A stretch of 64,000 nt of DNA from Bacteroidota bacterium (GTDB lineage: Bacteria; Bacteroidota; Bacteroidia; NS11-12g; UBA9320): the NCBI GenBank assembly GCA_016124755.1, contig WGNA01000011.1:1-64000 (forward strand). The letters run 5' to 3'. Both the position numbers and the translations under genes were made by a program. This document shows, in pieces, positions 1 through 64,000 of the stretch. Below the pieces are notes generated by a model. It was not told where the DNA came from. It was given only the letters and a program-made list of their open reading frames with translations, and did no database searches. Numbering within the stretch: position 1 is the stretch's first letter; every line of letters begins with the position of its first letter.

Positions 1-69
1 AAGGTTCGCTTTTCGAATTTCACGCAAAAGCTACAGGTTAACATATGGAAATGCCAACTATTCAATGAC

Positions 70-423
70 AACTCCGCGTCTCCAGCCAAATCAATTAAGA
101 ATCCGTTTATTCATTTTTCCGGATGTCTCAATCTTCGAATGACTCTGCGTCTCTGCGTGAAACCAATGATCATGATCGTATGGGAGTAATTCGATTTTCG
201 ATTTTGGCTTTTCGATTTTTGATGACGCTCCACCGCTCGATGTTAAAAATAAATCCGCAAACAACTTAAGGAAAACTCCGGCCTCCAGCCAAATGTCTTA
301 AGAACCTATAGTTTGCTCTTCCGCGAAATTATTCAATAAGAAGATGGCTCTGCGTCTCTGCGTGAAATAAATGATCATGATCGTCTGGGTGTAATTCGAT
401 TTTCGATTTTGGCTTTTCGATTT
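70..423. repeat. Degenerate direct repeat, two copies of about 150 bp, in an intergenic region
   Basis: Two copies, about 70-219 and 274-423, are offset by about 205 bp. The best-conserved part begins CTCTGCGTCTCTGCGTGAAA (143 and 348), continues with ATGATCATGATCGT, and ends in an AT-rich stretch with three TTCGATTTT-like words. The first part (CTCCAGCCAAAT near 80 and 285) is also shared. No ORF of note lies in 1-506. The CTCTGCGT words resemble a dispersed intergenic repeat type, which is a recollection and not checked. Nothing else is seen in this gene-free stretch. Confidence 0.6.
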
Positions 424-506
424 AAATTCATTCTTAATTCTAACTTGCTACATTATTTCAGGAATACAAAACCCGGAAATACGTTACCCATTCAAATTAG
501 TAAAGA

Positions 507-1370
507 ATGAACAAAACCCTTTTTGTTGTTGGCTTAATTTCAATTTCTGTTTTTCATGCTTCCGCTCAGGAGAAGAGCTTCCCGATCCGAAATGTATATG
601 TTTCATCGGGCGGATCTTTCTTTCTGGGTTATAACTACACCCTCGACGATTACCGGAGCATCGTTCCGCAATCGTCTATTCTCAAACAAGATCTTTCAGA
701 GTTTCACATGGAAGATAACCTTCCCGGAGGCGCAGTAAACTTTTCGATTCTGGCCGGAATCCCGATCAAGTCCGGCAACCGACCTTCCCGCGAATTACGG
801 ATCGGTGTAAATCAGCAATACAGTTACTCGCAGGGATTACTCACCGTATCGGATAAATACCGATTAGATACTTTGCATTCTGATCGAACCAATTCAATGT
901 TTTACATAGATTCGGTTCACGGACAAAACATCGACTTCAATCATGCATCAGAAATTCTGCAACTCGACGTCTCTTATATTTTCAGAAGCAACGGAGTTAA
1001 ACGTTGGTCATGGTTTGCCGGTGGGGGACTGCGAGCAGGATCATCTCTGAGAAACCGATTATCGATTGATCGTTGGGAAAACGATCGGATCGATATTTCC
1101 GGAAATGATGTTTATGGTTCCAATATCTGGGTTTTTTTTAATTCAAAAGAGATTGCCTCGGAAACATATAATCTAAAAAACTTTTTTGCACTTACAGCGT
1201 ACATTCCTTTGGGTGTCGATTTTAGAATCGGCAACGGAGCCGGGCTTTTACATAATACCCACCTTTTTGTGGAAGGTCGTCCGGGACTTAATGTTCAATT
1301 GGGAACGGAAAATGGGTCACGTGCATTTACCAATGCGGGCGGACAGTTCGGGATAAGGATGTCGCTTTAG
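507..1370 (+). CDS. Outer-membrane beta-barrel-like exported protein (hypothetical)
   Basis: A 287-residue protein with a clear signal peptide: a short basic start (MNK), a hydrophobic core to about residue 18, and probable cleavage at HASA|Q, leaving an N-terminal Gln. The mature part is rich in alternating aromatic and polar residues and Gly (for example the region with WSWFAGGGLRAG near residue 170), and it ends in GGQFGIRMSL. This pattern and length suit an outer-membrane beta-barrel of about 8-12 strands. No specific family was recognised. It stands alone, downstream of the repeat region and convergent with the toxin-antitoxin pair. The function is unknown; placement in the outer membrane is an inference. 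Confidence 0.7.
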   Translation: MNKTLFVVGLISISVFHASAQEKSFPIRNVYVSSGGSFFLGYNYTLDDYRSIVPQSSILKQDLSEFHMEDNLPGGAVNFSILAGIPIKSGNRPSRELRIGVNQQYSYSQGLLTVSDKYRLDTLHSDRTNSMFYIDSVHGQNIDFNHASEILQLDVSYIFRSNGVKRWSWFAGGGLRAGSSLRNRLSIDRWENDRIDISGNDVYGSNIWVFFNSKEIASETYNLKNFFALTAYIPLGVDFRIGNGAGLLHNTHLFVEGRPGLNVQLGTENGSRAFTNAGGQFGIRMSL

Positions 1371-1518
1371 AATAGAAGGATCGGACAGGTATTAGCGTTT
1401 TGCGGGTTTCTGAACTATTTAATATAAAGCAACCGCGACCTCAGTATTAGCGGAAAGGCTCGAATTTTTATGTTCAGCCCGCATTACGCTTTTCAAAATT
1501 GTGCGTTTTGCATTTTTT

Positions 1519-1827
1519 TCAGTACACCATTTTCTTGTCGTTCAGTTCTACATTAAATTTTACCCTTGCCCCTAAAACCTCAAAAACTTTCATGATGGTT
1601 GAGAACCGTGCATCTGTTGTACTGTTTTCAATTTTAGAGATTTGTGCTTTTTTTACACCGACAAGTTTGCCAAGTTGTTCTTGTGTTAAATGACGTTCTT
1701 TCCTGGCTTGTTTTATGGCATATCCCAGCAGATCAAGTCGGAGTTCATTCTCAAACTCGTCACGCTTTTTAGTTCCTTTTTTGCCGATATGTTTATCGGT
1801 CATTTCTTCTAAGCTGTATGTTTTCAT
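1519..1827 (-). CDS. HigA-like XRE-family antitoxin
   Basis: A 102-residue protein with an XRE/Cro-type helix-turn-helix at about residues 45-75 (LTQEQLGKLVGVKKAQISKI). An N-terminal charged extension of about 35 residues precedes it and a short C-terminal tail follows. Its start codon overlaps the stop of the upstream toxin gene by 4 bp (1824-1827), so the order is toxin then antitoxin, as in HigBA-type and related Gp49-like systems. In this family the antitoxin blocks the toxin and represses the shared promoter; the inverted repeat at 2202-2229 is the likely operator. The pair is complete and open. Assignment to HigA rather than another XRE antitoxin is by organisation. Confidence 0.85.
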   Translation of the reverse strand: MKTYSLEEMTDKHIGKKGTKKRDEFENELRLDLLGYAIKQARKERHLTQEQLGKLVGVKKAQISKIENSTTDARFSTIMKVFEVLGARVKFNVELNDKKMVY

Positions 1828-2174
1828 TTTTTCCTGCCTTTTTCGTTAAAGTATTGTACCATGAGTCTTTCTGCTTTTTCTATTTCTCCTTTTGGAGTTT
1901 TTCCAGTTTTTTTTATCAGACCGTGTGTTGAAATCACTAAGGTATCTTGTTCATCTGTCTTGTCCCAAAAAGCAAATAACCGGTAATGTATTTTGCTATA
2001 CATTGTTCTAAATTCCCAAATTTCGTTCTGAAGTTTCTTGAAAAGTTCCTTGTCGTCTGTGATTCTTGCTTTCCATATATTATAATAGATTTTAACCCTT
2101 GCTTTTTCGTCGAGCGCGTCAAGGAATTGCTTCGCATCTTCCAAAAACTCAACTCGAAATTTGTATTCTTCCAT
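1824..2174 (-). CDS. HigB/Gp49-like toxin of the RelE/ParE superfamily
   Basis: A 116-residue basic protein. The N-terminal part (EFLEDAKQFLDALDEKARVKIYYNI) is the typical two-helix start of RelE/ParE-superfamily toxins. The central beta part has the hallmark string IWEFRTMYSKIHYRLFAFWD, followed by LVISTHGLIKKTGKTP and a C-terminal helix, which matches phage-derived Gp49-like (HigB) toxins. These usually cleave mRNA on the ribosome; the Arg, Tyr and Lys residues in the strands and in the KKTGKTP loop are candidate active-site residues. It is the first gene of the two-gene operon and is preceded by a TAnnTTTG promoter box and an inverted repeat. No frameshift or truncation is visible. Confidence 0.88.
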   Translation of the reverse strand: MEEYKFRVEFLEDAKQFLDALDEKARVKIYYNIWKARITDDKELFKKLQNEIWEFRTMYSKIHYRLFAFWDKTDEQDTLVISTHGLIKKTGKTPKGEIEKAERLMVQYFNEKGRKK

Positions 2175-2195
2175 GCCATTTGGTTCTTGTCTTTA

Positions 2196-2203
2196 CAAAA
2201 GTA
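2196..2203 (-). promoter_or_regulatory. Candidate -7 box for the toxin-antitoxin operon
   Basis: On the minus strand the sequence reads TACTTTTG, an exact match to the Bacteroidota -7 consensus TAnnTTTG, 21 bp upstream of the toxin ATG. No convincing -33 TTG is seen at the usual spacing. It overlaps the edge of the inverted repeat at 2202-2229, as expected for an autorepressed operon. Confidence 0.5.
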
Positions 2204-2229
2204 AATGTTTCTCATTCGGGAAACATTTA
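2202..2229. promoter_or_regulatory. Inverted repeat, probable antitoxin operator
   Basis: A perfect 10-bp inverted repeat, TAAATGTTTC and GAAACATTTA, is separated by 8 bp. It begins 28 bp upstream of the toxin start codon and overlaps the -7 box. Position, symmetry and the XRE-type antitoxin next to it suggest autoregulation; binding is inferred. Confidence 0.6.
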
Positions 2230-2258
2230 TTTCGGGAATATTTTTTCTAACGAACGAC

Positions 2259-4058
2259 TTAGCGAATAAGCCTTAAGTTGCCGGTATAGCTCCGTGATTC
2301 TCCATTAGAAAAAACAATTTCCAAGAGAACCACATACACACCTGCCGGACATTGAGCGTGTAAATAATTACCATCCCATTCCGGATTTATAGATTTTTCA
2401 TCCAGAATCTTTTCTCCCCACATGTTGTAAATACGCATGTGAATTTGTTTGATCTCATTACCGGTAATTCTAAAAACCGGATTGTGCTCGTCATCGTTCG
2501 GACTAAAAGCAGTCGGGACATAAAAATAGGAAAGTGTGTCGGGAGTTACCGGAATAATGGTGTCTTCCGCGCACTCAACTATTTGAACCGGAAGTGTAAT
2601 ACTATCGGTATAACAGGTGTCTGAAGGTCCGTTCTGCGTAACAAATAATTTTACGTAATACGTTCCGGTTTTATGAAATAAATGTTTTGGATTTAATTCT
2701 TCACTCGTGTTTGAATCTCCAGAAGTTAAATCATTAAAATTCCATTTCTGGTAATTAATATTTTCAGGCCAGACCGATGAAGAAGTGAAGGAAACCAGAT
2801 GGTTCAAACAACTGTCGTGAAAAGTGAAACCGGCTCCAAGACTATCGCAGTTTCTTCCGGTAAATGACTTGGTAAAATAACTCTGAATAAAGTTCGGCAT
2901 GCTGTAATTGGAAAAGGTAATTCCTTCACAGTTTTTTAGAATAATTGCCTTTTCCTTAAAATTACAACCGGCTCCTACCACATTCGGATTTTCAATTACA
3001 TCTACCCAGGTTTTATTGCTCGAAAGATAAATTTTACCATCCGGCCCTAAGGATATTCCAGCATTAAAAGGCGGATTGCTTAACTCGGTATATTCATGAA
3101 CCACAGTTCTTGAATCGAGGAAAGATTTTGAATCGACCACATTTGTGAGATCAAACTGATGAACGTACTTCCCGTGCCAGCCGCTTGTTAAATAAAGAAT
3201 TTTATTATTAGGAGAAAAGGAAGCACCGTAATATCCAACAGAATCTTTATCATCAATTTCAAAGTCAGAAGTCACTTTTCCAGTCGAAGCATCAAAACTG
3301 AACATTTCCGGTTTGCGCGGATAAATGTGGTGATCAGAATATGTGAGCATGATAAGTTTTTTCCCGTCCGGTGAAAATTTCAATTGCCCTCTGGCCATGC
3401 TTTCCGGATAAATCGATGGTTTGGTTTCATACATAATCTGTCCGGTGTGCGAAATAACCGGATTGGGATCCAATCCATTCTGGGTGACGAGATACGCGTA
3501 AAAAGCGTCGGTTCGGTATTGATGTGTTACAACCCAGATATCTTCACCGTTTGTATGAAATGTTGCGGTAAGTTTTTCGCAAACCGAATCGATGAGCAGT
3601 TGAGCTTTTGTGGTGACATCCCCCAAGCCTGCATCTTTTGTCATGTCCACAATGGAATACCGGAAACCATTTTTCAACCGGTTTTCTGCATTGTCGGTTG
3701 TGAAAACATAGAACAGAGAATTACTTTTTGGTACCGGAATAATAATCGCTCCCTGCGAACTTGAACCGGGTATCGGGAAACTTTTTTGTCCGAGCCCATA
3801 ACCGTTCGGCATGGTTTCGTGTTTCCGGTTCCACACCGAATCCCCGAATGTATAAAACAAAATATTTCCGGATGTGTCGCAAATGGTGGCAGAAGCTTCG
3901 ATGGTGCCAAAATATTTTGCAGCCCGAATTACTCTTGGAGGCGAGCAGTTAAAATCCAATCCTGCGGAGTTGCCAAAATACCAAACGGCTGCCTGCTTCT
4001 GGCATAAAGCATTTAAAGAAAATAAAAGAAAAAGCCCAGATGCAAATAAATGCTTCAT
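2259..4058 (-). CDS. Secreted protein with PKD-like domain and gliding-motility-type (T9SS type B) C-terminal domain
   Basis: A 599-residue exported protein. The signal peptide ends near NALC|QKQA. Residues of about 25-400 look like repeated beta-propeller blades (LKFSPDGKKLIMLTYSD, GASFSPNNKILYLTSG, GISLGPDGKIYLSSN). A PKD-like domain follows around 410-500 (F-H-D-S-C, WNFNDLTSGDSNTSEELNPKH, YYVKLFVTQNG). The last 85 residues are a gliding-motility-associated type B sorting domain: YVPTAFSPNDDEHNPVF, MRIYNMWGEKI, WDGNY and CPAGVYVVLLE. Such domains direct export through the type IX system in Bacteroidota. The substrate or role on the surface is unknown. It stands alone on the minus strand. 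Confidence 0.85.
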   Translation of the reverse strand: MKHLFASGLFLLFSLNALCQKQAAVWYFGNSAGLDFNCSPPRVIRAAKYFGTIEASATICDTSGNILFYTFGDSVWNRKHETMPNGYGLGQKSFPIPGSSSQGAIIIPVPKSNSLFYVFTTDNAENRLKNGFRYSIVDMTKDAGLGDVTTKAQLLIDSVCEKLTATFHTNGEDIWVVTHQYRTDAFYAYLVTQNGLDPNPVISHTGQIMYETKPSIYPESMARGQLKFSPDGKKLIMLTYSDHHIYPRKPEMFSFDASTGKVTSDFEIDDKDSVGYYGASFSPNNKILYLTSGWHGKYVHQFDLTNVVDSKSFLDSRTVVHEYTELSNPPFNAGISLGPDGKIYLSSNKTWVDVIENPNVVGAGCNFKEKAIILKNCEGITFSNYSMPNFIQSYFTKSFTGRNCDSLGAGFTFHDSCLNHLVSFTSSSVWPENINYQKWNFNDLTSGDSNTSEELNPKHLFHKTGTYYVKLFVTQNGPSDTCYTDSITLPVQIVECAEDTIIPVTPDTLSYFYVPTAFSPNDDEHNPVFRITGNEIKQIHMRIYNMWGEKILDEKSINPEWDGNYLHAQCPAGVYVVLLEIVFSNGESRSYTGNLRLIR

Positions 4059-4285
4059 CTGTATTTGGTTGAATAGTGGATAGTAAACAGCCGAAATTAC
4101 TTTTAACTTCCGGTAAGCATTGTTTGTATTAAGTCACATCAAAAGCAAAAGTTTTTAATTGAATCGTTACAATTGAAACTGCAACGGAAAGGGAATTGAC
4201 TCGTCAGTATTTTTTCAACCTCATTAGTCTTAGCCGAATAAAGGTTTTTTCAACTCTAAAAATTAAGAGGCTCAGATAATTCGGA

Positions 4286-4840
4286 TTATTGATTTATGTA
4301 ACGAATTATTCGCAACTGCCCCAGCGTAATCCAACCTTGTCCCACCGCATCGCCTTTTGTTTTAATATTGATTTCTCTGCCATTGGCCATCGACAAACTA
4401 AAAATCCATCCGTTATTTACATATAAATTATAACCAATTTCAATGGTGGGTTGCAACACTAAAATTTTGGTATTTCCATAATTCGGCTTTTGGGTTGAGT
4501 CTTTCCAGTCGATGCTCAGATTCCAAAGATCGGTGCGTAATCCGGCGAACCAGCCTTGTGTGCAGAGCGCTTTTTTGTAATAACGATAACCGATGCTGAG
4601 TCCCGGACCCCAGCCGCGTTCATCATCGTTTAATCCGCTAAAATCTTTTCGGCGTGCGATGTTGGCAGCAATTCGTGCATTAAAAGCCGAATGATTTTTA
4701 TTTATCCATTCCGATTGAATACCGATCATGTGTCCGGCCGGATAATAATTATATTCAATTCCGAACCTGGGATTTTGTGCTTTCAGATTGGAAATGCTCA
4801 ATACAATTAAAACAAAAAATAAAAAGGAGAATTTCTTCAT
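4286..4840 (-). CDS. Exported hypothetical protein, probably outer-membrane beta-barrel
   Basis: A 184-residue protein from the ATG at 4840; a second ATG two codons upstream (4846) is an alternative. The signal peptide MKKFSFLFFVLIVLSISNLK-A|Q again leaves an N-terminal Gln. The mature protein of about 163 residues has beta-barrel-like alternation (FGIEYNYYPAGHMIGIQSEW, GLSIGYRYYKKALCTQGWFAGL, LQPTIEIGYNLYV) and ends in GQLRIIRYINQ. The size suits an eight-strand barrel. It is divergent from cysS with about 110 bp between start codons. No family was recognised. Confidence 0.7.
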   Translation of the reverse strand: MKKFSFLFFVLIVLSISNLKAQNPRFGIEYNYYPAGHMIGIQSEWINKNHSAFNARIAANIARRKDFSGLNDDERGWGPGLSIGYRYYKKALCTQGWFAGLRTDLWNLSIDWKDSTQKPNYGNTKILVLQPTIEIGYNLYVNNGWIFSLSMANGREINIKTKGDAVGQGWITLGQLRIIRYINQ

Positions 4841-4938
4841 CAGCAATAGGAATTAGAAAACCATCGAAAGATAACGGATTCTGTCATTTTTACGATGGAA
4901 CATCTCACTGTACTCCGGTTCAATGTTGGTCATTCCTG

Positions 4939-4946
4939 TATTTTTG
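4939..4946 (+). promoter_or_regulatory. Candidate -7 box just upstream of cysS
   Basis: TATTTTTG matches the Bacteroidota TAnnTTTG box and ends 5 bp before the ATG chosen for cysS (4952). No clear -33 TTG lies at 19-21 bp. If used, the transcript would be leaderless or nearly so, and the longer reading frame from 4895 could not be translated from it. Confidence 0.35.
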
Positions 4947-4951
4947 CCGAC

Positions 4952-6409
4952 ATGAAAACTGCACTAAAGGTCTACAACACCCTCGCCCGAAAAACCGAGG
5001 AATTCCAACCGATCAACCCGCCATTTGTTGGGTTGTACGTGTGTGGACCTACCGTTTACAGCGAAGTGCATATCGGTAATGTGCGAACCTTTACCTCGTT
5101 CGATCTCATTTACCGTTACCTTCTTCATCTGGGTTATAAGGTGCGGTACGTCCGAAACATCACCGATGTGGGTCACCTTCTCGACGACAACGAAGAAGAT
5201 AAAATTTCCAAAAAAGCGCGACTCGAAAATATTGAACCGATGGAAGTGGTTCAACGCTACACCGTGGATTTTCATAAAACCATGATGCTTTTTAACACAC
5301 TTCCTCCGAGCATCGAGCCAACTGCAACGGCTCACCTTATCGAGCAGATCGAACTCATTCAAACCATTTTGGATAAAGGGCTTGCGTATGAATCGAACGG
5401 ATCGGTGTATTTCGATGTGCTGAAGTACAGCGCGGATCACAATTACGGAGAGTTGTCGGGACGAAACATCGACGAGCTTTTGGTGAACACACGCGATCTC
5501 GACGGACAAGACGACAAGAAACATCCTGCAGATTTTGCCATCTGGAAAAAAGCAGAACCGCAACACATTATGAAATGGAATGCGCCGTGGAGTCTCGGAT
5601 TTCCGGGGTGGCACCTCGAGTGTTCGGTGATGAGTACCAAATATCTCGGAACCACTTTCGACATTCACGGCGGCGGTATGGATTTAAAGTTTCCGCATCA
5701 CGAATGTGAAATTGCGCAAAACGAAGCAGGGTACGGATGCGCCCCTGCCAAGTACTGGCTTCATACGAATATGCTCACATTCAACGGCCGGAAAATGGCC
5801 AAGAGTGAAGGCACCGGAGTTACGCCGAAAGAAATGATTACCGGAAATCATCCGCTCTTAACACAAGCCTACAGTCCGATGACGATCCGGTTTTTTATGC
5901 TTCAGGCGCATTATCGCAGCACACTCGATTTTAATAATGAAGCATTGCAGGCTGCGGAAAAAGGTTTCAGAAGACTGATGACGGCGGTCAAGGATCTGGA
6001 TGGTTTGAAATCCGGAAACACTTCCTTTTTTACTGTTGAAGACTGGAAGGAAGAATTGTATGCGGCGATGAACGATGACTTCAATTCACCGATTGCCATT
6101 GCTCAGTTGTTTGAAGGAGTTCGCCTGATTAATTTAATGAAAGATCAGGGAGAAACGCTTACCGAAAGCGATTTGGCTGCATTTACCTCAGCTTTTAAAA
6201 CATTTATTACCGATGTGCTCGGGCTCACAACAGAGGAAGAAAACGATTCGGGAGAAGTGGACGGATTGATGGATTTTATTCTTCAATTGCGAAACGAAGC
6301 CAAAGCGCGAAAGGATTATGCAACTTCAGATGAGATCAGAGATAAACTCAATGAATTGGGTTTTGAAATAAAAGACGGAAAAGAAGGAACCACGTTTAGT
6401 CGGAAATAA
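4952..6409 (+). CDS. cysS: Cysteinyl-tRNA synthetase
   Basis: This class I aminoacyl-tRNA synthetase charges tRNA-Cys with cysteine in the cytoplasm. It shows [15 protein letters not shown] (the zinc-binding Cys and the HIGH-type signature in its HIGN form), [10 protein letters not shown] and [11 protein letters not shown] (further zinc ligands and substrate residues), and KMAKSEG (KMSKS loop). The C-terminal DALR-like region ends in [17 protein letters not shown], as is typical. From the ATG at 4952 it is 485 residues, normal for the family. The frame is open from 4895, but the extra 19 residues do not look like family sequence and a TAnnTTTG box falls inside them. The glutaminyl cyclase gene follows 3 bp after the stop codon. 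Confidence 0.97.
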
Positions 6410-6412
6410 AAT

Positions 6413-7408
6413 ATGCGAAAAAGTCGGGTAATACTTATTTGTGCAGGTTTGGCAATAGCATCGTTTTCGGGATGTAAGCCAAATGAAAACGGAACCACCG
6501 GAGACGATCACGGAAAAGGAAAAGAACCGGAAAAGACGAATGAAACAGTCGTAGAATTCAATGAAGATTCGGCTTATTATTTTGTTGCGAAACAGGTGGA
6601 GTTTGGTCCGAGAGTTCCCGGAACTATTGCACACGCGAAGACCCGTGAATTTCTTTTAGAAAAGTTAAAAGGATATTGTGATACGGCATTTATTAATTCC
6701 GGTGACATCCGCATGCACAGCCAGAAGATAGCAATTATTAACAACATTATCGGTTCGTTTAATCCGGCTTCAAAAGACAGGATTGTTCTCGCGGCACACT
6801 GGGATACCCGTCCGCAGGCAGATGAAGATCCTGATCAGCCTACAACTCCGGCGGATGGCGCAAACGATGGTGCGAGTGGGGTTGGAATTCTTTTGGAAAT
6901 CGCCCGGCAGTTGCACGAAATGCATCCGGCGAGAGGCATCGATATTATCTTTTTTGATCAGGAAGATGCGGGAGATCGACATGGTGCTCCGGATTCCTGG
7001 TGTCTCGGTTCGCAGTTCTGGGGACGTTGGGTGAAGGAACATAATTACAAAGCGAATTGGGGAATTCTGCTCGACATGGTTGGAGCGAAGGGCGCGACAT
7101 TCGGATTGGAAGCGCACTCGGTGCGGTACAATCATAATCTCACGTTGGATGTGTGGAAGACCGGTCAGCGATTAGGTTATGGTTCTTTCTTTTTAAATAT
7201 AAACGGAGGAATGATTACCGACGATCACGTATATATGAACACATTGGCCGAAATTCCAAGTATCGATATTATTCACTACGACCTCACAACCGAAAACGGA
7301 TTTCCCGCACACTGGCATCGCCATACCGATAATATGGACGCAATTGACAAGTACACATTAAAGGCGGTTGGGCAAACGGTTTTGCATGTGGTTGCAAACC
7401 GGAAGTGA
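6413..7408 (+). CDS. Lipoprotein glutaminyl-peptide cyclotransferase (M28-fold glutaminyl cyclase)
   Basis: A 331-residue lipoprotein (lipobox FSGC, Cys21) with a zinc-dependent M28/glutaminyl-cyclase fold. Visible motifs are LAAHWDTRP (residues 127-133), GANDGASG with zinc ligand D152, FFDQEDAG with the E184/D185 pair (general acid and zinc ligand by analogy to animal-type glutaminyl cyclases), WCLGSQFWG, LLDMVGA with D221, and HRHTDN with H304. The FDQED and HTDN motifs together favour glutaminyl cyclase over aminopeptidase. In Bacteroidota this periplasmic enzyme converts N-terminal Gln of exported proteins to pyroglutamate. It starts 3 bp after cysS, so the two are probably co-transcribed. 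An aminopeptidase activity cannot be fully excluded. Confidence 0.85.
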   Translation: MRKSRVILICAGLAIASFSGCKPNENGTTGDDHGKGKEPEKTNETVVEFNEDSAYYFVAKQVEFGPRVPGTIAHAKTREFLLEKLKGYCDTAFINSGDIRMHSQKIAIINNIIGSFNPASKDRIVLAAHWDTRPQADEDPDQPTTPADGANDGASGVGILLEIARQLHEMHPARGIDIIFFDQEDAGDRHGAPDSWCLGSQFWGRWVKEHNYKANWGILLDMVGAKGATFGLEAHSVRYNHNLTLDVWKTGQRLGYGSFFLNINGGMITDDHVYMNTLAEIPSIDIIHYDLTTENGFPAHWHRHTDNMDAIDKYTLKAVGQTVLHVVANRK

Positions 7409-7490
7409 TTCAGACAGAAGAATTTTAAGCAATAATTTCTTAGTAAGCCGAATTGCATAACTTGCGGCACTTACCACAATAATCAACACA

Positions 7491-7910
7491 ATGAGAGACG
7501 CAATGTTAATCCTTCACTTCATCGGTTTGGCGATGGGTTTGGGTACCAGTATCGGCTTTTTGTTTTTGGGAATCGCGAGTTCTAAAATGGAAAAGGAAGA
7601 AGGCCGGAAATTTATGCTCAAGGCGATGGCGTTGAGCAAAATGGGGAATTTCGGTTTGGTGTTTCTGCTGCTGTCAGGCGGGTATCTGGCAACCCCACTC
7701 TGGAGCAATCTGGGTAATTATCCGACATTTATCGCGAAACTGATTTTGTTTGTTGTACTCGGAGGGTTGTTGGGAATACTCTCTTCCTTCGGCAAGAAAG
7801 CCGCAAAAGGTGAAGCTGAAAAGTACATGCCGAAGATTCAGATGCTCGGCAGATTTACGCTGCTCACTTCATTAACGATTGTGGTGCTGGCAGTACTCAG
7901 CTTTCACTGA
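7491..7910 (+). CDS. Four-helix inner-membrane protein (hypothetical)
   Basis: A 139-residue protein with four predicted membrane segments at about residues 5-27, 50-68, 80-100 and 115-137. Gly-rich helices (FIGLAMGLGTSIGFLFLGIA, FVVLGGLLGILSSFGKK) are joined by short charged loops (KMEKEEGRKFMLK, KKAAKGEAEKYMPK). The layout recalls small DUF2269/CopD-like membrane proteins, but no conserved metal- or heme-binding residues can be picked out beyond His9 and the terminal His. It lies 82 bp after the glutaminyl cyclase gene on the same strand. Its stop overlaps the convergent T9SS gene by 7 bp (7904-7910). Confidence 0.75.
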   Translation: MRDAMLILHFIGLAMGLGTSIGFLFLGIASSKMEKEEGRKFMLKAMALSKMGNFGLVFLLLSGGYLATPLWSNLGNYPTFIAKLILFVVLGGLLGILSSFGKKAAKGEAEKYMPKIQMLGRFTLLTSLTIVVLAVLSFH

Positions 7911-9844
7911 GATAATTTTACGATTCGAAACGACGCATTGTTTTCATGAATGTGTTGTGATATTATTTTTCCAAAATAAATCCCGGGTTCAAGAAAGTGC
8001 GTGTCGATCCGGTATTCCACGGTATTCGTTAAATCGTGCATAAACAAAATCTGTCCTTTGTCATTATAAATATATAGCGACGCTTGAACCGTTGGCTGAA
8101 CAAGTCGGTGAACAAAAATTTCATTGACAAATGGATTGGGAAAAACATGAATTCCATTTTTCCAGCCTGCTGATTGGAAACAGGAACCTGAATGAATACC
8201 GTTGGAGTCGATTGAAATATCACTACTAACGGTCATTTCAACTGTTTTTAAATAATTGATTCGGGATCTGAAAACCGGTCTGCTGTTTAATGCGAAGTAA
8301 TTCGGATTTGAGAATTGAACATGATAGCATTGATTGGATAATGGCAGGCAAAGGGAAGTGTAAAATCCACTAAAAGAAAGTTGTGGTGTGATAGACAGAG
8401 TGGTAATCCTGCACAGATTTTTAAAAGTATCGTTCAAATAAATCACATGGTCATTTGCGCCGGTGATTGTAATAATATCATTCGCTGTTTGAAATCCAAA
8501 ATTGTTGGGATTGAAGAGGAAAGTAGTGGGAGAACTGAGTTCAAGGTGGAAGAAATTTTCCGGACAACGGTTATAAACGCAAGTGGCTGTGGAGACATTC
8601 GCATTTGGATTGAAATTTAACGCAGCCAGATCGGTGCAACCCTCTTCTTCACAATCTTCGGTAAGACATAAGTCGGAATTTGTTTTTATAATTAACCACT
8701 TATATTTATTCGTGCTATCCCGAACATTTACCAGAGACAGAACAGACCCGTCATTCAGTCGGTCGGATTGGTAGGAGGAATAAACACTCCATCGAAAAGA
8801 TTCGCATTGAGTTGAAAGATTTCGGCACCTTATCAGGTTGAGATTATTGTCTAATTCAACATAAAAAGGCATTTGTTCCGCAGTCCGGCATTCGAGTAAG
8901 ATCCGGTCAGGAATTGAACTTTCAACCCTTCGAACCAAGAACATTTTAGTTACATCAGACCGGTTTATATATGCTAATATTTTGGATGAAATATCTTCTT
9001 TTCTAATTACGGAGCCGTTTTCGGTGGAAATGGTAAAAATCAGGAATTCGTAATTCTCAAAGGAAGTGACTATCAGACGCTCTTTATCAATAATATGAAC
9101 ACTGGCGTATTTAATTTCTTTGAGGTTGCACTCCCACATAAGATCCCCTGCCAAATTATATTTAAATAAACGAAGGTTCTCGTCTCTTGAACTGATCAAC
9201 AGGGAGCTATCCTGGGGAATGGCAGTAAAATTAGGGTATAGAAACTTAACAGATGTTGTGAAGTTTAGGAGAACCGAAGTGTCGTTAAATGAATAAACTG
9301 AGGTTTCTTTATTCTCATTTATTGATATGATCAAGTTGATGGATTCATCAAAACTTAAAACCGATGTACAATGAGAAGAATAGGATTTCGGGAGTTCGTG
9401 TATTCTCACAATTTTCATTTGATACATCACGACAAGAAATAATCTTGAGACCTCATTCCCATTCATCAACTCGCCTCCACGCATAACGAAATAAATGGAA
9501 TCTTTTTTTCTCAAAACCGAACCTTCAAGATAAACCGAAGCATTGTTAGTATTGAATTGAAATTTTGAAAGATCGTTAGCCGTAATATTAAGACTTGAAA
9601 TTACGCTGTTGTTTTTATTAAAGCATTGGATAAACACAGTATTTATTTTTTTATAACTCGTCCCTGCGTAATAGCTGTTGTTGTTATAAGTATATGTGAA
9701 CTGAGTGTCCAATAAAATCCGTTCTGTGAAAAAGGGGAATTCTCTTATCTCAATATTATCCGACTGGGCAGTAACGGGAATTGAATTTAAAAAAAATAGA
9801 AAAGGCAGAAAACTGCCCTTGGGAAAATTGAACAGGGCTTTCAT
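7904..9844 (-). CDS. Secreted protein with T9SS type A sorting domain
   Basis: A 646-residue exported protein. The signal peptide ends at SIPVTA|Q. The first 400 residues are beta-rich without a recognised fold and may be a propeller-like or WD-like domain. Near residues 405-430 lies GCTDLAALNFNPNANVSTAT followed by CVYN, the short Cys-bounded GCTDxxAxNFNPxAxxxxxxC repeat that is common in T9SS cargo. The last 80 residues form a type A sorting domain: HVFPNPFVNEIFVH, ASLYIYNDKGQILF and FLEPGIYFGKI. The protein is probably exported across the outer membrane. Its 3' end overlaps the convergent membrane-protein gene. The role is unknown. Confidence 0.83.
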   Translation of the reverse strand: MKALFNFPKGSFLPFLFFLNSIPVTAQSDNIEIREFPFFTERILLDTQFTYTYNNNSYYAGTSYKKINTVFIQCFNKNNSVISSLNITANDLSKFQFNTNNASVYLEGSVLRKKDSIYFVMRGGELMNGNEVSRLFLVVMYQMKIVRIHELPKSYSSHCTSVLSFDESINLIISINENKETSVYSFNDTSVLLNFTTSVKFLYPNFTAIPQDSSLLISSRDENLRLFKYNLAGDLMWECNLKEIKYASVHIIDKERLIVTSFENYEFLIFTISTENGSVIRKEDISSKILAYINRSDVTKMFLVRRVESSIPDRILLECRTAEQMPFYVELDNNLNLIRCRNLSTQCESFRWSVYSSYQSDRLNDGSVLSLVNVRDSTNKYKWLIIKTNSDLCLTEDCEEEGCTDLAALNFNPNANVSTATCVYNRCPENFFHLELSSPTTFLFNPNNFGFQTANDIITITGANDHVIYLNDTFKNLCRITTLSITPQLSFSGFYTSLCLPLSNQCYHVQFSNPNYFALNSRPVFRSRINYLKTVEMTVSSDISIDSNGIHSGSCFQSAGWKNGIHVFPNPFVNEIFVHRLVQPTVQASLYIYNDKGQILFMHDLTNTVEYRIDTHFLEPGIYFGKIISQHIHENNASFRIVKLSQ

Positions 9845-10144
9845 GGTGTTACGACAATTAGGTTGGCTAAAATTAGTATATCTCCGAATTATTTATTCGG
9901 GTAAGAGATGTAAATCACATTCAATTGACATTGTAGTATAATTATGCGGCCCGCGTGTTAGCCGAAATGGAATTGAAGCCATTTATAGCGAAGCCAATCT
10001 TTTTGGGGTTTGGAGGATATAAAACAACTTCGAGTACCCGCCGTCATATTTACAGAAGTAAATTGCGGGCAAGTGATACCTGAGACAAATTGTGGTTACC
10101 AATAATTCATCTGTTATGGGGGTAAAACAATATATGTTTTCAAC
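9845..10144. other. 300-bp intergenic region with two weak hairpins
   Basis: No ORF is supported. A hairpin CCGAAT-TATTT-ATTCGG (9884-9900) lies 40 bp upstream of the T9SS gene start at 9844. A second, nested hairpin (10037-10069: CCCGC, then ATTTAC-AGAA-GTAAAT, then GCGGG) lies 75 bp beyond the 3' end of the repressor gene and lacks a T-run on either strand. Their function is unknown. Confidence 0.35.
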
Positions 10145-10888
10145 TCAGCTTTCATTAAAACCGATAAAGCTTTCCATTTCCCATACTTCAACAATTTGGC
10201 GAATCGGTAATTCATACGGTTTAAAAACCGGATTGGTGGAAACCAGTAGCAACTTTTGATTTTCCTTTAATTGATTGTACACCACCTTAAAGACGATACC
10301 GTCGTCGAGGGTTACGATGATGTACGATTTGCCGTCTTTGATATCCTGCCAGTTCTGAACATAGCTCGCGGTTATCCAGCTTCCCTCGCGAATCGGCAAC
10401 ATGCTCTCTCCTTTAATCTGAAAACACCGGTATGTTTTTCCTTTTGCCAAAAAAGGCAGGTTAAACCTCGGTAGCGATAAGATGAATTCGGGATCCGAAT
10501 AGCCTGTGGTATATCCCGCCTGCGCCTTTGCCGGAACCATTTCGATGTGTTCGTTGTCTTCCTTGTCGACCGAAATCGTGAGCAACCGCAACTTCTGGCC
10601 GGTAATGTCGATGTCGAAACCCTTCTCCATCTGCGACAACTGATATTCACTCAGCTTACTGAGGTCGTAGCGGATCATCGCATCTATCGATACATTGAAA
10701 AAGTCGGCTATATATATAAGCGTCTGAAACGGCGGCTGAACACCGCGCTCATAACTGTTGAGTTTCGAACGGCTCAGATCCAACTGGCCGGCGAGTTCCT
10801 GCTGAGACATGTTCCGGCGGATTCGCAGAAACTTCATGTTCTCGGGAAATCGCATCCGGGATGAAGAAATAGTCAGTTCCATTTGCAT
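10145..10888 (-). CDS. LexA-like repressor: XRE helix-turn-helix plus S24 autoprotease domain
   Basis: A 247-residue regulator. Residues 15-75 form an XRE-type HTH (MKFLRIRRNMSQQELAGQL and LSRSKLNSYERGVQPP). Residues of about 115-245 form an S24 (LexA/UmuD/CI) domain: candidate cleavage site Ala124-Gly125 (KAQAGY), nucleophile Ser162 in IKGESMLP, and general base Lys201 in DGIVFKVVYN. By family knowledge, RecA-stimulated self-cleavage would relieve repression after DNA damage. It is divergent from dinB and dnaE2, with 68 bp between start codons containing a perfect palindrome. It is not canonical LexA, whose winged-helix N-terminus is different. It is probably autoregulated and controls the polymerase operon; that link is inferred from position. 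Confidence 0.88.
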   Translation of the reverse strand: MQMELTISSSRMRFPENMKFLRIRRNMSQQELAGQLDLSRSKLNSYERGVQPPFQTLIYIADFFNVSIDAMIRYDLSKLSEYQLSQMEKGFDIDITGQKLRLLTISVDKEDNEHIEMVPAKAQAGYTTGYSDPEFILSLPRFNLPFLAKGKTYRCFQIKGESMLPIREGSWITASYVQNWQDIKDGKSYIIVTLDDGIVFKVVYNQLKENQKLLLVSTNPVFKPYELPIRQIVEVWEMESFIGFNES

Positions 10889-10925
10889 ACGAATGTAAAG
10901 CAGGCTATATTATTACCGAAATGTT

Positions 10926-10940
10926 GACAATATAATTGTC
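10926..10940. promoter_or_regulatory. Palindromic operator candidate between the repressor gene and dinB
   Basis: GACAAT-ATA-ATTGTC is a perfect 6-bp inverted repeat with a 3-bp centre, 38 bp from the repressor start codon and 17 bp from the dinB GTG. The overlapping TATAATTG (10931-10938) is one base from the Bacteroidota -7 consensus in the dinB direction, so repressor binding would block it. A second copy was not found nearby. Confidence 0.6.
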
Positions 10941-10956
10941 CGAATGAAAGCGTAAA

Positions 10957-12171
10957 GTGGAAAAGTCTATTCTACACATGGATCTCGACACCTTTTATGT
11001 GTCGGTTGAAAGGCTGATCGACAGCCGGTTAAATGGCAAGCCGATCCTTTTGGGCGGAACGAGCGACCGTGGTGTTGTGGCGTCGTGCAGTTACGAGGCA
11101 AGATCGTTTGGTGTGCATTCCGGTATGCCGATGAAAATGGCGCGGCAACTTTGTCCGGAAGCCACCGTGGTTCGCGGAGAAGCCGGAACGTACAGTCGTT
11201 ATTCCGATATGGTTACCGAGATTATTAAAGATCAGGTGCCGGTTTTCGAGAAGGCGAGTATCGATGAGTTTTATGCGGATCTCACGGGCATGGACAAATT
11301 CTTCGGTTGCTATCAGTTTGCAACGGAGCTGAGGAAGTCGATTATCCGGGAAACAGGACTGCCTTTGTCGTTCGGACTTTCGGTAAATAAAACCGTGTCG
11401 AAGGTGGCTACCGGAGAGGCAAAGCCCAACAATCAACTCCGGATCGATTTCGGGGAAGAGAAGAATTTCCTGAGTCCGCTTTCCATTAAAAAAATCCCGA
11501 TGGTAGGCGATAAAACGTACCAGCAACTCCGCAATATGGGCGTAAAGGTGGTGAAGACCATTCAGGATATGCCGGTGGAAATGATGGAAAGTGCGTTCGG
11601 GAAAAACGGTGTCGGGCTGTGGTATAAAGCGAATGGCATCGACAACCGTCAGGTGATTCCGTATTCAGAGCGCAAGTCGATTTCTACCGAACGAACCTTT
11701 GATAAAGACACGATCGACGTGATAAAGCTCCGTACGATTGTTTCGGCGATGGCAGAAAATCTGGCGTTTCAGCTCCGGCGGGGCGAGCGGCTTACATCGG
11801 TAGTGAGTGTGAAGTTGCGTTACTCCGATTTTAGCACATACAGCCGGCAACTGAAAATTCCGTACACTTCGGCAGATCACGTTCTGGTGCCCGTAATTCT
11901 CGATCTGTTTGAAAAGCTTTATAACAGAAGGTTACTCGTGCGGCTGGTCGGAGTTCGGTATGCCGGATTGGTTCAGGGAAATTACCAGATCGATTTATTC
12001 GACGACACGATTGAGCGGCTGAAACTTTATCAGGCGATGGATGTGATCCGCAACCGGTTCGGGGAAAGAAGTCTTTACCGGGCATCGACTATGGGAGCCA
12101 AAACTATCGGACGATTTACCAATCCGTTTAACGGAGAGCCGCCATTGATTTTAGCCCACAGAAAGAGCTGA
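10957..12171 (+). CDS. dinB: Y-family DNA polymerase IV
   Basis: A 404-residue translesion polymerase. Catalytic acidic residues are seen in ILHMDLDTFYVSVERL (D9, D11) and KASIDEFYADLTG. The palm and fingers motif SCSYEARSFGVHSGMPM, the helix-hairpin-helix MVGDKTYQQLRNMGV and the little-finger domain are all present. QIDLF at residues 344-348 is a beta-clamp-binding pentapeptide. The start is GTG at 10957, because the first in-frame ATG (10978) would delete the first catalytic strand. dnaE2 follows after 7 bp. The gene is probably induced by DNA damage through the divergent S24 repressor. A role as an ImuB-like accessory protein is disfavoured because the catalytic acids are intact. Confidence 0.95.
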   Translation: MEKSILHMDLDTFYVSVERLIDSRLNGKPILLGGTSDRGVVASCSYEARSFGVHSGMPMKMARQLCPEATVVRGEAGTYSRYSDMVTEIIKDQVPVFEKASIDEFYADLTGMDKFFGCYQFATELRKSIIRETGLPLSFGLSVNKTVSKVATGEAKPNNQLRIDFGEEKNFLSPLSIKKIPMVGDKTYQQLRNMGVKVVKTIQDMPVEMMESAFGKNGVGLWYKANGIDNRQVIPYSERKSISTERTFDKDTIDVIKLRTIVSAMAENLAFQLRRGERLTSVVSVKLRYSDFSTYSRQLKIPYTSADHVLVPVILDLFEKLYNRRLLVRLVGVRYAGLVQGNYQIDLFDDTIERLKLYQAMDVIRNRFGERSLYRASTMGAKTIGRFTNPFNGEPPLILAHRKS

Positions 12172-12178
12172 TCGCTGC

Positions 12179-15100
12179 ATGTATATAAATTGCCATACAT
12201 ATTATAGTCTTCGTTACGGGGCGTACTCCGAAAAGACGCTTCTCGAGCAGGCGTCTGAGTGGGGTATAAAAACACTGGCGCTTACCGATATTAATAATAC
12301 GAGTGCGTGTCTCAACTTTATACGGCTCTCGGAAAAGTTCGGAGTGAGGCCGGTCGTCGGTATTGATTTCCGGCTTGGCGCCCGGCAATTGTATGTGGCA
12401 TTGGCTAAAAATAACAGCGGTTTTGAGGAGATCAACTGCTACCTTACGTATTACAGTCACAACAAACTGGAGATTCCCGAATCACCGCCGACGTTTGAAA
12501 ATGCCGTTGTGATTTATCCGTATGCGTTGTTAAAAGACAAGCCCTTCGTGGTGCTTCGTGCAAATGAATACATCGGCATATCGGTTCGCGACATTCTTCG
12601 GGTGGGTTTCGAAAACCGTTATTCCCGGGATAAAATGGTGGTGATGCAACCGGCGACGTTCCGCCATAAACGAGACTTCAATGCGCATCGGTTGTTGCGG
12701 TCGATCGACAATAATACGCTGCTCAGCAAACTTCCGGAGAGTGAGCAGGCTTCGGCGGAAGATCTGTTTCACCCGCCATCGGTTCTGGAAAAGGTTTTTG
12801 AAGACTTCCCCGACGTAATCCGGAGGACGCACGACCTGCTCGATCAGTGTGAAATACGGTTTGATTTTTCCGAAAAACGAATACCTCAGAACCTGAAAAC
12901 CTACACCGGAGAGGATGCTTCGGATGTTGAACTGCTGGCTCAGCTTTGTGGCGAAGGATTGCCATACCGCTATGGCGCACAACCCGGTGAAGCAATTTTA
13001 AAACGCCTGGAAATGGAACTCGACGTAATCCGGAAAATGGGTTTCGTTTCGTACTTCCTGATCAATTGGGACATCATCCGGTATGCGCAGAAAAACAATT
13101 ATTTCTATGTGGGCCGGGGCAGTGGGGCAAACAGCATTGTGGCCTATCTGCTAAAGATTACCGATGTGGATCCCATTGATCTGGATTTGTATTTCGAACG
13201 CTTTATTAATCTGTACCGGATTAATCCGCCCGACTTCGACATCGACTTTTCGTGGCGCGACCGCGACGATGTTACCCGGTATATTTTCGAGCGGTTCGAG
13301 CACACGGCATTGCTCGCGACGTACAATACCTTTAAACAAAGAGCGGTTGTGCGTGAATTGGGAAAAGTGTTCGGCTTGCCTCCGCACGAAATCGACCGGA
13401 TCAGCGAGGGACGCTTTAGTACAAACGGTCTCGACCATCTCAGCAAACTGGTTCTTCAATACGGCCACCTCATTCAGGGAATGCCGAATCTGTTAAGTGT
13501 TCATGCCAGCGGAATTCTGATCGCGGATAAGCCGTTGCAATATTTTTCGGCGACCGATCTTCCGCCAAAAGGTTATCCCACCACCCAGTTCGACATGCTG
13601 ATTGCCGAAGATGTAGGACTTTACAAATTTGATATTCTGGCGCAGCGCGGATTGGCAAAGATTAAAGAAGCGTTGACGGTGGTTCGGCAAAACCGCCCGA
13701 ACGAAGACATCGTTGACATTCACGACACCCAGCCACTGAAGAAAGATCCGGCGATTAATCAGGCAATCAGTGAGGCAAAGTGTATGGGGTGCTTTTATGT
13801 GGAGTCTCCGGCAATGCGCATGTTGCTCAGGAAGCTGGAAGTAGACAATTACCTCGGTTTGGTGGCGGCGAGTTCGATTATTCGTCCGGGTGTGGCTCAG
13901 AGCGGGATGATGCGCGAGTACATTCTGCGGCATAAGAATCCGGAAAGGATGAAAGATGCGCATCCGGTGATGGTTGACATTATGCCGGATACGTATGGTG
14001 TAATGGTTTATCAGGAAGACGTGATCAAGGTGGCGCATCATTTTGCCGGGCTGAGTCTGGGAGAGGCGGATGTTTTGCGGCGCGGGATGAGCGGGAAGTA
14101 TCGTTCGCGGGAAGAGTTCATGAAGGTGCGGGAAAAGTATTTCGATAATTGTCTCGGCAAAGGGTATTCGCATGAGTTGGCTGCGGATGTATGGCGGCAG
14201 ATCGAGAGTTTTGCCGGGTATGCATTTGCCAAAGGTCATTCGGCGAGTTATGCGGTAGAGAGTTATCAGAGTTTATATCTGAAGGTTCATTATCCGCTCG
14301 AATTTATGGTGGCCGTGCTCAACAACGGAGGCGGGTTTTATCGACCCGAAATCTACATTCACGAAGCCCGGATGCAGGGAGGAATCATCCACGCGCCCTG
14401 TGTAAACCGGAGTGAAAAGCTTACGGTAATTAAGGGGCGCGAAATATTTCTGGGGCTTCATTACATAAAAGACCTCGAGATTACAACGATGAATTATCTC
14501 ACCGAAAGCCGGGAATGTTTTGGTGACTATACAGGACTTAACGACTTTATGGATCGGGTACCGGCAGGCATTGAGCAGATGGATAAGCTGATCAGAGTCG
14601 GTGCTTTCCGGTTTACCGGTGTTAATAAAAGAGAGTTGTTGTGGCATGCGCATCTGTATATAAATCGCACATCGAAAAAGGTGAAACAGCAGGGATTGTT
14701 TAAGCCAAAGCCCACGGAGTTTGTGATGCCGGGTTTGCCATCAACCGAACTCGAAGATATTTTTGATCAGATCGAGATTCTGGGTTTTCCGTTGGGAGAT
14801 CCTTTTCGGATGCTGGAATATCGCGACGACAGTTTTCTCACAACGGCTTCCGTTCTGGGGCCTAATCTTCACCAGCGGATTACGATTCTGGGTTATCTGG
14901 TAACGGCGAAAAATACGGCAACAATAAAGGGAGACAGGATGCACTTCGGAACCTTCCTCGATCGTGAGGGGCAGGTGTTTGATACGGTTCATTTTCCTCC
15001 GGTGGCAGCGCGCTTTCCGTTTCGGGGAGGAGGCATCTACCGCATTACGGGAAAGGTTGTGGAGGAGTTCGGCTTCTTCAGTATTGAGGTGGAACGGATG

Positions 15101-15187
15101 ACCAAGGAACCTTACATTCCCGACCCGCGATATGCCGAAGAGAACCGTTTCACGACCAATCGTTTTGGCACTGATGGAGGCAATTAA
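12179..15187 (+). CDS. dnaE2: DnaE2-like error-prone DNA polymerase III alpha subunit
   Basis: A 1002-residue C-family polymerase, shorter than replicative DnaE (about 1150 or more). The order is an N-terminal PHP domain (1-200), palm, fingers with GRGSGANSIVAYLLKITDVD, the catalytic PPDFDIDFSWRDRDD (D354 and D356), a helix-hairpin-helix, and an OB fold near 900-970 (RITILGYLVTAKNTATIKG). The PHP metal site looks degenerate: the start reads INCHTYYS with one His, and LALTDINNTS lacks the usual His after Asp. QQGLF at 837-841 resembles a clamp-binding motif. It lies 7 bp after dinB, so the two form one operon. Error-prone lesion bypass is inferred from size, partner genes and the regulator. 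Confidence 0.92.
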   Translation: MYINCHTYYSLRYGAYSEKTLLEQASEWGIKTLALTDINNTSACLNFIRLSEKFGVRPVVGIDFRLGARQLYVALAKNNSGFEEINCYLTYYSHNKLEIPESPPTFENAVVIYPYALLKDKPFVVLRANEYIGISVRDILRVGFENRYSRDKMVVMQPATFRHKRDFNAHRLLRSIDNNTLLSKLPESEQASAEDLFHPPSVLEKVFEDFPDVIRRTHDLLDQCEIRFDFSEKRIPQNLKTYTGEDASDVELLAQLCGEGLPYRYGAQPGEAILKRLEMELDVIRKMGFVSYFLINWDIIRYAQKNNYFYVGRGSGANSIVAYLLKITDVDPIDLDLYFERFINLYRINPPDFDIDFSWRDRDDVTRYIFERFEHTALLATYNTFKQRAVVRELGKVFGLPPHEIDRISEGRFSTNGLDHLSKLVLQYGHLIQGMPNLLSVHASGILIADKPLQYFSATDLPPKGYPTTQFDMLIAEDVGLYKFDILAQRGLAKIKEALTVVRQNRPNEDIVDIHDTQPLKKDPAINQAISEAKCMGCFYVESPAMRMLLRKLEVDNYLGLVAASSIIRPGVAQSGMMREYILRHKNPERMKDAHPVMVDIMPDTYGVMVYQEDVIKVAHHFAGLSLGEADVLRRGMSGKYRSREEFMKVREKYFDNCLGKGYSHELAADVWRQIESFAGYAFAKGHSASYAVESYQSLYLKVHYPLEFMVAVLNNGGGFYRPEIYIHEARMQGGIIHAPCVNRSEKLTVIKGREIFLGLHYIKDLEITTMNYLTESRECFGDYTGLNDFMDRVPAGIEQMDKLIRVGAFRFTGVNKRELLWHAHLYINRTSKKVKQQGLFKPKPTEFVMPGLPSTELEDIFDQIEILGFPLGDPFRMLEYRDDSFLTTASVLGPNLHQRITILGYLVTAKNTATIKGDRMHFGTFLDREGQVFDTVHFPPVAARFPFRGGGIYRITGKVVEEFGFFSIEVERMTKEPYIPDPRYAEENRFTTNRFGTDGGN

Positions 15188-15195
15188 AATTTGTC

Positions 15196-15225
15196 TTGTT
15201 GTAATAAAAATCTCGGTTAATTTTG
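15196..15225 (+). promoter_or_regulatory. Bacteroidota-type promoter for tRNA-Phe
   Basis: TTG at 15196-15198, a 19-bp spacer, and TAATTTTG at 15218-15225 match the -33/-7 consensus exactly, 47 bp upstream of the tRNA 5' end. This is the best full promoter in the window and sits just after the dnaE2 stop. Confidence 0.75.
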
Positions 15226-15272
15226 CAGCCCTCAAACGTTCGACAGAGTTGAATGCTTGAGACATACACGAC

Positions 15273-15345
15273 GGTGCGGTAGCTCAGTTGGTAGAGCAAA
15301 GGACTGAAAATCCTTGTGTCGGCGGTTCGATTCCGCCCCACACCA
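15273..15345 (+). tRNA. tRNA-Phe (anticodon GAA)
   Basis: A 73-nt cloverleaf. The D arm contains AGCTCAGTTGGTAGAGC, the anticodon stem-loop is GGA-CTGAAAA-TCC with anticodon GAA, and the T arm is GGCGG-TTCGATT-CCGCC. The acceptor stem is GGTGCGG with CCACACC and an A discriminator. Position 5 (C, 15277) faces position 68 (A, 15340), giving one C-A mismatch in the acceptor stem. The CCA end is not encoded. It is flanked by a matching promoter and a terminator. Confidence 0.96.
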
Positions 15346-15351
15346 CACCTT

Positions 15352-15388
15352 AAAAATCCCGGCGGTTTCGTCGGGATTTTTTGTTTTT
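15352..15388 (+). terminator. Intrinsic terminator after tRNA-Phe
   Basis: AAAATCCCG and CGGGATTTT flank a short loop and are followed by a T-run (TTTTTTGTTTTT). It lies 7 bp after the tRNA 3' end. Confidence 0.8.
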
Positions 15389-15394
15389 AGCCAT

Positions 15395-15428
15395 AAAAAA
15401 AGTGGCGACCGCGGCCGCCACTTTTTTT
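15395..15428. terminator. Bidirectional terminator
   Basis: A-run, AGTGGCG, short GC loop, CGCCACT, T-run: symmetric, so it can act on both strands. It lies 28 bp beyond the stop of the minus-strand T9SS gene at 15457 and just after the tRNA terminator. Confidence 0.8.
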
Positions 15429-15456
15429 CCGTGATAGTTTGGTTTATTGGTTCAGT

Positions 15457-18400
15457 TTACTGCGGAATGGATTGTTGAATAAGTCGTTTGAAAATGATCT
15501 CACCGTTTTGGGTTACACATCTCAATACATATACTCCATGCGGCAGATCGCTGGCTTTAATTTCAATAATGGTATTCCCGTCTGTTAGCATTGATTCTCC
15601 TACTACCTCCCCGGTAGCATTAATTAATTGATACGAAACGATCGGGTTGCTGAAGTCTGTCGGGTAAACGGTCCACCAGGCACTTGCCGGATTCGGACGA
15701 ACGACAAGATCAGCCGCTTCATTAAAATCAATTCGTTTGTGCTGATCGCATTCGGAAGCGGGTACGATGGTAATGTTCTTTGATCCGGTCATCACCTGAC
15801 CGCACATATTATTACTTTCTGCATATAGCGTGTAATTTCCAACGCGGGTACCGCCAAATTGAACTACAGAGTTATCCGGCGATATGGAAGACGGAGTTTG
15901 TAAATCTGAATAAGGGCTGCTGAAATATGTTCCGGAAGCATCGCTGAAATACCAGGAAAAGTTCCAGGTCTCGGTCATTGTGTTGGCAGTGTATTCCTGA
16001 TCAACATCGCAGATATGGTCTTCTCCGGAGATATTTAAAACCGTGTTTGGTATTTCAATTTCTCCATCGATGGTTTGGTCGGCGGCACAGGAAGACGCAA
16101 TAGTAAGGTGTACCGGGAAGATAGTTTGATCCCCCTCACTTGCGATTGCTTTGATCGTAAGATTTGAACTTCCCTGTCCGGATATGATCTGGAAAATTTC
16201 AGAAGGTTCCCAGATATAGTTGCAGGAGTTGCTTGTCGGGAGGTTCTTCAGTTGCAATGTGGATTGACTTCCCGCACAAATCATGGGAGTCCAGTTGTCT
16301 TTTTCAATACAGGTTTTCCCGCAACCCGGCAATCCCCGGTCAATTTCCTGAAGTATCCATGCTGCGTTGTCTGTGGTCACTTGTAAGTGATATTGGTTGG
16401 TTTCGGGTACATAGTAATTGTCGAAATGTGTCTTGTTGGTGCAAACGAAGTTCTCTCCGTTAACAGATTTATTCCAGAATACTTCGGGGTCAAGCAAGCC
16501 TAATGCGCTGAAGCTTGGGATGAAAGTAAAGTCGGATCCCTCGGCGTTTTTTTGGATCGGATAATTGGTGTTATTATCCTTGTTCGCATTGTTTAACTTT
16601 TCAATTATCTGGTCGCTGATTTCACTCACATTCGGGTAGTGAGCACCTTGGATCAGGTCAGGATCTCCCTTAAGAAATCGGTTGTGATGAGTCACCTGTA
16701 AATTGGTGGTTATAACAGTACCGTTTCCATAAATGTGTTGTTTGATTTTAAATTCATCATCCAAAAGACTCATTTCCAACATTGAACTGTTGAAATTCAG
16801 GAACTTTTTTTCCTTGTACATCACGTCTACGATATTTCCCAGAAATCCTGATTCCGGATCGTAGCTTAAGTTGAAATGTGCCAGATCAGCGGAATTATTT
16901 GTCATTTTAATGCTGATGTCTTTTGATGAAGCTGTAAAATCTTCGATGCCGGACAAGTTGCCATTCAATACCGAAACTTTTCGAACGTTTTGAGGCCATC
17001 CCTCGCTGTTGGTTAAACCATTGTTTTCAAGCTCTTCATAAAATGAAGAATGATGCGCACGGGAATCAAATGTTTTTTCAGACCAAAAAGCATCGTAGCT
17101 TCCAATAAGCATCTGGCGGGCGGCAAAGGATCTCAGGCGTTGCTCAAACTTATCAACCACGGATTGGTCTCCGGTGAAATATCCTGCAAAATCAATAAAG
17201 GTTTGTGTGTTGAAAGGAATGTTTGCGCCATTGTGCGGGGCATCAAAACTCAGCCACAACCGTGTATTGTGATTCATATTGGGTTCTCCCAGAGACTGCT
17301 GTTTTTCCATGAAGGCAAGAGCATATCGGGTTATCAGACCTCCCATGCTCGGACCCACTACAACGAGTTGTTCATCACTCCCGTTTTCCTGGAGTTTCTG
17401 ATTCATCATCTGAATAAGTTTAACGGTGAGGAAGGCATTTCGCTGAATGTAGTCTGCACCGCCGTCTCTTCCGGGAAGACTGATAAATCGATCAAAGGTT
17501 CCGTCACTTTTAAATTGTTTTACCTCACTCTTGTGGAAGATGGCTTCGCTGCCGAGAATCGGGAAATTGAGTATGATTACATCGTAACCCCGATCTTGAA
17601 GATCTCGGATCAAATTGTCGTTTCCGCCATAGTCAACAACATCCTTAATATCATTGAAATTTCTCACATCCATGGGGTCAAACCCATCAACAATAATCAC
17701 TGGCTTCATAATTTTACATTCATTCCCTAGCGTGGTATGCCAGAAAATGTGTGCATCGGCAATACTTGTTGTGGCATGTTCTTCAGACATTCCTTTGAAG
17801 GGAATATCAGACTCAACCAGTAAAAATTCCCCATCCGAACAATTGGATCCCTGATCCATTTTTCCCAGGCTTACTTTTAAAACCTGTTTGCTGCAGATCA
17901 CATTCTGATCAGACAGTACCAGGTTGATGTCGAGGTTGTACATGCCGGTTTCATCAAACCGAAAGGTAATGGTGTCGCCCCAAACCAAATGATATTGCTG
18001 GTTATTCAGGGTTAAGTTAGCGGAAACGATGTTTGAACCGGTGTTGCTAACAAAAAGATCATCGCTCAGAAAGACCTTGTAATCGGTTTCACTTCTGAGG
18101 TTGTGAACCGAAATTCCGGCAATACCAGCATTAAATGTTGTGTACGGAAGTGTTCCGGGTGTAACATGATAAATGCTGTCCTCGAGAAAAATCCGTCCGT
18201 CGAGATAGCCCATTGTGTCGATTTTAGCACCGAAGAAATCGGTGCCGATAACGGGAAGTTCATTTCTCAACTCGCATAATTGGGCTGTTGATTTGGCGAT
18301 GCCAAACTGATCGGAACCCGGAACTAAGCGGCAGTTGTCCATGTCCCACCACGACTGATAAATCTGATCGGTCGTAACGGTGTCGCAGATTTGTACCGCT

Positions 18401-18600
18401 TCGAGATGGGAGACTCCGTAAACCCGGTTGTACAGGTAACCGGTAGGAACGACCACAGGATTGTAAATGAAGTTCTGATCAAACAGATCGCGAAAAGTCG
18501 GCATAGTTTGACCTTCCTGAGGTGTGTTCTGGGCAATGACTCCTTGAGAAATGCCCAACATTGAAACGACCATGAATATGGCCAGTTTGGTAGTTTTCAT
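15457..18600 (-). CDS. Large secreted alpha/beta-hydrolase-like protein with T9SS type A sorting domain
   Basis: A 1047-residue exported protein with signal cleavage near GVIA|Q. Residues of about 300-520 carry an alpha/beta-hydrolase/lipase-like domain: KPVIIVDGFDPMD, YDVIILNFP, the nucleophile elbow VVVGPSMGGLITRYAL (Ser418, G-x-S-x-G), and LWLSFDAPHNGANIP. The last strings recall PGAP1/DUF676-like lipases and esterases. Residues of about 780-960 are Ig- or PKD-like and Cys-containing. The last 80 residues are a type A sorting domain (VVRPNPASAWW, YQLINATGEVVGE, DLPHGVYVLR). It is probably a surface or released esterase; the substrate is unknown. It is transcribed alone and ends at a bidirectional terminator. 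Confidence 0.87.
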   Translation of the reverse strand: MKTTKLAIFMVVSMLGISQGVIAQNTPQEGQTMPTFRDLFDQNFIYNPVVVPTGYLYNRVYGVSHLEAVQICDTVTTDQIYQSWWDMDNCRLVPGSDQFGIAKSTAQLCELRNELPVIGTDFFGAKIDTMGYLDGRIFLEDSIYHVTPGTLPYTTFNAGIAGISVHNLRSETDYKVFLSDDLFVSNTGSNIVSANLTLNNQQYHLVWGDTITFRFDETGMYNLDINLVLSDQNVICSKQVLKVSLGKMDQGSNCSDGEFLLVESDIPFKGMSEEHATTSIADAHIFWHTTLGNECKIMKPVIIVDGFDPMDVRNFNDIKDVVDYGGNDNLIRDLQDRGYDVIILNFPILGSEAIFHKSEVKQFKSDGTFDRFISLPGRDGGADYIQRNAFLTVKLIQMMNQKLQENGSDEQLVVVGPSMGGLITRYALAFMEKQQSLGEPNMNHNTRLWLSFDAPHNGANIPFNTQTFIDFAGYFTGDQSVVDKFEQRLRSFAARQMLIGSYDAFWSEKTFDSRAHHSSFYEELENNGLTNSEGWPQNVRKVSVLNGNLSGIEDFTASSKDISIKMTNNSADLAHFNLSYDPESGFLGNIVDVMYKEKKFLNFNSSMLEMSLLDDEFKIKQHIYGNGTVITTNLQVTHHNRFLKGDPDLIQGAHYPNVSEISDQIIEKLNNANKDNNTNYPIQKNAEGSDFTFIPSFSALGLLDPEVFWNKSVNGENFVCTNKTHFDNYYVPETNQYHLQVTTDNAAWILQEIDRGLPGCGKTCIEKDNWTPMICAGSQSTLQLKNLPTSNSCNYIWEPSEIFQIISGQGSSNLTIKAIASEGDQTIFPVHLTIASSCAADQTIDGEIEIPNTVLNISGEDHICDVDQEYTANTMTETWNFSWYFSDASGTYFSSPYSDLQTPSSISPDNSVVQFGGTRVGNYTLYAESNNMCGQVMTGSKNITIVPASECDQHKRIDFNEAADLVVRPNPASAWWTVYPTDFSNPIVSYQLINATGEVVGESMLTDGNTIIEIKASDLPHGVYVLRCVTQNGEIIFKRLIQQSIPQ

Positions 18601-18679
18601 TTTATGGTTCTAAATTATTGGTAAGCGTAAGTACTCATCAATGCATAGAACCGGTAGGGACAATGGCGTTCTCAGAATT

Positions 18680-19231
18680 TTATGGTCCGTTCTTTTTCAT
18701 TACATCAAATCTTCCATGGGTAATATGAATGGTGTCATTTGTTTCATAATTAACTGCATCGAATTTGAACGTTCCAGAAATGATGCTATCGTCATCTCTA
18801 AGGATTTTTAACTCACTGGAGCTGTCGGAAAAAATCCAATAGGTTTTCCCACCTAAATATTTATTGTCCACAAATTGGGTAATGTCTCCATAATCATCAG
18901 CATTTGGGTTGTAAAGTGGTAGCTGAGTTTTTATTCCATAATAAATTGTTCCTAATTCAATTTGCCATCTCTTCGAGCAATCGTCTGCAAGCAGGTCAAA
19001 TACAGAATCCTTGTAGTGCGAATAACTATTGCTAATCGGGAAGAAAGAAGACTCGCATCCCCGGGTCCCAATAAACAACTCACCATTTACCAGACAACCG
19101 AAAGTGTTTTTACCTTCTGTGGTAATTGGTGGCAAACTGGGTCCGGTATCGACAACCGGACCCTCATCTTTGCAGTTTTGAAAGCCAACAACTGCTAATA
19201 ACAACAAGAAATAGTTTACTAAATTTTTCAC
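18680..19231 (-). CDS. Surface-type lipoprotein (hypothetical)
   Basis: A 183-residue lipoprotein: the lipobox GFQNC gives lipidated Cys20, followed by KDE. Lys plus two acidic residues right after the Cys matches the Bacteroidota lipoprotein export signal, so the protein is probably on the cell surface. The mature part has TFGCLVNGELFIGTRG, resembling small DUF6252-like lipoproteins, with predicted beta strands and two further Cys residues (44 and 55 region). It lies 79 bp upstream of the T9SS hydrolase gene on the same strand, so the two may be co-transcribed. No enzymatic motif was seen. Confidence 0.75.
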   Translation of the reverse strand: MKNLVNYFLLLLAVVGFQNCKDEGPVVDTGPSLPPITTEGKNTFGCLVNGELFIGTRGCESSFFPISNSYSHYKDSVFDLLADDCSKRWQIELGTIYYGIKTQLPLYNPNADDYGDITQFVDNKYLGGKTYWIFSDSSSELKILRDDDSIISGTFKFDAVNYETNDTIHITHGRFDVMKKNGP

Positions 19232-19249
19232 GGTTTAGTTTTCAAAAGG

Positions 19250-19420
19250 TTAAAAATGGTTAGTGGTGTACTTGCCCTTAAAATCATCTGTGGCAAAGTG
19301 TAAAATCGAGAGGCTGTCTTCTTCCTTTTCGATGCTGAGATGATAAATAGCGGATCGTTCATTTACCAGTGCAACATCATGACTGTGTTTCCAGCGGTGG
19401 TTGTATCTGTTCGCTTTCAT
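19250..19420 (-). CDS. Possible 56-codon ORF (hypothetical)
   Basis: A short open frame encoding 56 residues, starting MKANRYNHRWKHSHDVALVN and ending DDFKGKYTTNHF. It is basic and His-rich in the first third and acidic in the middle (IEKEEDS). It lies 18 bp upstream of the lipoprotein gene on the same strand, and its codons look like those of the neighbouring genes. There is no signal peptide and no recognised family. A 12-bp inverted repeat lies 32 bp upstream of the start. Translation is unproven; the frame could be chance. Confidence 0.4.
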   Translation of the reverse strand: MKANRYNHRWKHSHDVALVNERSAIYHLSIEKEEDSLSILHFATDDFKGKYTTNHF

Positions 19421-19452
19421 TTGGTTTGGTTGTTTTGATCTTCCGTTAACCT

Positions 19453-19512
19453 TGCCATCCGATATTCACGTTGCTCATTTTGAACCTCGTTTGTTGAATG
19501 TATCGGATGGCA
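19453..19512. repeat. 12-bp perfect inverted repeat with 36-nt loop
   Basis: TGCCATCCGATA (19453-19464) and TATCGGATGGCA (19501-19512) are exact reverse complements. The element lies in the 307-bp stretch 19421-19727, upstream of the 56-codon ORF on the minus strand. It could be a 5'-UTR stem-loop or an operator pair. Apart from it, nothing is seen in this stretch, and no good promoter was found before 19728. Confidence 0.55.
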
Positions 19513-19727
19513 GGGCTTCCGGCGTTTCATGTGTTTGGTTTAGATTGGTGATCACAAAGCACACATGATTTTAGTCCTCGGCCAAGTCACATACTGAGTA
19601 ATCCGGAAATTAGTTTGACAAAAAATACAACGGTCTGCAAGGCGTTTGGCAAAAAATGCCATAAAGCCTTCCTCTTCCATTCCACTATGCTCTATCTTGC
19701 CTGTGAATTCCCGACAATACTGAGATT

Positions 19728-20750
19728 ATGAAAAATGATTGGTTGAATAAACTCTCCCGGGCGCTTGAAGAAAATATGCCTCCCGGAACAAATGTCGCCC
19801 GAACTCTTGCCGATATTCTGGGTGTTTCACAGGAAAGCGCTTACCGCCGTTTGCGAGGTCAAACATCTTTCTTATTAGAAGAAGTACTTCTGTTGAGAAG
19901 AGAATTCGGGATTTCAATCGATCATCTTGAACAACCTGGAGATGAGATCAGTATTCGTTTCCGCTCTTTGTTCTCTTCTGCCAACGATTTATCTGAACAC
20001 CTTATTAATGTGCGCGATGAACTGCGATACTTTCTTAAGGAAAGTCAAACAAAGCTGATTTGTCTGGCTGCCGACATACCTTTCTTTAGATTACTGGGTC
20101 AGCATCACCTCGGTGCCTTTAAATTATTTTACTGGCAACGCTCTATTTTAGGAATCAGTGAAATGCAGAATTCCTATTTTCATCCGGATAAAATTCAATC
20201 GGAAATTCTGGAGGTCTGCGCACAGATCGCAGCCGACTACTCGAATGGTGCATCTGAAGAAATCTGGAATGAGCAAACTGTGAACGGTACATTAAAGCAA
20301 ATTGAGTATTACGCCGATTGCGGATACTTTGCCGACGACCGCGTTTTGCTGGCAACGTATAACGATATGATTCAACTCGTATTCAATGTAGCTGAGGAAG
20401 CAAGAGCAGGGTATAAAAATTCTGCAACAGCGACCTATGCTCTCTGGAATTGCGAACTCATAATCGACAACAACACGGTGTTAGTTGAACATCCTCACGG
20501 AGATTCACTCGCCATTGGTTTTAATAGTTTTAATGCGTTCAGATGTTCGCATCTTTCCTTAATAACCGAATACAGAGCCTGGTTAAATGCTATGATGTCG
20601 AAATCTACATTGCTGAGCGGCCAGTCAGACAAACATCGCATTCGTTTCGTACGTCAGTTGTCGGATCGGATTTTAACATCCGCTCAAAACAGACTTTCGC
20701 CCGCTTTGATGGAAGAACTGAAGGAACTTTCCGGTTCTGTTGCGGTTTGA
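19728..20750 (+). CDS. HTH-containing regulator-like protein (hypothetical)
   Basis: A 340-residue soluble protein. Residues of about 20-60 form a helix-turn-helix (VARTLADILGVSQESAYRRL, then RGQTSFLLEEVLLLRREFGI), like XRE/BetR-type N-terminal domains. The remaining 270 residues are alpha-helical with no recognised ligand domain; AIGFNSFNAFRCSHLSLI and the following helices are the most distinctive. No signal peptide or membrane segment is present. It is monocistronic and convergent with glmS, with 5 bp between stop codons. The class is seen as lone regulators in Bacteroidota; target genes cannot be named. Confidence 0.7.
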   Translation: MKNDWLNKLSRALEENMPPGTNVARTLADILGVSQESAYRRLRGQTSFLLEEVLLLRREFGISIDHLEQPGDEISIRFRSLFSSANDLSEHLINVRDELRYFLKESQTKLICLAADIPFFRLLGQHHLGAFKLFYWQRSILGISEMQNSYFHPDKIQSEILEVCAQIAADYSNGASEEIWNEQTVNGTLKQIEYYADCGYFADDRVLLATYNDMIQLVFNVAEEARAGYKNSATATYALWNCELIIDNNTVLVEHPHGDSLAIGFNSFNAFRCSHLSLITEYRAWLNAMMSKSTLLSGQSDKHRIRFVRQLSDRILTSAQNRLSPALMEELKELSGSVAV

Positions 20751-20755
20751 ACCAA

Positions 20756-22600
20756 TTATTCTACCGTAACCGATTTGGCAAGATTTCTTGGCTGATCCAC
20801 ATTGCAACCTCTCATTACCGCGATGTGATATGATAACAATTGCAGTGGAATAGTCGCTAACAACGGCACTAAAGATTCTTCTGTTTCCGGTATTTCGATG
20901 CAGTGATCCGCGATCGCTTTTACCTTCTGATCTCCCTGTGTTACAATGGCGATAATAATTCCTTTACGGGCTTTCACTTCCTGAATGTTACTAAGAACTT
21001 TCTCGTAATAAGCACTGTTGGTCGCAATAACCACCACCGGCATATTCTCGTCGATCAGGGCAATCGGTCCGTGCTTCATTTCGGCTGCCGGATAACCCTC
21101 AGCGTGGATGTAAGAGATCTCTTTTAGTTTTAATGCACCCTCAAGAGCAACCGGGAAATTATATCCTCTTCCGAGATACAGGAAGTTGTTGGAGTCTTTG
21201 TACTGAGCTGAAATACGCACCACATCATCGGCACACGATTCGAGAAGATGATGAACTTTTTCCGGAATGGCTTCCAGTTCCGCAAACATGGTACTGAGTT
21301 GTTGTTTGCTAAGACGTCCCCGGATATTAGCAATACCAAGTGCCAGTAAGGTTAAAACGGTAACCTGAGCTGTAAAGGCTTTGGTTGAAGCAACTCCTAT
21401 TTCAGGACCGGCATGAGTGTATGCTCCGGCATGCGTCATTCTCGGAATGGAAGAACCTACCACGTTGCAAATGCCGTAAACGGTTGCGCCTTTTTCTTTC
21501 GCCATTTCAAGTGCAGCCAGAGTGTCGGCAGTTTCACCGGATTGAGATATCGCGATTACAAGATCATCTTCGGTAATTACCGGATTTCGGTAACGGAATT
21601 CCGACGCGTACTCAACTTCAACCGGAAGTCGGGCAAACTCTTCAATGAGATATTCTCCCACCAATCCCGCATGCCATGAAGTTCCACAACCTACAATGAT
21701 TACTCTTTCAAGATTTTTTATTTTGGATTCGTATTCACGAAGGCTTCTCATGGCAAACGTAAGATCCTGAGTGGAGAATCTTCCGCGCATGCTGTCGTAA
21801 ATACTCTTTGGCTGTTCGTAGATTTCCTTCAGCATGAAGTGATCGTATCCACCTTTTTCGATGGCGTCCAGCGTGAGTTCCAGTTTGTGTATATAAGGGG
21901 TTTTTTCAACATTTTCCAACGATTTGATCTTTAGTCCTTCCGGGCTAACGAGCGCAATTTCATTGTCGTTGAGATAGATTACATCCCGCGTATATTCAAC
22001 AATTGGTGTGGCGTCACTGGCCATGTAGTATTCTCCGTTTTGTTCACCAACACCTACAACCAACGGACTTCCTTTTCTGGCTCCGATCAGGGTTTTCGGG
22101 TGATGTTTACTGAGAATTACAATAGCGTATGCTCCTACTACTTCGTTTAATGCAAGTCTTACCGCCTCGAACAAATCAACCTTTTCGTGATTCTGAATTT
22201 CTTCAATCAGGTGAGTGAGCACTTCGGTGTCTGTATCCGAATTAAAAGTGTGACCACGACTGATCAGCAGGTCTTTCAGGGTTGCATAGTTCTCAATAAT
22301 TCCGTTGTGAATAACAGCAATGTCCCCGCTTTGTGAAATGTGCGGATGCGCATTCACCTGATTGGGTTCACCGTGAGTAGCCCAGCGTGTGTGACCGATA
22401 CCGGAAGTTCCGCTGATATCGGCGTTGTGAGTCAACTCTTCGAGATCAGATACTTTTCCTTTTTGCTTGAAAATTTTCAGATCACCATTTAAAATGGCAA
22501 TACCGGCACTGTCGTAACCTCTGTATTCCAGTCTTTTAAGACCTTTAATCAGAAATTCGTAAACCTGATGTTCGCCTGTGTAGGCAACAATTCCGCACAT
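20756..22600 (-). CDS. glmS: Glutamine--fructose-6-phosphate aminotransferase (isomerizing)
   Basis: GlmS makes glucosamine-6-phosphate from fructose-6-phosphate and glutamine, the first step toward UDP-GlcNAc, peptidoglycan and LPS. The 614 residues start MCGIVAYTG, with Cys2 as the glutaminase nucleophile, and contain GHTRWATHGEPN, followed by two SIS domains (IIVGCGTSWHAGLVGEY, VIAISQSGETADTL, LYLGRGYNFPVALEGALKLK). The C-terminus PRNLAKSVTVE is typical. The length is normal. metK lies 36 bp upstream on the same strand, so the two may be co-transcribed. The short gap leaves no room for a glmS ribozyme. Confidence 0.98.
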   Translation of the reverse strand: MCGIVAYTGEHQVYEFLIKGLKRLEYRGYDSAGIAILNGDLKIFKQKGKVSDLEELTHNADISGTSGIGHTRWATHGEPNQVNAHPHISQSGDIAVIHNGIIENYATLKDLLISRGHTFNSDTDTEVLTHLIEEIQNHEKVDLFEAVRLALNEVVGAYAIVILSKHHPKTLIGARKGSPLVVGVGEQNGEYYMASDATPIVEYTRDVIYLNDNEIALVSPEGLKIKSLENVEKTPYIHKLELTLDAIEKGGYDHFMLKEIYEQPKSIYDSMRGRFSTQDLTFAMRSLREYESKIKNLERVIIVGCGTSWHAGLVGEYLIEEFARLPVEVEYASEFRYRNPVITEDDLVIAISQSGETADTLAALEMAKEKGATVYGICNVVGSSIPRMTHAGAYTHAGPEIGVASTKAFTAQVTVLTLLALGIANIRGRLSKQQLSTMFAELEAIPEKVHHLLESCADDVVRISAQYKDSNNFLYLGRGYNFPVALEGALKLKEISYIHAEGYPAAEMKHGPIALIDENMPVVVIATNSAYYEKVLSNIQEVKARKGIIIAIVTQGDQKVKAIADHCIEIPETEESLVPLLATIPLQLLSYHIAVMRGCNVDQPRNLAKSVTVE

Positions 22601-22636
22601 AGTTCTGTAGTTTGATTAAGTTATTGGCTAATACAA

Positions 22637-23890
22637 TTATAGTTGAAATGCCGATTTGATTTTATCGACATAATCGAGTTTTTCCCAGGGAAATAGTTCT
22701 ACCTCCAATTCTACCGATTCACCGTCGGGGCTGTAATAAACCTTTTTCACTTTTTCGCATGCACGTCCCATGTGCCCGTATGCAGCAGTTTCGAGATAAA
22801 TAGGAGTTCTCAGATTCAGCCGCTCTTCGATTGCCGCCGGTCTCATGTCAAAAATGTCTTTAATTCTTTTAGCGATCTCGCCATCAGACATATCTACATG
22901 AGCAGTTCCGTATGTGTCAACGAAAAGTGCCATTGGCTCCACGACTCCGATTGCATAAGAAACCTGAACCAAAACCTCATCGCACAAACCGGAGGCAACC
23001 ATGTTTTTTGCAATATGACGGGTTGCGTATGCAGCAGAACGGTCTACCTTGCTCGGATCTTTACCCGAAAATGCACCACCTCCGTGTGCACCTTTTCCCC
23101 CGTATGTGTCAACAATGATTTTCCTGCCTGTTAAACCGGTATCCCCATGCGGGCCTCCGATTACAAATTTTCCGGTCGGGTTAATATGGTATTTGATATC
23201 ATTTCCGAACAACGCCTGAATTTCCGCACTCAATTGAGATTTAACACGGGGAATAAGAATGTGAATCATGTCGTGACGAATCTTCTCCATCATTCGTTCA
23301 TCCGTATCGAACTCATCATGCTGAGTTGAAATTACGATCGCTTCAATTCGACGGGGCTTGTTGTCGTCGTCGTATTCAATGGTTACCTGAGATTTTGAAT
23401 CCGGGCGTAGATAAGGAATTTCATTACCTTCTCTTCGCATAACAGCCAGTTCCCGAAGCAACATGTGCGACAGATCGAGTGGGAGAGGCATGTAGTTTTC
23501 GGTTTCGCGGGTTGCGTATCCGAACATCATTCCCTGATCACCGGCACCCTGCTGCATTTTATCCTCGCGGTCAACGCCACGGTTGATGTCTGCACTTTGT
23601 TCGTGAATCGCTGAAAACACTCCGCACGAATTGCCTTCGAACATGTATTCACTCTTGGTATACCCGATCTGATTAATTACATCACGGGCGATTTTCTGAA
23701 CGTCGAGATACGTTTTAGACTTCACCTCTCCGGCAAGTACAACCTGACCTGTTGTAACCAATGTTTCACAGGCAACTTTGGATTGCGGGTCGAATGCAAG
23801 AAAGTGATCAATCAATGCATCAGAAATCTGATCTGCAACCTTGTCGGGATGCCCTTCTGAAACCGATTCTGATGTAAAGAAATATGACAT
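22637..23890 (-). CDS. metK: S-adenosylmethionine synthetase
   Basis: MetK makes S-adenosylmethionine from ATP and methionine. The 417 residues begin [20 protein letters not shown] and contain the two signature motifs [12 protein letters not shown] and [39 protein letters not shown] is also seen. The length fits the slightly longer Bacteroidota type. It lies between the M1 aminopeptidase gene (45 bp upstream) and glmS (36 bp downstream), all on the minus strand. No SAM riboswitch fits the upstream gap. Confidence 0.98.
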
Positions 23891-23935
23891 ATTAAGCTTG
23901 AATTTTCGAGCGCGAAAGTAGGATTTTTAGTTCAA

Positions 23936-26401
23936 TTACCTCACGACTCCCATGTCGCGCAAAGTCTTCTTCTGATCCTCGGTATAGTTGAGACTTTCAA
24001 ATACTTTCTGAATCGCCACCGCCAACTCATATTGATCTTTATACCAAAGCAAAATATCCTTGGCCGGAGCCGCAAGTCTTCCGTTTTTACTGAGACATGC
24101 ATCGAACATATTTTCAATTGCCGGAGCACTCAGGAAATTAAATTTCTTTACGGCGTTCATAGCGTTTATGCGGGTTCTGAACTCATAAGTGCCGGATGTA
24201 TACAGCGTAAGTTCGTTCATGTAAGTGTAGTATGAACTGTTTTTATCCCGCATTAATGAGGATGAATCTTTCCGAAGCTGAAGGATCTTGTAACCGAGCC
24301 ATGTTATTCTTACGTTATGATTGAGTCCCGTAATTCCCGAAGTCATTTGAAGATACCGGTTCGCATTCGCTCCGTCTTGTTCAATTAGTTTTGACAGCGC
24401 CACTTCAATATTCTGATACGATTTGTCTTCGAGGGCCGAAACGAATACGTATTTATACATCGCAACGTCGTCGGTGTTGTTCAGTAAAATCCGGCGCACT
24501 CTCACATCATCATTCTTTAAAATCTTCACCAATGCATCTGCAGCATCTTTATCATTCGTGAGTTGCTTCACAATTTCGCCCCGCAGACCGTAGAACTTCT
24601 CAGTTTTTAATGCTTTAAGCAATGCCTCCCGCTTTTTGGAAATTTCCGTTTTCTCCATCGCCATTAATGCATCGTACCGATCGATCATGTGTTCGGCAGA
24701 TTGAAACTGACGCAGAAGCATATCTAATGGTTTTTCGTAATCAACCGATTTAATGATTTCGCTGTTAACATCGAAAAGTGTGTAGGAAAGAGTTTTTCCG
24801 GACGGAATGTCGAATGCGATAACTTCTTTCTCTTCATCAATCCATACCATTTTTTCCTGTTTGGTTCCGTCGGTGAAATAAATGCCAATGTTTACGGGCA
24901 TCTTGAAAGGATGAATTGTGAGATCCATCAACTGGGTTTGCAGAACAGTCATCGTTAACCGATTGCCATTAATAGCGTGGTTTATTTTAAAGTGAGGTTC
25001 TCCGCCACGGTAGAGCCACTCATCAAAAAACCAATCCATCGGACGTCCCAAAACATCTTCGATCGCCTGTTTTAAATCATTGGTTTCAACATTTCCATAG
25101 GCGTGCTTTTCGAGATAATATTTAATAACTCTTTTAAATTCTTCATCGCCGAGAACATATCTGAGCATGTGCAAAACAGAACTGCCTTTCGGGTAAACTC
25201 TTGCGGTTCCGGCATGTGTATGAACGATCGGGTACAGATCTTTTTCTGATGCTGCGAGTGCCGATTTCACTTCTCCTCTCATATTCCAGCGATATTCATC
25301 ATCGCCGTACAACTGTTTCATAAAGAGTTTGGCATAATACGTTGCAAAACTTTCCTGAAGCCATGTACCGGCGCCACTTCTTGCCGTAACCAGATCGCCA
25401 AACCATTGATGTGTTAATTCATGGCAATTAACTCCAATGTAGTTGCGGTCGTTGAAGGAGTATTCATCCACATTAAAAAAGTCACCGAAAATAGTTGCCG
25501 AAGTATTTTCCATTGCACCGTAAATAAAGTCCTGCACCATTACCTGACTGTATTTTCCCCATGGATATGGAAAGCCAGTTTCGTCCTCAAGAAATTCAAT
25601 CATTTTTTCTGTGTAAATCGAAGTAGGTTCGACTTTTTCCGGATGTTCCGGATAGTACCAGAATTCGACCGGAGTCCCGCGGGAAGTAGTGGTTTTTTTA
25701 ATTCCGAATTGATCAATGGCAATCATTAATAAATACCCGGCATGCGGATGACGCATTTTATAATGCCAGGTAGCGAGATCGTTTTTCTCTGTTTTTTCAA
25801 CGAGGTCGCCGTTTGAAAGAACATTATACGCTTTATCAAAAGTGATAATGGTTTCGGTAATGAACTTATCGTTCATGTTGTCGTACATCGGAATCCAGTG
25901 GCGGTTATCAATTCCCTGACCTTGTGTCCATATCTGATGGCGTGTTTGATTACGTGTATCTGTAACTTTTACATTCCATCCGATAAAGTAGATACCTTTC
26001 TTTGGTTTGGCGGTGTAATTAAAAGTGAGTTTGCACTCCTGATTCCAGTTCAGCGGTTTCTTAAAATAAGTAATAACTCCGTCGTCGTTGGTTTTAAAAG
26101 TTACTTCAGCTTCTTTTCCGTCAACCTGAAGTTTCACCTCTTTAATGGTAATGGAAGGTGCATCCCAGAACACGGTATCCACTGTTTGACGAATGGGTTT
26201 AAAAGTGTGTGTAACCGTTCCGTTGACAATACCGGCAAGCGGCTCGAAACTTACATTCACCAACATGTGTGATACATCTAACTGATGGTCGCGCGGTGTT
26301 GCGTCTGCATCATGAAGATAATGGTCGAATTGCTGAGCCGGGGAAGAAAAACTCAACGATATAAGGGCAATAGCCGAAAGTTTTCTGAAGGACAATTTCA
26401 T
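23936..26401 (-). CDS. M1-family zinc aminopeptidase, exported
   Basis: An 821-residue protein from the ATG at 26401. The signal peptide runs to SFSSPA|QQ. The M1 hallmarks are present: YGAMENTSATIF (substrate-binding GAMEN) and HELTHQWFGDLV with the downstream E in ESFATYYAKL (zinc site HExxH-x18-E). The C-terminal 300 residues are a helical, HEAT-like domain. It probably trims peptides in the periplasm. The frame is open upstream to 26626, but that 75-residue extension would overlap the divergent MerR gene and hides the signal peptide, so it is rejected. metK follows after 45 bp. Confidence 0.94.
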   Translation of the reverse strand: MKLSFRKLSAIALISLSFSSPAQQFDHYLHDADATPRDHQLDVSHMLVNVSFEPLAGIVNGTVTHTFKPIRQTVDTVFWDAPSITIKEVKLQVDGKEAEVTFKTNDDGVITYFKKPLNWNQECKLTFNYTAKPKKGIYFIGWNVKVTDTRNQTRHQIWTQGQGIDNRHWIPMYDNMNDKFITETIITFDKAYNVLSNGDLVEKTEKNDLATWHYKMRHPHAGYLLMIAIDQFGIKKTTTSRGTPVEFWYYPEHPEKVEPTSIYTEKMIEFLEDETGFPYPWGKYSQVMVQDFIYGAMENTSATIFGDFFNVDEYSFNDRNYIGVNCHELTHQWFGDLVTARSGAGTWLQESFATYYAKLFMKQLYGDDEYRWNMRGEVKSALAASEKDLYPIVHTHAGTARVYPKGSSVLHMLRYVLGDEEFKRVIKYYLEKHAYGNVETNDLKQAIEDVLGRPMDWFFDEWLYRGGEPHFKINHAINGNRLTMTVLQTQLMDLTIHPFKMPVNIGIYFTDGTKQEKMVWIDEEKEVIAFDIPSGKTLSYTLFDVNSEIIKSVDYEKPLDMLLRQFQSAEHMIDRYDALMAMEKTEISKKREALLKALKTEKFYGLRGEIVKQLTNDKDAADALVKILKNDDVRVRRILLNNTDDVAMYKYVFVSALEDKSYQNIEVALSKLIEQDGANANRYLQMTSGITGLNHNVRITWLGYKILQLRKDSSSLMRDKNSSYYTYMNELTLYTSGTYEFRTRINAMNAVKKFNFLSAPAIENMFDACLSKNGRLAAPAKDILLWYKDQYELAVAIQKVFESLNYTEDQKKTLRDMGVVR

Positions 26402-26468
26402 CGCTCGAAAATAAAGCCTCCGGTATTTATGAACAACTAAAGCCGGTGTGGAGAAGCAAACCGAATCG

Positions 26469-26476
26469 TAGTTTTG
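26469..26476 (+). promoter_or_regulatory. Candidate -7 box for the MerR-type regulator
   Basis: TAGTTTTG matches TAnnTTTG, 35 bp upstream of the ATG at 26512, in the divergent region shared with the aminopeptidase gene. No -33 TTG is seen at the usual spacing, and no strong inverted repeat is present. Confidence 0.35.
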
Positions 26477-26511
26477 TTGTTGAACTTTAAAATTCCGACA
26501 GCTTTTCTCAA

Positions 26512-27393
26512 ATGGAAAGGTATTTTTCAATAAAAGAACTGGCAGCCATATCCGGCATAAAACCACACACCATACGTATGTGGGAAAAGCGCTATAATTT
26601 GTTGGAACCTCATAGAACAGGGACAAACATCCGCAAATACAACGATGTGCAGTTGCGGAAACTCATCAATGTAACAACCCTGCTCGACAAGGGAATGAAG
26701 ATATCGCATATCGCCTGCCTGAATGCTCGTGAGCTTGAGAACAAAACCGAAATTGCGATGCAGGCGGCAACAGCTTCCGAATCCTCCCTTCTGTATATCG
26801 ATCAGTTTGTAAAGAGCATGAGCGACATGGATGAGGAAATGTTTGAAAAACTATTTTCAAGTTGTGTTTTGCGATTTGGTCTGAAAGACACCTTCGTTGA
26901 AATTATTTATCCTTTTCTCAAAAAAGTGGGAGTGATGTGGTGCTGCGATCAGATTCTTCCGGCGCACGAACACTTTATTACTTCACTCATCAAACAAAAA
27001 CTTTTTACGGCAGCCGACGGAAGACATCCGGTAAAAAACGATCCCGATTCATGGTTGCTGGCTTTACCACATGGAGAATACCACGAACTCGGTTTATTGC
27101 TCGGGCACTTTCTTATTCGTAATTCCGGTCACCGAAGTATTTATCTCGGTCCCGATGTGCCGTTTGTAAATATTCTTCCCTCTGTAGAATTTACCAAAGC
27201 CAAAAACCTCTTGATTTCCATGATCCGCAAGAACGATTCTGATCAAATGGATTTGTATTTAAATCAGCTATCGACTCACATTAAAAATTGTAAAATATAT
27301 GTGGCGGTTTCTCCCGGACAAATTGATGAAAGTAAATTTCCGAAAATTCATTTTCTGCATGATATCCATGAATTGGATCCGTATTTATTTTAA
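26512..27393 (+). CDS. MerR-family regulator with CarH/LitR-like cobalamin-binding domain
   Basis: A 293-residue protein. Residues 1-70 are a MerR-type winged HTH (YFSIKELAAISGIKPHTIRM, WEKRYNLLEPHRTGTNIRKY). Residues of about 90-165 are the four-helix cap of a B12-binding module with the W-x9-E-H motif (Trp143, Glu153, His154) that in CarH lies against adenosylcobalamin. Residues 189-194 read E-Y-H-E-L-G, a variant of the D/E-x-H-x-x-G lower-ligand motif (His191). Related regulators act as light-sensitive repressors, often of carotenoid genes. No carotenoid gene is in the window, so targets are unknown. The last 90 residues fit the Rossmann core poorly. Photosensing is an inference. Confidence 0.85.
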   Translation: MERYFSIKELAAISGIKPHTIRMWEKRYNLLEPHRTGTNIRKYNDVQLRKLINVTTLLDKGMKISHIACLNARELENKTEIAMQAATASESSLLYIDQFVKSMSDMDEEMFEKLFSSCVLRFGLKDTFVEIIYPFLKKVGVMWCCDQILPAHEHFITSLIKQKLFTAADGRHPVKNDPDSWLLALPHGEYHELGLLLGHFLIRNSGHRSIYLGPDVPFVNILPSVEFTKAKNLLISMIRKNDSDQMDLYLNQLSTHIKNCKIYVAVSPGQIDESKFPKIHFLHDIHELDPYLF

Positions 27394-27647
27394 TATCTTT
27401 CTCCGGTTAATTATTCCAACTTGTGGATCACTTCCATTTGAGTATAAAAAAGAACAAAATGCATTGTGCGAAGCGGATCCTAAAACAAGAATAGGAACGC
27501 GTGGGTGGGCCGTCGGAAAGGCGGGATAGACCCGGCGGGAATTTGTCATTTGGTAGAAAATCGGGAAAGTGCTTGACACCTCTTTCCCAGATTTTCAACA
27601 AATGATAAAGGGCGCTTGGGCAGCTTTCTTTCCGACTTGATTTTTTG

Positions 27648-27675
27648 CTTACTTTTTTATCAAGAAAAAAGTAAG
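27648..27675. terminator. AT-rich perfect hairpin, possible terminator
   Basis: Arms CTTACTTTTTT and AAAAAAGTAAG (11 bp) surround a 6-nt loop, 254 bp after the MerR stop. It is weak in GC, so it is equally likely to be part of a repeat element. Confidence 0.35.
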
Positions 27676-27755
27676 AAGAAAAGTGATTGTACGATTATCC
27701 CCAAACCGATTTACAATCTTGATGTATCCAAAAGGAGAAGCATTTATTCTAATAT

Positions 27756-27797
27756 AATTTCCGCAGAGACGATTAATCCATAGTCCCTACGGAAATT
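27756..27797 (-). terminator. Long stem-loop after the TonB receptor gene
   Basis: Arms of 15 nt (27756-27770 and 27783-27797) enclose a 12-nt loop, 24 bp past the receptor stop. In the minus-strand transcript the two odd positions become G-U pairs, so the stem is fully paired only in that RNA. No clear T-run follows. It is a 3'-end stabiliser or weak terminator. Confidence 0.5.
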
Positions 27798-27820
27798 CTA
27801 AAAGGTTTAAATTCTTCCGG

Positions 27821-30229
27821 TTAAAAATTAGCTTTTACCGAAAAAACCACATTTCTGCCCGCTGCTGAAATTCCGCTGCTGTACGGGCGATAGCGCTGAT
27901 CGGTAATGTTTTCAATTCCACCGGAAACACTGAAATGTTTAGTAAATTGATAAACTGCTTTGAAATTATACGTTTGCCAGGCAGGTGAATAATTTTTACC
28001 GTTACCATCTTTCGCGTAAATTTCATCTTTCGATTGTTCTTCTTGTGGAAGATTGTCGAAGCTTTTTTCTGCCTGATAAGCTGAATAAATAATAAGTTCT
28101 AATCCGTGGTTACGGTATCCGATTTTAGTTAAACCAAATGTTGGAGCGGCATGTCGGGATGCGCTCGTTGACTCATCATCCAGTTCTTCTTCCCCTTTTT
28201 GATAATTAAGATCTGACGACAACCAGAATCCGTATCCGAGTTTAATTTCCAATCCGATTTGAACTCCGTAAACCGTTGCTTTTGCCGCATTTTGAATGGC
28301 CTGAACCCGACTCATTTCTCCCTGATAAAGAATGCTGTCGAGTCCGTTAAGTGTATAATTTCTGCGAACCAAGGCATTTTGTAAAATGGTGTAATATCCG
28401 GTTACATCTACTTTAATTCTGTTGCCAAAAACCTTTGCAATTCCGAGATCTGCATTCGTCGCATATTCAGCTTTCAGGTCAGGATTGGGAACAGTCACGG
28501 CTCCGGGTTCCGAATCGAAAACCTTTCCGAGATCATCTACATTCGGTGAACGGAATGCCGTTCCGAGATTAACAGAAATTACCAGATCTTTAGCCGGACG
28601 AATCACCGCTCCCAAACTTCCGGTTATGGCTGAATTATTAATATTGGCATTCGTAAAAGGGAAAGGATAAAACGTAGTATCAAAGTCTGCGTCCAATGTG
28701 TATTGATTAAATCGCAGACCTGAATTTAAGACCACTTTTTTATTTAAAGTAAATTCATCATTAACATAAATACCTATTGAATTCCAAACCGATTGAGGAT
28801 AACGCGACGGCCCGTTTGTACTAATGTTTGTGCTGATGTCGGTCAACATTCCGGTGGAAGTAACATCATTAGTAACGTATTCTGCTCCATAAAAAACTTG
28901 ATTTCTTTTTCCGGTTGATTTTTTTAAATCCACATTAATAGAAAAGGCAGAAACTTCTTCGGTTTGAGTGTTTCGCTCTGTTCGGTTGAGAGAGCGGTCG
29001 ACTCGGCTTTCTTCAAATAGTTGCTGGGCGAGATTAATAGAAAGTTCATCATATAAAATACTCTTTGCCGAATGCACAATTCGCAAATGATGCATCATCC
29101 ATTTCTGTGGTCCGTAATCCCACTCGGCATATCGGGGCATTCCGTTGCGAACCCGGTTGTGCCGGTCGTAACGGCCATAGGAAGAGGTTTCTGAGAAGTG
29201 AAAACCGTATTGAAAATCCCAATTTTTGTTCGGACTAAAACGAATTTTCTGCATCAGATTTATTTGGCTGTACGCAGAAGGAATTTGTAATAAAATATCG
29301 TCCTGAGAAATGGTGACATCAACCGAATCCTGATGCTGAACATATCGTGATTTCAAATAATCATCCGGCCCGTTACTACCTTGTCGCAAGTGGTCAAAAT
29401 CCCAGGAACTGATGCTCGTTGCGATGGCCCATTTTTTCCACCCGATCCGGATGTCGAAATGCTCGGTTTTCTCACTGTTGGCCGAGGAATATCGGGTGGT
29501 TGCAGAACCTGTAATAAGCGGTTGATCACTCAATGAAAATTCAGGAGTTAATGTCTGAAAACTCATAACACCACCAATCGCATCGCTTCCGTAAATTACC
29601 GAACCGGGGCCAAAAACTACTTCCGTATTTTGGATTGCAAACGGATCGAGATTAATTACGTTCTGAATATTACCACCTCTGAAAATGGCAGTATTCATCC
29701 GAACACCGTCAACTGAGTACAAAAGCCGGTTGGTCGCAAATCCACGAATCATCGGACTTCCACCGCCCTGCTGACTTTTCTGAATAAAAACTTTGCCGGA
29801 AATTCCCAATAAATCGGCAGCGGTTTGCGGGTTCATCAGATACATATCTTTTTTACTGATGGAAATAATATGAGAAGGGATCGAGGTAGATTGCTGATTC
29901 CAGCGGTTTGCAGAAATTACTACTTCATTTAATCCAAGCCGAGAGTACATCAACGCAACCTGATTATTGGATTTAGCCAGAACCGATTTAACGGATGTGA
30001 AAGATTGATATCCCAGACAACTAAAGGTAATGGAATCATTTTCTGCTACCGATGAAAGATCAACCTGGCCGTTTGAATTAGTAAATAAAATAGGATTTGT
30101 TCCTGGTGTGGTAACGGCAGTCATTTCCACCGGCAACCCGGTTTCTCCGTCAACAACGGTAACGGTTTGAGCATACGAAAATGTGGTTAACAGGTTTAGT
30201 ATAATAGTGACTTTTAAAAGTTTTAACAT
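27821..30229 (-). CDS. TonB-dependent outer-membrane receptor
   Basis: An 802-residue receptor with signal peptide ending FSYA|Q. Residues of about 20-95 are a CarboxypepD_reg-like domain (VVDGETGLPVEMTAVTTPG). Residues 110-230 are the plug (GGGSPMIRGFATNRLLYSVD, GPGSVIYGSDAIGGVMSF). The 22-strand barrel follows, ending in the aromatic C-terminus VVFSVKANF. The plug resembles heme/hemoglobin- or siderophore-type receptors more than SusC, and no SusD gene is adjacent. The ligand cannot be read from the sequence. A 192-residue membrane protein is encoded 95 bp upstream on the same strand. Confidence 0.92.
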   Translation of the reverse strand: MLKLLKVTIILNLLTTFSYAQTVTVVDGETGLPVEMTAVTTPGTNPILFTNSNGQVDLSSVAENDSITFSCLGYQSFTSVKSVLAKSNNQVALMYSRLGLNEVVISANRWNQQSTSIPSHIISISKKDMYLMNPQTAADLLGISGKVFIQKSQQGGGSPMIRGFATNRLLYSVDGVRMNTAIFRGGNIQNVINLDPFAIQNTEVVFGPGSVIYGSDAIGGVMSFQTLTPEFSLSDQPLITGSATTRYSSANSEKTEHFDIRIGWKKWAIATSISSWDFDHLRQGSNGPDDYLKSRYVQHQDSVDVTISQDDILLQIPSAYSQINLMQKIRFSPNKNWDFQYGFHFSETSSYGRYDRHNRVRNGMPRYAEWDYGPQKWMMHHLRIVHSAKSILYDELSINLAQQLFEESRVDRSLNRTERNTQTEEVSAFSINVDLKKSTGKRNQVFYGAEYVTNDVTSTGMLTDISTNISTNGPSRYPQSVWNSIGIYVNDEFTLNKKVVLNSGLRFNQYTLDADFDTTFYPFPFTNANINNSAITGSLGAVIRPAKDLVISVNLGTAFRSPNVDDLGKVFDSEPGAVTVPNPDLKAEYATNADLGIAKVFGNRIKVDVTGYYTILQNALVRRNYTLNGLDSILYQGEMSRVQAIQNAAKATVYGVQIGLEIKLGYGFWLSSDLNYQKGEEELDDESTSASRHAAPTFGLTKIGYRNHGLELIIYSAYQAEKSFDNLPQEEQSKDEIYAKDGNGKNYSPAWQTYNFKAVYQFTKHFSVSGGIENITDQRYRPYSSGISAAGRNVVFSVKANF

Positions 30230-30324
30230 GATCTAATTTTAATGAATGAAAAAAATACCCAATGATTTGGGATTGAATAAACCAGCATTGAGCTCCGGAA
30301 GAACTCATGACTTTTAAAATTAAA

Positions 30325-30903
30325 TCAGAAGAACTGTGGTGGTGGGGAAGGGGGCGAAAATTCCTGCGCTTCCAATTTTAGTGAATTAAACAAACCCGGT
30401 TTATTTTTAAAATTAATAATTGGATTGTTTGCATTTCTGTTTTGCACAAATACCAGTTTCAGAAAAGAAGGAAGATCGTTCTCGGATTCGCTTTCTTCGT
30501 CTTCCTCGTCTATATCGAAAAGTACAGAATTCAGTTGCTCTTCGATGCGGGCTTCTTCTTCGTCATTAATGCAATAAAATGTAATTCTGTTTTTACCAAT
30601 TTCTTTTTTCACCACATCGTACAAATGACCATCGTAGCGAAACTCTTTGGAATTAATTTCAAAACCGGCGGCAGTTATTTCCGAAGGTGTTAATTCGATT
30701 CTCACCAATTCACCGATGGGCAAATTCTCTTTTATCTTTTGTTCAATCTTTTCGCGATGCCCGAATTTTTTAATTTCCAGAAAACCGGCAATTACCAACG
30801 ACGGCAATACCATTACAGAAATGAGAAGGAAGGCGATAACTCTTCTGTTCAAGCGGAGAATTCTTGTCGGCAATAATCGCAATAAATCTGAATTCGTAAC
30901 CAA
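30325..30903 (-). CDS. Membrane-anchored hypothetical protein upstream of TonB receptor
   Basis: A 192-residue protein with one membrane segment at about residues 23-42 (VIAFLLISVMVLPSLVIAGF). A charged helix follows, then a small alpha/beta region (LVRIELTPSEITAAGFEIN, RYDGHLYDVVKKEI), an acidic stretch (DIDEEDEESESEND, about 131-144) and a proline-rich end SPPSPPPQFF. No family was recognised. It is co-oriented with the TonB receptor (95-bp gap). Short membrane proteins with Pro-rich tails are often encoded next to TonB receptors in Bacteroidota, so a role in the same uptake function is possible but unproven. Confidence 0.65.
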   Translation of the reverse strand: MVTNSDLLRLLPTRILRLNRRVIAFLLISVMVLPSLVIAGFLEIKKFGHREKIEQKIKENLPIGELVRIELTPSEITAAGFEINSKEFRYDGHLYDVVKKEIGKNRITFYCINDEEEARIEEQLNSVLFDIDEEDEESESENDLPSFLKLVFVQNRNANNPIINFKNKPGLFNSLKLEAQEFSPPSPPPQFF

Positions 30904-31032
30904 CTCATCTCGTGAGCGATGAATCGAGTGCCTGAGAATACGATTAATACGGAATTATGAATGAATTGAAATGTGTCAATTTTAAGCGAGACATAAATCA
31001 ACACGCAAAGCTTCTGTCTTTGAACAATGATT

Positions 31033-31040
31033 TAAGTTTG
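31033..31040 (+). promoter_or_regulatory. Candidate -7 box for kmo
   Basis: TAAGTTTG matches TAnnTTTG and ends 25 bp before the kmo ATG. No TTG is found 19-21 bp upstream, so support is only moderate. Confidence 0.35.
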
Positions 31041-31065
31041 CATCCATCATTTTAAAACAATCTGA

Positions 31066-32406
31066 ATGAGCAAACTGAAAATCACGGTAGTTGGTGGCGG
31101 ACTGGCAGGTTCGTTAATGGCAGTCTACTTTGCGAAAAGAGGTTTTGAGGTACACGTGTACGAAAGCCGGCCCGATATGCGTCGTGCCGATATTAGCGCG
31201 GGCAGATCGATTAATCTCGCGTTGTCTGTTCGCGGACTTAAAGCATTAGAAAAGGTTGGTTTGAAAGACCGGATTTTAGAAAAAGCTATTCCGATGAATG
31301 GCCGTATGATGCACAGCGAATCCGGAGATCTGGCGTATCAACCGTATGGCGTGGAAGGTCAGCACATCAATTCGGTTTCCCGTGGTGGATTAAATATTCA
31401 ATTGCTTGAATTGGCGGATGAAAACCCCGATGTTCATCTCCACTTTAATCACCGTTGTTTGGATGTGGATCTTAAAAATGCAATTGCCACTTTTAAAGAT
31501 GAAAACGGAAATAAAGTAACGGTTGATTCGGATTATATCATCGGCGGAGACGGAGCTTTTTCGGCGGTTCGGTTGCGTATGATGAAATCGGCCAGACTCA
31601 ATTATTCGCAGGATTATCTCGAACACGGATATAAAGAACTGACCATTCCTGCAACGGCCGACGGCAATTTTGCCATGGATGCCAATTGTCTTCATATCTG
31701 GCCTCGCGGGTCGTATATGATGATTGCACTTCCGAATCCGGATAAGTCTTTTACCTGCACATTATTTTTTCCGCACTCCGGTTTTGAAGAACTCGATACC
31801 AAAGAAAAAGTCAGGGAATTCTTTTTAACCCATTTTGCGGATGCCGTTCCGATGATGCCAACCTTGGAAGAAGATTTTTTTGAGAATCCAACCGGAGCTT
31901 TGGTTACAGTTCGTTGCTTTCCGTGGGTAGCCGATAAAGCGGTTTTGCTGGGAGACGCATGTCATGCCGTAGTTCCTTTTTACGGTCAGGGAATGAATTG
32001 CGCTTTCGAAGATTGCGTGGTAATGGACGAATGCATTGAAAAACACTGGCCTGATCTCGACGGAGCATTTCGTGAGTATGAAGTTTTACGGAAACCGAAT
32101 GCCGATGCGATTGCAGATCTTGCACTTCAGAATTTTATTGAAATGCGGGATTTGGTAGGAGATGAAGACTTTCTGCATTTCAAACACATCGAACACGAAT
32201 TGTGTGAACTTTATCCCGATCTTTTTAAATCGCAATACGAAATGGTGACCTTCACCAATATGGATTATTCTGTCGCGAAGGAAAAAGGAGCAGAGAATAC
32301 TCGTTTTGTTCAGAATATTATTGCCAATGGATGGGAGGATCAGATTTCAGACCGATCTTTTGTTGAAGAACAAATGCGAAAAAGTTCCAAGGTTCAGGGC
32401 GCCTGA
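31066..32406 (+). CDS. kmo: Kynurenine 3-monooxygenase
   Basis: A 446-residue FAD-dependent hydroxylase that converts kynurenine to 3-hydroxykynurenine in tryptophan degradation and de novo NAD synthesis. The Rossmann motif GGGLAGSLMAVYFAKRGFEV, the family string AGRSINLALSVRG, and the FAD motif GDACHAVVPFYGQGMNCAFE are visible. The length matches bacterial KMO. The C-terminal helix is present, but no strong membrane anchor is seen. The stop codon overlaps the start of the next gene (flippase) by 1 bp (TGATG), implying co-translation. Other kynurenine-pathway genes are not in the window. Confidence 0.93.
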   Translation: MSKLKITVVGGGLAGSLMAVYFAKRGFEVHVYESRPDMRRADISAGRSINLALSVRGLKALEKVGLKDRILEKAIPMNGRMMHSESGDLAYQPYGVEGQHINSVSRGGLNIQLLELADENPDVHLHFNHRCLDVDLKNAIATFKDENGNKVTVDSDYIIGGDGAFSAVRLRMMKSARLNYSQDYLEHGYKELTIPATADGNFAMDANCLHIWPRGSYMMIALPNPDKSFTCTLFFPHSGFEELDTKEKVREFFLTHFADAVPMMPTLEEDFFENPTGALVTVRCFPWVADKAVLLGDACHAVVPFYGQGMNCAFEDCVVMDECIEKHWPDLDGAFREYEVLRKPNADAIADLALQNFIEMRDLVGDEDFLHFKHIEHELCELYPDLFKSQYEMVTFTNMDYSVAKEKGAENTRFVQNIIANGWEDQISDRSFVEEQMRKSSKVQGA

Positions 32407-33866
32407 TGAAGCGGCAGAAGTTTTTTGCCGATGTACTTTTTGTTCAGGGACTAAACATTTCTGTTAAAGCTGCCTGGATTCTTCTTATAGACAGAGCGGT
32501 TCAGAATTCACTACCCGAACGGGATTACGGAAGTTATTTCGGAGTTCTGAGTTTTACGATTTTATTCATCATTCTGCTCGATCTGGGTTTTAATAATCTC
32601 AATTCGCGATCGGTTGCAAAAGACATCAATTATTACCGGGAGAATTTTGTTGGTTATATCGTAACCAAACTTATCACTACCGTTCTGTTTCTCACGGCAC
32701 TAATGATTGGTGCGTGGTTTCTCGGATATTCCGAAAATCAGATTCAGTTGCTGATTCCACTCGCAGCTTTTCAGATTATCAGTTCGTTTAATGCGTATTT
32801 CCGGAGCAATTTATCGGCGAGTCACCGCTTTAAAATGGATGCGGTTCTGGCGGTAATCGACCGGTTAATTGTGGTGATTGTTGTTGGAACCTGGCTTACT
32901 GTAGATTCGATGCGGCACTATCTCAACATCTGGAATTTTGCGATGATTCAGGTGATCGGCAGTCTCGCGACATTGTTTGTAAGTCTTACTTTAAACCGCA
33001 TCGTACTCGGACCGGTTCAATGGAAGGTACATTTCCCGGGTCTTAAAAATCTTTTCCGGAAGTCTGCTCCGTATGCAATTCTTGCGGCACTAATGGCACT
33101 CTATACACGTGTGGATGCGGTGATGATTCAATATATGAAAGGCGATGAAGCAGCTGATGTTTACGCGATGGGTTATCGATTGTTAGACGCAGGTAGTATG
33201 GTTGCCGCTTTGCTGTCGGGAATGTTGTTGCCAATGTTTTCCAGAGAATCGGAGAATGCTACGGTTACACGAAAACTCATTGGAATTTCTGCACGGATTT
33301 TAATTGTTCCGGCAACCATTTTTGCGCTGTTAATTGCGGCCCATCCGGGAGAAATTCTCACTCTTATGTATCCGGATAAGGTGAATTCAATTGCACCGGT
33401 TACGTTCACTTTTTTGATGTTCAGCTTTGTGAGTTCCTGTACCATTTTTATTGTCGGCACCTTTCTCACAGCACTTGGGAAAATGCGATATCTCAACATT
33501 CTGGCGATGATCAGTGTCGGGCTGAATGTTTTGTTAAATGCAATTCTGATCCCTTCTATGAGTACTGACGGAGCGGCATTGGCAACACTCATTACCCAAT
33601 CATTTTTTGCTTTGGGATGTGTGAACGGATGGAGAAAGGAAGTCGGTCAGAGCTTTGGTTTTAGTGACGTGAAGACAGCATTAGCAGCGCTTTCAGCCTT
33701 TGCATTGATATATTTTTTGAGCGGGCAATTTTTCAAAAACACCCTCGTTCATATTGCGTTCGGATTGGCGGTCGCCTTATTGGTTGTCGTAGCCAGCGGG
33801 TTGATCAACATCCGGATGCTGAAGCAAATGAGTAGTCGTAAAACCCAAGAACCTTCAGACTTTTAA
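32406..33866 (+). CDS. Polysaccharide flippase-like membrane protein (MOP/Wzx family)
   Basis: A 486-residue protein with about 12-14 membrane helices spread along its length. The N-terminal half has the MOP/Wzx pattern (LFVQGLNISVKAAWILLIDR, SYFGVLSFTILFIILLDLGF), and a conserved Pro- and Arg-containing segment (ALYTRVDAVMIQYMKGDEAA) lies mid-protein. Wzx proteins flip lipid-linked sugar units across the inner membrane. It overlaps kmo by 1 bp and is followed by a Wzz-like gene (36-bp gap) and an O-antigen ligase gene, which supports a surface-polysaccharide role. The exact substrate is unknown. Confidence 0.88.
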   Translation: MKRQKFFADVLFVQGLNISVKAAWILLIDRAVQNSLPERDYGSYFGVLSFTILFIILLDLGFNNLNSRSVAKDINYYRENFVGYIVTKLITTVLFLTALMIGAWFLGYSENQIQLLIPLAAFQIISSFNAYFRSNLSASHRFKMDAVLAVIDRLIVVIVVGTWLTVDSMRHYLNIWNFAMIQVIGSLATLFVSLTLNRIVLGPVQWKVHFPGLKNLFRKSAPYAILAALMALYTRVDAVMIQYMKGDEAADVYAMGYRLLDAGSMVAALLSGMLLPMFSRESENATVTRKLIGISARILIVPATIFALLIAAHPGEILTLMYPDKVNSIAPVTFTFLMFSFVSSCTIFIVGTFLTALGKMRYLNILAMISVGLNVLLNAILIPSMSTDGAALATLITQSFFALGCVNGWRKEVGQSFGFSDVKTALAALSAFALIYFLSGQFFKNTLVHIAFGLAVALLVVVASGLINIRMLKQMSSRKTQEPSDF

Positions 33867-33869
33867 CCC

Positions 33870-33877
33870 TATTTTTG
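33870..33877 (+). promoter_or_regulatory. Candidate -7 box before the Wzz-like gene
   Basis: TATTTTTG lies right after the flippase stop and 25 bp before the next ATG. No -33 TTG is seen. It could give the last two genes a separate start. Confidence 0.35.
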
Positions 33878-33902
33878 CCAACTTTTTTAGTAACACGTTT
33901 TT

Positions 33903-34928
33903 ATGAAAACGGAAGAAAACTTTATTGATTTTACTTTTCTCGACATCACCCGATTTCTGTATCGGTGGCGAAAACACCTCATTATTATCACTCTCGCAGC
34001 CGGAGTTATAGCCGCAGTTGGATCATTCATGATTACACCGCGATATGAATCGGAGGTAATCTTTTATCCAACTACAATTAACTCCATCGGTAATGCGATG
34101 TTCACCGACCTCAACAAGCGTGAGGCCGATGTTCTTGCTTTCGGGGAAGAAGAGGAAGCAGAAAATGCCTTGCAGGTGTTGCAGTCTGATAAGGTAACAC
34201 AGCGCATTATCCGCAACTTCAATCTGATGCAACATTATCACATCAATCCGAACGGGAAATTTCCGTACACAAAACTCGCGAGGAAGATGGAGAAAAACAT
34301 CAGTTACGAGAGAACGCGATATCTTTCAATTTCGATCAAGGTGTTAGATGAAGATCCGAAGATGGCGGCGGACATCGCAAACGGAATTGCCGCAATTTAC
34401 GATTCGGTGAAAACGGAAATTCAGCATCAGGTGGCGCAGGAAGCTTTCGCAATCGTGGAAGAAGAATACAAAAACAAAGAAGCGGAAGTATGGCAGTTAA
34501 AAACCGGACTTCAGGAACTCGGTAAAAAAGGAATTATTGATATCGAGAAACAGGCTCAGTCCATTTCAGAAAGTTTATATGCGGCAAAAGCCAGCGGACA
34601 TAACCCGAACGCTATTCGTGAACTCGAGTCTGAGCAGGATACTCTCGCTAAATACGGAAGTGAATACACCAATCTTTACGAAACCCTTCTTTTGGAACTC
34701 GAAGAACTTTCGATGTTAAGAAAGCGCTATAAAAAGGCAAAGGTCGATGTGGACAAAACCATTCCTCAGAAATTTATTCTAACCAATGCTACGCCTGCAG
34801 AACAAAAAGCAACTCCACAGCGCAAACTGATAATCGCCTTTGCAATGATTGCCGCATTTCTGATGGGCGGGCTCGTACTTTTAATTCTCGAGCAAAAAAA
34901 GAAAATCGTTGAGCCGGAGCAGAAGTGA
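33903..34928 (+). CDS. Wzz-like polysaccharide chain-length/co-polymerase protein
   Basis: A 341-residue protein with membrane segments at about residues 23-43 (LIIITLAAGVIAAVGSFMIT) and 300-328 (LIIAFAMIAAFLMGGLVLLI). A large periplasmic coiled-coil-rich region lies between them (EEYKNKEAEVWQLKTGLQEL, EELSMLRKRYKKAKVDVDK). PQRKL just before the second helix is the Pro-rich motif of Wzz/PCP proteins. It sets polysaccharide chain length or helps polymerisation. There is no C-terminal kinase domain, so it is not a Wzc type. It lies between the flippase and the O-antigen ligase genes. Confidence 0.88.
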   Translation: MKTEENFIDFTFLDITRFLYRWRKHLIIITLAAGVIAAVGSFMITPRYESEVIFYPTTINSIGNAMFTDLNKREADVLAFGEEEEAENALQVLQSDKVTQRIIRNFNLMQHYHINPNGKFPYTKLARKMEKNISYERTRYLSISIKVLDEDPKMAADIANGIAAIYDSVKTEIQHQVAQEAFAIVEEEYKNKEAEVWQLKTGLQELGKKGIIDIEKQAQSISESLYAAKASGHNPNAIRELESEQDTLAKYGSEYTNLYETLLLELEELSMLRKRYKKAKVDVDKTIPQKFILTNATPAEQKATPQRKLIIAFAMIAAFLMGGLVLLILEQKKKIVEPEQK

Positions 34929-34929
34929 T

Positions 34930-36402
34930 ATGATCTCCGGAGTGAAACTTAAATGGTTTTATACAATAGGTGTAGCGTACACCTTATTAAACCTGATTTG
35001 TTTCGCTTACGAATTTTATTTTTCGGCTCTTTTGCCGTTGGTGCCGGTATTTATTTATTTTATTTTTTATCACACCGATAAACTCATTTATTTTCTGGCA
35101 TTCTGCACTCCGCTTTCTATACCAGTTAAAGATATTGGTGGCGGTGTGGGAATGAGTTTGCCAACGGAACCGCTTATTGTTTTTTTATTTTTAGGATTTG
35201 CTTTTAAAATTATGTCAGGCAAATCGCTTCAGATCAAATTACTAAAGAACCCGATTGTTTTATTGGTTCTTTTAAATGTTGTCTGGTTAATTATTACATC
35301 CTGCACAAGTGTTCGCCCTTTGATCAGTGCAAAATATACGCTTTCACATATTTGGTATGTGTTCATATTTCTGATTGTATTGGCTCACTTCTTTAAAGAC
35401 CTGAAACGAATAAGAATATTTCTCTGGGCGTTTTCGATTGCCACTTCATTTCTCGTTTTATACACTTTGAAAAATCACGCGGCAGAAGGATTTACCCGAT
35501 TGTATGCATACACGGCAATGCGGCCATTTTTACCCGATCACGGAATGTATGCTGCTGCCATTTCATTTGTAATTCCGGTGATGATGGTTTTTGCGTTGTT
35601 CGGAAAACGGGCAAAGATGAATTGGTTTTGGATCGGGATGGCAATCATCCTTTTTGTGATTATTACCGTTGGGGTAATCTTTTCCTTTACAAGAGCATCC
35701 TGGCTTAGTTTAGTTGTAGCAATCGGAGTAATGGTTCTTTTGCTTTTCCGGGTTAAATACCGAACTATAATAGGAGTTGGTATTTCCGCAATTGCGATTC
35801 TTCTTTTATTTCAAAACACCATTTTAATTGAATTGTCGAGAAATAAGCAGGATAGCGACGACGACATTGAAGAACACCTGCAATCGTTTTCGAATGTAAG
35901 TACAGATCCTTCGAACCTCGAACGACTCAATCGTTGGAGCAGTGCTTACAGAATGTTTTTAGACAAACCGGTTTTTGGTTTCGGGCCGGGGACGTACACG
36001 TTTGAATACGGCCCGTATCAATTGTCGAGTGAAATGACTATCATCTCAACAAATGCCGGAGATCTCGGAAATGTTCACAGCGAATATCTGAGACCTTTTG
36101 CGGAATCAGGACTCATCGGCGGGCTGCTTTTTCTCGTATTGGTTTTTGTAATAATCGGTCAGGGCTTCGAGGTATATTATCATGCAACTTCTGTTGAGGC
36201 GAGGTTGCTCGGACTTGCCGTTTTATTGGGATTAATAACCTATCTCGCTCATGGTTTTTTAAATAATTACAGTGAGTTCGACAAAATTGCGGTTCCGATG
36301 TACGGCTTTATGGCGGCTATTGTTGCCCTCAAAGTTTATCACACAAAAAAGGATGAAATAGAAAAGGCGGCCAACTTGACCGCCCCTTCAGACCCTAATT
36401 GA
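34930..36402 (+). CDS. O-antigen ligase/polymerase-like membrane protein
   Basis: About 490 residues from the ATG at 34930, with 10-12 membrane helices. The Wzy_C/O-antigen-ligase signature is present: HSEYLRPFAESGLIGGLLF in the large periplasmic loop and the upstream FTRASWLSLVVAIGVMV with conserved Arg. An open frame from 34909 would overlap the Wzz-like gene by 20 bp; the ATG one base after that gene's stop is preferred. It would ligate or polymerise glycan repeat units. Separating WaaL from Wzy needs more context than this window gives. Confidence 0.85.
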   Translation: MISGVKLKWFYTIGVAYTLLNLICFAYEFYFSALLPLVPVFIYFIFYHTDKLIYFLAFCTPLSIPVKDIGGGVGMSLPTEPLIVFLFLGFAFKIMSGKSLQIKLLKNPIVLLVLLNVVWLIITSCTSVRPLISAKYTLSHIWYVFIFLIVLAHFFKDLKRIRIFLWAFSIATSFLVLYTLKNHAAEGFTRLYAYTAMRPFLPDHGMYAAAISFVIPVMMVFALFGKRAKMNWFWIGMAIILFVIITVGVIFSFTRASWLSLVVAIGVMVLLLFRVKYRTIIGVGISAIAILLLFQNTILIELSRNKQDSDDDIEEHLQSFSNVSTDPSNLERLNRWSSAYRMFLDKPVFGFGPGTYTFEYGPYQLSSEMTIISTNAGDLGNVHSEYLRPFAESGLIGGLLFLVLVFVIIGQGFEVYYHATSVEARLLGLAVLLGLITYLAHGFLNNYSEFDKIAVPMYGFMAAIVALKVYHTKKDEIEKAANLTAPSDPN

Positions 36403-36586
36403 ATGAATATGAATGCAGGTTAGTGTAGGTTATTATTCTTTGAGTGATAGCCAACCTTAAATTCTCTCCTGTAATTTCAGAAACTATGCCTTTAGTTTAA
36501 AAATGAGTGAATACGCAGAAATTGCGTCTTAGACGATTCTGTTTGTGGGTTATCCTGACCAAAGGCGGTGTACAGTTGTACGGATA

Positions 36587-37420
36587 TCAGGACGATTTGC
36601 CGGCTTTCTTTTGTGCGGCTAAATCAGAAAAGAAAAGAATAGAGGAACGTATGTGTTCGAGAGGTTGTGAAAGATGGCGAAGATCGAATTCTTTTCTCGG
36701 TGAGGCGAACGTATCGAAACGGAGCATTTCACCTTTGCGAATATCCAGCTCACTCATATCACTCCAGGAATAAAAAGAGGAATGGATGCGAATGCCGCGT
36801 TTGGAGATTTCCAAAACCGTTTGCAATTTCTTGCGGAGCACTTTAATGGTATAATACAAACCGATAATACCGAGAATTAGCAGTGCAACACAAATAAGGC
36901 GGATGCTCAGTTCTTCCTGATAAAACATAAAAGCGGCAATTCCGAACATCACCAACAATTCAAAAGTGATCAACCGAAGAACAGAAGAAGTGTTCTGATG
37001 CAGTTTTATAACATCGTCTTCATAAAAACGGCTCCGGCCATCGCGAAGATTTTGTGCGTGAACTTCTTCACTTCGGGTTTTAAATTTCTCGTTAAAGTAT
37101 TTCCGTTTTCCGGGACCGATGAAGGAAAGTAATTCCAACAAATTCGGTTTTAAAAAACTGTCTCTCGCCTGATCCATTAATATTTTGGGCTGATCGGCAA
37201 TTTCGATCGCATACATTTTCCAGTTTCCAATTGCGTACAGCATCCAGAAAAAAGTGAGAACCAGCGATACCCCGATTAGAATCAAGGAAAGTGAGGCGGT
37301 TATTCTGCCATCGATTGCAAGATAAATCCATAGTCCGCCGGTTAAAATAAAAAAAGCAAAAGGCCAGTAACGAGTTCGCCATCTGCCACGGGAGAGGAGT
37401 TGTCGGGTATTATCTTCCAT
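36587..37420 (-). CDS. Membrane protein with four helices and a cytoplasmic YcxB-like tail (hypothetical)
   Basis: A 277-residue protein. Two membrane hairpins are seen: residues of about 19-36 and 42-64 (WPFAFFILTGGLWIYLAI, ASLSLILIGVSLVLTFFWML), and 152-172 and 178-196 (LITFELLVMFGIAAFMFYQE, RLICVALLILGIIGLYYTI). The soluble C-terminus (RGIRIHSSFYSWSDMSELDI, then RKGEMLRFDTF) resembles the bacterial PH-like/YcxB type of domain, which is only an inference. It is convergent with the O-antigen ligase gene. It lies 42 bp after the FMN glutamate-synthase-like gene on the same strand. No function is assigned. Confidence 0.7.
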   Translation of the reverse strand: MEDNTRQLLSRGRWRTRYWPFAFFILTGGLWIYLAIDGRITASLSLILIGVSLVLTFFWMLYAIGNWKMYAIEIADQPKILMDQARDSFLKPNLLELLSFIGPGKRKYFNEKFKTRSEEVHAQNLRDGRSRFYEDDVIKLHQNTSSVLRLITFELLVMFGIAAFMFYQEELSIRLICVALLILGIIGLYYTIKVLRKKLQTVLEISKRGIRIHSSFYSWSDMSELDIRKGEMLRFDTFASPRKEFDLRHLSQPLEHIRSSILFFSDLAAQKKAGKSS

Positions 37421-37462
37421 AATTCAATTCTTACAAGCCATCTCAAAAATAAGAATCACACG

Positions 37463-39046
37463 TTACGCATGCACCGGATTTCTCCAATGAATATGTCCGC
37501 CAAGATGCTCACAGTCTTTTAGAGCCTGGGTATTTACGAAGTGTACTTTTTCTTTATCGTAGCCAAAACAGTCGCGGAGAGTTGTTGTGTAATTACTGTC
37601 ACCCATACTAATTTCCACATCGGTCATGGAGAATTCGCACGGATGCTCGTGTCCGGTAGCCATAGTGAGTTCTATGAGTTCTTTGCGGAACGATTCGGCA
37701 TAATGTGCAAACCGATCTGATTTCAACGGAACGCTGATTCCGCTTTGCAGCCACTTATTCTGTGTGGCAACACCGGCCGGACAGCGGTTTGTGTGGCAGC
37801 TTTGTGCCTGAATACAACCAATACTCATCATGGCTTCCCGCGCAACATTAATGAGATCTGCACCCATCGCCATGGCCTTAACTGCTTGAGCCGGCAAGCC
37901 TAATCTGCCGGAGGCAATCCATACGATTCGCTTGCAAAGTCCCTTCTCCTGAAAAACTTTATAAACCGAAGAAAAGGCATAAAAGAAAGGAAGTGAAACG
38001 TGATTGGCAAAAGACAATGGCGCAGCCCCGGTTCCGCCTTCACCTCCGTCGATGGTAATAAAGTCGGGGCCCGAACCTCGTTGCAACATTTTTTCGGCGA
38101 GATATTCCCAAGTTTCTAATCTGCCGACAGCCGATTTAATTCCAACGGGCAAACCGGTTCTTTCGGCAATTTCTTCAATGAGATCCAACAATTCATCAAT
38201 GCCGTTAAAAGCTTTGTGAAATGAAGGGGAAACGACGTCTTTACCCAACGGTACGTGACGAATTCCGGCAATTTCCTTCGTAATTTTTGCAGCGGGAAGA
38301 ACACCTCCTTTGCCGGGCTTGGCACCTTGCGAAAGTTTTATTTCAATCGCTCTTACAAATGGATTGTTCTCAACTAATTTTTCGAGTTTGTCTAATGACA
38401 GATTTCCGTTTTCATCGCGCACCCCGAAGTATCCCGTTCCGAATTGAAAAATTACATCAGCTCCGTAACTGTGATAGGGAGAAAGTCCGCCCTCACCGGT
38501 GTTGTGATAACAATTGCTTTTTTTGGCTCCCATATTCAGAGACTCAATCGCTTTTGCCGAAAGAGAGCCAAAACTCATTGCCGAAATATTGATGATTGAT
38601 TGTGGCCGGTAAGGTCTTCGACGGTTGTTGTGCAAGCCGATCACCTTTGCACAGGGCAGAAAACTCTTATCAATCATGTTCGGGTGATCTTCATCCATCC
38701 GAAAAGGAAAAACACTGGGTTTAATAAAATGATATCCCGCAGCGTGAATATCCTGGTCGGTTCCAAAGCCCTGATAATTATTGAGCAGCTTCGAACTCGT
38801 GTAAATCCAGGCGCGGTCTGATCGGTTGAAAGGAAGTTCTTCCCGATTGTTGGCAACGATGTACTGCCTTAGTTCGGGGCCAATTTTTTCTAAAAGATAC
38901 CGCAGGTGACCCACAACCGGATAGTTGTGGCTGATGGCATGTTTCCGGTTAAAGAAGATGTCTCGTGTGGCTATTATGAAAATGATCAGCAAAGTCCATG
39001 ACCACCACTGCAGATGGATGGTGCTCCATTCAAATTCAAGTAACAT
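37463..39046 (-). CDS. FMN-binding glutamate-synthase-family protein, membrane-anchored
   Basis: A 527-residue protein with an N-terminal membrane helix (about residues 15-32). Its body matches the FMN-binding domain of the glutamate synthase large subunit: NISAMSFGSLSAKAIESLN, IEIKLSQGAKPGKGGVLPAA, and FITIDGGEGGTGAAPLSFA. The 3Fe-4S motif Cys-x5-Cys-x4-Cys is intact in GCIQAQSCHTNRCPAGVATQ. The class II amidotransferase domain is absent, so ammonia or another donor would be needed; it is not a full GOGAT. The real substrate of these stand-alone homologues is unclear. aroE overlaps its 5' end by 11 bp. Confidence 0.9.
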   Translation of the reverse strand: MLLEFEWSTIHLQWWSWTLLIIFIIATRDIFFNRKHAISHNYPVVGHLRYLLEKIGPELRQYIVANNREELPFNRSDRAWIYTSSKLLNNYQGFGTDQDIHAAGYHFIKPSVFPFRMDEDHPNMIDKSFLPCAKVIGLHNNRRRPYRPQSIINISAMSFGSLSAKAIESLNMGAKKSNCYHNTGEGGLSPYHSYGADVIFQFGTGYFGVRDENGNLSLDKLEKLVENNPFVRAIEIKLSQGAKPGKGGVLPAAKITKEIAGIRHVPLGKDVVSPSFHKAFNGIDELLDLIEEIAERTGLPVGIKSAVGRLETWEYLAEKMLQRGSGPDFITIDGGEGGTGAAPLSFANHVSLPFFYAFSSVYKVFQEKGLCKRIVWIASGRLGLPAQAVKAMAMGADLINVAREAMMSIGCIQAQSCHTNRCPAGVATQNKWLQSGISVPLKSDRFAHYAESFRKELIELTMATGHEHPCEFSMTDVEISMGDSNYTTTLRDCFGYDKEKVHFVNTQALKDCEHLGGHIHWRNPVHA

Positions 39047-39809
39047 CAGATTGTATTTTATTAGTTTTAAAATATAGTTCGGGAGAATTATTCCAGATTT
39101 TCCAGGATTCTTCGGCTTGTGATTTAAGCATTTCCCAACCGTTTAGAACGCGGCAATTTTTGTTGAGTCCGGCTTTTAAAAATCCGGTTACTCTGGGGTT
39201 ATATATGAGGTCAATCAAGGTCTGGCCGTGATGAAGGTATTTATAAGGTAACATGGGAAGTCCATCATTGTTCGGATGCATCCCGACCGGCGTACAATTA
39301 ATAATGAGATCGACAGAGTGCATGATCGCCCGATTCAATTCGGCATACGTTATTCTTCCTTCACCTTCTTTTCGGGAAACAAGACTAAACGAAATTCCTT
39401 TTTTATTTAATACAAATTGAATGGCTTTCGACGAACCGCCCGTGCCGAGAACCAAAGCGTGTTTAAATTTAGTTTTAAGACTAATGAGTGATTTATAAAA
39501 ACCAATAACATCTGTATTAAATCCGGCCAGTTTATTCTGATAAATAAGAATGGTATTTACAGCACCAACTTCACGGGCTTCTGCCGAAATAAAATTAAGT
39601 TTCGGGATTACCGATTCTTTATAAGGGATCGTGACATTGAGTCCGAGTAAAAAGGAATTTGATTTTATTAAATCGTCGAGTTCGTTAATATTTTTTAAAG
39701 GGAATAAATGGTATTCTGCATCGACTCCGAGTTTCGAAAACTTTTGATTAAAATACGCCGGTGAAAAGGAATGGGAGAGAGGATAGCCGATGAGTCCGAA
39801 GATTCGCAT
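39036..39809 (-). CDS. aroE: Shikimate dehydrogenase
   Basis: A 257-residue enzyme of aromatic amino-acid synthesis, converting 3-dehydroshikimate to shikimate with NADPH. It begins with GLIGYPLSHSFSPAYFNQKF (substrate-binding Ser pair). NVTIPYKE contains the catalytic Lys, AGFNTDVIGF the paired Asp, and VLGTGGSSKAIQFVL the cofactor-binding Gly-rich loop. It is slightly short but complete. It overlaps the DUF368 gene by 1 bp upstream and the FMN-protein gene by 11 bp downstream, so all three are probably co-transcribed. Confidence 0.95.
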   Translation of the reverse strand: MRIFGLIGYPLSHSFSPAYFNQKFSKLGVDAEYHLFPLKNINELDDLIKSNSFLLGLNVTIPYKESVIPKLNFISAEAREVGAVNTILIYQNKLAGFNTDVIGFYKSLISLKTKFKHALVLGTGGSSKAIQFVLNKKGISFSLVSRKEGEGRITYAELNRAIMHSVDLIINCTPVGMHPNNDGLPMLPYKYLHHGQTLIDLIYNPRVTGFLKAGLNKNCRVLNGWEMLKSQAEESWKIWNNSPELYFKTNKIQSDVT

Positions 39810-40723
39810 CAGGCGGCTTGCTTTTCATCCGGATTAAAACGGCTGAGAACAACAATTATAATCAGCCCGGCCAAAGTAAGTGCGAACACTGCTCCCATTT
39901 GCGGGTTTTCGTAAAGCGTTGGAGAAACATTTTCCTGAATAAACGGAACCCGCATACCGTGGGAATTAGTTCGAAATTCAAGTGTTTTTTTCCAAGGCCA
40001 TATTTTATTTAACGAACCCACCAAAAATCCGAGTAAAAGCGAAATGGTCATTTCGTAATAATTGGTGAGAGTCCACTTTAAAACCCGGCTAAAACTCAAC
40101 AATCCGATAATAGCACCTGCTCCGAAAACACCGAGAAATACAATGTCGAGTGTGCTGAGCGCGTCGAGAAAACCGGCATAAACACCCATCAGTAATAAAA
40201 TAAAAGATCCGGAAATCCCGGGTAAAATCATGGCACAAATAGCAATGGCTCCGGAGATAAAAATGAACCAATATTCACTGCTGGCTTCCCCCGGACGAAT
40301 TACCGTTAACCAATAACTGATGCCTGTTCCGATCAATAATGCGAGAACATTCATCACATTCCACGACTTCACCATTTTCTGTACGAGGTAGATACTGCCT
40401 AAAATCAATCCGAAGAAAAAAGCCCATAAAAGGTGAGGATAATCGGCGAGCAGGAGTTTGAACAATCGTGAAAGTGTAATAAGGCTGATGGCGATTCCGA
40501 AAAACAGAGCAACCAGAAAGTTTCCGTTAATTTCTTTCCAGGCGGCTTTAATTCCTCCCTTTCTCAGGATTTGAAATGTTTTCCAGTTAACGGCATTAAT
40601 CGACGAGAGCAACTGGTCATAAATTCCGGTAATAAAAGCGATGGTTCCACCTGATACACCGGGAACAACATCCGCCGCACCCATAGCCAAACCTTTCAAA
40701 AAGATCATTAAGTATTTTGTCAT
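39809..40723 (-). CDS. DUF368 polyprenyl-phosphate transporter-like membrane protein
   Basis: A 304-residue protein with about 8-9 membrane helices. The DUF368 signature is clear: MGAADVVPGVSGGTIAFITG near residue 15, and the second inverted copy MILPGISGSFILLLMGVY near 165. Published work on other bacteria assigns undecaprenyl-phosphate recycling to DUF368 (PopT) proteins. That would fit the cell-envelope genes nearby. It is the first gene of the minus-strand run with aroE and the FMN protein. Function here is transferred from the family. Confidence 0.92.
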   Translation of the reverse strand: MTKYLMIFLKGLAMGAADVVPGVSGGTIAFITGIYDQLLSSINAVNWKTFQILRKGGIKAAWKEINGNFLVALFFGIAISLITLSRLFKLLLADYPHLLWAFFFGLILGSIYLVQKMVKSWNVMNVLALLIGTGISYWLTVIRPGEASSEYWFIFISGAIAICAMILPGISGSFILLLMGVYAGFLDALSTLDIVFLGVFGAGAIIGLLSFSRVLKWTLTNYYEMTISLLLGFLVGSLNKIWPWKKTLEFRTNSHGMRVPFIQENVSPTLYENPQMGAVFALTLAGLIIIVVLSRFNPDEKQAA

Positions 40724-40779
40724 AAACTAATGCCGCGGTTGCCGCGTTGTGATCGAGGGCAAAGCTAACAGTTCCCGAT

Positions 40780-40787
40780 TATTTTTG
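40780..40787 (+). promoter_or_regulatory. Candidate -7 box before a small lipoprotein gene
   Basis: TATTTTTG ends 9 bp before the ATG at 40797 (3 bp before ATG 40791). Its position argues against the GTG start at 40749 and suggests a nearly leaderless transcript. No -33 TTG is seen at the usual distance. Confidence 0.4.
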
Positions 40788-40796
40788 CAGATGGCG

Positions 40797-40949
40797 ATGA
40801 AGAAACAATACACAACAAGACGACTTGTTCCATTATTAATCGGCATCCTCGCGGTGAGTATGTTATTTACATCTTGTGGTGGCAGAAAGGGCGGGATGCA
40901 CTCCGGTAAAAAACCAAAGAAAAGCTGCAATTGCCCGGGTGGTTTTTAA
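40797..40949 (+). CDS. Small Gly/Lys-rich lipoprotein (50 residues)
   Basis: A 50-residue lipoprotein from MKKQYTTRRL. After the basic start, a hydrophobic stretch leads to a lipobox LFTSC. The mature part is only about 22 residues: CGGRKGGMHSGKKPKKSC then NCPGGF, so it has three Cys, many Lys and Gly, and a C-N-C-P motif. An ATG two codons upstream (40791) is an alternative. Similar tiny lipoproteins with a CxCP end are common in Bacteroidota genomes, from recollection. It is divergent from the DUF368 gene and convergent with the next small gene. The role is unknown. Confidence 0.65.
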   Translation: MKKQYTTRRLVPLLIGILAVSMLFTSCGGRKGGMHSGKKPKKSCNCPGGF

Positions 40950-40959
40950 GAACAGAGAA

Positions 40960-41145
40960 TTATTTGTTCATTCTCATCCGCTGCCGGCGGCGCAAAGTGT
41001 ACATGGCAATGGCGACAACAAAGACCACAGTCATTAATAGGGTGTTGTTTCCAAACCCTTCTTTCTGATAGCTCACATATCCTTCCACTGCGGCGAATGC
41101 AGCGATAGCTAACCAAACGATTTCAATTATTCTTCTGAGATTCAT
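40960..41145 (-). CDS. Small two-helix membrane protein
   Basis: A 61-residue protein with two predicted membrane helices (residues of about 6-24 and 33-52), separated by YQKEGFGNNT. It ends in a strongly basic tail (RRRQRMRMNK), which suits a cytoplasmic C-terminus. It starts inside the 3' end of lptC (23-bp overlap), so translation is probably coupled. Its place behind lptC suggests a role at the envelope; no family was recognised. Confidence 0.7.
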   Translation of the reverse strand: MNLRRIIEIVWLAIAAFAAVEGYVSYQKEGFGNNTLLMTVVFVVAIAMYTLRRRQRMRMNK

Positions 41146-41722
41146 CTTCCGAAATTTCTTCTTTTACCTTGAATTCTCCGGTTGGTCGGGTGATTTTGTA
41201 TTTCGAAAAGGTTTCGTTTGATTCAAAACCATCACCTCTGATTGTATCGTTCTCGCGAAGAATTCGCACAAACTTATTGGTATAAATGGTTTTTTTATTC
41301 TGATCCCAGTATAATTCTTCGCTTTCGAGTCTTTCTCCTTTTTTATTGGTGACCCGAACGCTGTCGGTGAGTTTAATGAGTTTTCGCTTTTCGTAATTAA
41401 TGCCGTATTGCGAAGAAAGGTGACTGTCTTCCAAACCGTTCTCATCGTAAAAACGGGCTTCCAGACCTTTCGGCATTTCGGTGTAGGGATCTTTGATGTT
41501 CGGATAGCGAATCATTTTAGGAGTGGAGATGGTGGCTTTTAAAATTGCCGAATCGGTATATCGAATCTTTACATTACTCGCGCGCTCCACCGACAGGTCT
41601 TCCGTTTCCTTTCGGAATTTTTCAATCTGTTTTTTACTCACTTTCCGGCAGGAAACCGACAATAAAAAAAAGGCTGACAAGATCAGTAAAGAAAATCTTG
41701 TCAGCCTTGTATTAAAGAGCAT
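41123..41722 (-). CDS. lptC: LptC-like LPS export lipoprotein
   Basis: A 199-residue protein. The N-terminal hydrophobic segment ends in lipobox LSVSC (Cys25), so it is a lipoprotein rather than a simple membrane anchor. The mature part has the LptC/OstA-like beta-jellyroll pattern of short repeats (ILKATISTPKMIRYP, ARFYDENGLEDSHLSSQYGI, LESEELYWDQNKKTIYTNKF). LptC bridges the inner-membrane LPS transporter to LptA. It follows the TPR gene by 14 bp, yet a strong intrinsic terminator lies within its own first codons (41663-41708). A two-helix membrane protein gene overlaps its 3' end. Confidence 0.9.
   Translation of the reverse strand: MLFNTRLTRFSLLILSAFFLLSVSCRKVSKKQIEKFRKETEDLSVERASNVKIRYTDSAILKATISTPKMIRYPNIKDPYTEMPKGLEARFYDENGLEDSHLSSQYGINYEKRKLIKLTDSVRVTNKKGERLESEELYWDQNKKTIYTNKFVRILRENDTIRGDGFESNETFSKYKITRPTGEFKVKEEISEDESQKNN
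41663..41708 (-). terminator. Intrinsic terminator inside the lptC signal-peptide codons
   Basis: On the minus strand, AAGGCTGACAAGAT, an 11-nt loop, and ATCTTGTCAGCCTT (14-bp perfect stem) are followed by an unbroken run of eight T. The element starts 29 bp after the TPR gene stop and covers codons of about 5-20 of lptC. All its bases are also coding. Confidence 0.8.
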
Positions 41723-41736
41723 GAACTCTGGTTTAA

Positions 41737-43071
41737 TTATTTTTTATACCTAACGGTGGTAGAAATTCCGAGGCAAGGAACGGTGTACGCACTTCCTTCG
41801 GGATTTGAAAAGCCTTTCAGAAATGCCTCCTCAGTCGTTGGGTATTGAGCAGAATATTTGCTGATCATTTCGTTGGCTTTGTCGGCAACCGAAGGGTCAA
41901 CAGATTTTGCTTTAACCGCGCGGTCAACAGCAACCCAGAATACGCTTCGGCCATTGATGTTATCTGCATCGCATGAAGATAAATAATTGGCGTAGCATTG
42001 AGCAATGATCAAGTGAGCTTTTCCGTGGTTCGGATTAGCTTCAAGCGCTTTCTCTGCATACTTTCTGGCACCGCTGCAATCACCATCGCTGAATGTGAAA
42101 TTGGCGATAATGAAGTAGGTATCTGCTTTGTCCATCGGGTCGGCAATACCTTCCACACCTTTCAAATAGTATTCTTTGGCTTTTGATAAATTGCCTTTGC
42201 TGTGATAGCTTCGGGCAATGGCAATCGCTGCTTCCGGTGTGGGAGAAAGATTATAATTTTTAACCGCGATCTCATTGAAGTATTCTTCTTTCTCACAACC
42301 GGCGTCAGTTAAAAGTTTGGAAACTTTAGACAGCAATTCGGGAGTTGGGTTTGCGTCTGTCTTGGGTTTAAAGTATTCTATAATTTTATCGCAAGTGAGA
42401 TATCGCTTCATCTGTTTTGCGAGAATGGTATCGGTTTGTACCCAGTCGTTTCGATTTTTAGTATTGTTCTGAAGGTTGTAATCCACAATTTCCTGTAACT
42501 GGAAATACAAAATGTAAAGTGAGTCGAGAGAGTAACGATCCTTTTTATATTCATCGATTGCGGCGTCCATATAGTTGTATGGAATTTTATCGTCCACCTT
42601 ATTTCCGTTGAGCATAACACAAGAATCAAAAAGTTGAAGGGCTTGCTTTCTTTCAGCGGGTTTCAGGTTTGCGTAGTCGCCTGCCAGAGTACCGATTACA
42701 TTAGAATAATCGCCCCAGAATTTGATTCGCATTCGATACGTAAGTAGAACTGTATCGATAAGACCTTCTTTTCTTTGTTCATAAAGATCAGGATTGTTCT
42801 TGCGGAGATACTGCATCTGATACTTCACGATCGTTGGTCCGTAATACGTAATGTGTTTTGAATAGCAGGGAATTGATCTGAAAAGATATTCCCAATAAGG
42901 ATAGGCATTAACATAATCGCGTGCCTGTAGATATTGGTTGAACATCGAAATGTTCTTCATCTCGGTTACGCTGTCGCTGCCAAATTTGCCTGCGCAGTTG
43001 TTTTGCCCTGAGGCGGTACCGGCAATCACCCAAATTACAAGGAGTGAAAGAATTGATTTTAACTGGTTCAT
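41737..43071 (-). CDS. Exported tetratricopeptide-repeat protein
   Basis: A 444-residue protein with signal cleavage near GTASG|Q. TPR-like helix pairs are seen at about residues 280-370 (PEAAIAIARSYHSKGNLSKA, KADTYFIIANFTFSDGDCSG, ARKYAEKALEANPNHGKAHL). The rest is helical. It probably works in the periplasm or at the outer membrane as a scaffold. It is followed by lptC (14 bp) and preceded by a FadL-like outer-membrane protein gene (31 bp) and coaX. This gene order is common in Bacteroidota by recollection. No catalytic motif was seen. Confidence 0.82.
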   Translation of the reverse strand: MNQLKSILSLLVIWVIAGTASGQNNCAGKFGSDSVTEMKNISMFNQYLQARDYVNAYPYWEYLFRSIPCYSKHITYYGPTIVKYQMQYLRKNNPDLYEQRKEGLIDTVLLTYRMRIKFWGDYSNVIGTLAGDYANLKPAERKQALQLFDSCVMLNGNKVDDKIPYNYMDAAIDEYKKDRYSLDSLYILYFQLQEIVDYNLQNNTKNRNDWVQTDTILAKQMKRYLTCDKIIEYFKPKTDANPTPELLSKVSKLLTDAGCEKEEYFNEIAVKNYNLSPTPEAAIAIARSYHSKGNLSKAKEYYLKGVEGIADPMDKADTYFIIANFTFSDGDCSGARKYAEKALEANPNHGKAHLIIAQCYANYLSSCDADNINGRSVFWVAVDRAVKAKSVDPSVADKANEMISKYSAQYPTTEEAFLKGFSNPEGSAYTVPCLGISTTVRYKK

Positions 43072-43102
43072 AGCTCTTTTGTTTTCTGTTTCGATTAATT
43101 AA

Positions 43103-44431
43103 TTACTGGTACTTTCTTTTGGTAAACCACTTGTCGTTAAAATTCGTTCCCACGTTCAGTCGGATCAGATTTTCCTGGATCAGTCCGTTCGAAGTTGTTC
43201 CTCTCTGAACATATTCTACTCCGACGTTGATTTTTGAAATCCATGTAATCTGATTTTTATCCAATCTGGCAGAACGCACCACCGGTAGGCCGAGGCCAAA
43301 ACTGATGCCAGTCTCTGTGACCTGCTGGGTGAAGGAATTCATATAAAGTTGATTGTAGTTAACACCACCGTAAAAGCGAATCACCTTGAAGTAATTCAAT
43401 TTGCGATCTTTTCGGTTTTTGTTCAGCCAGTCGGTGTAACTCATGATCTGATAGTAACCACCGAACGACATTCCGGTTTGATCAAAATATCCGGAACGGT
43501 TGTGAAGATCGGTGAATTCCGACCATTTATCCATTGAGTATTGCAATCCGATCAGCCAGCGCTCATTGCGACTGAAACTGTAACCAACCGAAAATCCGCT
43601 GGGAAGAGTTAAGCTCGATTTGCCGTTTGTTCTGCTGATCACGCTGTCTACGTAAAAATTTCCGTCGCTGTTGTAGGTTCTCACGGTTTGATCTGAGGTC
43701 ACCGTTACATGAGACGGAAGTGCGTAAGTTATGCCGAATGTATGATTGTAGTTCTTTCCTATCCGGCCATTATACTGCACACCGAAACGGCTGTAAACTC
43801 CGCTGTAGTAGTCATTCTGCACGTTTCGAAAGCTAAATAAATCCTTGTTGCTCGGATACAATTTATCACCCTGATGCCGGGCATTTCCAAAAAGGGCCGC
43901 TACGGTAACACCGGCCGACCAACCTTTATAAATTCTGCCGCCGATGGCAAACCGGAACTGATTTATTCCGCCTTTCCCAACAAAATTCTTGAACACATCA
44001 ACACTGTCTTCCGTGCCCTCATTCTGGATTGTATAATTCATCGCAGAATATGGTTGCAACCCAACAGCAACAGCAATTTCTCTCTTTTGATTTATCGGAA
44101 GCGCAAGCCCGACGTATTGAAATGAACCGGTATTGAAAGCGTTTCGGGTCGACAGACTTTTCTGGTCTACGCTTTCACCGCGAATCCCGAACTCAAGATC
44201 GGTAAAGGCGACATTGCTGAGCGAGGCCGGATTGTAAAACGAGAACGATCCCGAACTGTCAACGGCTGTATTGAGTCCGCCCATCAATCGCTGATTGTGA
44301 AAATTGTCGGATTGAATCAAGCCAACACCACTGATACTGTAAGGATAGTTGAGATTCGACTGCGCCTTCAAAACGGAAGAAAGGCACAAAAGTATCCCGG
44401 CGAATGTTAACGCAGTATTATACTTTCTCAT
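43103..44431 (-). CDS. FadL/PorV-like outer-membrane beta-barrel protein
   Basis: A 442-residue protein with signal peptide ending SVLKA|Q. The N-terminal part (YPYSISGVGLIQSDNFHNQR, then LMGGLNTAVDSSGSFSFYNPASL) has the NPAS/NPA motif of FadL-like transport proteins and T9SS PorV relatives. About 14 strands follow (FGITYALPSHVTVTS, LPSGFSVGYSFSRNERWLIG). It is probably an outer-membrane transporter or a secretion partner. Its start overlaps the 3' end of coaX by 14 bp, so they are probably co-transcribed. The ligand is unknown. Confidence 0.85.
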   Translation of the reverse strand: MRKYNTALTFAGILLCLSSVLKAQSNLNYPYSISGVGLIQSDNFHNQRLMGGLNTAVDSSGSFSFYNPASLSNVAFTDLEFGIRGESVDQKSLSTRNAFNTGSFQYVGLALPINQKREIAVAVGLQPYSAMNYTIQNEGTEDSVDVFKNFVGKGGINQFRFAIGGRIYKGWSAGVTVAALFGNARHQGDKLYPSNKDLFSFRNVQNDYYSGVYSRFGVQYNGRIGKNYNHTFGITYALPSHVTVTSDQTVRTYNSDGNFYVDSVISRTNGKSSLTLPSGFSVGYSFSRNERWLIGLQYSMDKWSEFTDLHNRSGYFDQTGMSFGGYYQIMSYTDWLNKNRKDRKLNYFKVIRFYGGVNYNQLYMNSFTQQVTETGISFGLGLPVVRSARLDKNQITWISKINVGVEYVQRGTTSNGLIQENLIRLNVGTNFNDKWFTKRKYQ

Positions 44432-45140
44432 TGAATTTCAGGATCTTGTGTAATCCTAGCAGTACCAGATTTTGGTTCGCGAATATCTCTTTTTTGATAT
44501 GATTGACCAAATAGCGCGCTTCTCCGCCGCAAAGGCCTATAAATAAAGGGGAAAACTGAAGTGAGAATTCATCAATGGCCGCATTCACTTCATCACGATA
44601 ACCATTCATCACACCACTGGCAATGCTGCTGAGTGTGTCGTTACCGAAAAGCGTTTCGGAATTAAATCCATCCACTTCCGGAAGTGCTCCGGTAAAATGA
44701 TGAAGTGCTTTAAAACGCATAGCGGCGCCCGGACTAATTCTTCCTCCGAGATAGTGGTTTTCATCCGTTAGCAAATCAAACGTGATACAGGTTCCGGCAT
44801 CGATCACCAGAAGATTTCCTTCCGGTTGCAGAAACCGGGCTCCGATAACTCCCGCGATTCTGTCGCGCCCTAATGTCTCGGGTGTTCTGTATTTATTAAT
44901 TACCGGAACCGGAGTGTACTGATCAAAAACAAGCGTGGGGGCAAGTTCTGTCCAAATAGTAAAGCGTTTCTCATCACCACCCCGCACAGAACTGATGATG
45001 ATCTGTTCCGGTTTAAAATCGAGAAGCATATCCCGGAGTTCTTCGTCGGCCGAATCGGCTCTGAGTATTTTGTGAATACCGTTGTTAATAAAGATCGCCG
45101 CCTTTGCAAGCGTGTTTCCTTCGTCTATTACTAATTCCAA
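44418..45140 (-). CDS. coaX: Type III pantothenate kinase
   Basis: A 240-residue ASKHA-fold kinase for the first step of coenzyme A synthesis. It has the phosphate-binding start VIDEGNTLAKAA (D-x-G-N-T), the second motif VIDAGTCITFDLL, and GGRISPGAAMRFKALHHFTG. The usual GxxGG near the C-terminus is GLCGGEARYL. The size is normal for CoaX. It overlaps birA by 10 bp upstream and the FadL-like gene by 14 bp downstream, so these genes form a tight operon. Confidence 0.95.
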   Translation of the reverse strand: MELVIDEGNTLAKAAIFINNGIHKILRADSADEELRDMLLDFKPEQIIISSVRGGDEKRFTIWTELAPTLVFDQYTPVPVINKYRTPETLGRDRIAGVIGARFLQPEGNLLVIDAGTCITFDLLTDENHYLGGRISPGAAMRFKALHHFTGALPEVDGFNSETLFGNDTLSSIASGVMNGYRDEVNAAIDEFSLQFSPLFIGLCGGEARYLVNHIKKEIFANQNLVLLGLHKILKFNEKV

Positions 45141-45892
45141 ATCACTTTTCTTTCGTTGTGCGATAGTTCTAAAATTTTTCCGTTTACCAGCCCGGCTAAC
45201 TGAAGTTTTCCGTCGGAGGTAACACCATTCACAACATACGGTATTTCGTCTCCTTCAATGCGAACCTCTTCGTTCAGCCGATACAGTTGACTTACGTAGA
45301 GCCTGTGTATTTGTTTCACACCATCAGGTTTGCGCAATGTCAGATAATATTTTTCCAACCACACACACAGTTCCCGGGCAATGTCCATCACCACAAAATC
45401 CGATTGTTGATTTTCAAGACTCAACGATGTGGAGCGGATTTCCGGATCAGACCAAAGTCGCTGATTTACATTTAAACCCACACCCACAATCGTCATCCAT
45501 TTTTTGCCGGCTGAAATGTTTTCAATCAGGATTCCGGCAATTTTCCGGTCGTCAATCAGAATGTCATTAGGCCATTTAACATACACAGCTTTGTTGCGGA
45601 TATGCTGTTGAACAACTGCTCTTACTCCGAGTGAAACAGCAAACGAAACATACGGTAAAACGTCGGCGGGATACAGCAGAAAGCTACACAAAAGATTTTT
45701 GCCGGGAGCACTCGACCAACTCCGACCGTTCTGCCCTTTGCCGGCGCCTTGTTCATCGGCAATAATCAGCGTTCCTTCGGGCAGGTTAAACTGCCGTGCC
45801 TGATCCTTCAGATAGTCGTTTGTCGAATTAATTTTTTCCAGCCGAAATGCGTACTGGCCAAGGAAGAGTGTGCCGGGTTTCAGATTCAGCAA
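45131..45892 (-). CDS. birA: Biotin--[acetyl-CoA-carboxylase] ligase
   Basis: A 253-residue enzyme that attaches biotin to carboxylase carrier domains. It lacks the N-terminal DNA-binding domain of E. coli BirA, so it is the catalytic type only. The active-site loop GAGKGQNGRSWSSAPGKNL and the core VKWPNDILIDDRKIAGILIE are intact, and a short C-terminal SH3-like domain follows. It is divergent from rsfS across 41 bp that contain an 8-bp inverted repeat. coaX overlaps its 3' end. Confidence 0.95.
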   Translation of the reverse strand: MLNLKPGTLFLGQYAFRLEKINSTNDYLKDQARQFNLPEGTLIIADEQGAGKGQNGRSWSSAPGKNLLCSFLLYPADVLPYVSFAVSLGVRAVVQQHIRNKAVYVKWPNDILIDDRKIAGILIENISAGKKWMTIVGVGLNVNQRLWSDPEIRSTSLSLENQQSDFVVMDIARELCVWLEKYYLTLRKPDGVKQIHRLYVSQLYRLNEEVRIEGDEIPYVVNGVTSDGKLQLAGLVNGKILELSHNERKVIWN

Positions 45893-45893
45893 A

Positions 45894-45927
45894 CTTTTGC
45901 GAATTTTGGCGCAATTTAACGCAAAAG
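45894..45927. promoter_or_regulatory. Inverted repeat between birA and rsfS
   Basis: CTTTTGCG (45894-45901) and CGCAAAAG (45920-45927) are perfect reverse complements with an 18-nt spacer, filling most of the 41-bp divergent region. GAATTTTG at 45901-45908 is one base from a -7 box for rsfS. Candidate shared operator; BirA here has no HTH domain, so the regulator is unknown. Confidence 0.4.
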
Positions 45928-45933
45928 CTATCT

Positions 45934-46302
45934 ATGCCGAATAAACAGGCCTCTCCTGAGAAACTGGCCGAAATAGTCGTTCAGGGAATGTTGGAGAAAA
46001 AGGCTCATCACATTACGACCATCGACCTCAGAAAACTGGGTGCTTCCGTAACAGATATTATGGTAATCTGTCATGGAGACAGCGACAGACAGGTCGATGC
46101 CATTGCACATTCGGTTATCGATGAGGTGAAAAAACAAACCGGAGAAAATCCGTTCAGTCGTGAAGGTTTTCGGGAAGGAAACTGGATTCTGGTCGACTAT
46201 ATTAATGTGGTTGCACACGTATTTAAAAAGGATATGCGGGAATTTTACGGAATCGAAGATCTCTGGGGAGATGGTGTCGTTACCGAAATTACCACCGACT
46301 AA
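45934..46302 (+). CDS. rsfS: Ribosome silencing factor RsfS
   Basis: A 122-residue protein from the ATG at 45934. RsfS binds ribosomal protein uL14 and stops 50S-30S joining when nutrients are low. The core matches the family: LRKLGASVTDIMVICHGDSD, RQVDAIAHSVIDEVKK, EGFREGNWILVDYINVVAHV and MREFYGIEDLWGD. The open frame reaches back to 45847, but those 29 residues overlap birA and are not family-like. It is the last housekeeping gene before the exported-protein operon. Confidence 0.95.
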   Translation: MPNKQASPEKLAEIVVQGMLEKKAHHITTIDLRKLGASVTDIMVICHGDSDRQVDAIAHSVIDEVKKQTGENPFSREGFREGNWILVDYINVVAHVFKKDMREFYGIEDLWGDGVVTEITTD

Positions 46303-46350
46303 TAAATGTGTAAAACAGAATTCAAATTGTTAAAAAAGAGGCTGCGGTTA

Positions 46351-46365
46351 AGGTTAATTTAACCT
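46351..46365. promoter_or_regulatory. Palindrome upstream of the four-gene operon
   Basis: AGGTTAA-T-TTAACCT is a perfect 7-bp inverted repeat. GGTTAA also occurs just before it (46346-46351), giving two half-sites in a row. It lies about 33 bp upstream of the -7 box, where an operator or activator site would sit. Confidence 0.45.
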
Positions 46366-46397
46366 GAGATTTGCCGGCCCGACTAACAATGCCTGTC

Positions 46398-46405
46398 TAT
46401 ATTTG
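46398..46405 (+). promoter_or_regulatory. Candidate -7 box of the four-gene operon
   Basis: TATATTTG matches TAnnTTTG and ends 9 bp before the ATG at 46415. A TTTG at 46370-46373 lies 24 bp upstream, somewhat longer than the usual spacing. Confidence 0.45.
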
Positions 46406-46414
46406 CCAACCCGG

Positions 46415-48544
46415 ATGAAGGCACTTCTGAATATCTCCGTACTGATGCTTTGCAGTATGTCGCTGCTGGCCCAAACCTCGTTCGACAGCAAGGTTACTTC
46501 CGCGAGCAATGTTCGAATGACCGTAACGAATGTCGGTACAATCGGAAATGCATTTACCGGTTATCGCGATGGGTCAGGAGATCCGAGTTGTGAATACCCG
46601 GCCGGCTCCGGAATCGAACATTTGTTTGAAGGAGGAATCTGGATCGGCGGCTTAATCGACGGTTCTCTGGTTGCCGTTTCTACATCTGCGTACGATGCCC
46701 CAAGCGGATATGCAACCGGAAAGGGCGGATTTGAATTTACCGCAGAGGTGAACTCCAAACTTCAGGAGCGATCCAGCTTATTTGATAGTCCGTTTTTTAC
46801 ACCCGAAGCCGTTTCTCACGAAGACTTTGTGGCAACTTTTTCCGATAAAAATCTCATTGTTCCGGGAACTAATATTCCGATTGCCGATCATACGCAACCG
46901 ATGAACCTTAAGGTGCGCATGGAGAGCTACAACTGGAACTACACCTTCAGCGATTTCTTCGTGATCCTCAATTTTAAAGTCACTAATGAAGGATCCAGCA
47001 CCATCGACAGCGTTTTCTTTGGATTGTGGACGAATACGGTTGTTCGCAACATTAATGTAACCCCGGCCGGTGCAGGTGGAGCCGCTTTTTATAATAAAGG
47101 TGGAAACGGTTTTCTCGATTCACTTTACATGGCGTATTGTTACGACAATGCCGGCGATGTCGGATTTACCGAAAGTTATATCGGACAGAAATTTCTGGGA
47201 GCTGAAGACAAAGATGGTTTTCATCATCCGGATATCCAGTCGTATTTTAAAGCACATTATAATGCGTGGGAATTCAACAATACCACGAATCCGGTATTCT
47301 TTCTCCCGTCATCTGAACAGGGACGATACACAAAACTCACACGGGGTTTAAATCAGGATCCATGTTGGAATCAGAATTCTTCGCAAAACGGAAATTGCGG
47401 AGCGAAGAGTTTTGTAGAACAACTCAACGATCCAGGAAACCGTTCGGATTTGGTTTCGGTGGGGCCTTTCAGAACCTTAAAACCCGGAGAGTCTTTTACC
47501 ATTTCGTACGCGATTGTTTTAGCCCCGAAACAGGAAGACGGAAAACCCAACAGCGACAACAATCCATTTCAACAACAGATACTTCGCGACAATGCAAACT
47601 GGTCTCAGGTCGCTTTTAACGGAGAAGACAAGAACTTTAACGGGGTGCTTGATCCGGGAGAAGATGCAGACGGTAATGGAGAAATCACACGTTTCATCCT
47701 GCCTGCTCCGCCAAATATCCCGCGAACAAAAGTGGTAACGCGAGACCACGAAATTGATGTTTTGTGGAGTGACAATTCGGAAGCTTCTATCGATCCGATC
47801 ACGTTTGAAAAGGATTTTGAAGGCTATCGCATTTATATGACTCAACTCGGTTTTGATGTAACCAAAGTAGTGGATCTGGCGAATGATCTCAAACGAATCG
47901 GAGACTGGGATATTCGCGGAAACAACATCATGAACGAAACAGGTTTTGAATCGATCCGGCTCAAACAACCGATTCAATTCGAAGGCGACACAACTAAGTA
48001 TTGGTACAAATACACCATCAAGAATATTCAGAACGGATGGCAGTACGCGATCTCGGTAACGGCTTACGACAGAGGGAATGAAAACAGTAATCTTGAGTCG
48101 CTTGAATCGAGTATTCTCTCGAATAATTTCAGAGCGTTTGCCGGAAAGCCGGTGAATGCAAACCTCACCACCAACGAGCCATTCGTTTACCCGAATCCGT
48201 ATTACGCCGGATCTGCATGGGAGGGGAAAAGCAACTTTCAGGAACAAAGCCGCAAGCTCTATTTTGCTAATTTGCCCGAACGCTGTGTGATCAGAGTTTA
48301 TACAGCAGCGGGTGATTTTATCGATGAAATCAACCACGACGAAAATTATAACGGAACCGACACACGGTGGTTTAAAACCTTCGGAGCGGAAGATTCGGAA
48401 GAGAATGTTTTCAGCGGTGGTGAGCATGCCTGGGATCTTTTATCGGCCCAGTCACAAATAATTGCACGGGGTATTTACATCTTCACGGTTGAAGATCTGG
48501 ATACAGGAAAACAGTTCAAAGGCAAATTCGCCATTCTCAAATAA
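46415..48544 (+). CDS. Large exported protein with EF-hand-like loop and C-terminal T9SS-like domain
   Basis: About 709 residues from the ATG at 46415 (the frame is open from TTG 46403). The signal peptide ends at MSLLA|Q. Residues of about 20-380 are beta-rich without a recognised fold. At residue 405 the sequence reads DKNFNGVLDPGEDADGNGEI, an EF-hand/calcium-binding loop (D-x-N-x-N-G-x-L-D-x-x-E) followed by a second partial loop. A fibronectin-like segment follows, and the C-terminus (FVYPNPYYAGSAW, RVYTAAGDFI, ARGIYIFTVED) resembles a FlgD-like or type A sorting domain. It is the first gene of the operon; the next gene's frame begins at its stop. Confidence 0.8.
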   Translation: MKALLNISVLMLCSMSLLAQTSFDSKVTSASNVRMTVTNVGTIGNAFTGYRDGSGDPSCEYPAGSGIEHLFEGGIWIGGLIDGSLVAVSTSAYDAPSGYATGKGGFEFTAEVNSKLQERSSLFDSPFFTPEAVSHEDFVATFSDKNLIVPGTNIPIADHTQPMNLKVRMESYNWNYTFSDFFVILNFKVTNEGSSTIDSVFFGLWTNTVVRNINVTPAGAGGAAFYNKGGNGFLDSLYMAYCYDNAGDVGFTESYIGQKFLGAEDKDGFHHPDIQSYFKAHYNAWEFNNTTNPVFFLPSSEQGRYTKLTRGLNQDPCWNQNSSQNGNCGAKSFVEQLNDPGNRSDLVSVGPFRTLKPGESFTISYAIVLAPKQEDGKPNSDNNPFQQQILRDNANWSQVAFNGEDKNFNGVLDPGEDADGNGEITRFILPAPPNIPRTKVVTRDHEIDVLWSDNSEASIDPITFEKDFEGYRIYMTQLGFDVTKVVDLANDLKRIGDWDIRGNNIMNETGFESIRLKQPIQFEGDTTKYWYKYTIKNIQNGWQYAISVTAYDRGNENSNLESLESSILSNNFRAFAGKPVNANLTTNEPFVYPNPYYAGSAWEGKSNFQEQSRKLYFANLPERCVIRVYTAAGDFIDEINHDENYNGTDTRWFKTFGAEDSEENVFSGGEHAWDLLSAQSQIIARGIYIFTVEDLDTGKQFKGKFAILK

Positions 48545-48591
48545 TGTCTAACACAGAAAATCAATATACAAATCCTAACAATCCAGGAACA

Positions 48592-50829
48592 ATGAAAAAG
48601 ACAGTATTCACCTTATTGATGTTGACTTTCCTTTCCGGTTTTATGATGAAGGCTTTTGCCCAGTATCCGGAAATTACCATCAAGCAGCTTCAATATGTTT
48701 CGCCTGAAGACCTCGCAAGTTGTAACGACACTTCATCTTACTTTAATGATACCGTAACGGTTGTCGGAGTTGTGGTTGCCGATGCAAACCTGATCGATGT
48801 TCCCTCATCATCTGTGCAGGGAAAATTCAGACCTTTTGTTCATATTATGGACACAGCAAACGGCGGACAGGGGGGCGACTTTCACGGAGTTGAAGTAATG
48901 GGAGTTTACAGCGATGCTTCCGGAAATCAACTTCCCGTAAACGACGTATATAACCTGTATGCCGGGATGATCGTAAAAGTTACCGGAATTGTGCACCGAT
49001 ACCTCGGAGAAACAGAATTTGATGTTCTGAATAATTCTTCGATTACGGTTTTGGGAAGCATGTCGAAACCGGAACCGATCGTAGTTGACCTGGGAAAACT
49101 TAACGACAACACCCGAACAAATAAACTTCCTACCGGTGAAGAATTCGAAGGTTCGTTTGTGGAATTGCAAAACCTCACAGTAACCGCTATTTATAATTTT
49201 AGCGGTAATCGTGTGAGTTTCGATGTTACCGATCAGAACGGAAATGTGATGAATGTGTCGGACCAGTTTTTTGTTCAGAAAACATCCAGTTATACAACAA
49301 CCCGATCATCTGCACCGCAAAAACAAGGTTCTTTTAAAGCACCTGTTGTCGGAACCAAATTCGATTATATCCGCGGAATAATTCTTCACTCAGAAAACGG
49401 CTGTACAGGAAATTCAAGCGGACGCGGATACGAGATCGATCCGTTCGATGCGAGCCATTATAAAATTGGTGTAACACCTCCGAGCATTACCGAAATAGTG
49501 CGCACTCCGCTTGTTCCGAAGGACAATGAAAAAGTTACCATTTCTGCCAAGATTGTAGATTTCGACGGAACCGTTCAATCGGCTAAATTTTATTACTCTG
49601 CCAACATGAGCGATACGTACGACAAGTTTACGGAAGTGGTAATGACGCTTAAATCCGGAACCACCGATACATATTTGGCTGAAATTCCGATGAACTCAGA
49701 AGGAACTGTGGTTCGCTATTACATCTCTTCAACTGATGATGCCAACCAGACAAGCTATGCTCCGTTTGCCGCGAATTCTACAACCGATCCGGATTTTATG
49801 TTTTATACCGTTCGAAATGGCGGTCTGGCGATTTCCGATGTTCAGAAAGTGTTGTCGGTAACGCGTGATGCCTCACCATTCCTCAATCAGGTGGTTACAG
49901 TTACCGGAGTTGTTACGGCAAGTGCTAAATCATACGATCTTGAAAGCATTTACATTCAGGATCCGAATGAAACCGAATGGGCAGGAATCAAATGTCAGGG
50001 CAATTCTGATCTGATCAAATTGTACAGAGGTGAAGAAGTAACCGTTACCGGAACCGTTGCCGAAAGTTTTGGTTTCACTGTGTTGAACGTTACGAAAGTG
50101 GTAAAAACCGGCAATGATAAAACGGTTTCCATCACCACAATTGATCCTTCTGATTCTGCCTTTTACAACAGCCACGACTGTGAAAAATACGAAGGAATGC
50201 TCGTGGGTCTGATTAACAAAGCCGGAGGAAAAATCTATGTTTCCAATCCAAAACTGAGCGCGTTTGGTGAGTATCTGGTTTCGACTAATGAGAATGCATC
50301 TTACGGAAAGTCCAGAAGAATTCAGGCGGGTATTCAGAATACGAATAATGCCAGCAGTTTGTGGGTTTCCCTCGTGAGCGACACAGCTTTAAAATCAACA
50401 GACGGAGCCATGAATGTTCCGGCGATTGCTGTTACCAAAGGAATGTCGTTCGATACAATTGTTGGAATGTTCTATTACGGATTCAGCAACTACAGCATTC
50501 TTCCCAGAAACAACGACGACTTCAAAGGATCGAGCGTTACGCTTGAGCCGGCCGATTATCCTCAAAAAGTTTCTGTTGCCAATATCGCGATTCCGGGAGT
50601 GAACATTTATCCGAACCCTGCTACGGATCATTTAAATGTTGATGTTCCTGCTCAGTTTACGGGAATAAATGCTGTAATATATGGCATCGATGGTAAGAGA
50701 TATACTTCCAATTCTGTTAATGGAATCACTCAGATTGATGTGCAGTCTTTGAATTCCGGTATGTATATTCTTCGATTGGAAGACAGCAATGGTCAGGTTC
50801 TCGGATCTGTGCGTTGGGTTAAAAACTGA
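48592..50829 (+). CDS. Secreted OB-fold-containing protein with T9SS type A sorting domain
   Basis: 745 residues from the ATG at 48592; the frame opens at 48544, but the true signal peptide starts MKKTVFTLLMLTFL and cleaves at AFA|QYPE. Residues of about 20-170 and 425-560 look like two OB-fold-type domains (VVADANLIDVPSS, GMIVKVTGIVHRYLGETEFD; VVTVTGVVTASAKSYDLESI), similar to DUF5689/nucleic-acid-binding OB domains in exported Bacteroidota proteins. An Ig-like domain lies between them. The last 80 residues form a type A sorting domain (VNIYPNPATDHLNVDV, SLNSGMYILRLED). Ligand unknown. It lies 47 bp after the upstream gene. Confidence 0.85.
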   Translation: MKKTVFTLLMLTFLSGFMMKAFAQYPEITIKQLQYVSPEDLASCNDTSSYFNDTVTVVGVVVADANLIDVPSSSVQGKFRPFVHIMDTANGGQGGDFHGVEVMGVYSDASGNQLPVNDVYNLYAGMIVKVTGIVHRYLGETEFDVLNNSSITVLGSMSKPEPIVVDLGKLNDNTRTNKLPTGEEFEGSFVELQNLTVTAIYNFSGNRVSFDVTDQNGNVMNVSDQFFVQKTSSYTTTRSSAPQKQGSFKAPVVGTKFDYIRGIILHSENGCTGNSSGRGYEIDPFDASHYKIGVTPPSITEIVRTPLVPKDNEKVTISAKIVDFDGTVQSAKFYYSANMSDTYDKFTEVVMTLKSGTTDTYLAEIPMNSEGTVVRYYISSTDDANQTSYAPFAANSTTDPDFMFYTVRNGGLAISDVQKVLSVTRDASPFLNQVVTVTGVVTASAKSYDLESIYIQDPNETEWAGIKCQGNSDLIKLYRGEEVTVTGTVAESFGFTVLNVTKVVKTGNDKTVSITTIDPSDSAFYNSHDCEKYEGMLVGLINKAGGKIYVSNPKLSAFGEYLVSTNENASYGKSRRIQAGIQNTNNASSLWVSLVSDTALKSTDGAMNVPAIAVTKGMSFDTIVGMFYYGFSNYSILPRNNDDFKGSSVTLEPADYPQKVSVANIAIPGVNIYPNPATDHLNVDVPAQFTGINAVIYGIDGKRYTSNSVNGITQIDVQSLNSGMYILRLEDSNGQVLGSVRWVKN

Positions 50830-50864
50830 TTTTACCTTTAAACCAAATCAGTCTAAGCCACACA

Positions 50865-52298
50865 ATGATAAAGGTATCAGCAGTTCTTACCGCACTTGCA
50901 TTTCTCGTTCTGATAAACGGATGCAAGCCGGATGAACCGGTCGGGAATCAGGCTCCTGATACCTTTATTTCTGTTGAAAGAATTGATCGTTCCGGAGAAA
51001 ACAGACTCAATACAAGTGTGTATCTCAGTTGGTACGGAACCGATCAGGATGGTTTTATTACCGGATATGAATATTCTACTAATCAGGTGGACTGGTATCC
51101 GACACAAAGACGCGACAGCACATTTAAATTCAGTATTGATCCCGGACAAGACACGGCCGATATTGAGTTTTATGTTCGCTCCATTGATGATAAGGCGGAG
51201 AAAGATCCGACTCCGGCCTATCTGAAAGTTCCATTGAGAAATTCGCCTCCGGAAGTTTCTTTCGACTCTAAAAGTTTTCCTGCCGATACGGCTTTTTGTG
51301 TGGTAACATTCCGATGGAATTTCAGCGACCCAGACGGAGATAACACAGTTGCAAAAGCCGAATTAAAACTAAACAACGGCAATTGGATCGAAATCGACCG
51401 AAGCAAAATCATGATCAGTTTGCGGGCGAAGGATCCTACGAAAACCGGTTCCACTCAGGCTGACTTGTTTTACAATACTGATAAGAATTCTGCCTTGAGC
51501 GTCGATGGATTTGTGAGCGGAGGTTCAAATACTATTTACCTGCGTGTTCAGGATCAGGCAGGAACTGTGAGTGAAATTGATACATCAAATGTTGTTTTTG
51601 TTCGAAATCAAACCAGCGATTTATTGCTCATCAGCGGTCAGCCGCCGAATGTGAATTCGGTTTATAAAAATCTGGTATCAAAAACATACGGAAAGATTGA
51701 TGCGGTGGATTTTGCCGAAAGTCAGGGTGCATATCAACCCAAATTCTGGAATCCGACTTTTACCCTTTTAACCGGTTTGTACGACAAGCTGGTTTTCAAT
51801 TGTGATCAGTCTTTATTCTCAAATCCCATGACCGGGCAATCCGGATTATTGCTGGAATTCGCATCCGAAGTTCTGCAGAATTACACCGATGGCGGCGGTA
51901 AGTCTTTTATCATAACGAGTTTTCCGGCTGGCTTTACTCCGGAAAATATTCGGGGAGCACTTCCGGTCGACAGCCTGTCAACTACCAGCGGTCAGGCTGT
52001 TATTAATAAAGATTCAGCGGTTTATTCTTCGGTTTCCGGTTGGCCGGTTCTGCGACCTTCGAACCTGATTTTAGGTGTTGATCCGTTTGTGCCAACTGCG
52101 GATGCCGAACCACTTTACCGGGCGACCTTAACGAAATACGGTGCGTGGAGCGGCCCGGATGTAGTGGCGGCAAGAAGAAGAACAGCCGGTAAAACCAAAC
52201 AGGTTTTTTTTAGTGTTGAAGTGTATTTGCTGAATAAAGATCAGAGTGTGGTGGAGGCGGTTTTCGATAAAGTTTTAAATCAGGAGTTCAACTGGTGA
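50865..52298 (+). CDS. Lipoprotein with Ig/fibronectin-like domain (hypothetical)
   Basis: A 477-residue lipoprotein; the lipobox INGC gives Cys20, followed by KPDE, close to the surface export signal (Lys plus acidic residues) but with an inserted Pro. Residues of about 30-150 form an Ig/Fn3-like unit (YLSWYGTDQDGFITGYEYST), and a second beta domain follows. The C-terminal half, from DLLLISGQPPNVNSVYKN to LVFNCDQSLFSN and FIITSFPAG, may be an alpha/beta glutamine-amidotransferase-like fold, which is an inference. It lies 35 bp after the OB-fold gene, and its stop overlaps the TonB receptor start by 4 bp. Confidence 0.75.
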   Translation: MIKVSAVLTALAFLVLINGCKPDEPVGNQAPDTFISVERIDRSGENRLNTSVYLSWYGTDQDGFITGYEYSTNQVDWYPTQRRDSTFKFSIDPGQDTADIEFYVRSIDDKAEKDPTPAYLKVPLRNSPPEVSFDSKSFPADTAFCVVTFRWNFSDPDGDNTVAKAELKLNNGNWIEIDRSKIMISLRAKDPTKTGSTQADLFYNTDKNSALSVDGFVSGGSNTIYLRVQDQAGTVSEIDTSNVVFVRNQTSDLLLISGQPPNVNSVYKNLVSKTYGKIDAVDFAESQGAYQPKFWNPTFTLLTGLYDKLVFNCDQSLFSNPMTGQSGLLLEFASEVLQNYTDGGGKSFIITSFPAGFTPENIRGALPVDSLSTTSGQAVINKDSAVYSSVSGWPVLRPSNLILGVDPFVPTADAEPLYRATLTKYGAWSGPDVVAARRRTAGKTKQVFFSVEVYLLNKDQSVVEAVFDKVLNQEFNW

Positions 52299-55123
52299 AA
52301 AGAATACTCCATATCCTATTCGCTTTCCTTCCGGGATTCATTGCTTCTGCACAGGATCAGACGAAAGGAACTTTAACCGGAGTGGTAAAGGATGCTCACA
52401 ACGGAGAAGTATTGCCCAACGCAACAGTTCATTTAGTGGGGTCGTACTTCGGCACCATCGGTAATTCTGATGGAACCTATCTCATTACCGGCATTAAACC
52501 CGGAGATTATACAGTGAGTATTCAGTACATCGGATTTGCCGAAAGACAATACACCGGAATACGCATTAAAGCCGGAGAAACCACAACGCTCAATGCTACG
52601 CTCGACCCATTAGATAACACACTTACTCAGGTTGAAGTAGTGGGTAAAAAAGGATTGGTGAAACTCGATGAAGCCGATTCGAAGGTTGTGATCGGGCAGA
52701 AAGAAATCGGGGAAATGAACACCCGCGACGTAAAGGAAGTGGTTGCTATGCAGGCAGGCGTTTCCAAAACCACAGACGGGCTCCAGATTCGGGGCGCGAG
52801 AGTTTACGAGACGCAATTTGTGGTTGATAATATTACCGCTCAGGACCCTTTGGCCGGTACCGGATTTGGTCTGGAAGTGAGTAGTGGTTCGATTGCCGAA
52901 ATGGAAATTTATACCGGTGGAAGTGGGGCGGAATACAGCAACGGTTCTGCCGGGGTAATCTCAACTACGATTAAAGAAGGTACCGAACATTTTGAAATCG
53001 CCGGAATGTGGCAAAGCGATCATCTGGGATTTATAAAAGCGCCGTGGCAATGGAATACCGACATCGGGGAATTCAGCATTGCCGGTGCGATTCCGGGGAC
53101 AAATAAAAAGGTTACTGTTTTTAACAATATCACTATGCGGCTTACCGACACCTATTTTGGTTCGGTTGCCAATCAGCTTCACAGTTCTATTTTTAAAAAT
53201 GATTCTTTCTGGGCTCCGAGAGAAGACAACCAGTTCACTCACACATTAAAGATTGCCTGGAAGGTGAATTCGGGAACGAAGATCACCATCACGAATCAGC
53301 ACAGTCTGGCCATCAATCAGAATACACGAACACTACAGATTGTGGGGTTCTCTTCGATTCTCACACCGGGTTACCAGTTCGAAAGAAGTCTCAATCTTGA
53401 CAACGCAACAACGTATTCACATCAGTCGAACCTCACGGCTATTAATATTCAACACCCGCTCAGCAAGAAAACAGTATTGCACGCAACGTTTGGCAGGTTG
53501 TTTACGAATCTGAGGGCAGATGCGAACGGACGACCTTTCAGAACCCAAACCGTTGACGGAATTTTTGATGAATACTCAATTGTTACCGATCCGGTTACGG
53601 TTTTTAATCCGGGTGACAACATTCAATATGTACTGCCGGGGCCGGGATTAATTAACAATGGCGGAATTTCCGGAACCTGGCACGATCACTATGCAAGCGA
53701 GTACACCATCAAATTTGCACTCAATATTTATCCGGATAACAAGGTGAACCGTATTAGTGTGGGCTGGGAACAAAAATTCAATCATTACCAATGGGTTGAT
53801 GTTTACAAACCCTGGGTGGGCGCGCCGATCGCTATTAATGACACACTTACAACTCCATCGATTTCAATTGGTTCGAGCAACGATATCTGGAATGTTAAAC
53901 CGAACGACGGCGGCATTTATGTATCCGACAAAATATCGTACAAAGGCATTATTGCGAATCTCGGAATGCGCTTTAATTACTGGGCTCCGGGGAAATTTGC
54001 CGACGACGCGGTGAACAATCCGAACGCACCGGTGATCGATCAGATCCGGGAGGATTACATGAAACACACTGTGGGTTTATTCGGACTTCGTTACAAAATG
54101 CGGTTGCTGCCGAAAGTGAATGTGAGTTTCCCGGTAACTTCAAACAACTCGCTGTACTTTAATTATTCGCATTCGATGCGGCTTCCTCATCCGAGGTTTG
54201 TTTACGCCGGTCTGGATCCCGAGTATCAGGATCGTTCGTTCTTGTCGAATCTCGGAAACCCCGATTTAAATCCGGAAGTGAACGTGTCGTATGAAGTCGG
54301 GTATAAAACACAAATCAATAAAGACTTTGCAGTAACGATTTCGGCTTACAACAACAACCGTTTTGATTACATCGTGAGCCGCAGTGTAATTGTGAAAGAT
54401 CAAACCGGGCGGCCGGTTACCAAAACCATGTATATCAATCAGGATTATGCGAAGATTCAGGGAACCGAATTCACAATGAATTACCGCGTTTCCGAATACC
54501 TGCGGTTTTTCTGGAATGTTACGTATCAGGTAGCAAGAGGTAAATCGAATTCTGCTCGTGAGTCCAGTTTGCAGATTGCTCAAACAGGTGAAGTGCCGTT
54601 GAGTACCGAACAATATCTCGCGTGGGACCGACCCTGGAATATGACGGCCGGAATTGCTTTAACCTACGATACATCTATTCATTGGATGCCGGTTTGGCTG
54701 AAGGGAACGCAGTTGTTTATCTCAAACAGTTATCAATCCGGCTACCGGTACACACCACAGGCAGCCGATGGTTATAATGATTTGGGAAGACCACTTTATA
54801 CGCCGATTACAACAGCATATCTGAGCGAACGGGGAACACCCTGGATAAACACCGATATTAAAATTAACCGGACACTTCATTTCACAAAGCGGAAGGGCAA
54901 CGGCATTACATTGAGTGTGGAGGTTCGTAACGCATTTAATATGAAGAATGCCCAGTTAATAAATCCGGTAACGGGCAGAGCGTACCAACCGGGAGACGAT
55001 GTCCCCACTGATTGGAGAGATCCCCGATATGTAGGACCGGAGGAAAGCGGAACACCTCCTAATAACCCGGCGCGGTATCTGGCACCACGACAAATTCTTT
55101 TCGGGTTGCGGTTCAGATTGTAA
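52295..55123 (+). CDS. TonB-dependent outer-membrane receptor
   Basis: A 942-residue receptor. The start is GTG at 52295, overlapping the upstream stop (GTGA), so translation is coupled. The signal peptide ends at IASA|Q. Residues of about 25-110 are a CarboxypepD_reg-like domain (TLTGVVKDAHNGEVLPNATV). The plug has DGLQIRGARVYETQFVVDNI and the barrel ends in QILFGLRFRL. No SusD homologue follows; instead the operon supplies a lipoprotein and two exported proteins. The ligand is not readable, and the plug does not look siderophore-like. Confidence 0.92.
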   Translation: MKRILHILFAFLPGFIASAQDQTKGTLTGVVKDAHNGEVLPNATVHLVGSYFGTIGNSDGTYLITGIKPGDYTVSIQYIGFAERQYTGIRIKAGETTTLNATLDPLDNTLTQVEVVGKKGLVKLDEADSKVVIGQKEIGEMNTRDVKEVVAMQAGVSKTTDGLQIRGARVYETQFVVDNITAQDPLAGTGFGLEVSSGSIAEMEIYTGGSGAEYSNGSAGVISTTIKEGTEHFEIAGMWQSDHLGFIKAPWQWNTDIGEFSIAGAIPGTNKKVTVFNNITMRLTDTYFGSVANQLHSSIFKNDSFWAPREDNQFTHTLKIAWKVNSGTKITITNQHSLAINQNTRTLQIVGFSSILTPGYQFERSLNLDNATTYSHQSNLTAINIQHPLSKKTVLHATFGRLFTNLRADANGRPFRTQTVDGIFDEYSIVTDPVTVFNPGDNIQYVLPGPGLINNGGISGTWHDHYASEYTIKFALNIYPDNKVNRISVGWEQKFNHYQWVDVYKPWVGAPIAINDTLTTPSISIGSSNDIWNVKPNDGGIYVSDKISYKGIIANLGMRFNYWAPGKFADDAVNNPNAPVIDQIREDYMKHTVGLFGLRYKMRLLPKVNVSFPVTSNNSLYFNYSHSMRLPHPRFVYAGLDPEYQDRSFLSNLGNPDLNPEVNVSYEVGYKTQINKDFAVTISAYNNNRFDYIVSRSVIVKDQTGRPVTKTMYINQDYAKIQGTEFTMNYRVSEYLRFFWNVTYQVARGKSNSARESSLQIAQTGEVPLSTEQYLAWDRPWNMTAGIALTYDTSIHWMPVWLKGTQLFISNSYQSGYRYTPQAADGYNDLGRPLYTPITTAYLSERGTPWINTDIKINRTLHFTKRKGNGITLSVEVRNAFNMKNAQLINPVTGRAYQPGDDVPTDWRDPRYVGPEESGTPPNNPARYLAPRQILFGLRFRL

Positions 55124-55328
55124 AAATTTAAATCCCTTTTTGAATAACAGAGGTATAAAATTGTCTCAATATGGGATAATTGATTCGTGCTTTGTTTTTA
55201 ATTTAATTCTGTAAATAAGCGACTTAGTTGTTTATGTGTCGGTTGGCATGTGTGTTGGCCATCGGGGAGAATTAATACTACTCGCATGTTTGAAAAATTA
55301 TTAATCCTCATCGGAATCCGTGTTATGC

Positions 55329-55344
55329 CTCATTTTAAAATGAG
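55329..55344. repeat. 16-bp perfect palindrome
   Basis: CTCATTTTAAAATGAG reads the same on both strands. It is 206 bp after the TonB receptor stop and far from any start codon. The role is unknown. Confidence 0.5.
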
Positions 55345-55605
55345 CATTGCTAATCTGCAAAATCCGGGAATCCAATCCAACCCTTCCATTATTATCAGAC
55401 CTGTTTTTGTTCCGAATGGTGTGGAATAAATGCATCTGATAAAAATTAAAAATAATCCGGTTTATTAATTCGGGCAATTACAAGTTGCCTCAAACAAAAG
55501 TGTAGAATTATCTTAAAGACATTCTCAAAATCACGAATCAATGCAGTCGTATTTGTGAGAAAAGAAGCGGGTGAAAAACACTCGTATTATCACACACCAA
55601 GAGAG

Positions 55606-55631
55606 AAGGCAGGCGAAAGTCTGCCTTTTTT
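55606..55631 (+). terminator. Intrinsic terminator before the AlkD-like gene
   Basis: AAGGCAG, loop GCGAAAGT, CTGCCTT, then a T-run to 55631. It lies 34 bp upstream of the next start codon and 483 bp after the TonB receptor stop. Confidence 0.75.
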
Positions 55632-55664
55632 TTATTTTGCAATGCGCAACGTTTTTTAAGCAGG

Positions 55665-56411
55665 ATGAGTCACATTAAAACAGGTGCAGAAAAACCAAAA
55701 GCAATGACACTGGATGAGGTAATGGTGGAACTGGAATCCTTCGGAAAGGAATCACACCGAAAAATCTATCAGAATCACGGGGCAAACGTTCCCGTGTTTG
55801 GTGTTCCGGTCGGGGATATGAAGAAAATCCAGAAGAAGATTAAAAAGAACCATGAACTCTCCCTTCAGCTTTTTAATACGGGTAACGGAGATGCGATGTA
55901 TTTCGCCGGGCTTATTGCCGATGAAAAGCAAATCACAAAGGAGGATCTCGAGAATTGGGCGCGGTCATCCACGTGGTACATGACCAGTGAATACACAGTA
56001 CCGTGGGTAACCGCAGAGAGTTCTTTTGCACTGGAACTCGGGTTAAAATGGATCGATGATCCGGAAGAAAATGTTCAGACCAGCGGTTGGTCAACACTCT
56101 CGTCCTGGATTTCTATCACGCCGGACGAAGAGATCGATAAGAAGTTGTTTTCGGCATTACTGGATCGGGTTGAAAAATCCATTCATTCGGCAAAGAACCG
56201 CGTGCGTTATACCATGAATGCGTTTGTGATTTCCGTAGGATCTTACATTCCGGATTTAACGGAGAAAGCACTAAATGCCGGAAAAAATATTGGAAAGGTT
56301 CAGGTTGAAATGGGAGGAACTGCCTGCAAAGTTCCCGTGATACCGGATTATATTAAGAAAGTTGCTGATAAGGGGTATATCGGCAAAAAACGCAAAGAAG
56401 CGAGGTGTTAA
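55665..56411 (+). CDS. AlkD-like DNA alkylation repair protein
   Basis: A 248-residue, all-alpha protein of the AlkD/HEAT-repeat DNA glycosylase group. Repeated helices are seen, with AMYFAGLIADEKQITKEDLE, WYMTSEYTVPWVTAESSFAL, GWSTLSSWISI and NRVRYTMNAFVISVGSYIPD. Trp and Asp residues in these helices contact alkylated bases in AlkD, but family members differ in activity, so glycosylase function is a transfer. There is no signal peptide. It lies just after a terminator and is convergent with the papain-like gene (6 bp between stop codons). Confidence 0.85.
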   Translation: MSHIKTGAEKPKAMTLDEVMVELESFGKESHRKIYQNHGANVPVFGVPVGDMKKIQKKIKKNHELSLQLFNTGNGDAMYFAGLIADEKQITKEDLENWARSSTWYMTSEYTVPWVTAESSFALELGLKWIDDPEENVQTSGWSTLSSWISITPDEEIDKKLFSALLDRVEKSIHSAKNRVRYTMNAFVISVGSYIPDLTEKALNAGKNIGKVQVEMGGTACKVPVIPDYIKKVADKGYIGKKRKEARC

Positions 56412-56417
56412 TCCTTC

Positions 56418-57941
56418 TTACTTCTTCCCGACTTCAATCATTACATACATCAAATCACCCGAATTTGAATCCGAATTAAAAGTGATCACATCGCCATCGG
56501 AATAATCAACGGTTAATGCATTTTTGTTTAAAACAGAATTAGCCTTTTTCTCATAAGTTCCGGAGGCTTTATTGATGCGCGAATTGATGTCTTGATAATC
56601 CAGTTCTTTTTTGCTGATCACCACGAGAATTCGATCTTCATTTCCAACTTCATCGGCCATCAGAGACTGATCTTTTGGAAACAATCGCGTTCCTACAATT
56701 CCGCAATACGGACTGTGTTTTTCGGTGTAGGGAAATAAAACATAACTGCTTCCGTCGGTTTCTTCTCCAAAAACATAAGTGTAACATTCAATGTTATTGG
56801 TGACTTCAATTTTAAAACGATCACCTTTGGTTACATCAGAAACCGTAGTGAAGAGATGATCTGTTTTGTGTTTCAGTTTGATATTTTTTTGAGAGGCATT
56901 GTCAACCAGACCGAATGAAATTTTTAACGCTTCCGGTTTTTCCGTGGTTGCATTTCCCATTGGATATAATCCGTATGCTTCTTTGGTGAAGAATTCAAAA
57001 TCTTTGTAACGAACCCAGCAAAATCCGCGATCTCCCCAATCTTCTCCCCAACTGTTCATGATCTGAAATGCGCCTCCTTCCAGATTGTCGTCGTACCCCA
57101 TAACACACATGGCATGACCTCCGAACTGATACATATTATAATCGCTTTGGGTCGGGTGCCACACTTTTTTACCGGTCATGGAAGACATAAAAGTTCCGCC
57201 CACCATCATACCGATTACCACCGGAGCGCCCTGAGCAATGTTCTGCCGGATGGCGTTAATATCGGTTGATCCCTGATTTTCCCATAGTCGTTGAAATCCT
57301 TTGGTTTTAAATTGAGACGCCTGTTGTAATTGTGATTGCGACGGTTTTCGGGTGCAGTCGTTCTCGTCATAACCGAAATCCCGCCACGGCAAAACACCTT
57401 TATTCAGCATAACTTCCATGGCATTTTGAATATAAGCGCCATTGCATCCCGGAAGAGAAATCTGGTTGTAAAGTGAAGCCGGACTGAAAGCCGATTGTGC
57501 CGGAGAATTACCGGTTGCGCGACTTTGCATAATGGATCGGGCGGCATATCCGCTGGCCCAGCCCACACAAGAACCCTGGCCTCCCTGATTTTTTCGGGGC
57601 GGACAAAATTCCTCCAAAGAAACCTTTGCCGGTAGGTCGTTTTTGTAACCGGCAGAAAGTGGTTCGTAGATTTCGCTTTTGGCATACATCTCCGGACTCA
57701 TTTCCAAACCTGTTGATAGCTGGAGATTTTCAGCCACCTGTTCCGTAAGATTCGGAAGTAGATTTCCTCCGAAGAAATACAGTCCTCCAATGATGACAAT
57801 GGCAGGAATCAATAGCTTCGGGCGTTTTATGAGAAAGGAAATCAATGCCGGCAAGAGAGCAATTAACGGATTACTCTTTCCTCCGGTACTCTTTTTTTTG
57901 TTTCCCGAACTTCCGGGATCATCTACCATTCGGATTGGCAT
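56418..57941 (-). CDS. Membrane-anchored papain-like (C1) protease with DUF4384 domain
   Basis: 507 residues from the ATG at 57941 (MPIRMVDDPGSSG). A Ser/Lys-rich N-terminus leads to one membrane helix at about 42-60. The C1 domain has the full active site: Gln119 and Cys125 (KNQGGQGSCVGWASGYAA), His276 (GGHAMCVMGYDD) and Asn296 (IMNSWGEDWGDRGFCW). A C-terminal domain of about 130 residues (VSDVTKGDRFKIEVTNNIEC, YVLFPYTEK) resembles DUF4384. The longer frame to 58028 adds 29 residues that do not fit. There is no pro-peptide of the usual kind. It is divergent from the SatD-like gene across the palindrome array. Confidence 0.9.
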   Translation of the reverse strand: MPIRMVDDPGSSGNKKKSTGGKSNPLIALLPALISFLIKRPKLLIPAIVIIGGLYFFGGNLLPNLTEQVAENLQLSTGLEMSPEMYAKSEIYEPLSAGYKNDLPAKVSLEEFCPPRKNQGGQGSCVGWASGYAARSIMQSRATGNSPAQSAFSPASLYNQISLPGCNGAYIQNAMEVMLNKGVLPWRDFGYDENDCTRKPSQSQLQQASQFKTKGFQRLWENQGSTDINAIRQNIAQGAPVVIGMMVGGTFMSSMTGKKVWHPTQSDYNMYQFGGHAMCVMGYDDNLEGGAFQIMNSWGEDWGDRGFCWVRYKDFEFFTKEAYGLYPMGNATTEKPEALKISFGLVDNASQKNIKLKHKTDHLFTTVSDVTKGDRFKIEVTNNIECYTYVFGEETDGSSYVLFPYTEKHSPYCGIVGTRLFPKDQSLMADEVGNEDRILVVISKKELDYQDINSRINKASGTYEKKANSVLNKNALTVDYSDGDVITFNSDSNSGDLMYVMIEVGKK

Positions 57942-58019
57942 ATTGGGGTAATTCTTTTGTTCTACTGCGATATTAAGAATGAATCGATAGCAAAGCATGA
58001 AAAATCTCCTGACAGAAAA

Positions 58020-58123
58020 TATCACCATATACAGCGATATTCCGGATTATCACCATATACGGTGATATTTTGAATTATCACCATTTACGGTGATATTTGA
58101 AATTATCACCATTTACGGTGATA
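58020..58123. promoter_or_regulatory. Array of four 20-bp palindromes at 28-bp period
   Basis: Units at 58020-58039, 58048-58067, 58076-58095 and 58104-58123. The inner three are perfect: TATCACC-N6-GGTGATA with centres ATATAC or ATTTAC. The first has two mismatches in its right arm (AGCGATA). The starts are exactly 28 bp apart, leaving 8-bp spacers. The last unit ends 7 bp before the ATG of the SatD-like gene. It is an operator array, probably for that gene's own product. Confidence 0.85.
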
Positions 58124-58130
58124 TTAGTAC

Positions 58131-58781
58131 ATGATAGCAATTATCACAGGAGATATTTCGGATTCAAGGGCATACACAGATCAGGAAGTCTGGATGGGGC
58201 CTTTGAAAAAATTATTTGCCTTGTGGGGGAAGTCTCCGCAGCGTTGGGAGATTTTTCGCGGAGATTCATTTCAGGTAAAAATTGATGATGCTTCAACTGC
58301 ATTAAATGCCGCCTTGCACATTAAAGCCTGTGTGAAATCATCGGCACCGAAGTCGGTAAATACAAGAGTTTCATTGCTCGACGTAAGGCTTTCGATTGGC
58401 ATTGGGGAAGAAACTCATTCGGCTAAAAAAGTCACTGAATCGAATGGAACTGCTTATCAGCGTTCAGGAGAAAATTTTGAAAACTTATATACTTTAGGTG
58501 TTAGTTTGGCACTGAAAACAGAATGGCCGGATTTCGACAGGGAAATGAACCTCTATCTGAAACTGGCCGGAATAATCATGGACAAATGGTCGATATCGTC
58601 TGCGGAGTTTATGCAGGTGATGCTGAAAAATCCTGAGTTGAGACAAGTGGAGATGGGGAAAAAGCTGGGAATCGGACAAAATTCGGTGAGCAAGCGATAC
58701 ACTACTTCTCAGGCCGGGACGATTCTGGAAGTTGACCAAATGTTCAGAGAAAAACTAAAAACACACCTGAAAACACTTTAA
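58131..58781 (+). CDS. SatD-like regulator with C-terminal helix-turn-helix
   Basis: A 216-residue soluble protein. It starts MIAIITGDISDSRAYTDQE, the conserved opening of SatD-family proteins, and FRGDSFQVKIDDASTALNAA and VRLSIGIGEE are further core strings. Residues of about 165-200 (MLKNPELRQVEMGKKLGIGQ, NSVSKRYTTS) form a sigma-region-4-like helix-turn-helix. The start codon lies just after four palindromes, so autoregulation is likely. A DUF3307 membrane gene follows by 10 bp. SatD homologues occur in other phyla with similar membrane partners, but no biochemical activity is certain. Confidence 0.85.
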   Translation: MIAIITGDISDSRAYTDQEVWMGPLKKLFALWGKSPQRWEIFRGDSFQVKIDDASTALNAALHIKACVKSSAPKSVNTRVSLLDVRLSIGIGEETHSAKKVTESNGTAYQRSGENFENLYTLGVSLALKTEWPDFDREMNLYLKLAGIIMDKWSISSAEFMQVMLKNPELRQVEMGKKLGIGQNSVSKRYTTSQAGTILEVDQMFREKLKTHLKTL

Positions 58782-58791
58782 CTAAAACCAC

Positions 58792-59502
58792 TTGACTTCA
58801 CTACTTTTAATTTTATTAGCCCACATAATCGGTGACTTTTTCCTACAGCCTTATCGTTGGGTTGAAGTTAAGGAAGCCACCAAAGGAAGATCGAAATACT
58901 TGTTCTACCACGTGGGAATTCACATCGTTCTGATGTTGCTCGCCGTAAAGTTTTTTAACTGGATCCCGGTTTTAATCATCGGTGTTTGCCACTACTTTAT
59001 TGACCTTTCGAAACTGTCTTTTCAAAAACAGAATACACGGGTTCAATGGTTTGTGGGAGATCAGATTCTGCATATTACCAGCATTCTGGTGGTGTGGTAT
59101 TTTTGGCATGATTCGCTCAACACCTGGATCGACGGGAAGATTCCGGATTACTGGCTGGCTTACGGCATCGGAGTTTTGTTTCTTACAAGACCTATGTCGA
59201 TTACAATGGGAGAGGTGTTAAAACCTTTTTCTCAGAATATTCCGGGGCAGAACGATCAGTCACTTTCCAAAGCCGGTCGGTACATTGGTATGCTCGAAAG
59301 GGTATTGGTCTTCGTCTTTATCACCGGTCAACATTGGGAAGCTGTTGGTTTTCTGATCGCGGCAAAATCTGTATTCCGGTTCGGGGATTTGCGCGAATCC
59401 AAACAGCGTAAACTCACAGAGTATATTCTGATAGGAACGCTTTTGAGTTTCGGTACAGCCATGGCAATTGCAATGGCTGTCGAATCTTTAAAATCGATTT
59501 AG
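58792..59502 (+). CDS. DUF3307 membrane protein
   Basis: A 236-residue protein with about seven membrane helices. The DUF3307 opening LLILLAHIIGDFFLQPYRWV contains Asp in the first helix, and YHVGIHIVLMLL, IGVCHYFIDLSKL and VGDQILHITSILVVWYF carry conserved His and Asp residues. The start is TTG at 58792, 10 bp after the satD-like stop; no ATG further on leaves the first helix. The pair is probably one operon. The 3' end overlaps purL by 4 bp on the other strand. DUF3307 function is unknown. Confidence 0.85.
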   Translation: MTSLLLILLAHIIGDFFLQPYRWVEVKEATKGRSKYLFYHVGIHIVLMLLAVKFFNWIPVLIIGVCHYFIDLSKLSFQKQNTRVQWFVGDQILHITSILVVWYFWHDSLNTWIDGKIPDYWLAYGIGVLFLTRPMSITMGEVLKPFSQNIPGQNDQSLSKAGRYIGMLERVLVFVFITGQHWEAVGFLIAAKSVFRFGDLRESKQRKLTEYILIGTLLSFGTAMAIAMAVESLKSI

Positions 59503-61733
59503 GCAGATTTTTCAACCGACGAATTCAATGCTTTCTCCAAAGCATTGTCGTAGATTTCTTTGAACGATTCTACCGAACCGAAATCGGTGTCGTTAATGAA
59601 AATGTGGTTTCCGGAAACCTCACCTAAAACAGTGCAGTGCAAACTATCTGAGTGCGCTTCTTCCTTAATCTGATCAACCTTATCGGGCGATACCGATATC
59701 ACAATTCTGCTCTGTGCTTCTCCGAAAAGATAGGCATCCATTCGTTCGTTGTGGCTGGTTTTTACATCGAATCCAAGATTGTTTACCATCGCGCTTTCCA
59801 AAAGGTTAATAAACAAACCGCCTTCTGAAACATCGTGACAACTGTTCACCAATCCTTTTCGGATCAACCGGCTAACCGTTTGCTGAACCTTGTATTCTTC
59901 ATCCAAATCAAACCACGGACAAGGAGAAAATTCGATTTCGTGATACTTCGAAACATACTGTGAACTTCCGATGTCCACGATTTCTTTACCGAGCATAATA
60001 ATCACATCGCCTTCATTCTGGAAATCAAGACCAGTAATGTGTTCCTGTTTCTCAACTAATCCCACCATGCCAATGGTCGGTGTTGGATAAACAGCTTTTC
60101 CATCTTCAGTGCTCTGGTTATAAAAACTCACATTACCGCCGGTTACCGGAGTTCCGAATTTCTCGCAGGCCATTTTCATCCCCATGATTGCATTCTTAAA
60201 CTGCCAGTAAACACCTTTGTCGTAAGGATTTCCGAAGTTCAGACAATTGGTAACGGCGGATGGAATTCCTCCGCTGCATACGATATTTCTTGCTGCCTCA
60301 CTCACAGCGATAGCAGTTCCGGTTTCCGGATCGGAGTAAACATATCGGCTGTTACAATCAACCGTTAAGGCCAATGAGCGTTCGGTACCGCGGATCTGAA
60401 CAATCGCCGCATCACTCGGACGGTTTGTACTCTGGTTGATCGTTCCCACCATGGAATCGTATTGGCGGTAAACCCATTTTTTGGATGCGATGTTGGGTAA
60501 GCCGGCCATAAACTTAGCCGCCTTCACCATGTTCACGGGTTGCTTTACATCATCAATGGAAAATGCCGCGATTTTTTCGGTGTATGCCGGTTCTTCCCAT
60601 TCGCGGTGATAAACCGGAGCGCCACCGCCCAAAACCAGAGATTCGGCGGGAACATCAGCCGTTACCACACCGTCTTTGATGTATTGAACTCGTCCGTTAT
60701 CCGTGATTTCTCCAATGTTGGAATAAATAAGTTCCCATTTGTCGAATATCTTTTCAGCTAATTCTTCTTTGCCCTTTTCAACCACAACGAGCATGCGTTC
60801 CTGCGATTCACTCAAGAGGATTTCCCAGTCGGCCATGTCGTTCTGACGAAGCGGAACTTTGTCGAGGTCGATACGCATTCCGGTCTCGCTTTTGGCGCTC
60901 ATTTCACAGGTTGAACAGGTAATTCCCGCAGCACCCATGTCTTGCATTCCCACAACAACACCGGCTTCTATCAGTTCCATCGAAGCTTCCAGAATCAGTT
61001 TTTCCCAGAACGGATCGCCTACCTGAACTGCCGGAAGATCATCCATGCTGTCTTCGTGAATGTCTTTAGATGCGAATGCCGCTCCGTGAATTCCGTCTTT
61101 TCCGGTTCGGGATCCGAAGATGTAAACCGGATTACCTACGCCTTCTGCGACCGCACTTACGGTTTTTCCGACTTCAACAATGCCAACACTCATGGCATTC
61201 ACCAGAATATTGGTTTCGTAACAGTCGTCGAAATATACTTCGCCGCCAACGGTCGGGATTCCGAATGAGTTTCCGTAATCACCAATTCCTTTTACCACAC
61301 CTCGAACCAAACGTTTGGTGCGGGCAGTTTTCAGATTGCCGAAGCGAAGAGAATTCAGTTGAGCGATCGGTCGGGCGCCCATGGAAAAAATATCCCGGTT
61401 GATTCCGCCAACACCCGTCGCGGCTCCCTGATATGGTTCTAATGCAGACGGATGGTTGTGCGATTCAATTTTAAAACAGCAGGCAAGTCCTTCTCCGATA
61501 TCCACCAATCCTGCGTTTTCCTCACCGGCTTCGGCAAGCATCATCGGCCCTTCTTTCGGAAGTTTCTTCAACCAGACGATTGAGTTTTTATAAGAGCAGT
61601 GTTCGCTCCACATAACGGAGTACACACTCAGTTCGGTGAAGTTCGGTTCGCGTCCGAGTATTTCTACAATCTTGTCGTATTCTTCTGCCCGAAGTCCGAG
61701 CTCGATTGCGGTTTCAACTGTGGGTTTTTGCAT
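59499..61733 (-). CDS. purL: Phosphoribosylformylglycinamidine synthase subunit PurL
   Basis: 744 residues from the ATG at 61733 (MQKPTVETAIELGLRAEEYD). It is the small type of PurL, which works with separate PurQ and PurS to make FGAM in purine synthesis. The ATP-binding motifs VYSVMWSEHCSYKNSIVWLK, SHNHPSALEPYQGAATGVGG and QDMGAAGITCSTCEMSAK are visible. The frame extends to 61802, but the added 23 residues do not match the family. PurQ and PurS genes are not in the window. Confidence 0.97.
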   Translation of the reverse strand: MQKPTVETAIELGLRAEEYDKIVEILGREPNFTELSVYSVMWSEHCSYKNSIVWLKKLPKEGPMMLAEAGEENAGLVDIGEGLACCFKIESHNHPSALEPYQGAATGVGGINRDIFSMGARPIAQLNSLRFGNLKTARTKRLVRGVVKGIGDYGNSFGIPTVGGEVYFDDCYETNILVNAMSVGIVEVGKTVSAVAEGVGNPVYIFGSRTGKDGIHGAAFASKDIHEDSMDDLPAVQVGDPFWEKLILEASMELIEAGVVVGMQDMGAAGITCSTCEMSAKSETGMRIDLDKVPLRQNDMADWEILLSESQERMLVVVEKGKEELAEKIFDKWELIYSNIGEITDNGRVQYIKDGVVTADVPAESLVLGGGAPVYHREWEEPAYTEKIAAFSIDDVKQPVNMVKAAKFMAGLPNIASKKWVYRQYDSMVGTINQSTNRPSDAAIVQIRGTERSLALTVDCNSRYVYSDPETGTAIAVSEAARNIVCSGGIPSAVTNCLNFGNPYDKGVYWQFKNAIMGMKMACEKFGTPVTGGNVSFYNQSTEDGKAVYPTPTIGMVGLVEKQEHITGLDFQNEGDVIIMLGKEIVDIGSSQYVSKYHEIEFSPCPWFDLDEEYKVQQTVSRLIRKGLVNSCHDVSEGGLFINLLESAMVNNLGFDVKTSHNERMDAYLFGEAQSRIVISVSPDKVDQIKEEAHSDSLHCTVLGEVSGNHIFINDTDFGSVESFKEIYDNALEKALNSSVEKSA

Positions 61734-61890
61734 GGGTAAAAAGATGGGCAAAAATACGATGGGAAGTGAAATATGGCTTGAATCCGGAAGTCTTTTCACC
61801 ACAAGTTATACGCGGTTTATTCAATGCCATTACGAATTCATGATCGCGGATTTTTTGATACCGGAGCTCAATGTTCTAAATTGCCCGCCA

Positions 61891-63048
61891 ATGAAAACTA
61901 CCAGGGAAACCGGGGGCTTTTCAGCACTATCTGAAATCCGTCATTGGTTTCATCAACATCCGGAACTGTCTCAACAGGAAAGTACCACTTCGGCGAAAGT
62001 GGTTGAAATTTTAAGTGAAATCCCTTCTCTTCAAATTCATCGAAACATCGGCGGACATGGAATCGTAGCAGAATTTATCTCAAAGTCGCCCGGTCCGCAA
62101 ATCATGATTCGCGGTGATATGGATGCATTGCCGATTCACGAAACCGGAACTCCGGATTACAAATCGAAAACCGATGGAGTGATGCACGCTTGTGGCCACG
62201 ATGGTCATACCACCATTTTAATCGCATTAGCCCAAAAACTTCACGAACAACCTGTTGAGAGCGGTAGTGTTTTGTTGTTGTTTCAGCCTTCCGAAGAAAA
62301 TGGTCATGGAGCTCAGGCGGTTCTGAATGATGAAAAATTTATCTGGAAATCCGATTTTGTTTTTGCACTGCACAATTTGCCGGGGTATGAACGAGGAAAG
62401 GTTGTTTGGCGAAACGGGTCTTTTACGGCATCTGTTATTAGTGTTATTTTTAAACTAAAAGGCAAAACATCGCACGCCGGAGAGCCGGAAAACGGAATAA
62501 ATCCGGGAAGGGCAATGGCCGAGATGATGCTGAAATTTTTAGAGCATCACCACGATGTTCCGGATTCGGAAGATTTCGCGGTTATTACTCCCGTGTACCA
62601 GATAATGGGAGATCATTCGTACGGAATTTCCGCCGGATACGGAGAAATTCATTTAACCATCCGAACCTGGACAGAAAATACACTTCAGCAATTAACCCGA
62701 TCATTATTAGAAGACGCAAAGGTGATTTGTGCTAAATACGATATAAAATTAGAAACCGAAACCTTACAACATTTTCGGGCTAATGAAAATAATGAAGAAG
62801 CCATTGAAATATTAAAAAGTGTTTTAACGAAGAATTCATTTCCCAATGAAATAAGGCCGTACCCTTTTAAATGGGGAGAGGATTTCGGATTATTTACCCA
62901 GAAATTTAAAGGTGCCATGTTTGGAGTAGGTTCAGGGAAAAATCATCCCGCACTTCACAATCCCGATTATGATTTTCCGGATGAAATTATTCCGGTAAGC
63001 ACCGAAATTTTTTATCAATTAATAAAACAAACAATACGTGAAAAATAA
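61891..63048 (+). CDS. M20-family amidohydrolase/peptidase
   Basis: 385 residues from the ATG at 61891. The metal site is seen in RGDMDALPIHETGTP and MHACGHDGHTTILIALA, with the catalytic Glu in PSEENGHGAQAVL and further ligands in ALHNLPGYERG. The dimerisation domain includes GKTSHAGEPENGINPGRAMA. This matches the hippurate/N-acyl-amino-acid amidohydrolase type (HipO/AbgB-like). There is no signal peptide. The upstream frame to 61636 would overlap purL and is not family-like. The alanine racemase gene overlaps its 3' end by 11 bp. The true substrate is unknown. Confidence 0.9.
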   Translation: MKTTRETGGFSALSEIRHWFHQHPELSQQESTTSAKVVEILSEIPSLQIHRNIGGHGIVAEFISKSPGPQIMIRGDMDALPIHETGTPDYKSKTDGVMHACGHDGHTTILIALAQKLHEQPVESGSVLLLFQPSEENGHGAQAVLNDEKFIWKSDFVFALHNLPGYERGKVVWRNGSFTASVISVIFKLKGKTSHAGEPENGINPGRAMAEMMLKFLEHHHDVPDSEDFAVITPVYQIMGDHSYGISAGYGEIHLTIRTWTENTLQQLTRSLLEDAKVICAKYDIKLETETLQHFRANENNEEAIEILKSVLTKNSFPNEIRPYPFKWGEDFGLFTQKFKGAMFGVGSGKNHPALHNPDYDFPDEIIPVSTEIFYQLIKQTIREK

Positions 63049-64000
63049 ATATGCCAGCCACATTGTATTAAGTCGATCGGCGTATTGGCATAACATTCAA
63101 TTTATCCGGAAACTGATCGGAAAGGATGTCGAATTAAGTCTGGTTGTAAAAGGAAATGCATACGGACACGGAATCCGCTATTTGGTGCCATTGGCGGAAG
63201 AAGCAGGCATCCGGCATTTTTGTGTTTTTAGTGCGGATGAGGCGTTAATGGTAAAAGCGGAAATTCGCTTTAACAGTGAGATTCTGATCATGGGTATGTT
63301 AACGGATGATCAGTTGGTTTGGGCGATTCAGGAGGAAATTCAGTTTTATGTTTTTAATAAAGAGCGTTTACATAAATGTATTGAATTAGCTAAAAAAATA
63401 AACAAGCCGGCACACGTACACATTGAGATTGAAACCGGAATGAATCGCACCGGTTTTTCTATGGAAGCACTTCCCGATGTGATGGAACTTATGAAATCGC
63501 ATCCGAATGAATTACGCTGGGAAGGAGTTTGTACACACTTCGCCGGGGCAGAAAGTATCGCCAATTATTACCGGATTCAACAGCAGAAAAAAATATTTAA
63601 AAAAGCAATTCAATTTCTAAAAAATAACGGTGTTAATCCGGGGAGAATTCACGCTGCCTGTTCCGCTGCGGCAATCCGTTACCCCGAATCCATTGCAGAT
63701 ATGGCAAGAATCGGTATTCTGCAATACGGTTTTTTTCCAAGTCGTGAGGTGTTAATTGATTATTTAACCCGAAAAAAAATTCAGGAATCTCCGTTAAAAA
63801 GAATTATCAGTTGGAGGTCGCAGGTAATGACGACAAAATATGTTAAACGGGGAGAATTTATTGGTTATGGCAATGCGTATTTTACCGATTCAGAAACGCG
63901 AATTGCCGTGGTGCCCGTTGGATACAGTCTTGGGTACAGCCGTTCGCTCAGCAACCACGGACGAGTTTTAATAAAAGGCAGATTTGCACCGGTAATCGGG
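63038..64000 (+). CDS. alr: Alanine racemase (3' end outside the window)
   Basis: The first 321 residues of a PLP-dependent racemase making D-alanine for peptidoglycan. The start is GTG at 63038, overlapping the amidohydrolase stop by 11 bp (63038-63048). The PLP Lys is Lys38 in LVVKGNAYGHG. HVHIEIETGMNRTGFSM, GVCTHFAGAES and RIGILQYGFFPS follow, and the second domain has FIGYGNAYFTDSETRIAVVP (catalytic Tyr region) and VGYSLGYSRSLSNHG. The frame is open to the window edge, about 50-60 residues short of a normal Alr. Fusion to MurF was not seen. Confidence 0.93.
   Translation, partial: MKNKYASHIVLSRSAYWHNIQFIRKLIGKDVELSLVVKGNAYGHGIRYLVPLAEEAGIRHFCVFSADEALMVKAEIRFNSEILIMGMLTDDQLVWAIQEEIQFYVFNKERLHKCIELAKKINKPAHVHIEIETGMNRTGFSMEALPDVMELMKSHPNELRWEGVCTHFAGAESIANYYRIQQQKKIFKKAIQFLKNNGVNPGRIHAACSAAAIRYPESIADMARIGILQYGFFPSREVLIDYLTRKKIQESPLKRIISWRSQVMTTKYVKRGEFIGYGNAYFTDSETRIAVVPVGYSLGYSRSLSNHGRVLIKGRFAPVIG

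Follow-up and report, generated by a model that had tools for sequence, protein, structure and literature searches.

A phased palindromic operator array upstream of satD homologs, very probably read by SatD itself

In the window (the whole stretch of DNA analyzed, 64,000 nucleotides of a Bacteroidota contig), a divergent C1 peptidase gene, a satD-like gene, a DUF3307 gene and a purL-like gene lie in a neighborhood with no defense genes. Ahead of satD stand 4 palindromic units with the consensus TATCACC-N6-GGTGATA and start-to-start steps of 28, 28 and 28 bp. The initial annotation had described 4 such copies at an exact 28-bp period, 3 of them perfect, the last ending 7 bp before the ATG at 58131 of a SatD-like gene whose product has a helix-turn-helix (HTH)-like C terminus. 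All of this held: the array is a direct reading of the sequence with unit 1 as a copy containing 2 mismatches, the 7 bases between unit 4 and the ATG are 58124-58130, and an AlphaFold2 model and profiles both give the HTH, although the match to the Pfam SatD family (PF16264) is weak. In the window, the distance from one half-site center to the next alternates: 13 bp within a unit, over N6, and 15 bp from unit to unit, over the 8-bp linker. Dyads are therefore present at unit centers and at linker centers alike. Coordinates are collected in Table 1.

Table 1. Features at the satD locus of the window, with the basis for each
Feature	Position	Strand	Basis and remarks
Operator unit 1, TATCACC-ATATAC-AGCGATA (TATCACCATATACAGCGATA)	58020..58039	.	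Direct sequence reading; right arm degenerate, 2 mismatches
Operator unit 2, TATCACCATATACGGTGATA	58048..58067	.	Direct sequence reading; perfect arms
Operator unit 3, TATCACCATTTACGGTGATA	58076..58095	.	Sequence; perfect arms; occupies the predicted -33/-7 spacer (promoter placement inferred)
Operator unit 4, TATCACCATTTACGGTGATA	58104..58123	.	Sequence; perfect arms; over the predicted transcript start
Candidate -33 TTTG element	58069..58072	+	Inferred; matches the Bacteroidota sigma-A consensus (PMC7366714)
Candidate -7 box, GATATTTG	58092..58099	+	Inferred; 1 mismatch to TAnnTTTG; transcription would start at ~58104
Second, weaker -7 candidate, GATATTAG	58120-58127	+	Inferred; would yield a leaderless mRNA
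satD-like gene, 216 aa	58131..58781	+	PF16264, AlphaFold2, Foldseek and family HMM matches
Palm/cyclase-type domain of the SatD-like protein	residues about 1-150		Predicted fold
C-terminal HTH of the SatD-like protein	residues about 155-192		Structure model and profiles; recognition helix Q183-N-S-V-S-K-R-Y190
DUF3307 membrane protein, 236 aa, TTG start	58792..59502	+	PF11750, 91.7 bits; co-transcription with satD predicted; partner conserved in homologous loci

The product of the divergent gene on the minus strand (56418-58028) is a papain-like C1 peptidase that also carries DUF4384. The longest frame of this gene begins within the array, so that the true peptidase start is probably further in. 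The array might also affect this gene, which is no more than a possibility.

The array is real, local and not due to chance. A search of the 64-kb window allowing 3 mismatches returns 9 matches against 1.95 +/- 1.36 expected, with units 2-4 as the only exact ones, and a period-free array scan of the upstream region scores 53.6 against a maximum of 16.2 in 20 dinucleotide shuffles. It is also unique within the 4.05-Mb genome, where no exact sites exist besides these 3. A genome-wide regulon of the palindrome was considered and rejected, as the near-matches inspected elsewhere in this genome, 20 sites with 2 mismatches, all lie within open frames of at least 80 codons (20/20).

A lack of palindromes upstream of other satD homologs would have refuted SatD as the binder of the array; palindromes are present. 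Homologs were taken from relatives, a phylum-wide PF16264 sample (the gene is present in 80 of 396 genomes), a class sample by protein, 80 named close homologs, and plasmid records. The de novo scan asks for palindromic half-sites repeated at any period from 20 to 36 bp in a 173-bp stretch at the start codon of each of 110 homologs of the phylum, and finds the best period to be 28 or 29 bp in 101 of them; in 98 of the 110 the score is above those of all 20 dinucleotide shuffles of the same stretch. As controls, 3 stretches were taken from each locus (far upstream, within the gene, and downstream; 325 in total); 28 or 29 bp is their best period in only 20 cases, and a score of 20 or more is reached by 79/110 satD upstreams versus 0/325 controls. 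In the 9 sampled genomes having exact matches, 21 of 23 exact sites are at the satD promoter.

Most arrays contain 3 units, with up to 8 in one locus (L102). Plasmid satD genes of Pseudoalteromonas, Agrobacterium and Sphingomonas parapaucimobilis are preceded by similar arrays at 28 bp, and haloarchaeal plasmid satD genes of Halorientalis, Haloplanus and Natronosalvus by similar arrays at 29 bp, with 2-3 units each. No array is detectable in about 1/10 of the satD homologs scanned, nor at the plasmid loci of Segatella (L224) and Sphingomonas insulae (L225). Within this sample, then, the array marks the SatD family almost universally, in the form of 2 to 8 palindromes set 28 or 29 bp apart in bacteria and salt-loving archaea. 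One contig labeled Alphaproteobacteria (L142, JASGCT010000118.1) has a typical Bacteroidota satD, promoter and array, and is probably a mis-binned contig of a metagenome-assembled genome.

One alternative is a tandem repeat with no regulatory role, either selfish or accidental (iteron-like, CRISPR-like, or made by slippage). In its favor, units 3 and 4 are identical, as they would be after a recent duplication. Against it, the 28/29-bp period is kept across phyla and domains of life despite sequence divergence, the control stretches give nothing, and the window has no adjacent Rep or Cas gene; the alternative is as good as eliminated. Plasmid iterons and a CRISPR array were rejected on the absence of Rep/Cas neighbors, the palindromic form of the repeats, and linkers of 8 bp rather than spacers of ~30 bp.

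The half-site varies by lineage with its register kept, and where the protein can be aligned with that of the window, the half-site is composed of TAT and a variable part. The variable part tracks the recognition helix of SatD, which is QNSVSKRY (residues 183-190) in the window. The main helix types pair with half-sites as QNSVSGRW with TATCG, QNSVSKRY with TATCACC, QS[GA]VSGRW with TATTGC, and QS[GA]VSRRW with TATTACC/GGAATA. Counted by the first 7 helix residues and 6 bases, QNSVSGR goes with TATCGT in 42/47, QSSVSER with TATCGG in 8/8, QSGVSGR with TATTGC in 7/7, QSSVSQR with TATAAG in 5/5, QAAVSRR with TATTAC in 4/4, QNAISNR with TATCAC in 2/2, and QNSVSKR with TATCAC in 2/3. The pair seen in the window is found again in Algoriphagus locisalis (L129), while other Algoriphagus have QNSVSGRW or QS[GA]VSGRW helices and TATCG or TATTGC operators. 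At the level of single positions, S, T or N at 185 goes with C at base 4 and A or G with T, leaving 2 exceptions in 113 C/T cases, both of which have N184-A185; at residue 188, G, E or D goes with G at base 5 in 83/89, and R, K, Q, N or H with A or C in 33/36.

Helix and operator are both inherited, which counts against this line of evidence. Among protein pairs at 60-70% N-domain identity, operator bases 4-5 are common to 514/592 pairs with the same helix code versus 88/758 pairs with different codes, but sequence pairs are not independent of each other. A tree-based independent-pair test is underpowered: base 4 has 3 supported pairs, concordant in nearly every case, and base 5 has 6, of which ~2 are concordant and ~4 have no helix difference. 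Genomes with 2 satD genes offer a cleaner comparison: they have 2 different operators, each fitting the helix type of its own paralog, as in one genome (G340) where TGTTTCA goes with RDQIWKRR and TATCGGCT with QSSVSERH.

The rival reading here has the array bound by an unlinked trans-acting factor, such as a global regulator, with SatD merely the regulated product. Most transcription factors do act in trans, there are no binding data, and SatD carries another domain. However, the sites are found almost only at satD, and the half-site tracks the SatD helix even between same-genome paralogs, which share all other factors, making a shared factor a poor explanation; we consider it very unlikely. 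Since the half-site follows the SatD helix both between congeners and between paralogs of one genome, we infer that SatD is very probably the reader of the array.

Promoters in Bacteroidota have TTTG near -33 (PMC7366714) and a -7 box, TAnnTTTG, located at -12 to -5 (PMC9723704). Besides the window candidates in Table 1, an exact TAnnTTTG ending 4 nt before the ATG is found at 12 of 110 loci, which is the commonest spacing (18 loci with 1 mismatch or none), and for the 12 loci leaderless transcripts are therefore predicted, with the last unit inside the promoter. The distance from the -33 TTTG to the -7 TTTG was tried as the cause of the 28-bp period; it fits the window and several relatives but is insufficient, since arrays reach 8 units and the 28/29-bp step is also seen in Proteobacteria and haloarchaea, which have other promoters. 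Since units cover the predicted -33/-7 spacer and start site, the natural reading is repression, which is not shown here.

The promoter placement also bears on whether the palindromes act as RNA, in the form of attenuator, protein-bound or riboswitch-like hairpins. The 125-nt stretch does fold at -36.2 kcal/mol (z -5.6), as any palindrome array must. On the other side, the predicted starts (58104 or the ATG) leave at most 1 unit transcribed, and none in homologs with the -7 box 4 nt before the ATG; Rfam matches are only to sub-threshold animal microRNA models; and the half-site letters track a DNA-binding helix. Action at the RNA level is hardly tenable on this evidence.

The SatD-like protein of the window scores 23.3 bits against PF16264 over residues 7-194, below the Pfam cut-off of 29. 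Relatives with ~45% identity to it (G251, G064 and G137) exceed the cut-off, and 68/70 aligned family members match PF16264. The window protein does show another mark of the SatD family, a DUF3307-type membrane protein as its neighbor. The AlphaFold2 model has a pLDDT of 96.4, and Foldseek aligns it in the Protein Data Bank (PDB) with GGDEF domains, class III cyclases, the cyclic-UMP synthase PycC and Cas10-type palms, with a best E = 9e-4 and TM about 0.4-0.5. Class III cyclases are also among the PDB profile matches, scoring E = 0.0016 with the SatD family and E = 0.011-0.04 with its N-terminal part. The C-terminal part resembles sigma region 4 and winged HTH profiles.

The predicted palm is like that of class III cyclases (Ma1120, Rv1900c) and GGDEF proteins, and profiles align D8 of the motif GDIxxSR, D45 of GDxFQ, and the vRiaIGiG strand with the metal-site motifs of cyclases. 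Over 188 SatD proteins, D8, S12, G44, D45 and G106 are almost invariant, D8 being kept in 183 and D45 in 186. SatD differs from the cyclases in having its palm fused directly to an HTH and at the positions of the catalytic residues, placed by motif similarity and not by structural superposition: in these 188 proteins the +4 and +8 positions after G106 are mostly I/V/H and E, with Asn absent from the common residues at the first and Arg present in only 21 at the second. The model thus predicts a nucleotidyl-cyclase/GGDEF-type palm joined to an HTH, with the catalytic Asn and Arg apparently lost. As the metal-type Asp residues are kept and the catalytic positions are not conserved, SatD would be a metal- and nucleotide-binding sensor rather than an active cyclase. 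We regard nucleotide and metal binding by the palm as likely, with the ligand inferred from the fold alone and no assay data on binding or cyclase activity.

Downstream of satD, 52 of 79 proteins match DUF3307 in Pfam; the partner can instead be a different membrane protein, about 245 or 110 aa long, sharing a G..ER / K...R / Y.L.G...S core. At loci L025-L052, a SatD with a WKR-type helix is followed by a membrane protein of ~105-115 aa with a DUF3307-like G..ER / Y.L.G...S core, mostly missed by the Pfam model. His and Asp residues are invariant in the N-terminal half of DUF3307, whose confident model (pLDDT 93.5) has no fold match in the PDB. At 5 loci (L124, L127, L128, L133 and L134, about 1000-5640), satD-DUF3307 and its array are inserted in a type I restriction operon, hsdS on one side and hsdR on the other, with hsdR matching PADLOC REase_I at E below 1e-269; at L146 and L187 the satD cassette follows hsdS and the next gene has no PADLOC match. 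The PADLOC defense library has no model for SatD or DUF3307. A phage origin was rejected, with no SatD/DUF3307 match in a phage collection and none in viral contigs, for which one tight alignment was used.

In our proposal, SatD itself recognizes the array, which serves as operator for the satD-DUF3307 operon. A SatD dimer would bind each unit via the C-terminal HTH, and adjacent dimers, 28 bp apart, would touch and fill the array cooperatively, forming a helical assembly wound about the DNA. Because units occupy both the -33/-7 spacer and the start site of the predicted promoter, the filled array would shut the operon off, a negative autoregulation capping SatD and DUF3307, and the N-terminal palm, probably binding metal-nucleotide, would set whether the assembly holds or opens. 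A predicted DNA-binding protein encoded beside its own nearly exclusive array is what an operator-array repressor should present. The analysis shows the array itself, how general it is, that it is tied to satD, that half-site and helix correspond, and a predicted fold. Binding, cooperativity, repression and ligand are inferred without binding or expression data, and on that footing a cooperative autorepressor, possibly tuned by nucleotide, is the likely function.

The initial annotation had likewise proposed that the SatD-like protein binds the array, which the helix/half-site match supports, and that a 28-bp step of ~2.7 turns suggests wrapping or a filament. At 10.5 bp/turn, 28 bp is 2.67 turns, and 3 steps make 84 bp or 8 turns. 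Wrapping stays an inference from geometry, as does our view that the protein assembly likely sets the 28/29-bp phase, which rests on the step persisting while half-sites, promoters and domains of life change. That annotation read the sequence correctly and also named the right binder, so far as this can be judged from sequence, there being no in vitro binding data; the cyclase-type palm, the near-universal array and the placement of the last units on a predicted promoter had not been seen.

Alternatively, the array might be a site of activation or an element of higher-order chromatin, with SatD polymerizing to activate or to build a nucleoprotein structure. Arrays of up to 8 units go beyond the needs of simple repression, and at some loci the last unit is 40-80 bp upstream of the ATG. 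Opposed to this, units overlap the predicted -7 box and start at many loci including the window, the classical position for repression, and an essential satD that is accessory in Streptococcus pyogenes, present in only about 71% of genomes (PMC11323703), better suits a repressor of something harmful. This alternative is unlikely, although activation instead of repression is not excluded. That S. pyogenes satD guards against something harmful remains a possibility only, and it is the sole hint of a toxin-antitoxin relationship, toxicity of the partner being inferred at most.

The autorepressor reading makes the array a variant of the autoregulated operator array. Toxin-antitoxin antitoxins, CopG/omega-type repressors and ParB-like proteins are small HTH or ribbon-helix-helix proteins that cooperatively fill repeated operators at their own promoters. 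Those have other repeat lengths and spacings, whereas SatD arrays are 20-bp palindromes at 28/29 bp and the protein has a cyclase-type domain. The C proteins of type II restriction-modification are autoregulators whose operator region drives a downstream nuclease gene. The likeness is satD-DUF3307 standing directly upstream of hsdR in the 5 type I operons; the differences are the type I system, an unrelated protein, another operator, and the restriction to a subset of satD loci. The unusual parts are the cyclase-type sensor and the phase shared across domains of life, with binding and repression inferred. SatD of the Streptococcus mutans sat operon belongs to the same family (PF16264), and streptococcal SatD is known from acid-tolerance genetics and as the S. 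pyogenes gene above. An operator array, DNA binding or a cyclase-type fold for SatD was not found in the open literature searched, subscription papers being outside the scope.

A bolder reading, which we hold to be less likely than not, makes SatD a new class of nucleotide-sensing DNA regulator in which a degenerate cyclase-type palm and an HTH polymerize on palindromes phased at 28/29 bp, from Bacteroidota to haloarchaea. It would guard a membrane effector, DUF3307 or its shorter relative, in a possible defense or stress module sometimes found in type I restriction operons and sometimes beside Pycsar genes.

With the autorepressor reading, SatD and DUF3307, a widespread uncharacterized pair, gain a testable function as a self-regulating switch with a readable DNA code. 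That code would make operators predictable from protein sequence and specificity swappable by 1 or 2 residues. The predicted cyclase-type domain suggests a nucleotide input, which if true would couple second-messenger chemistry directly with a repressor on the DNA, and an unusual cooperative assembly is suggested by the phase that bacteria and archaea have in common. Self-regulation of SatD may also explain how the S. pyogenes gene is essential though accessory.

Two plasmid neighborhoods were noted on the side. The array-less satD-DUF3307 of Sphingomonas insulae (L225, plasmid NZ_CP048421.1, 1-5429) adjoins a Pycsar effector and cyclase and a TIR-domain gene. On Agrobacterium pAt (L230, 1-5576), a satD with a 28-bp array adjoins a DUF4365 gene, an annotated antitoxin and a nucleotidyltransferase-HEPN gene.
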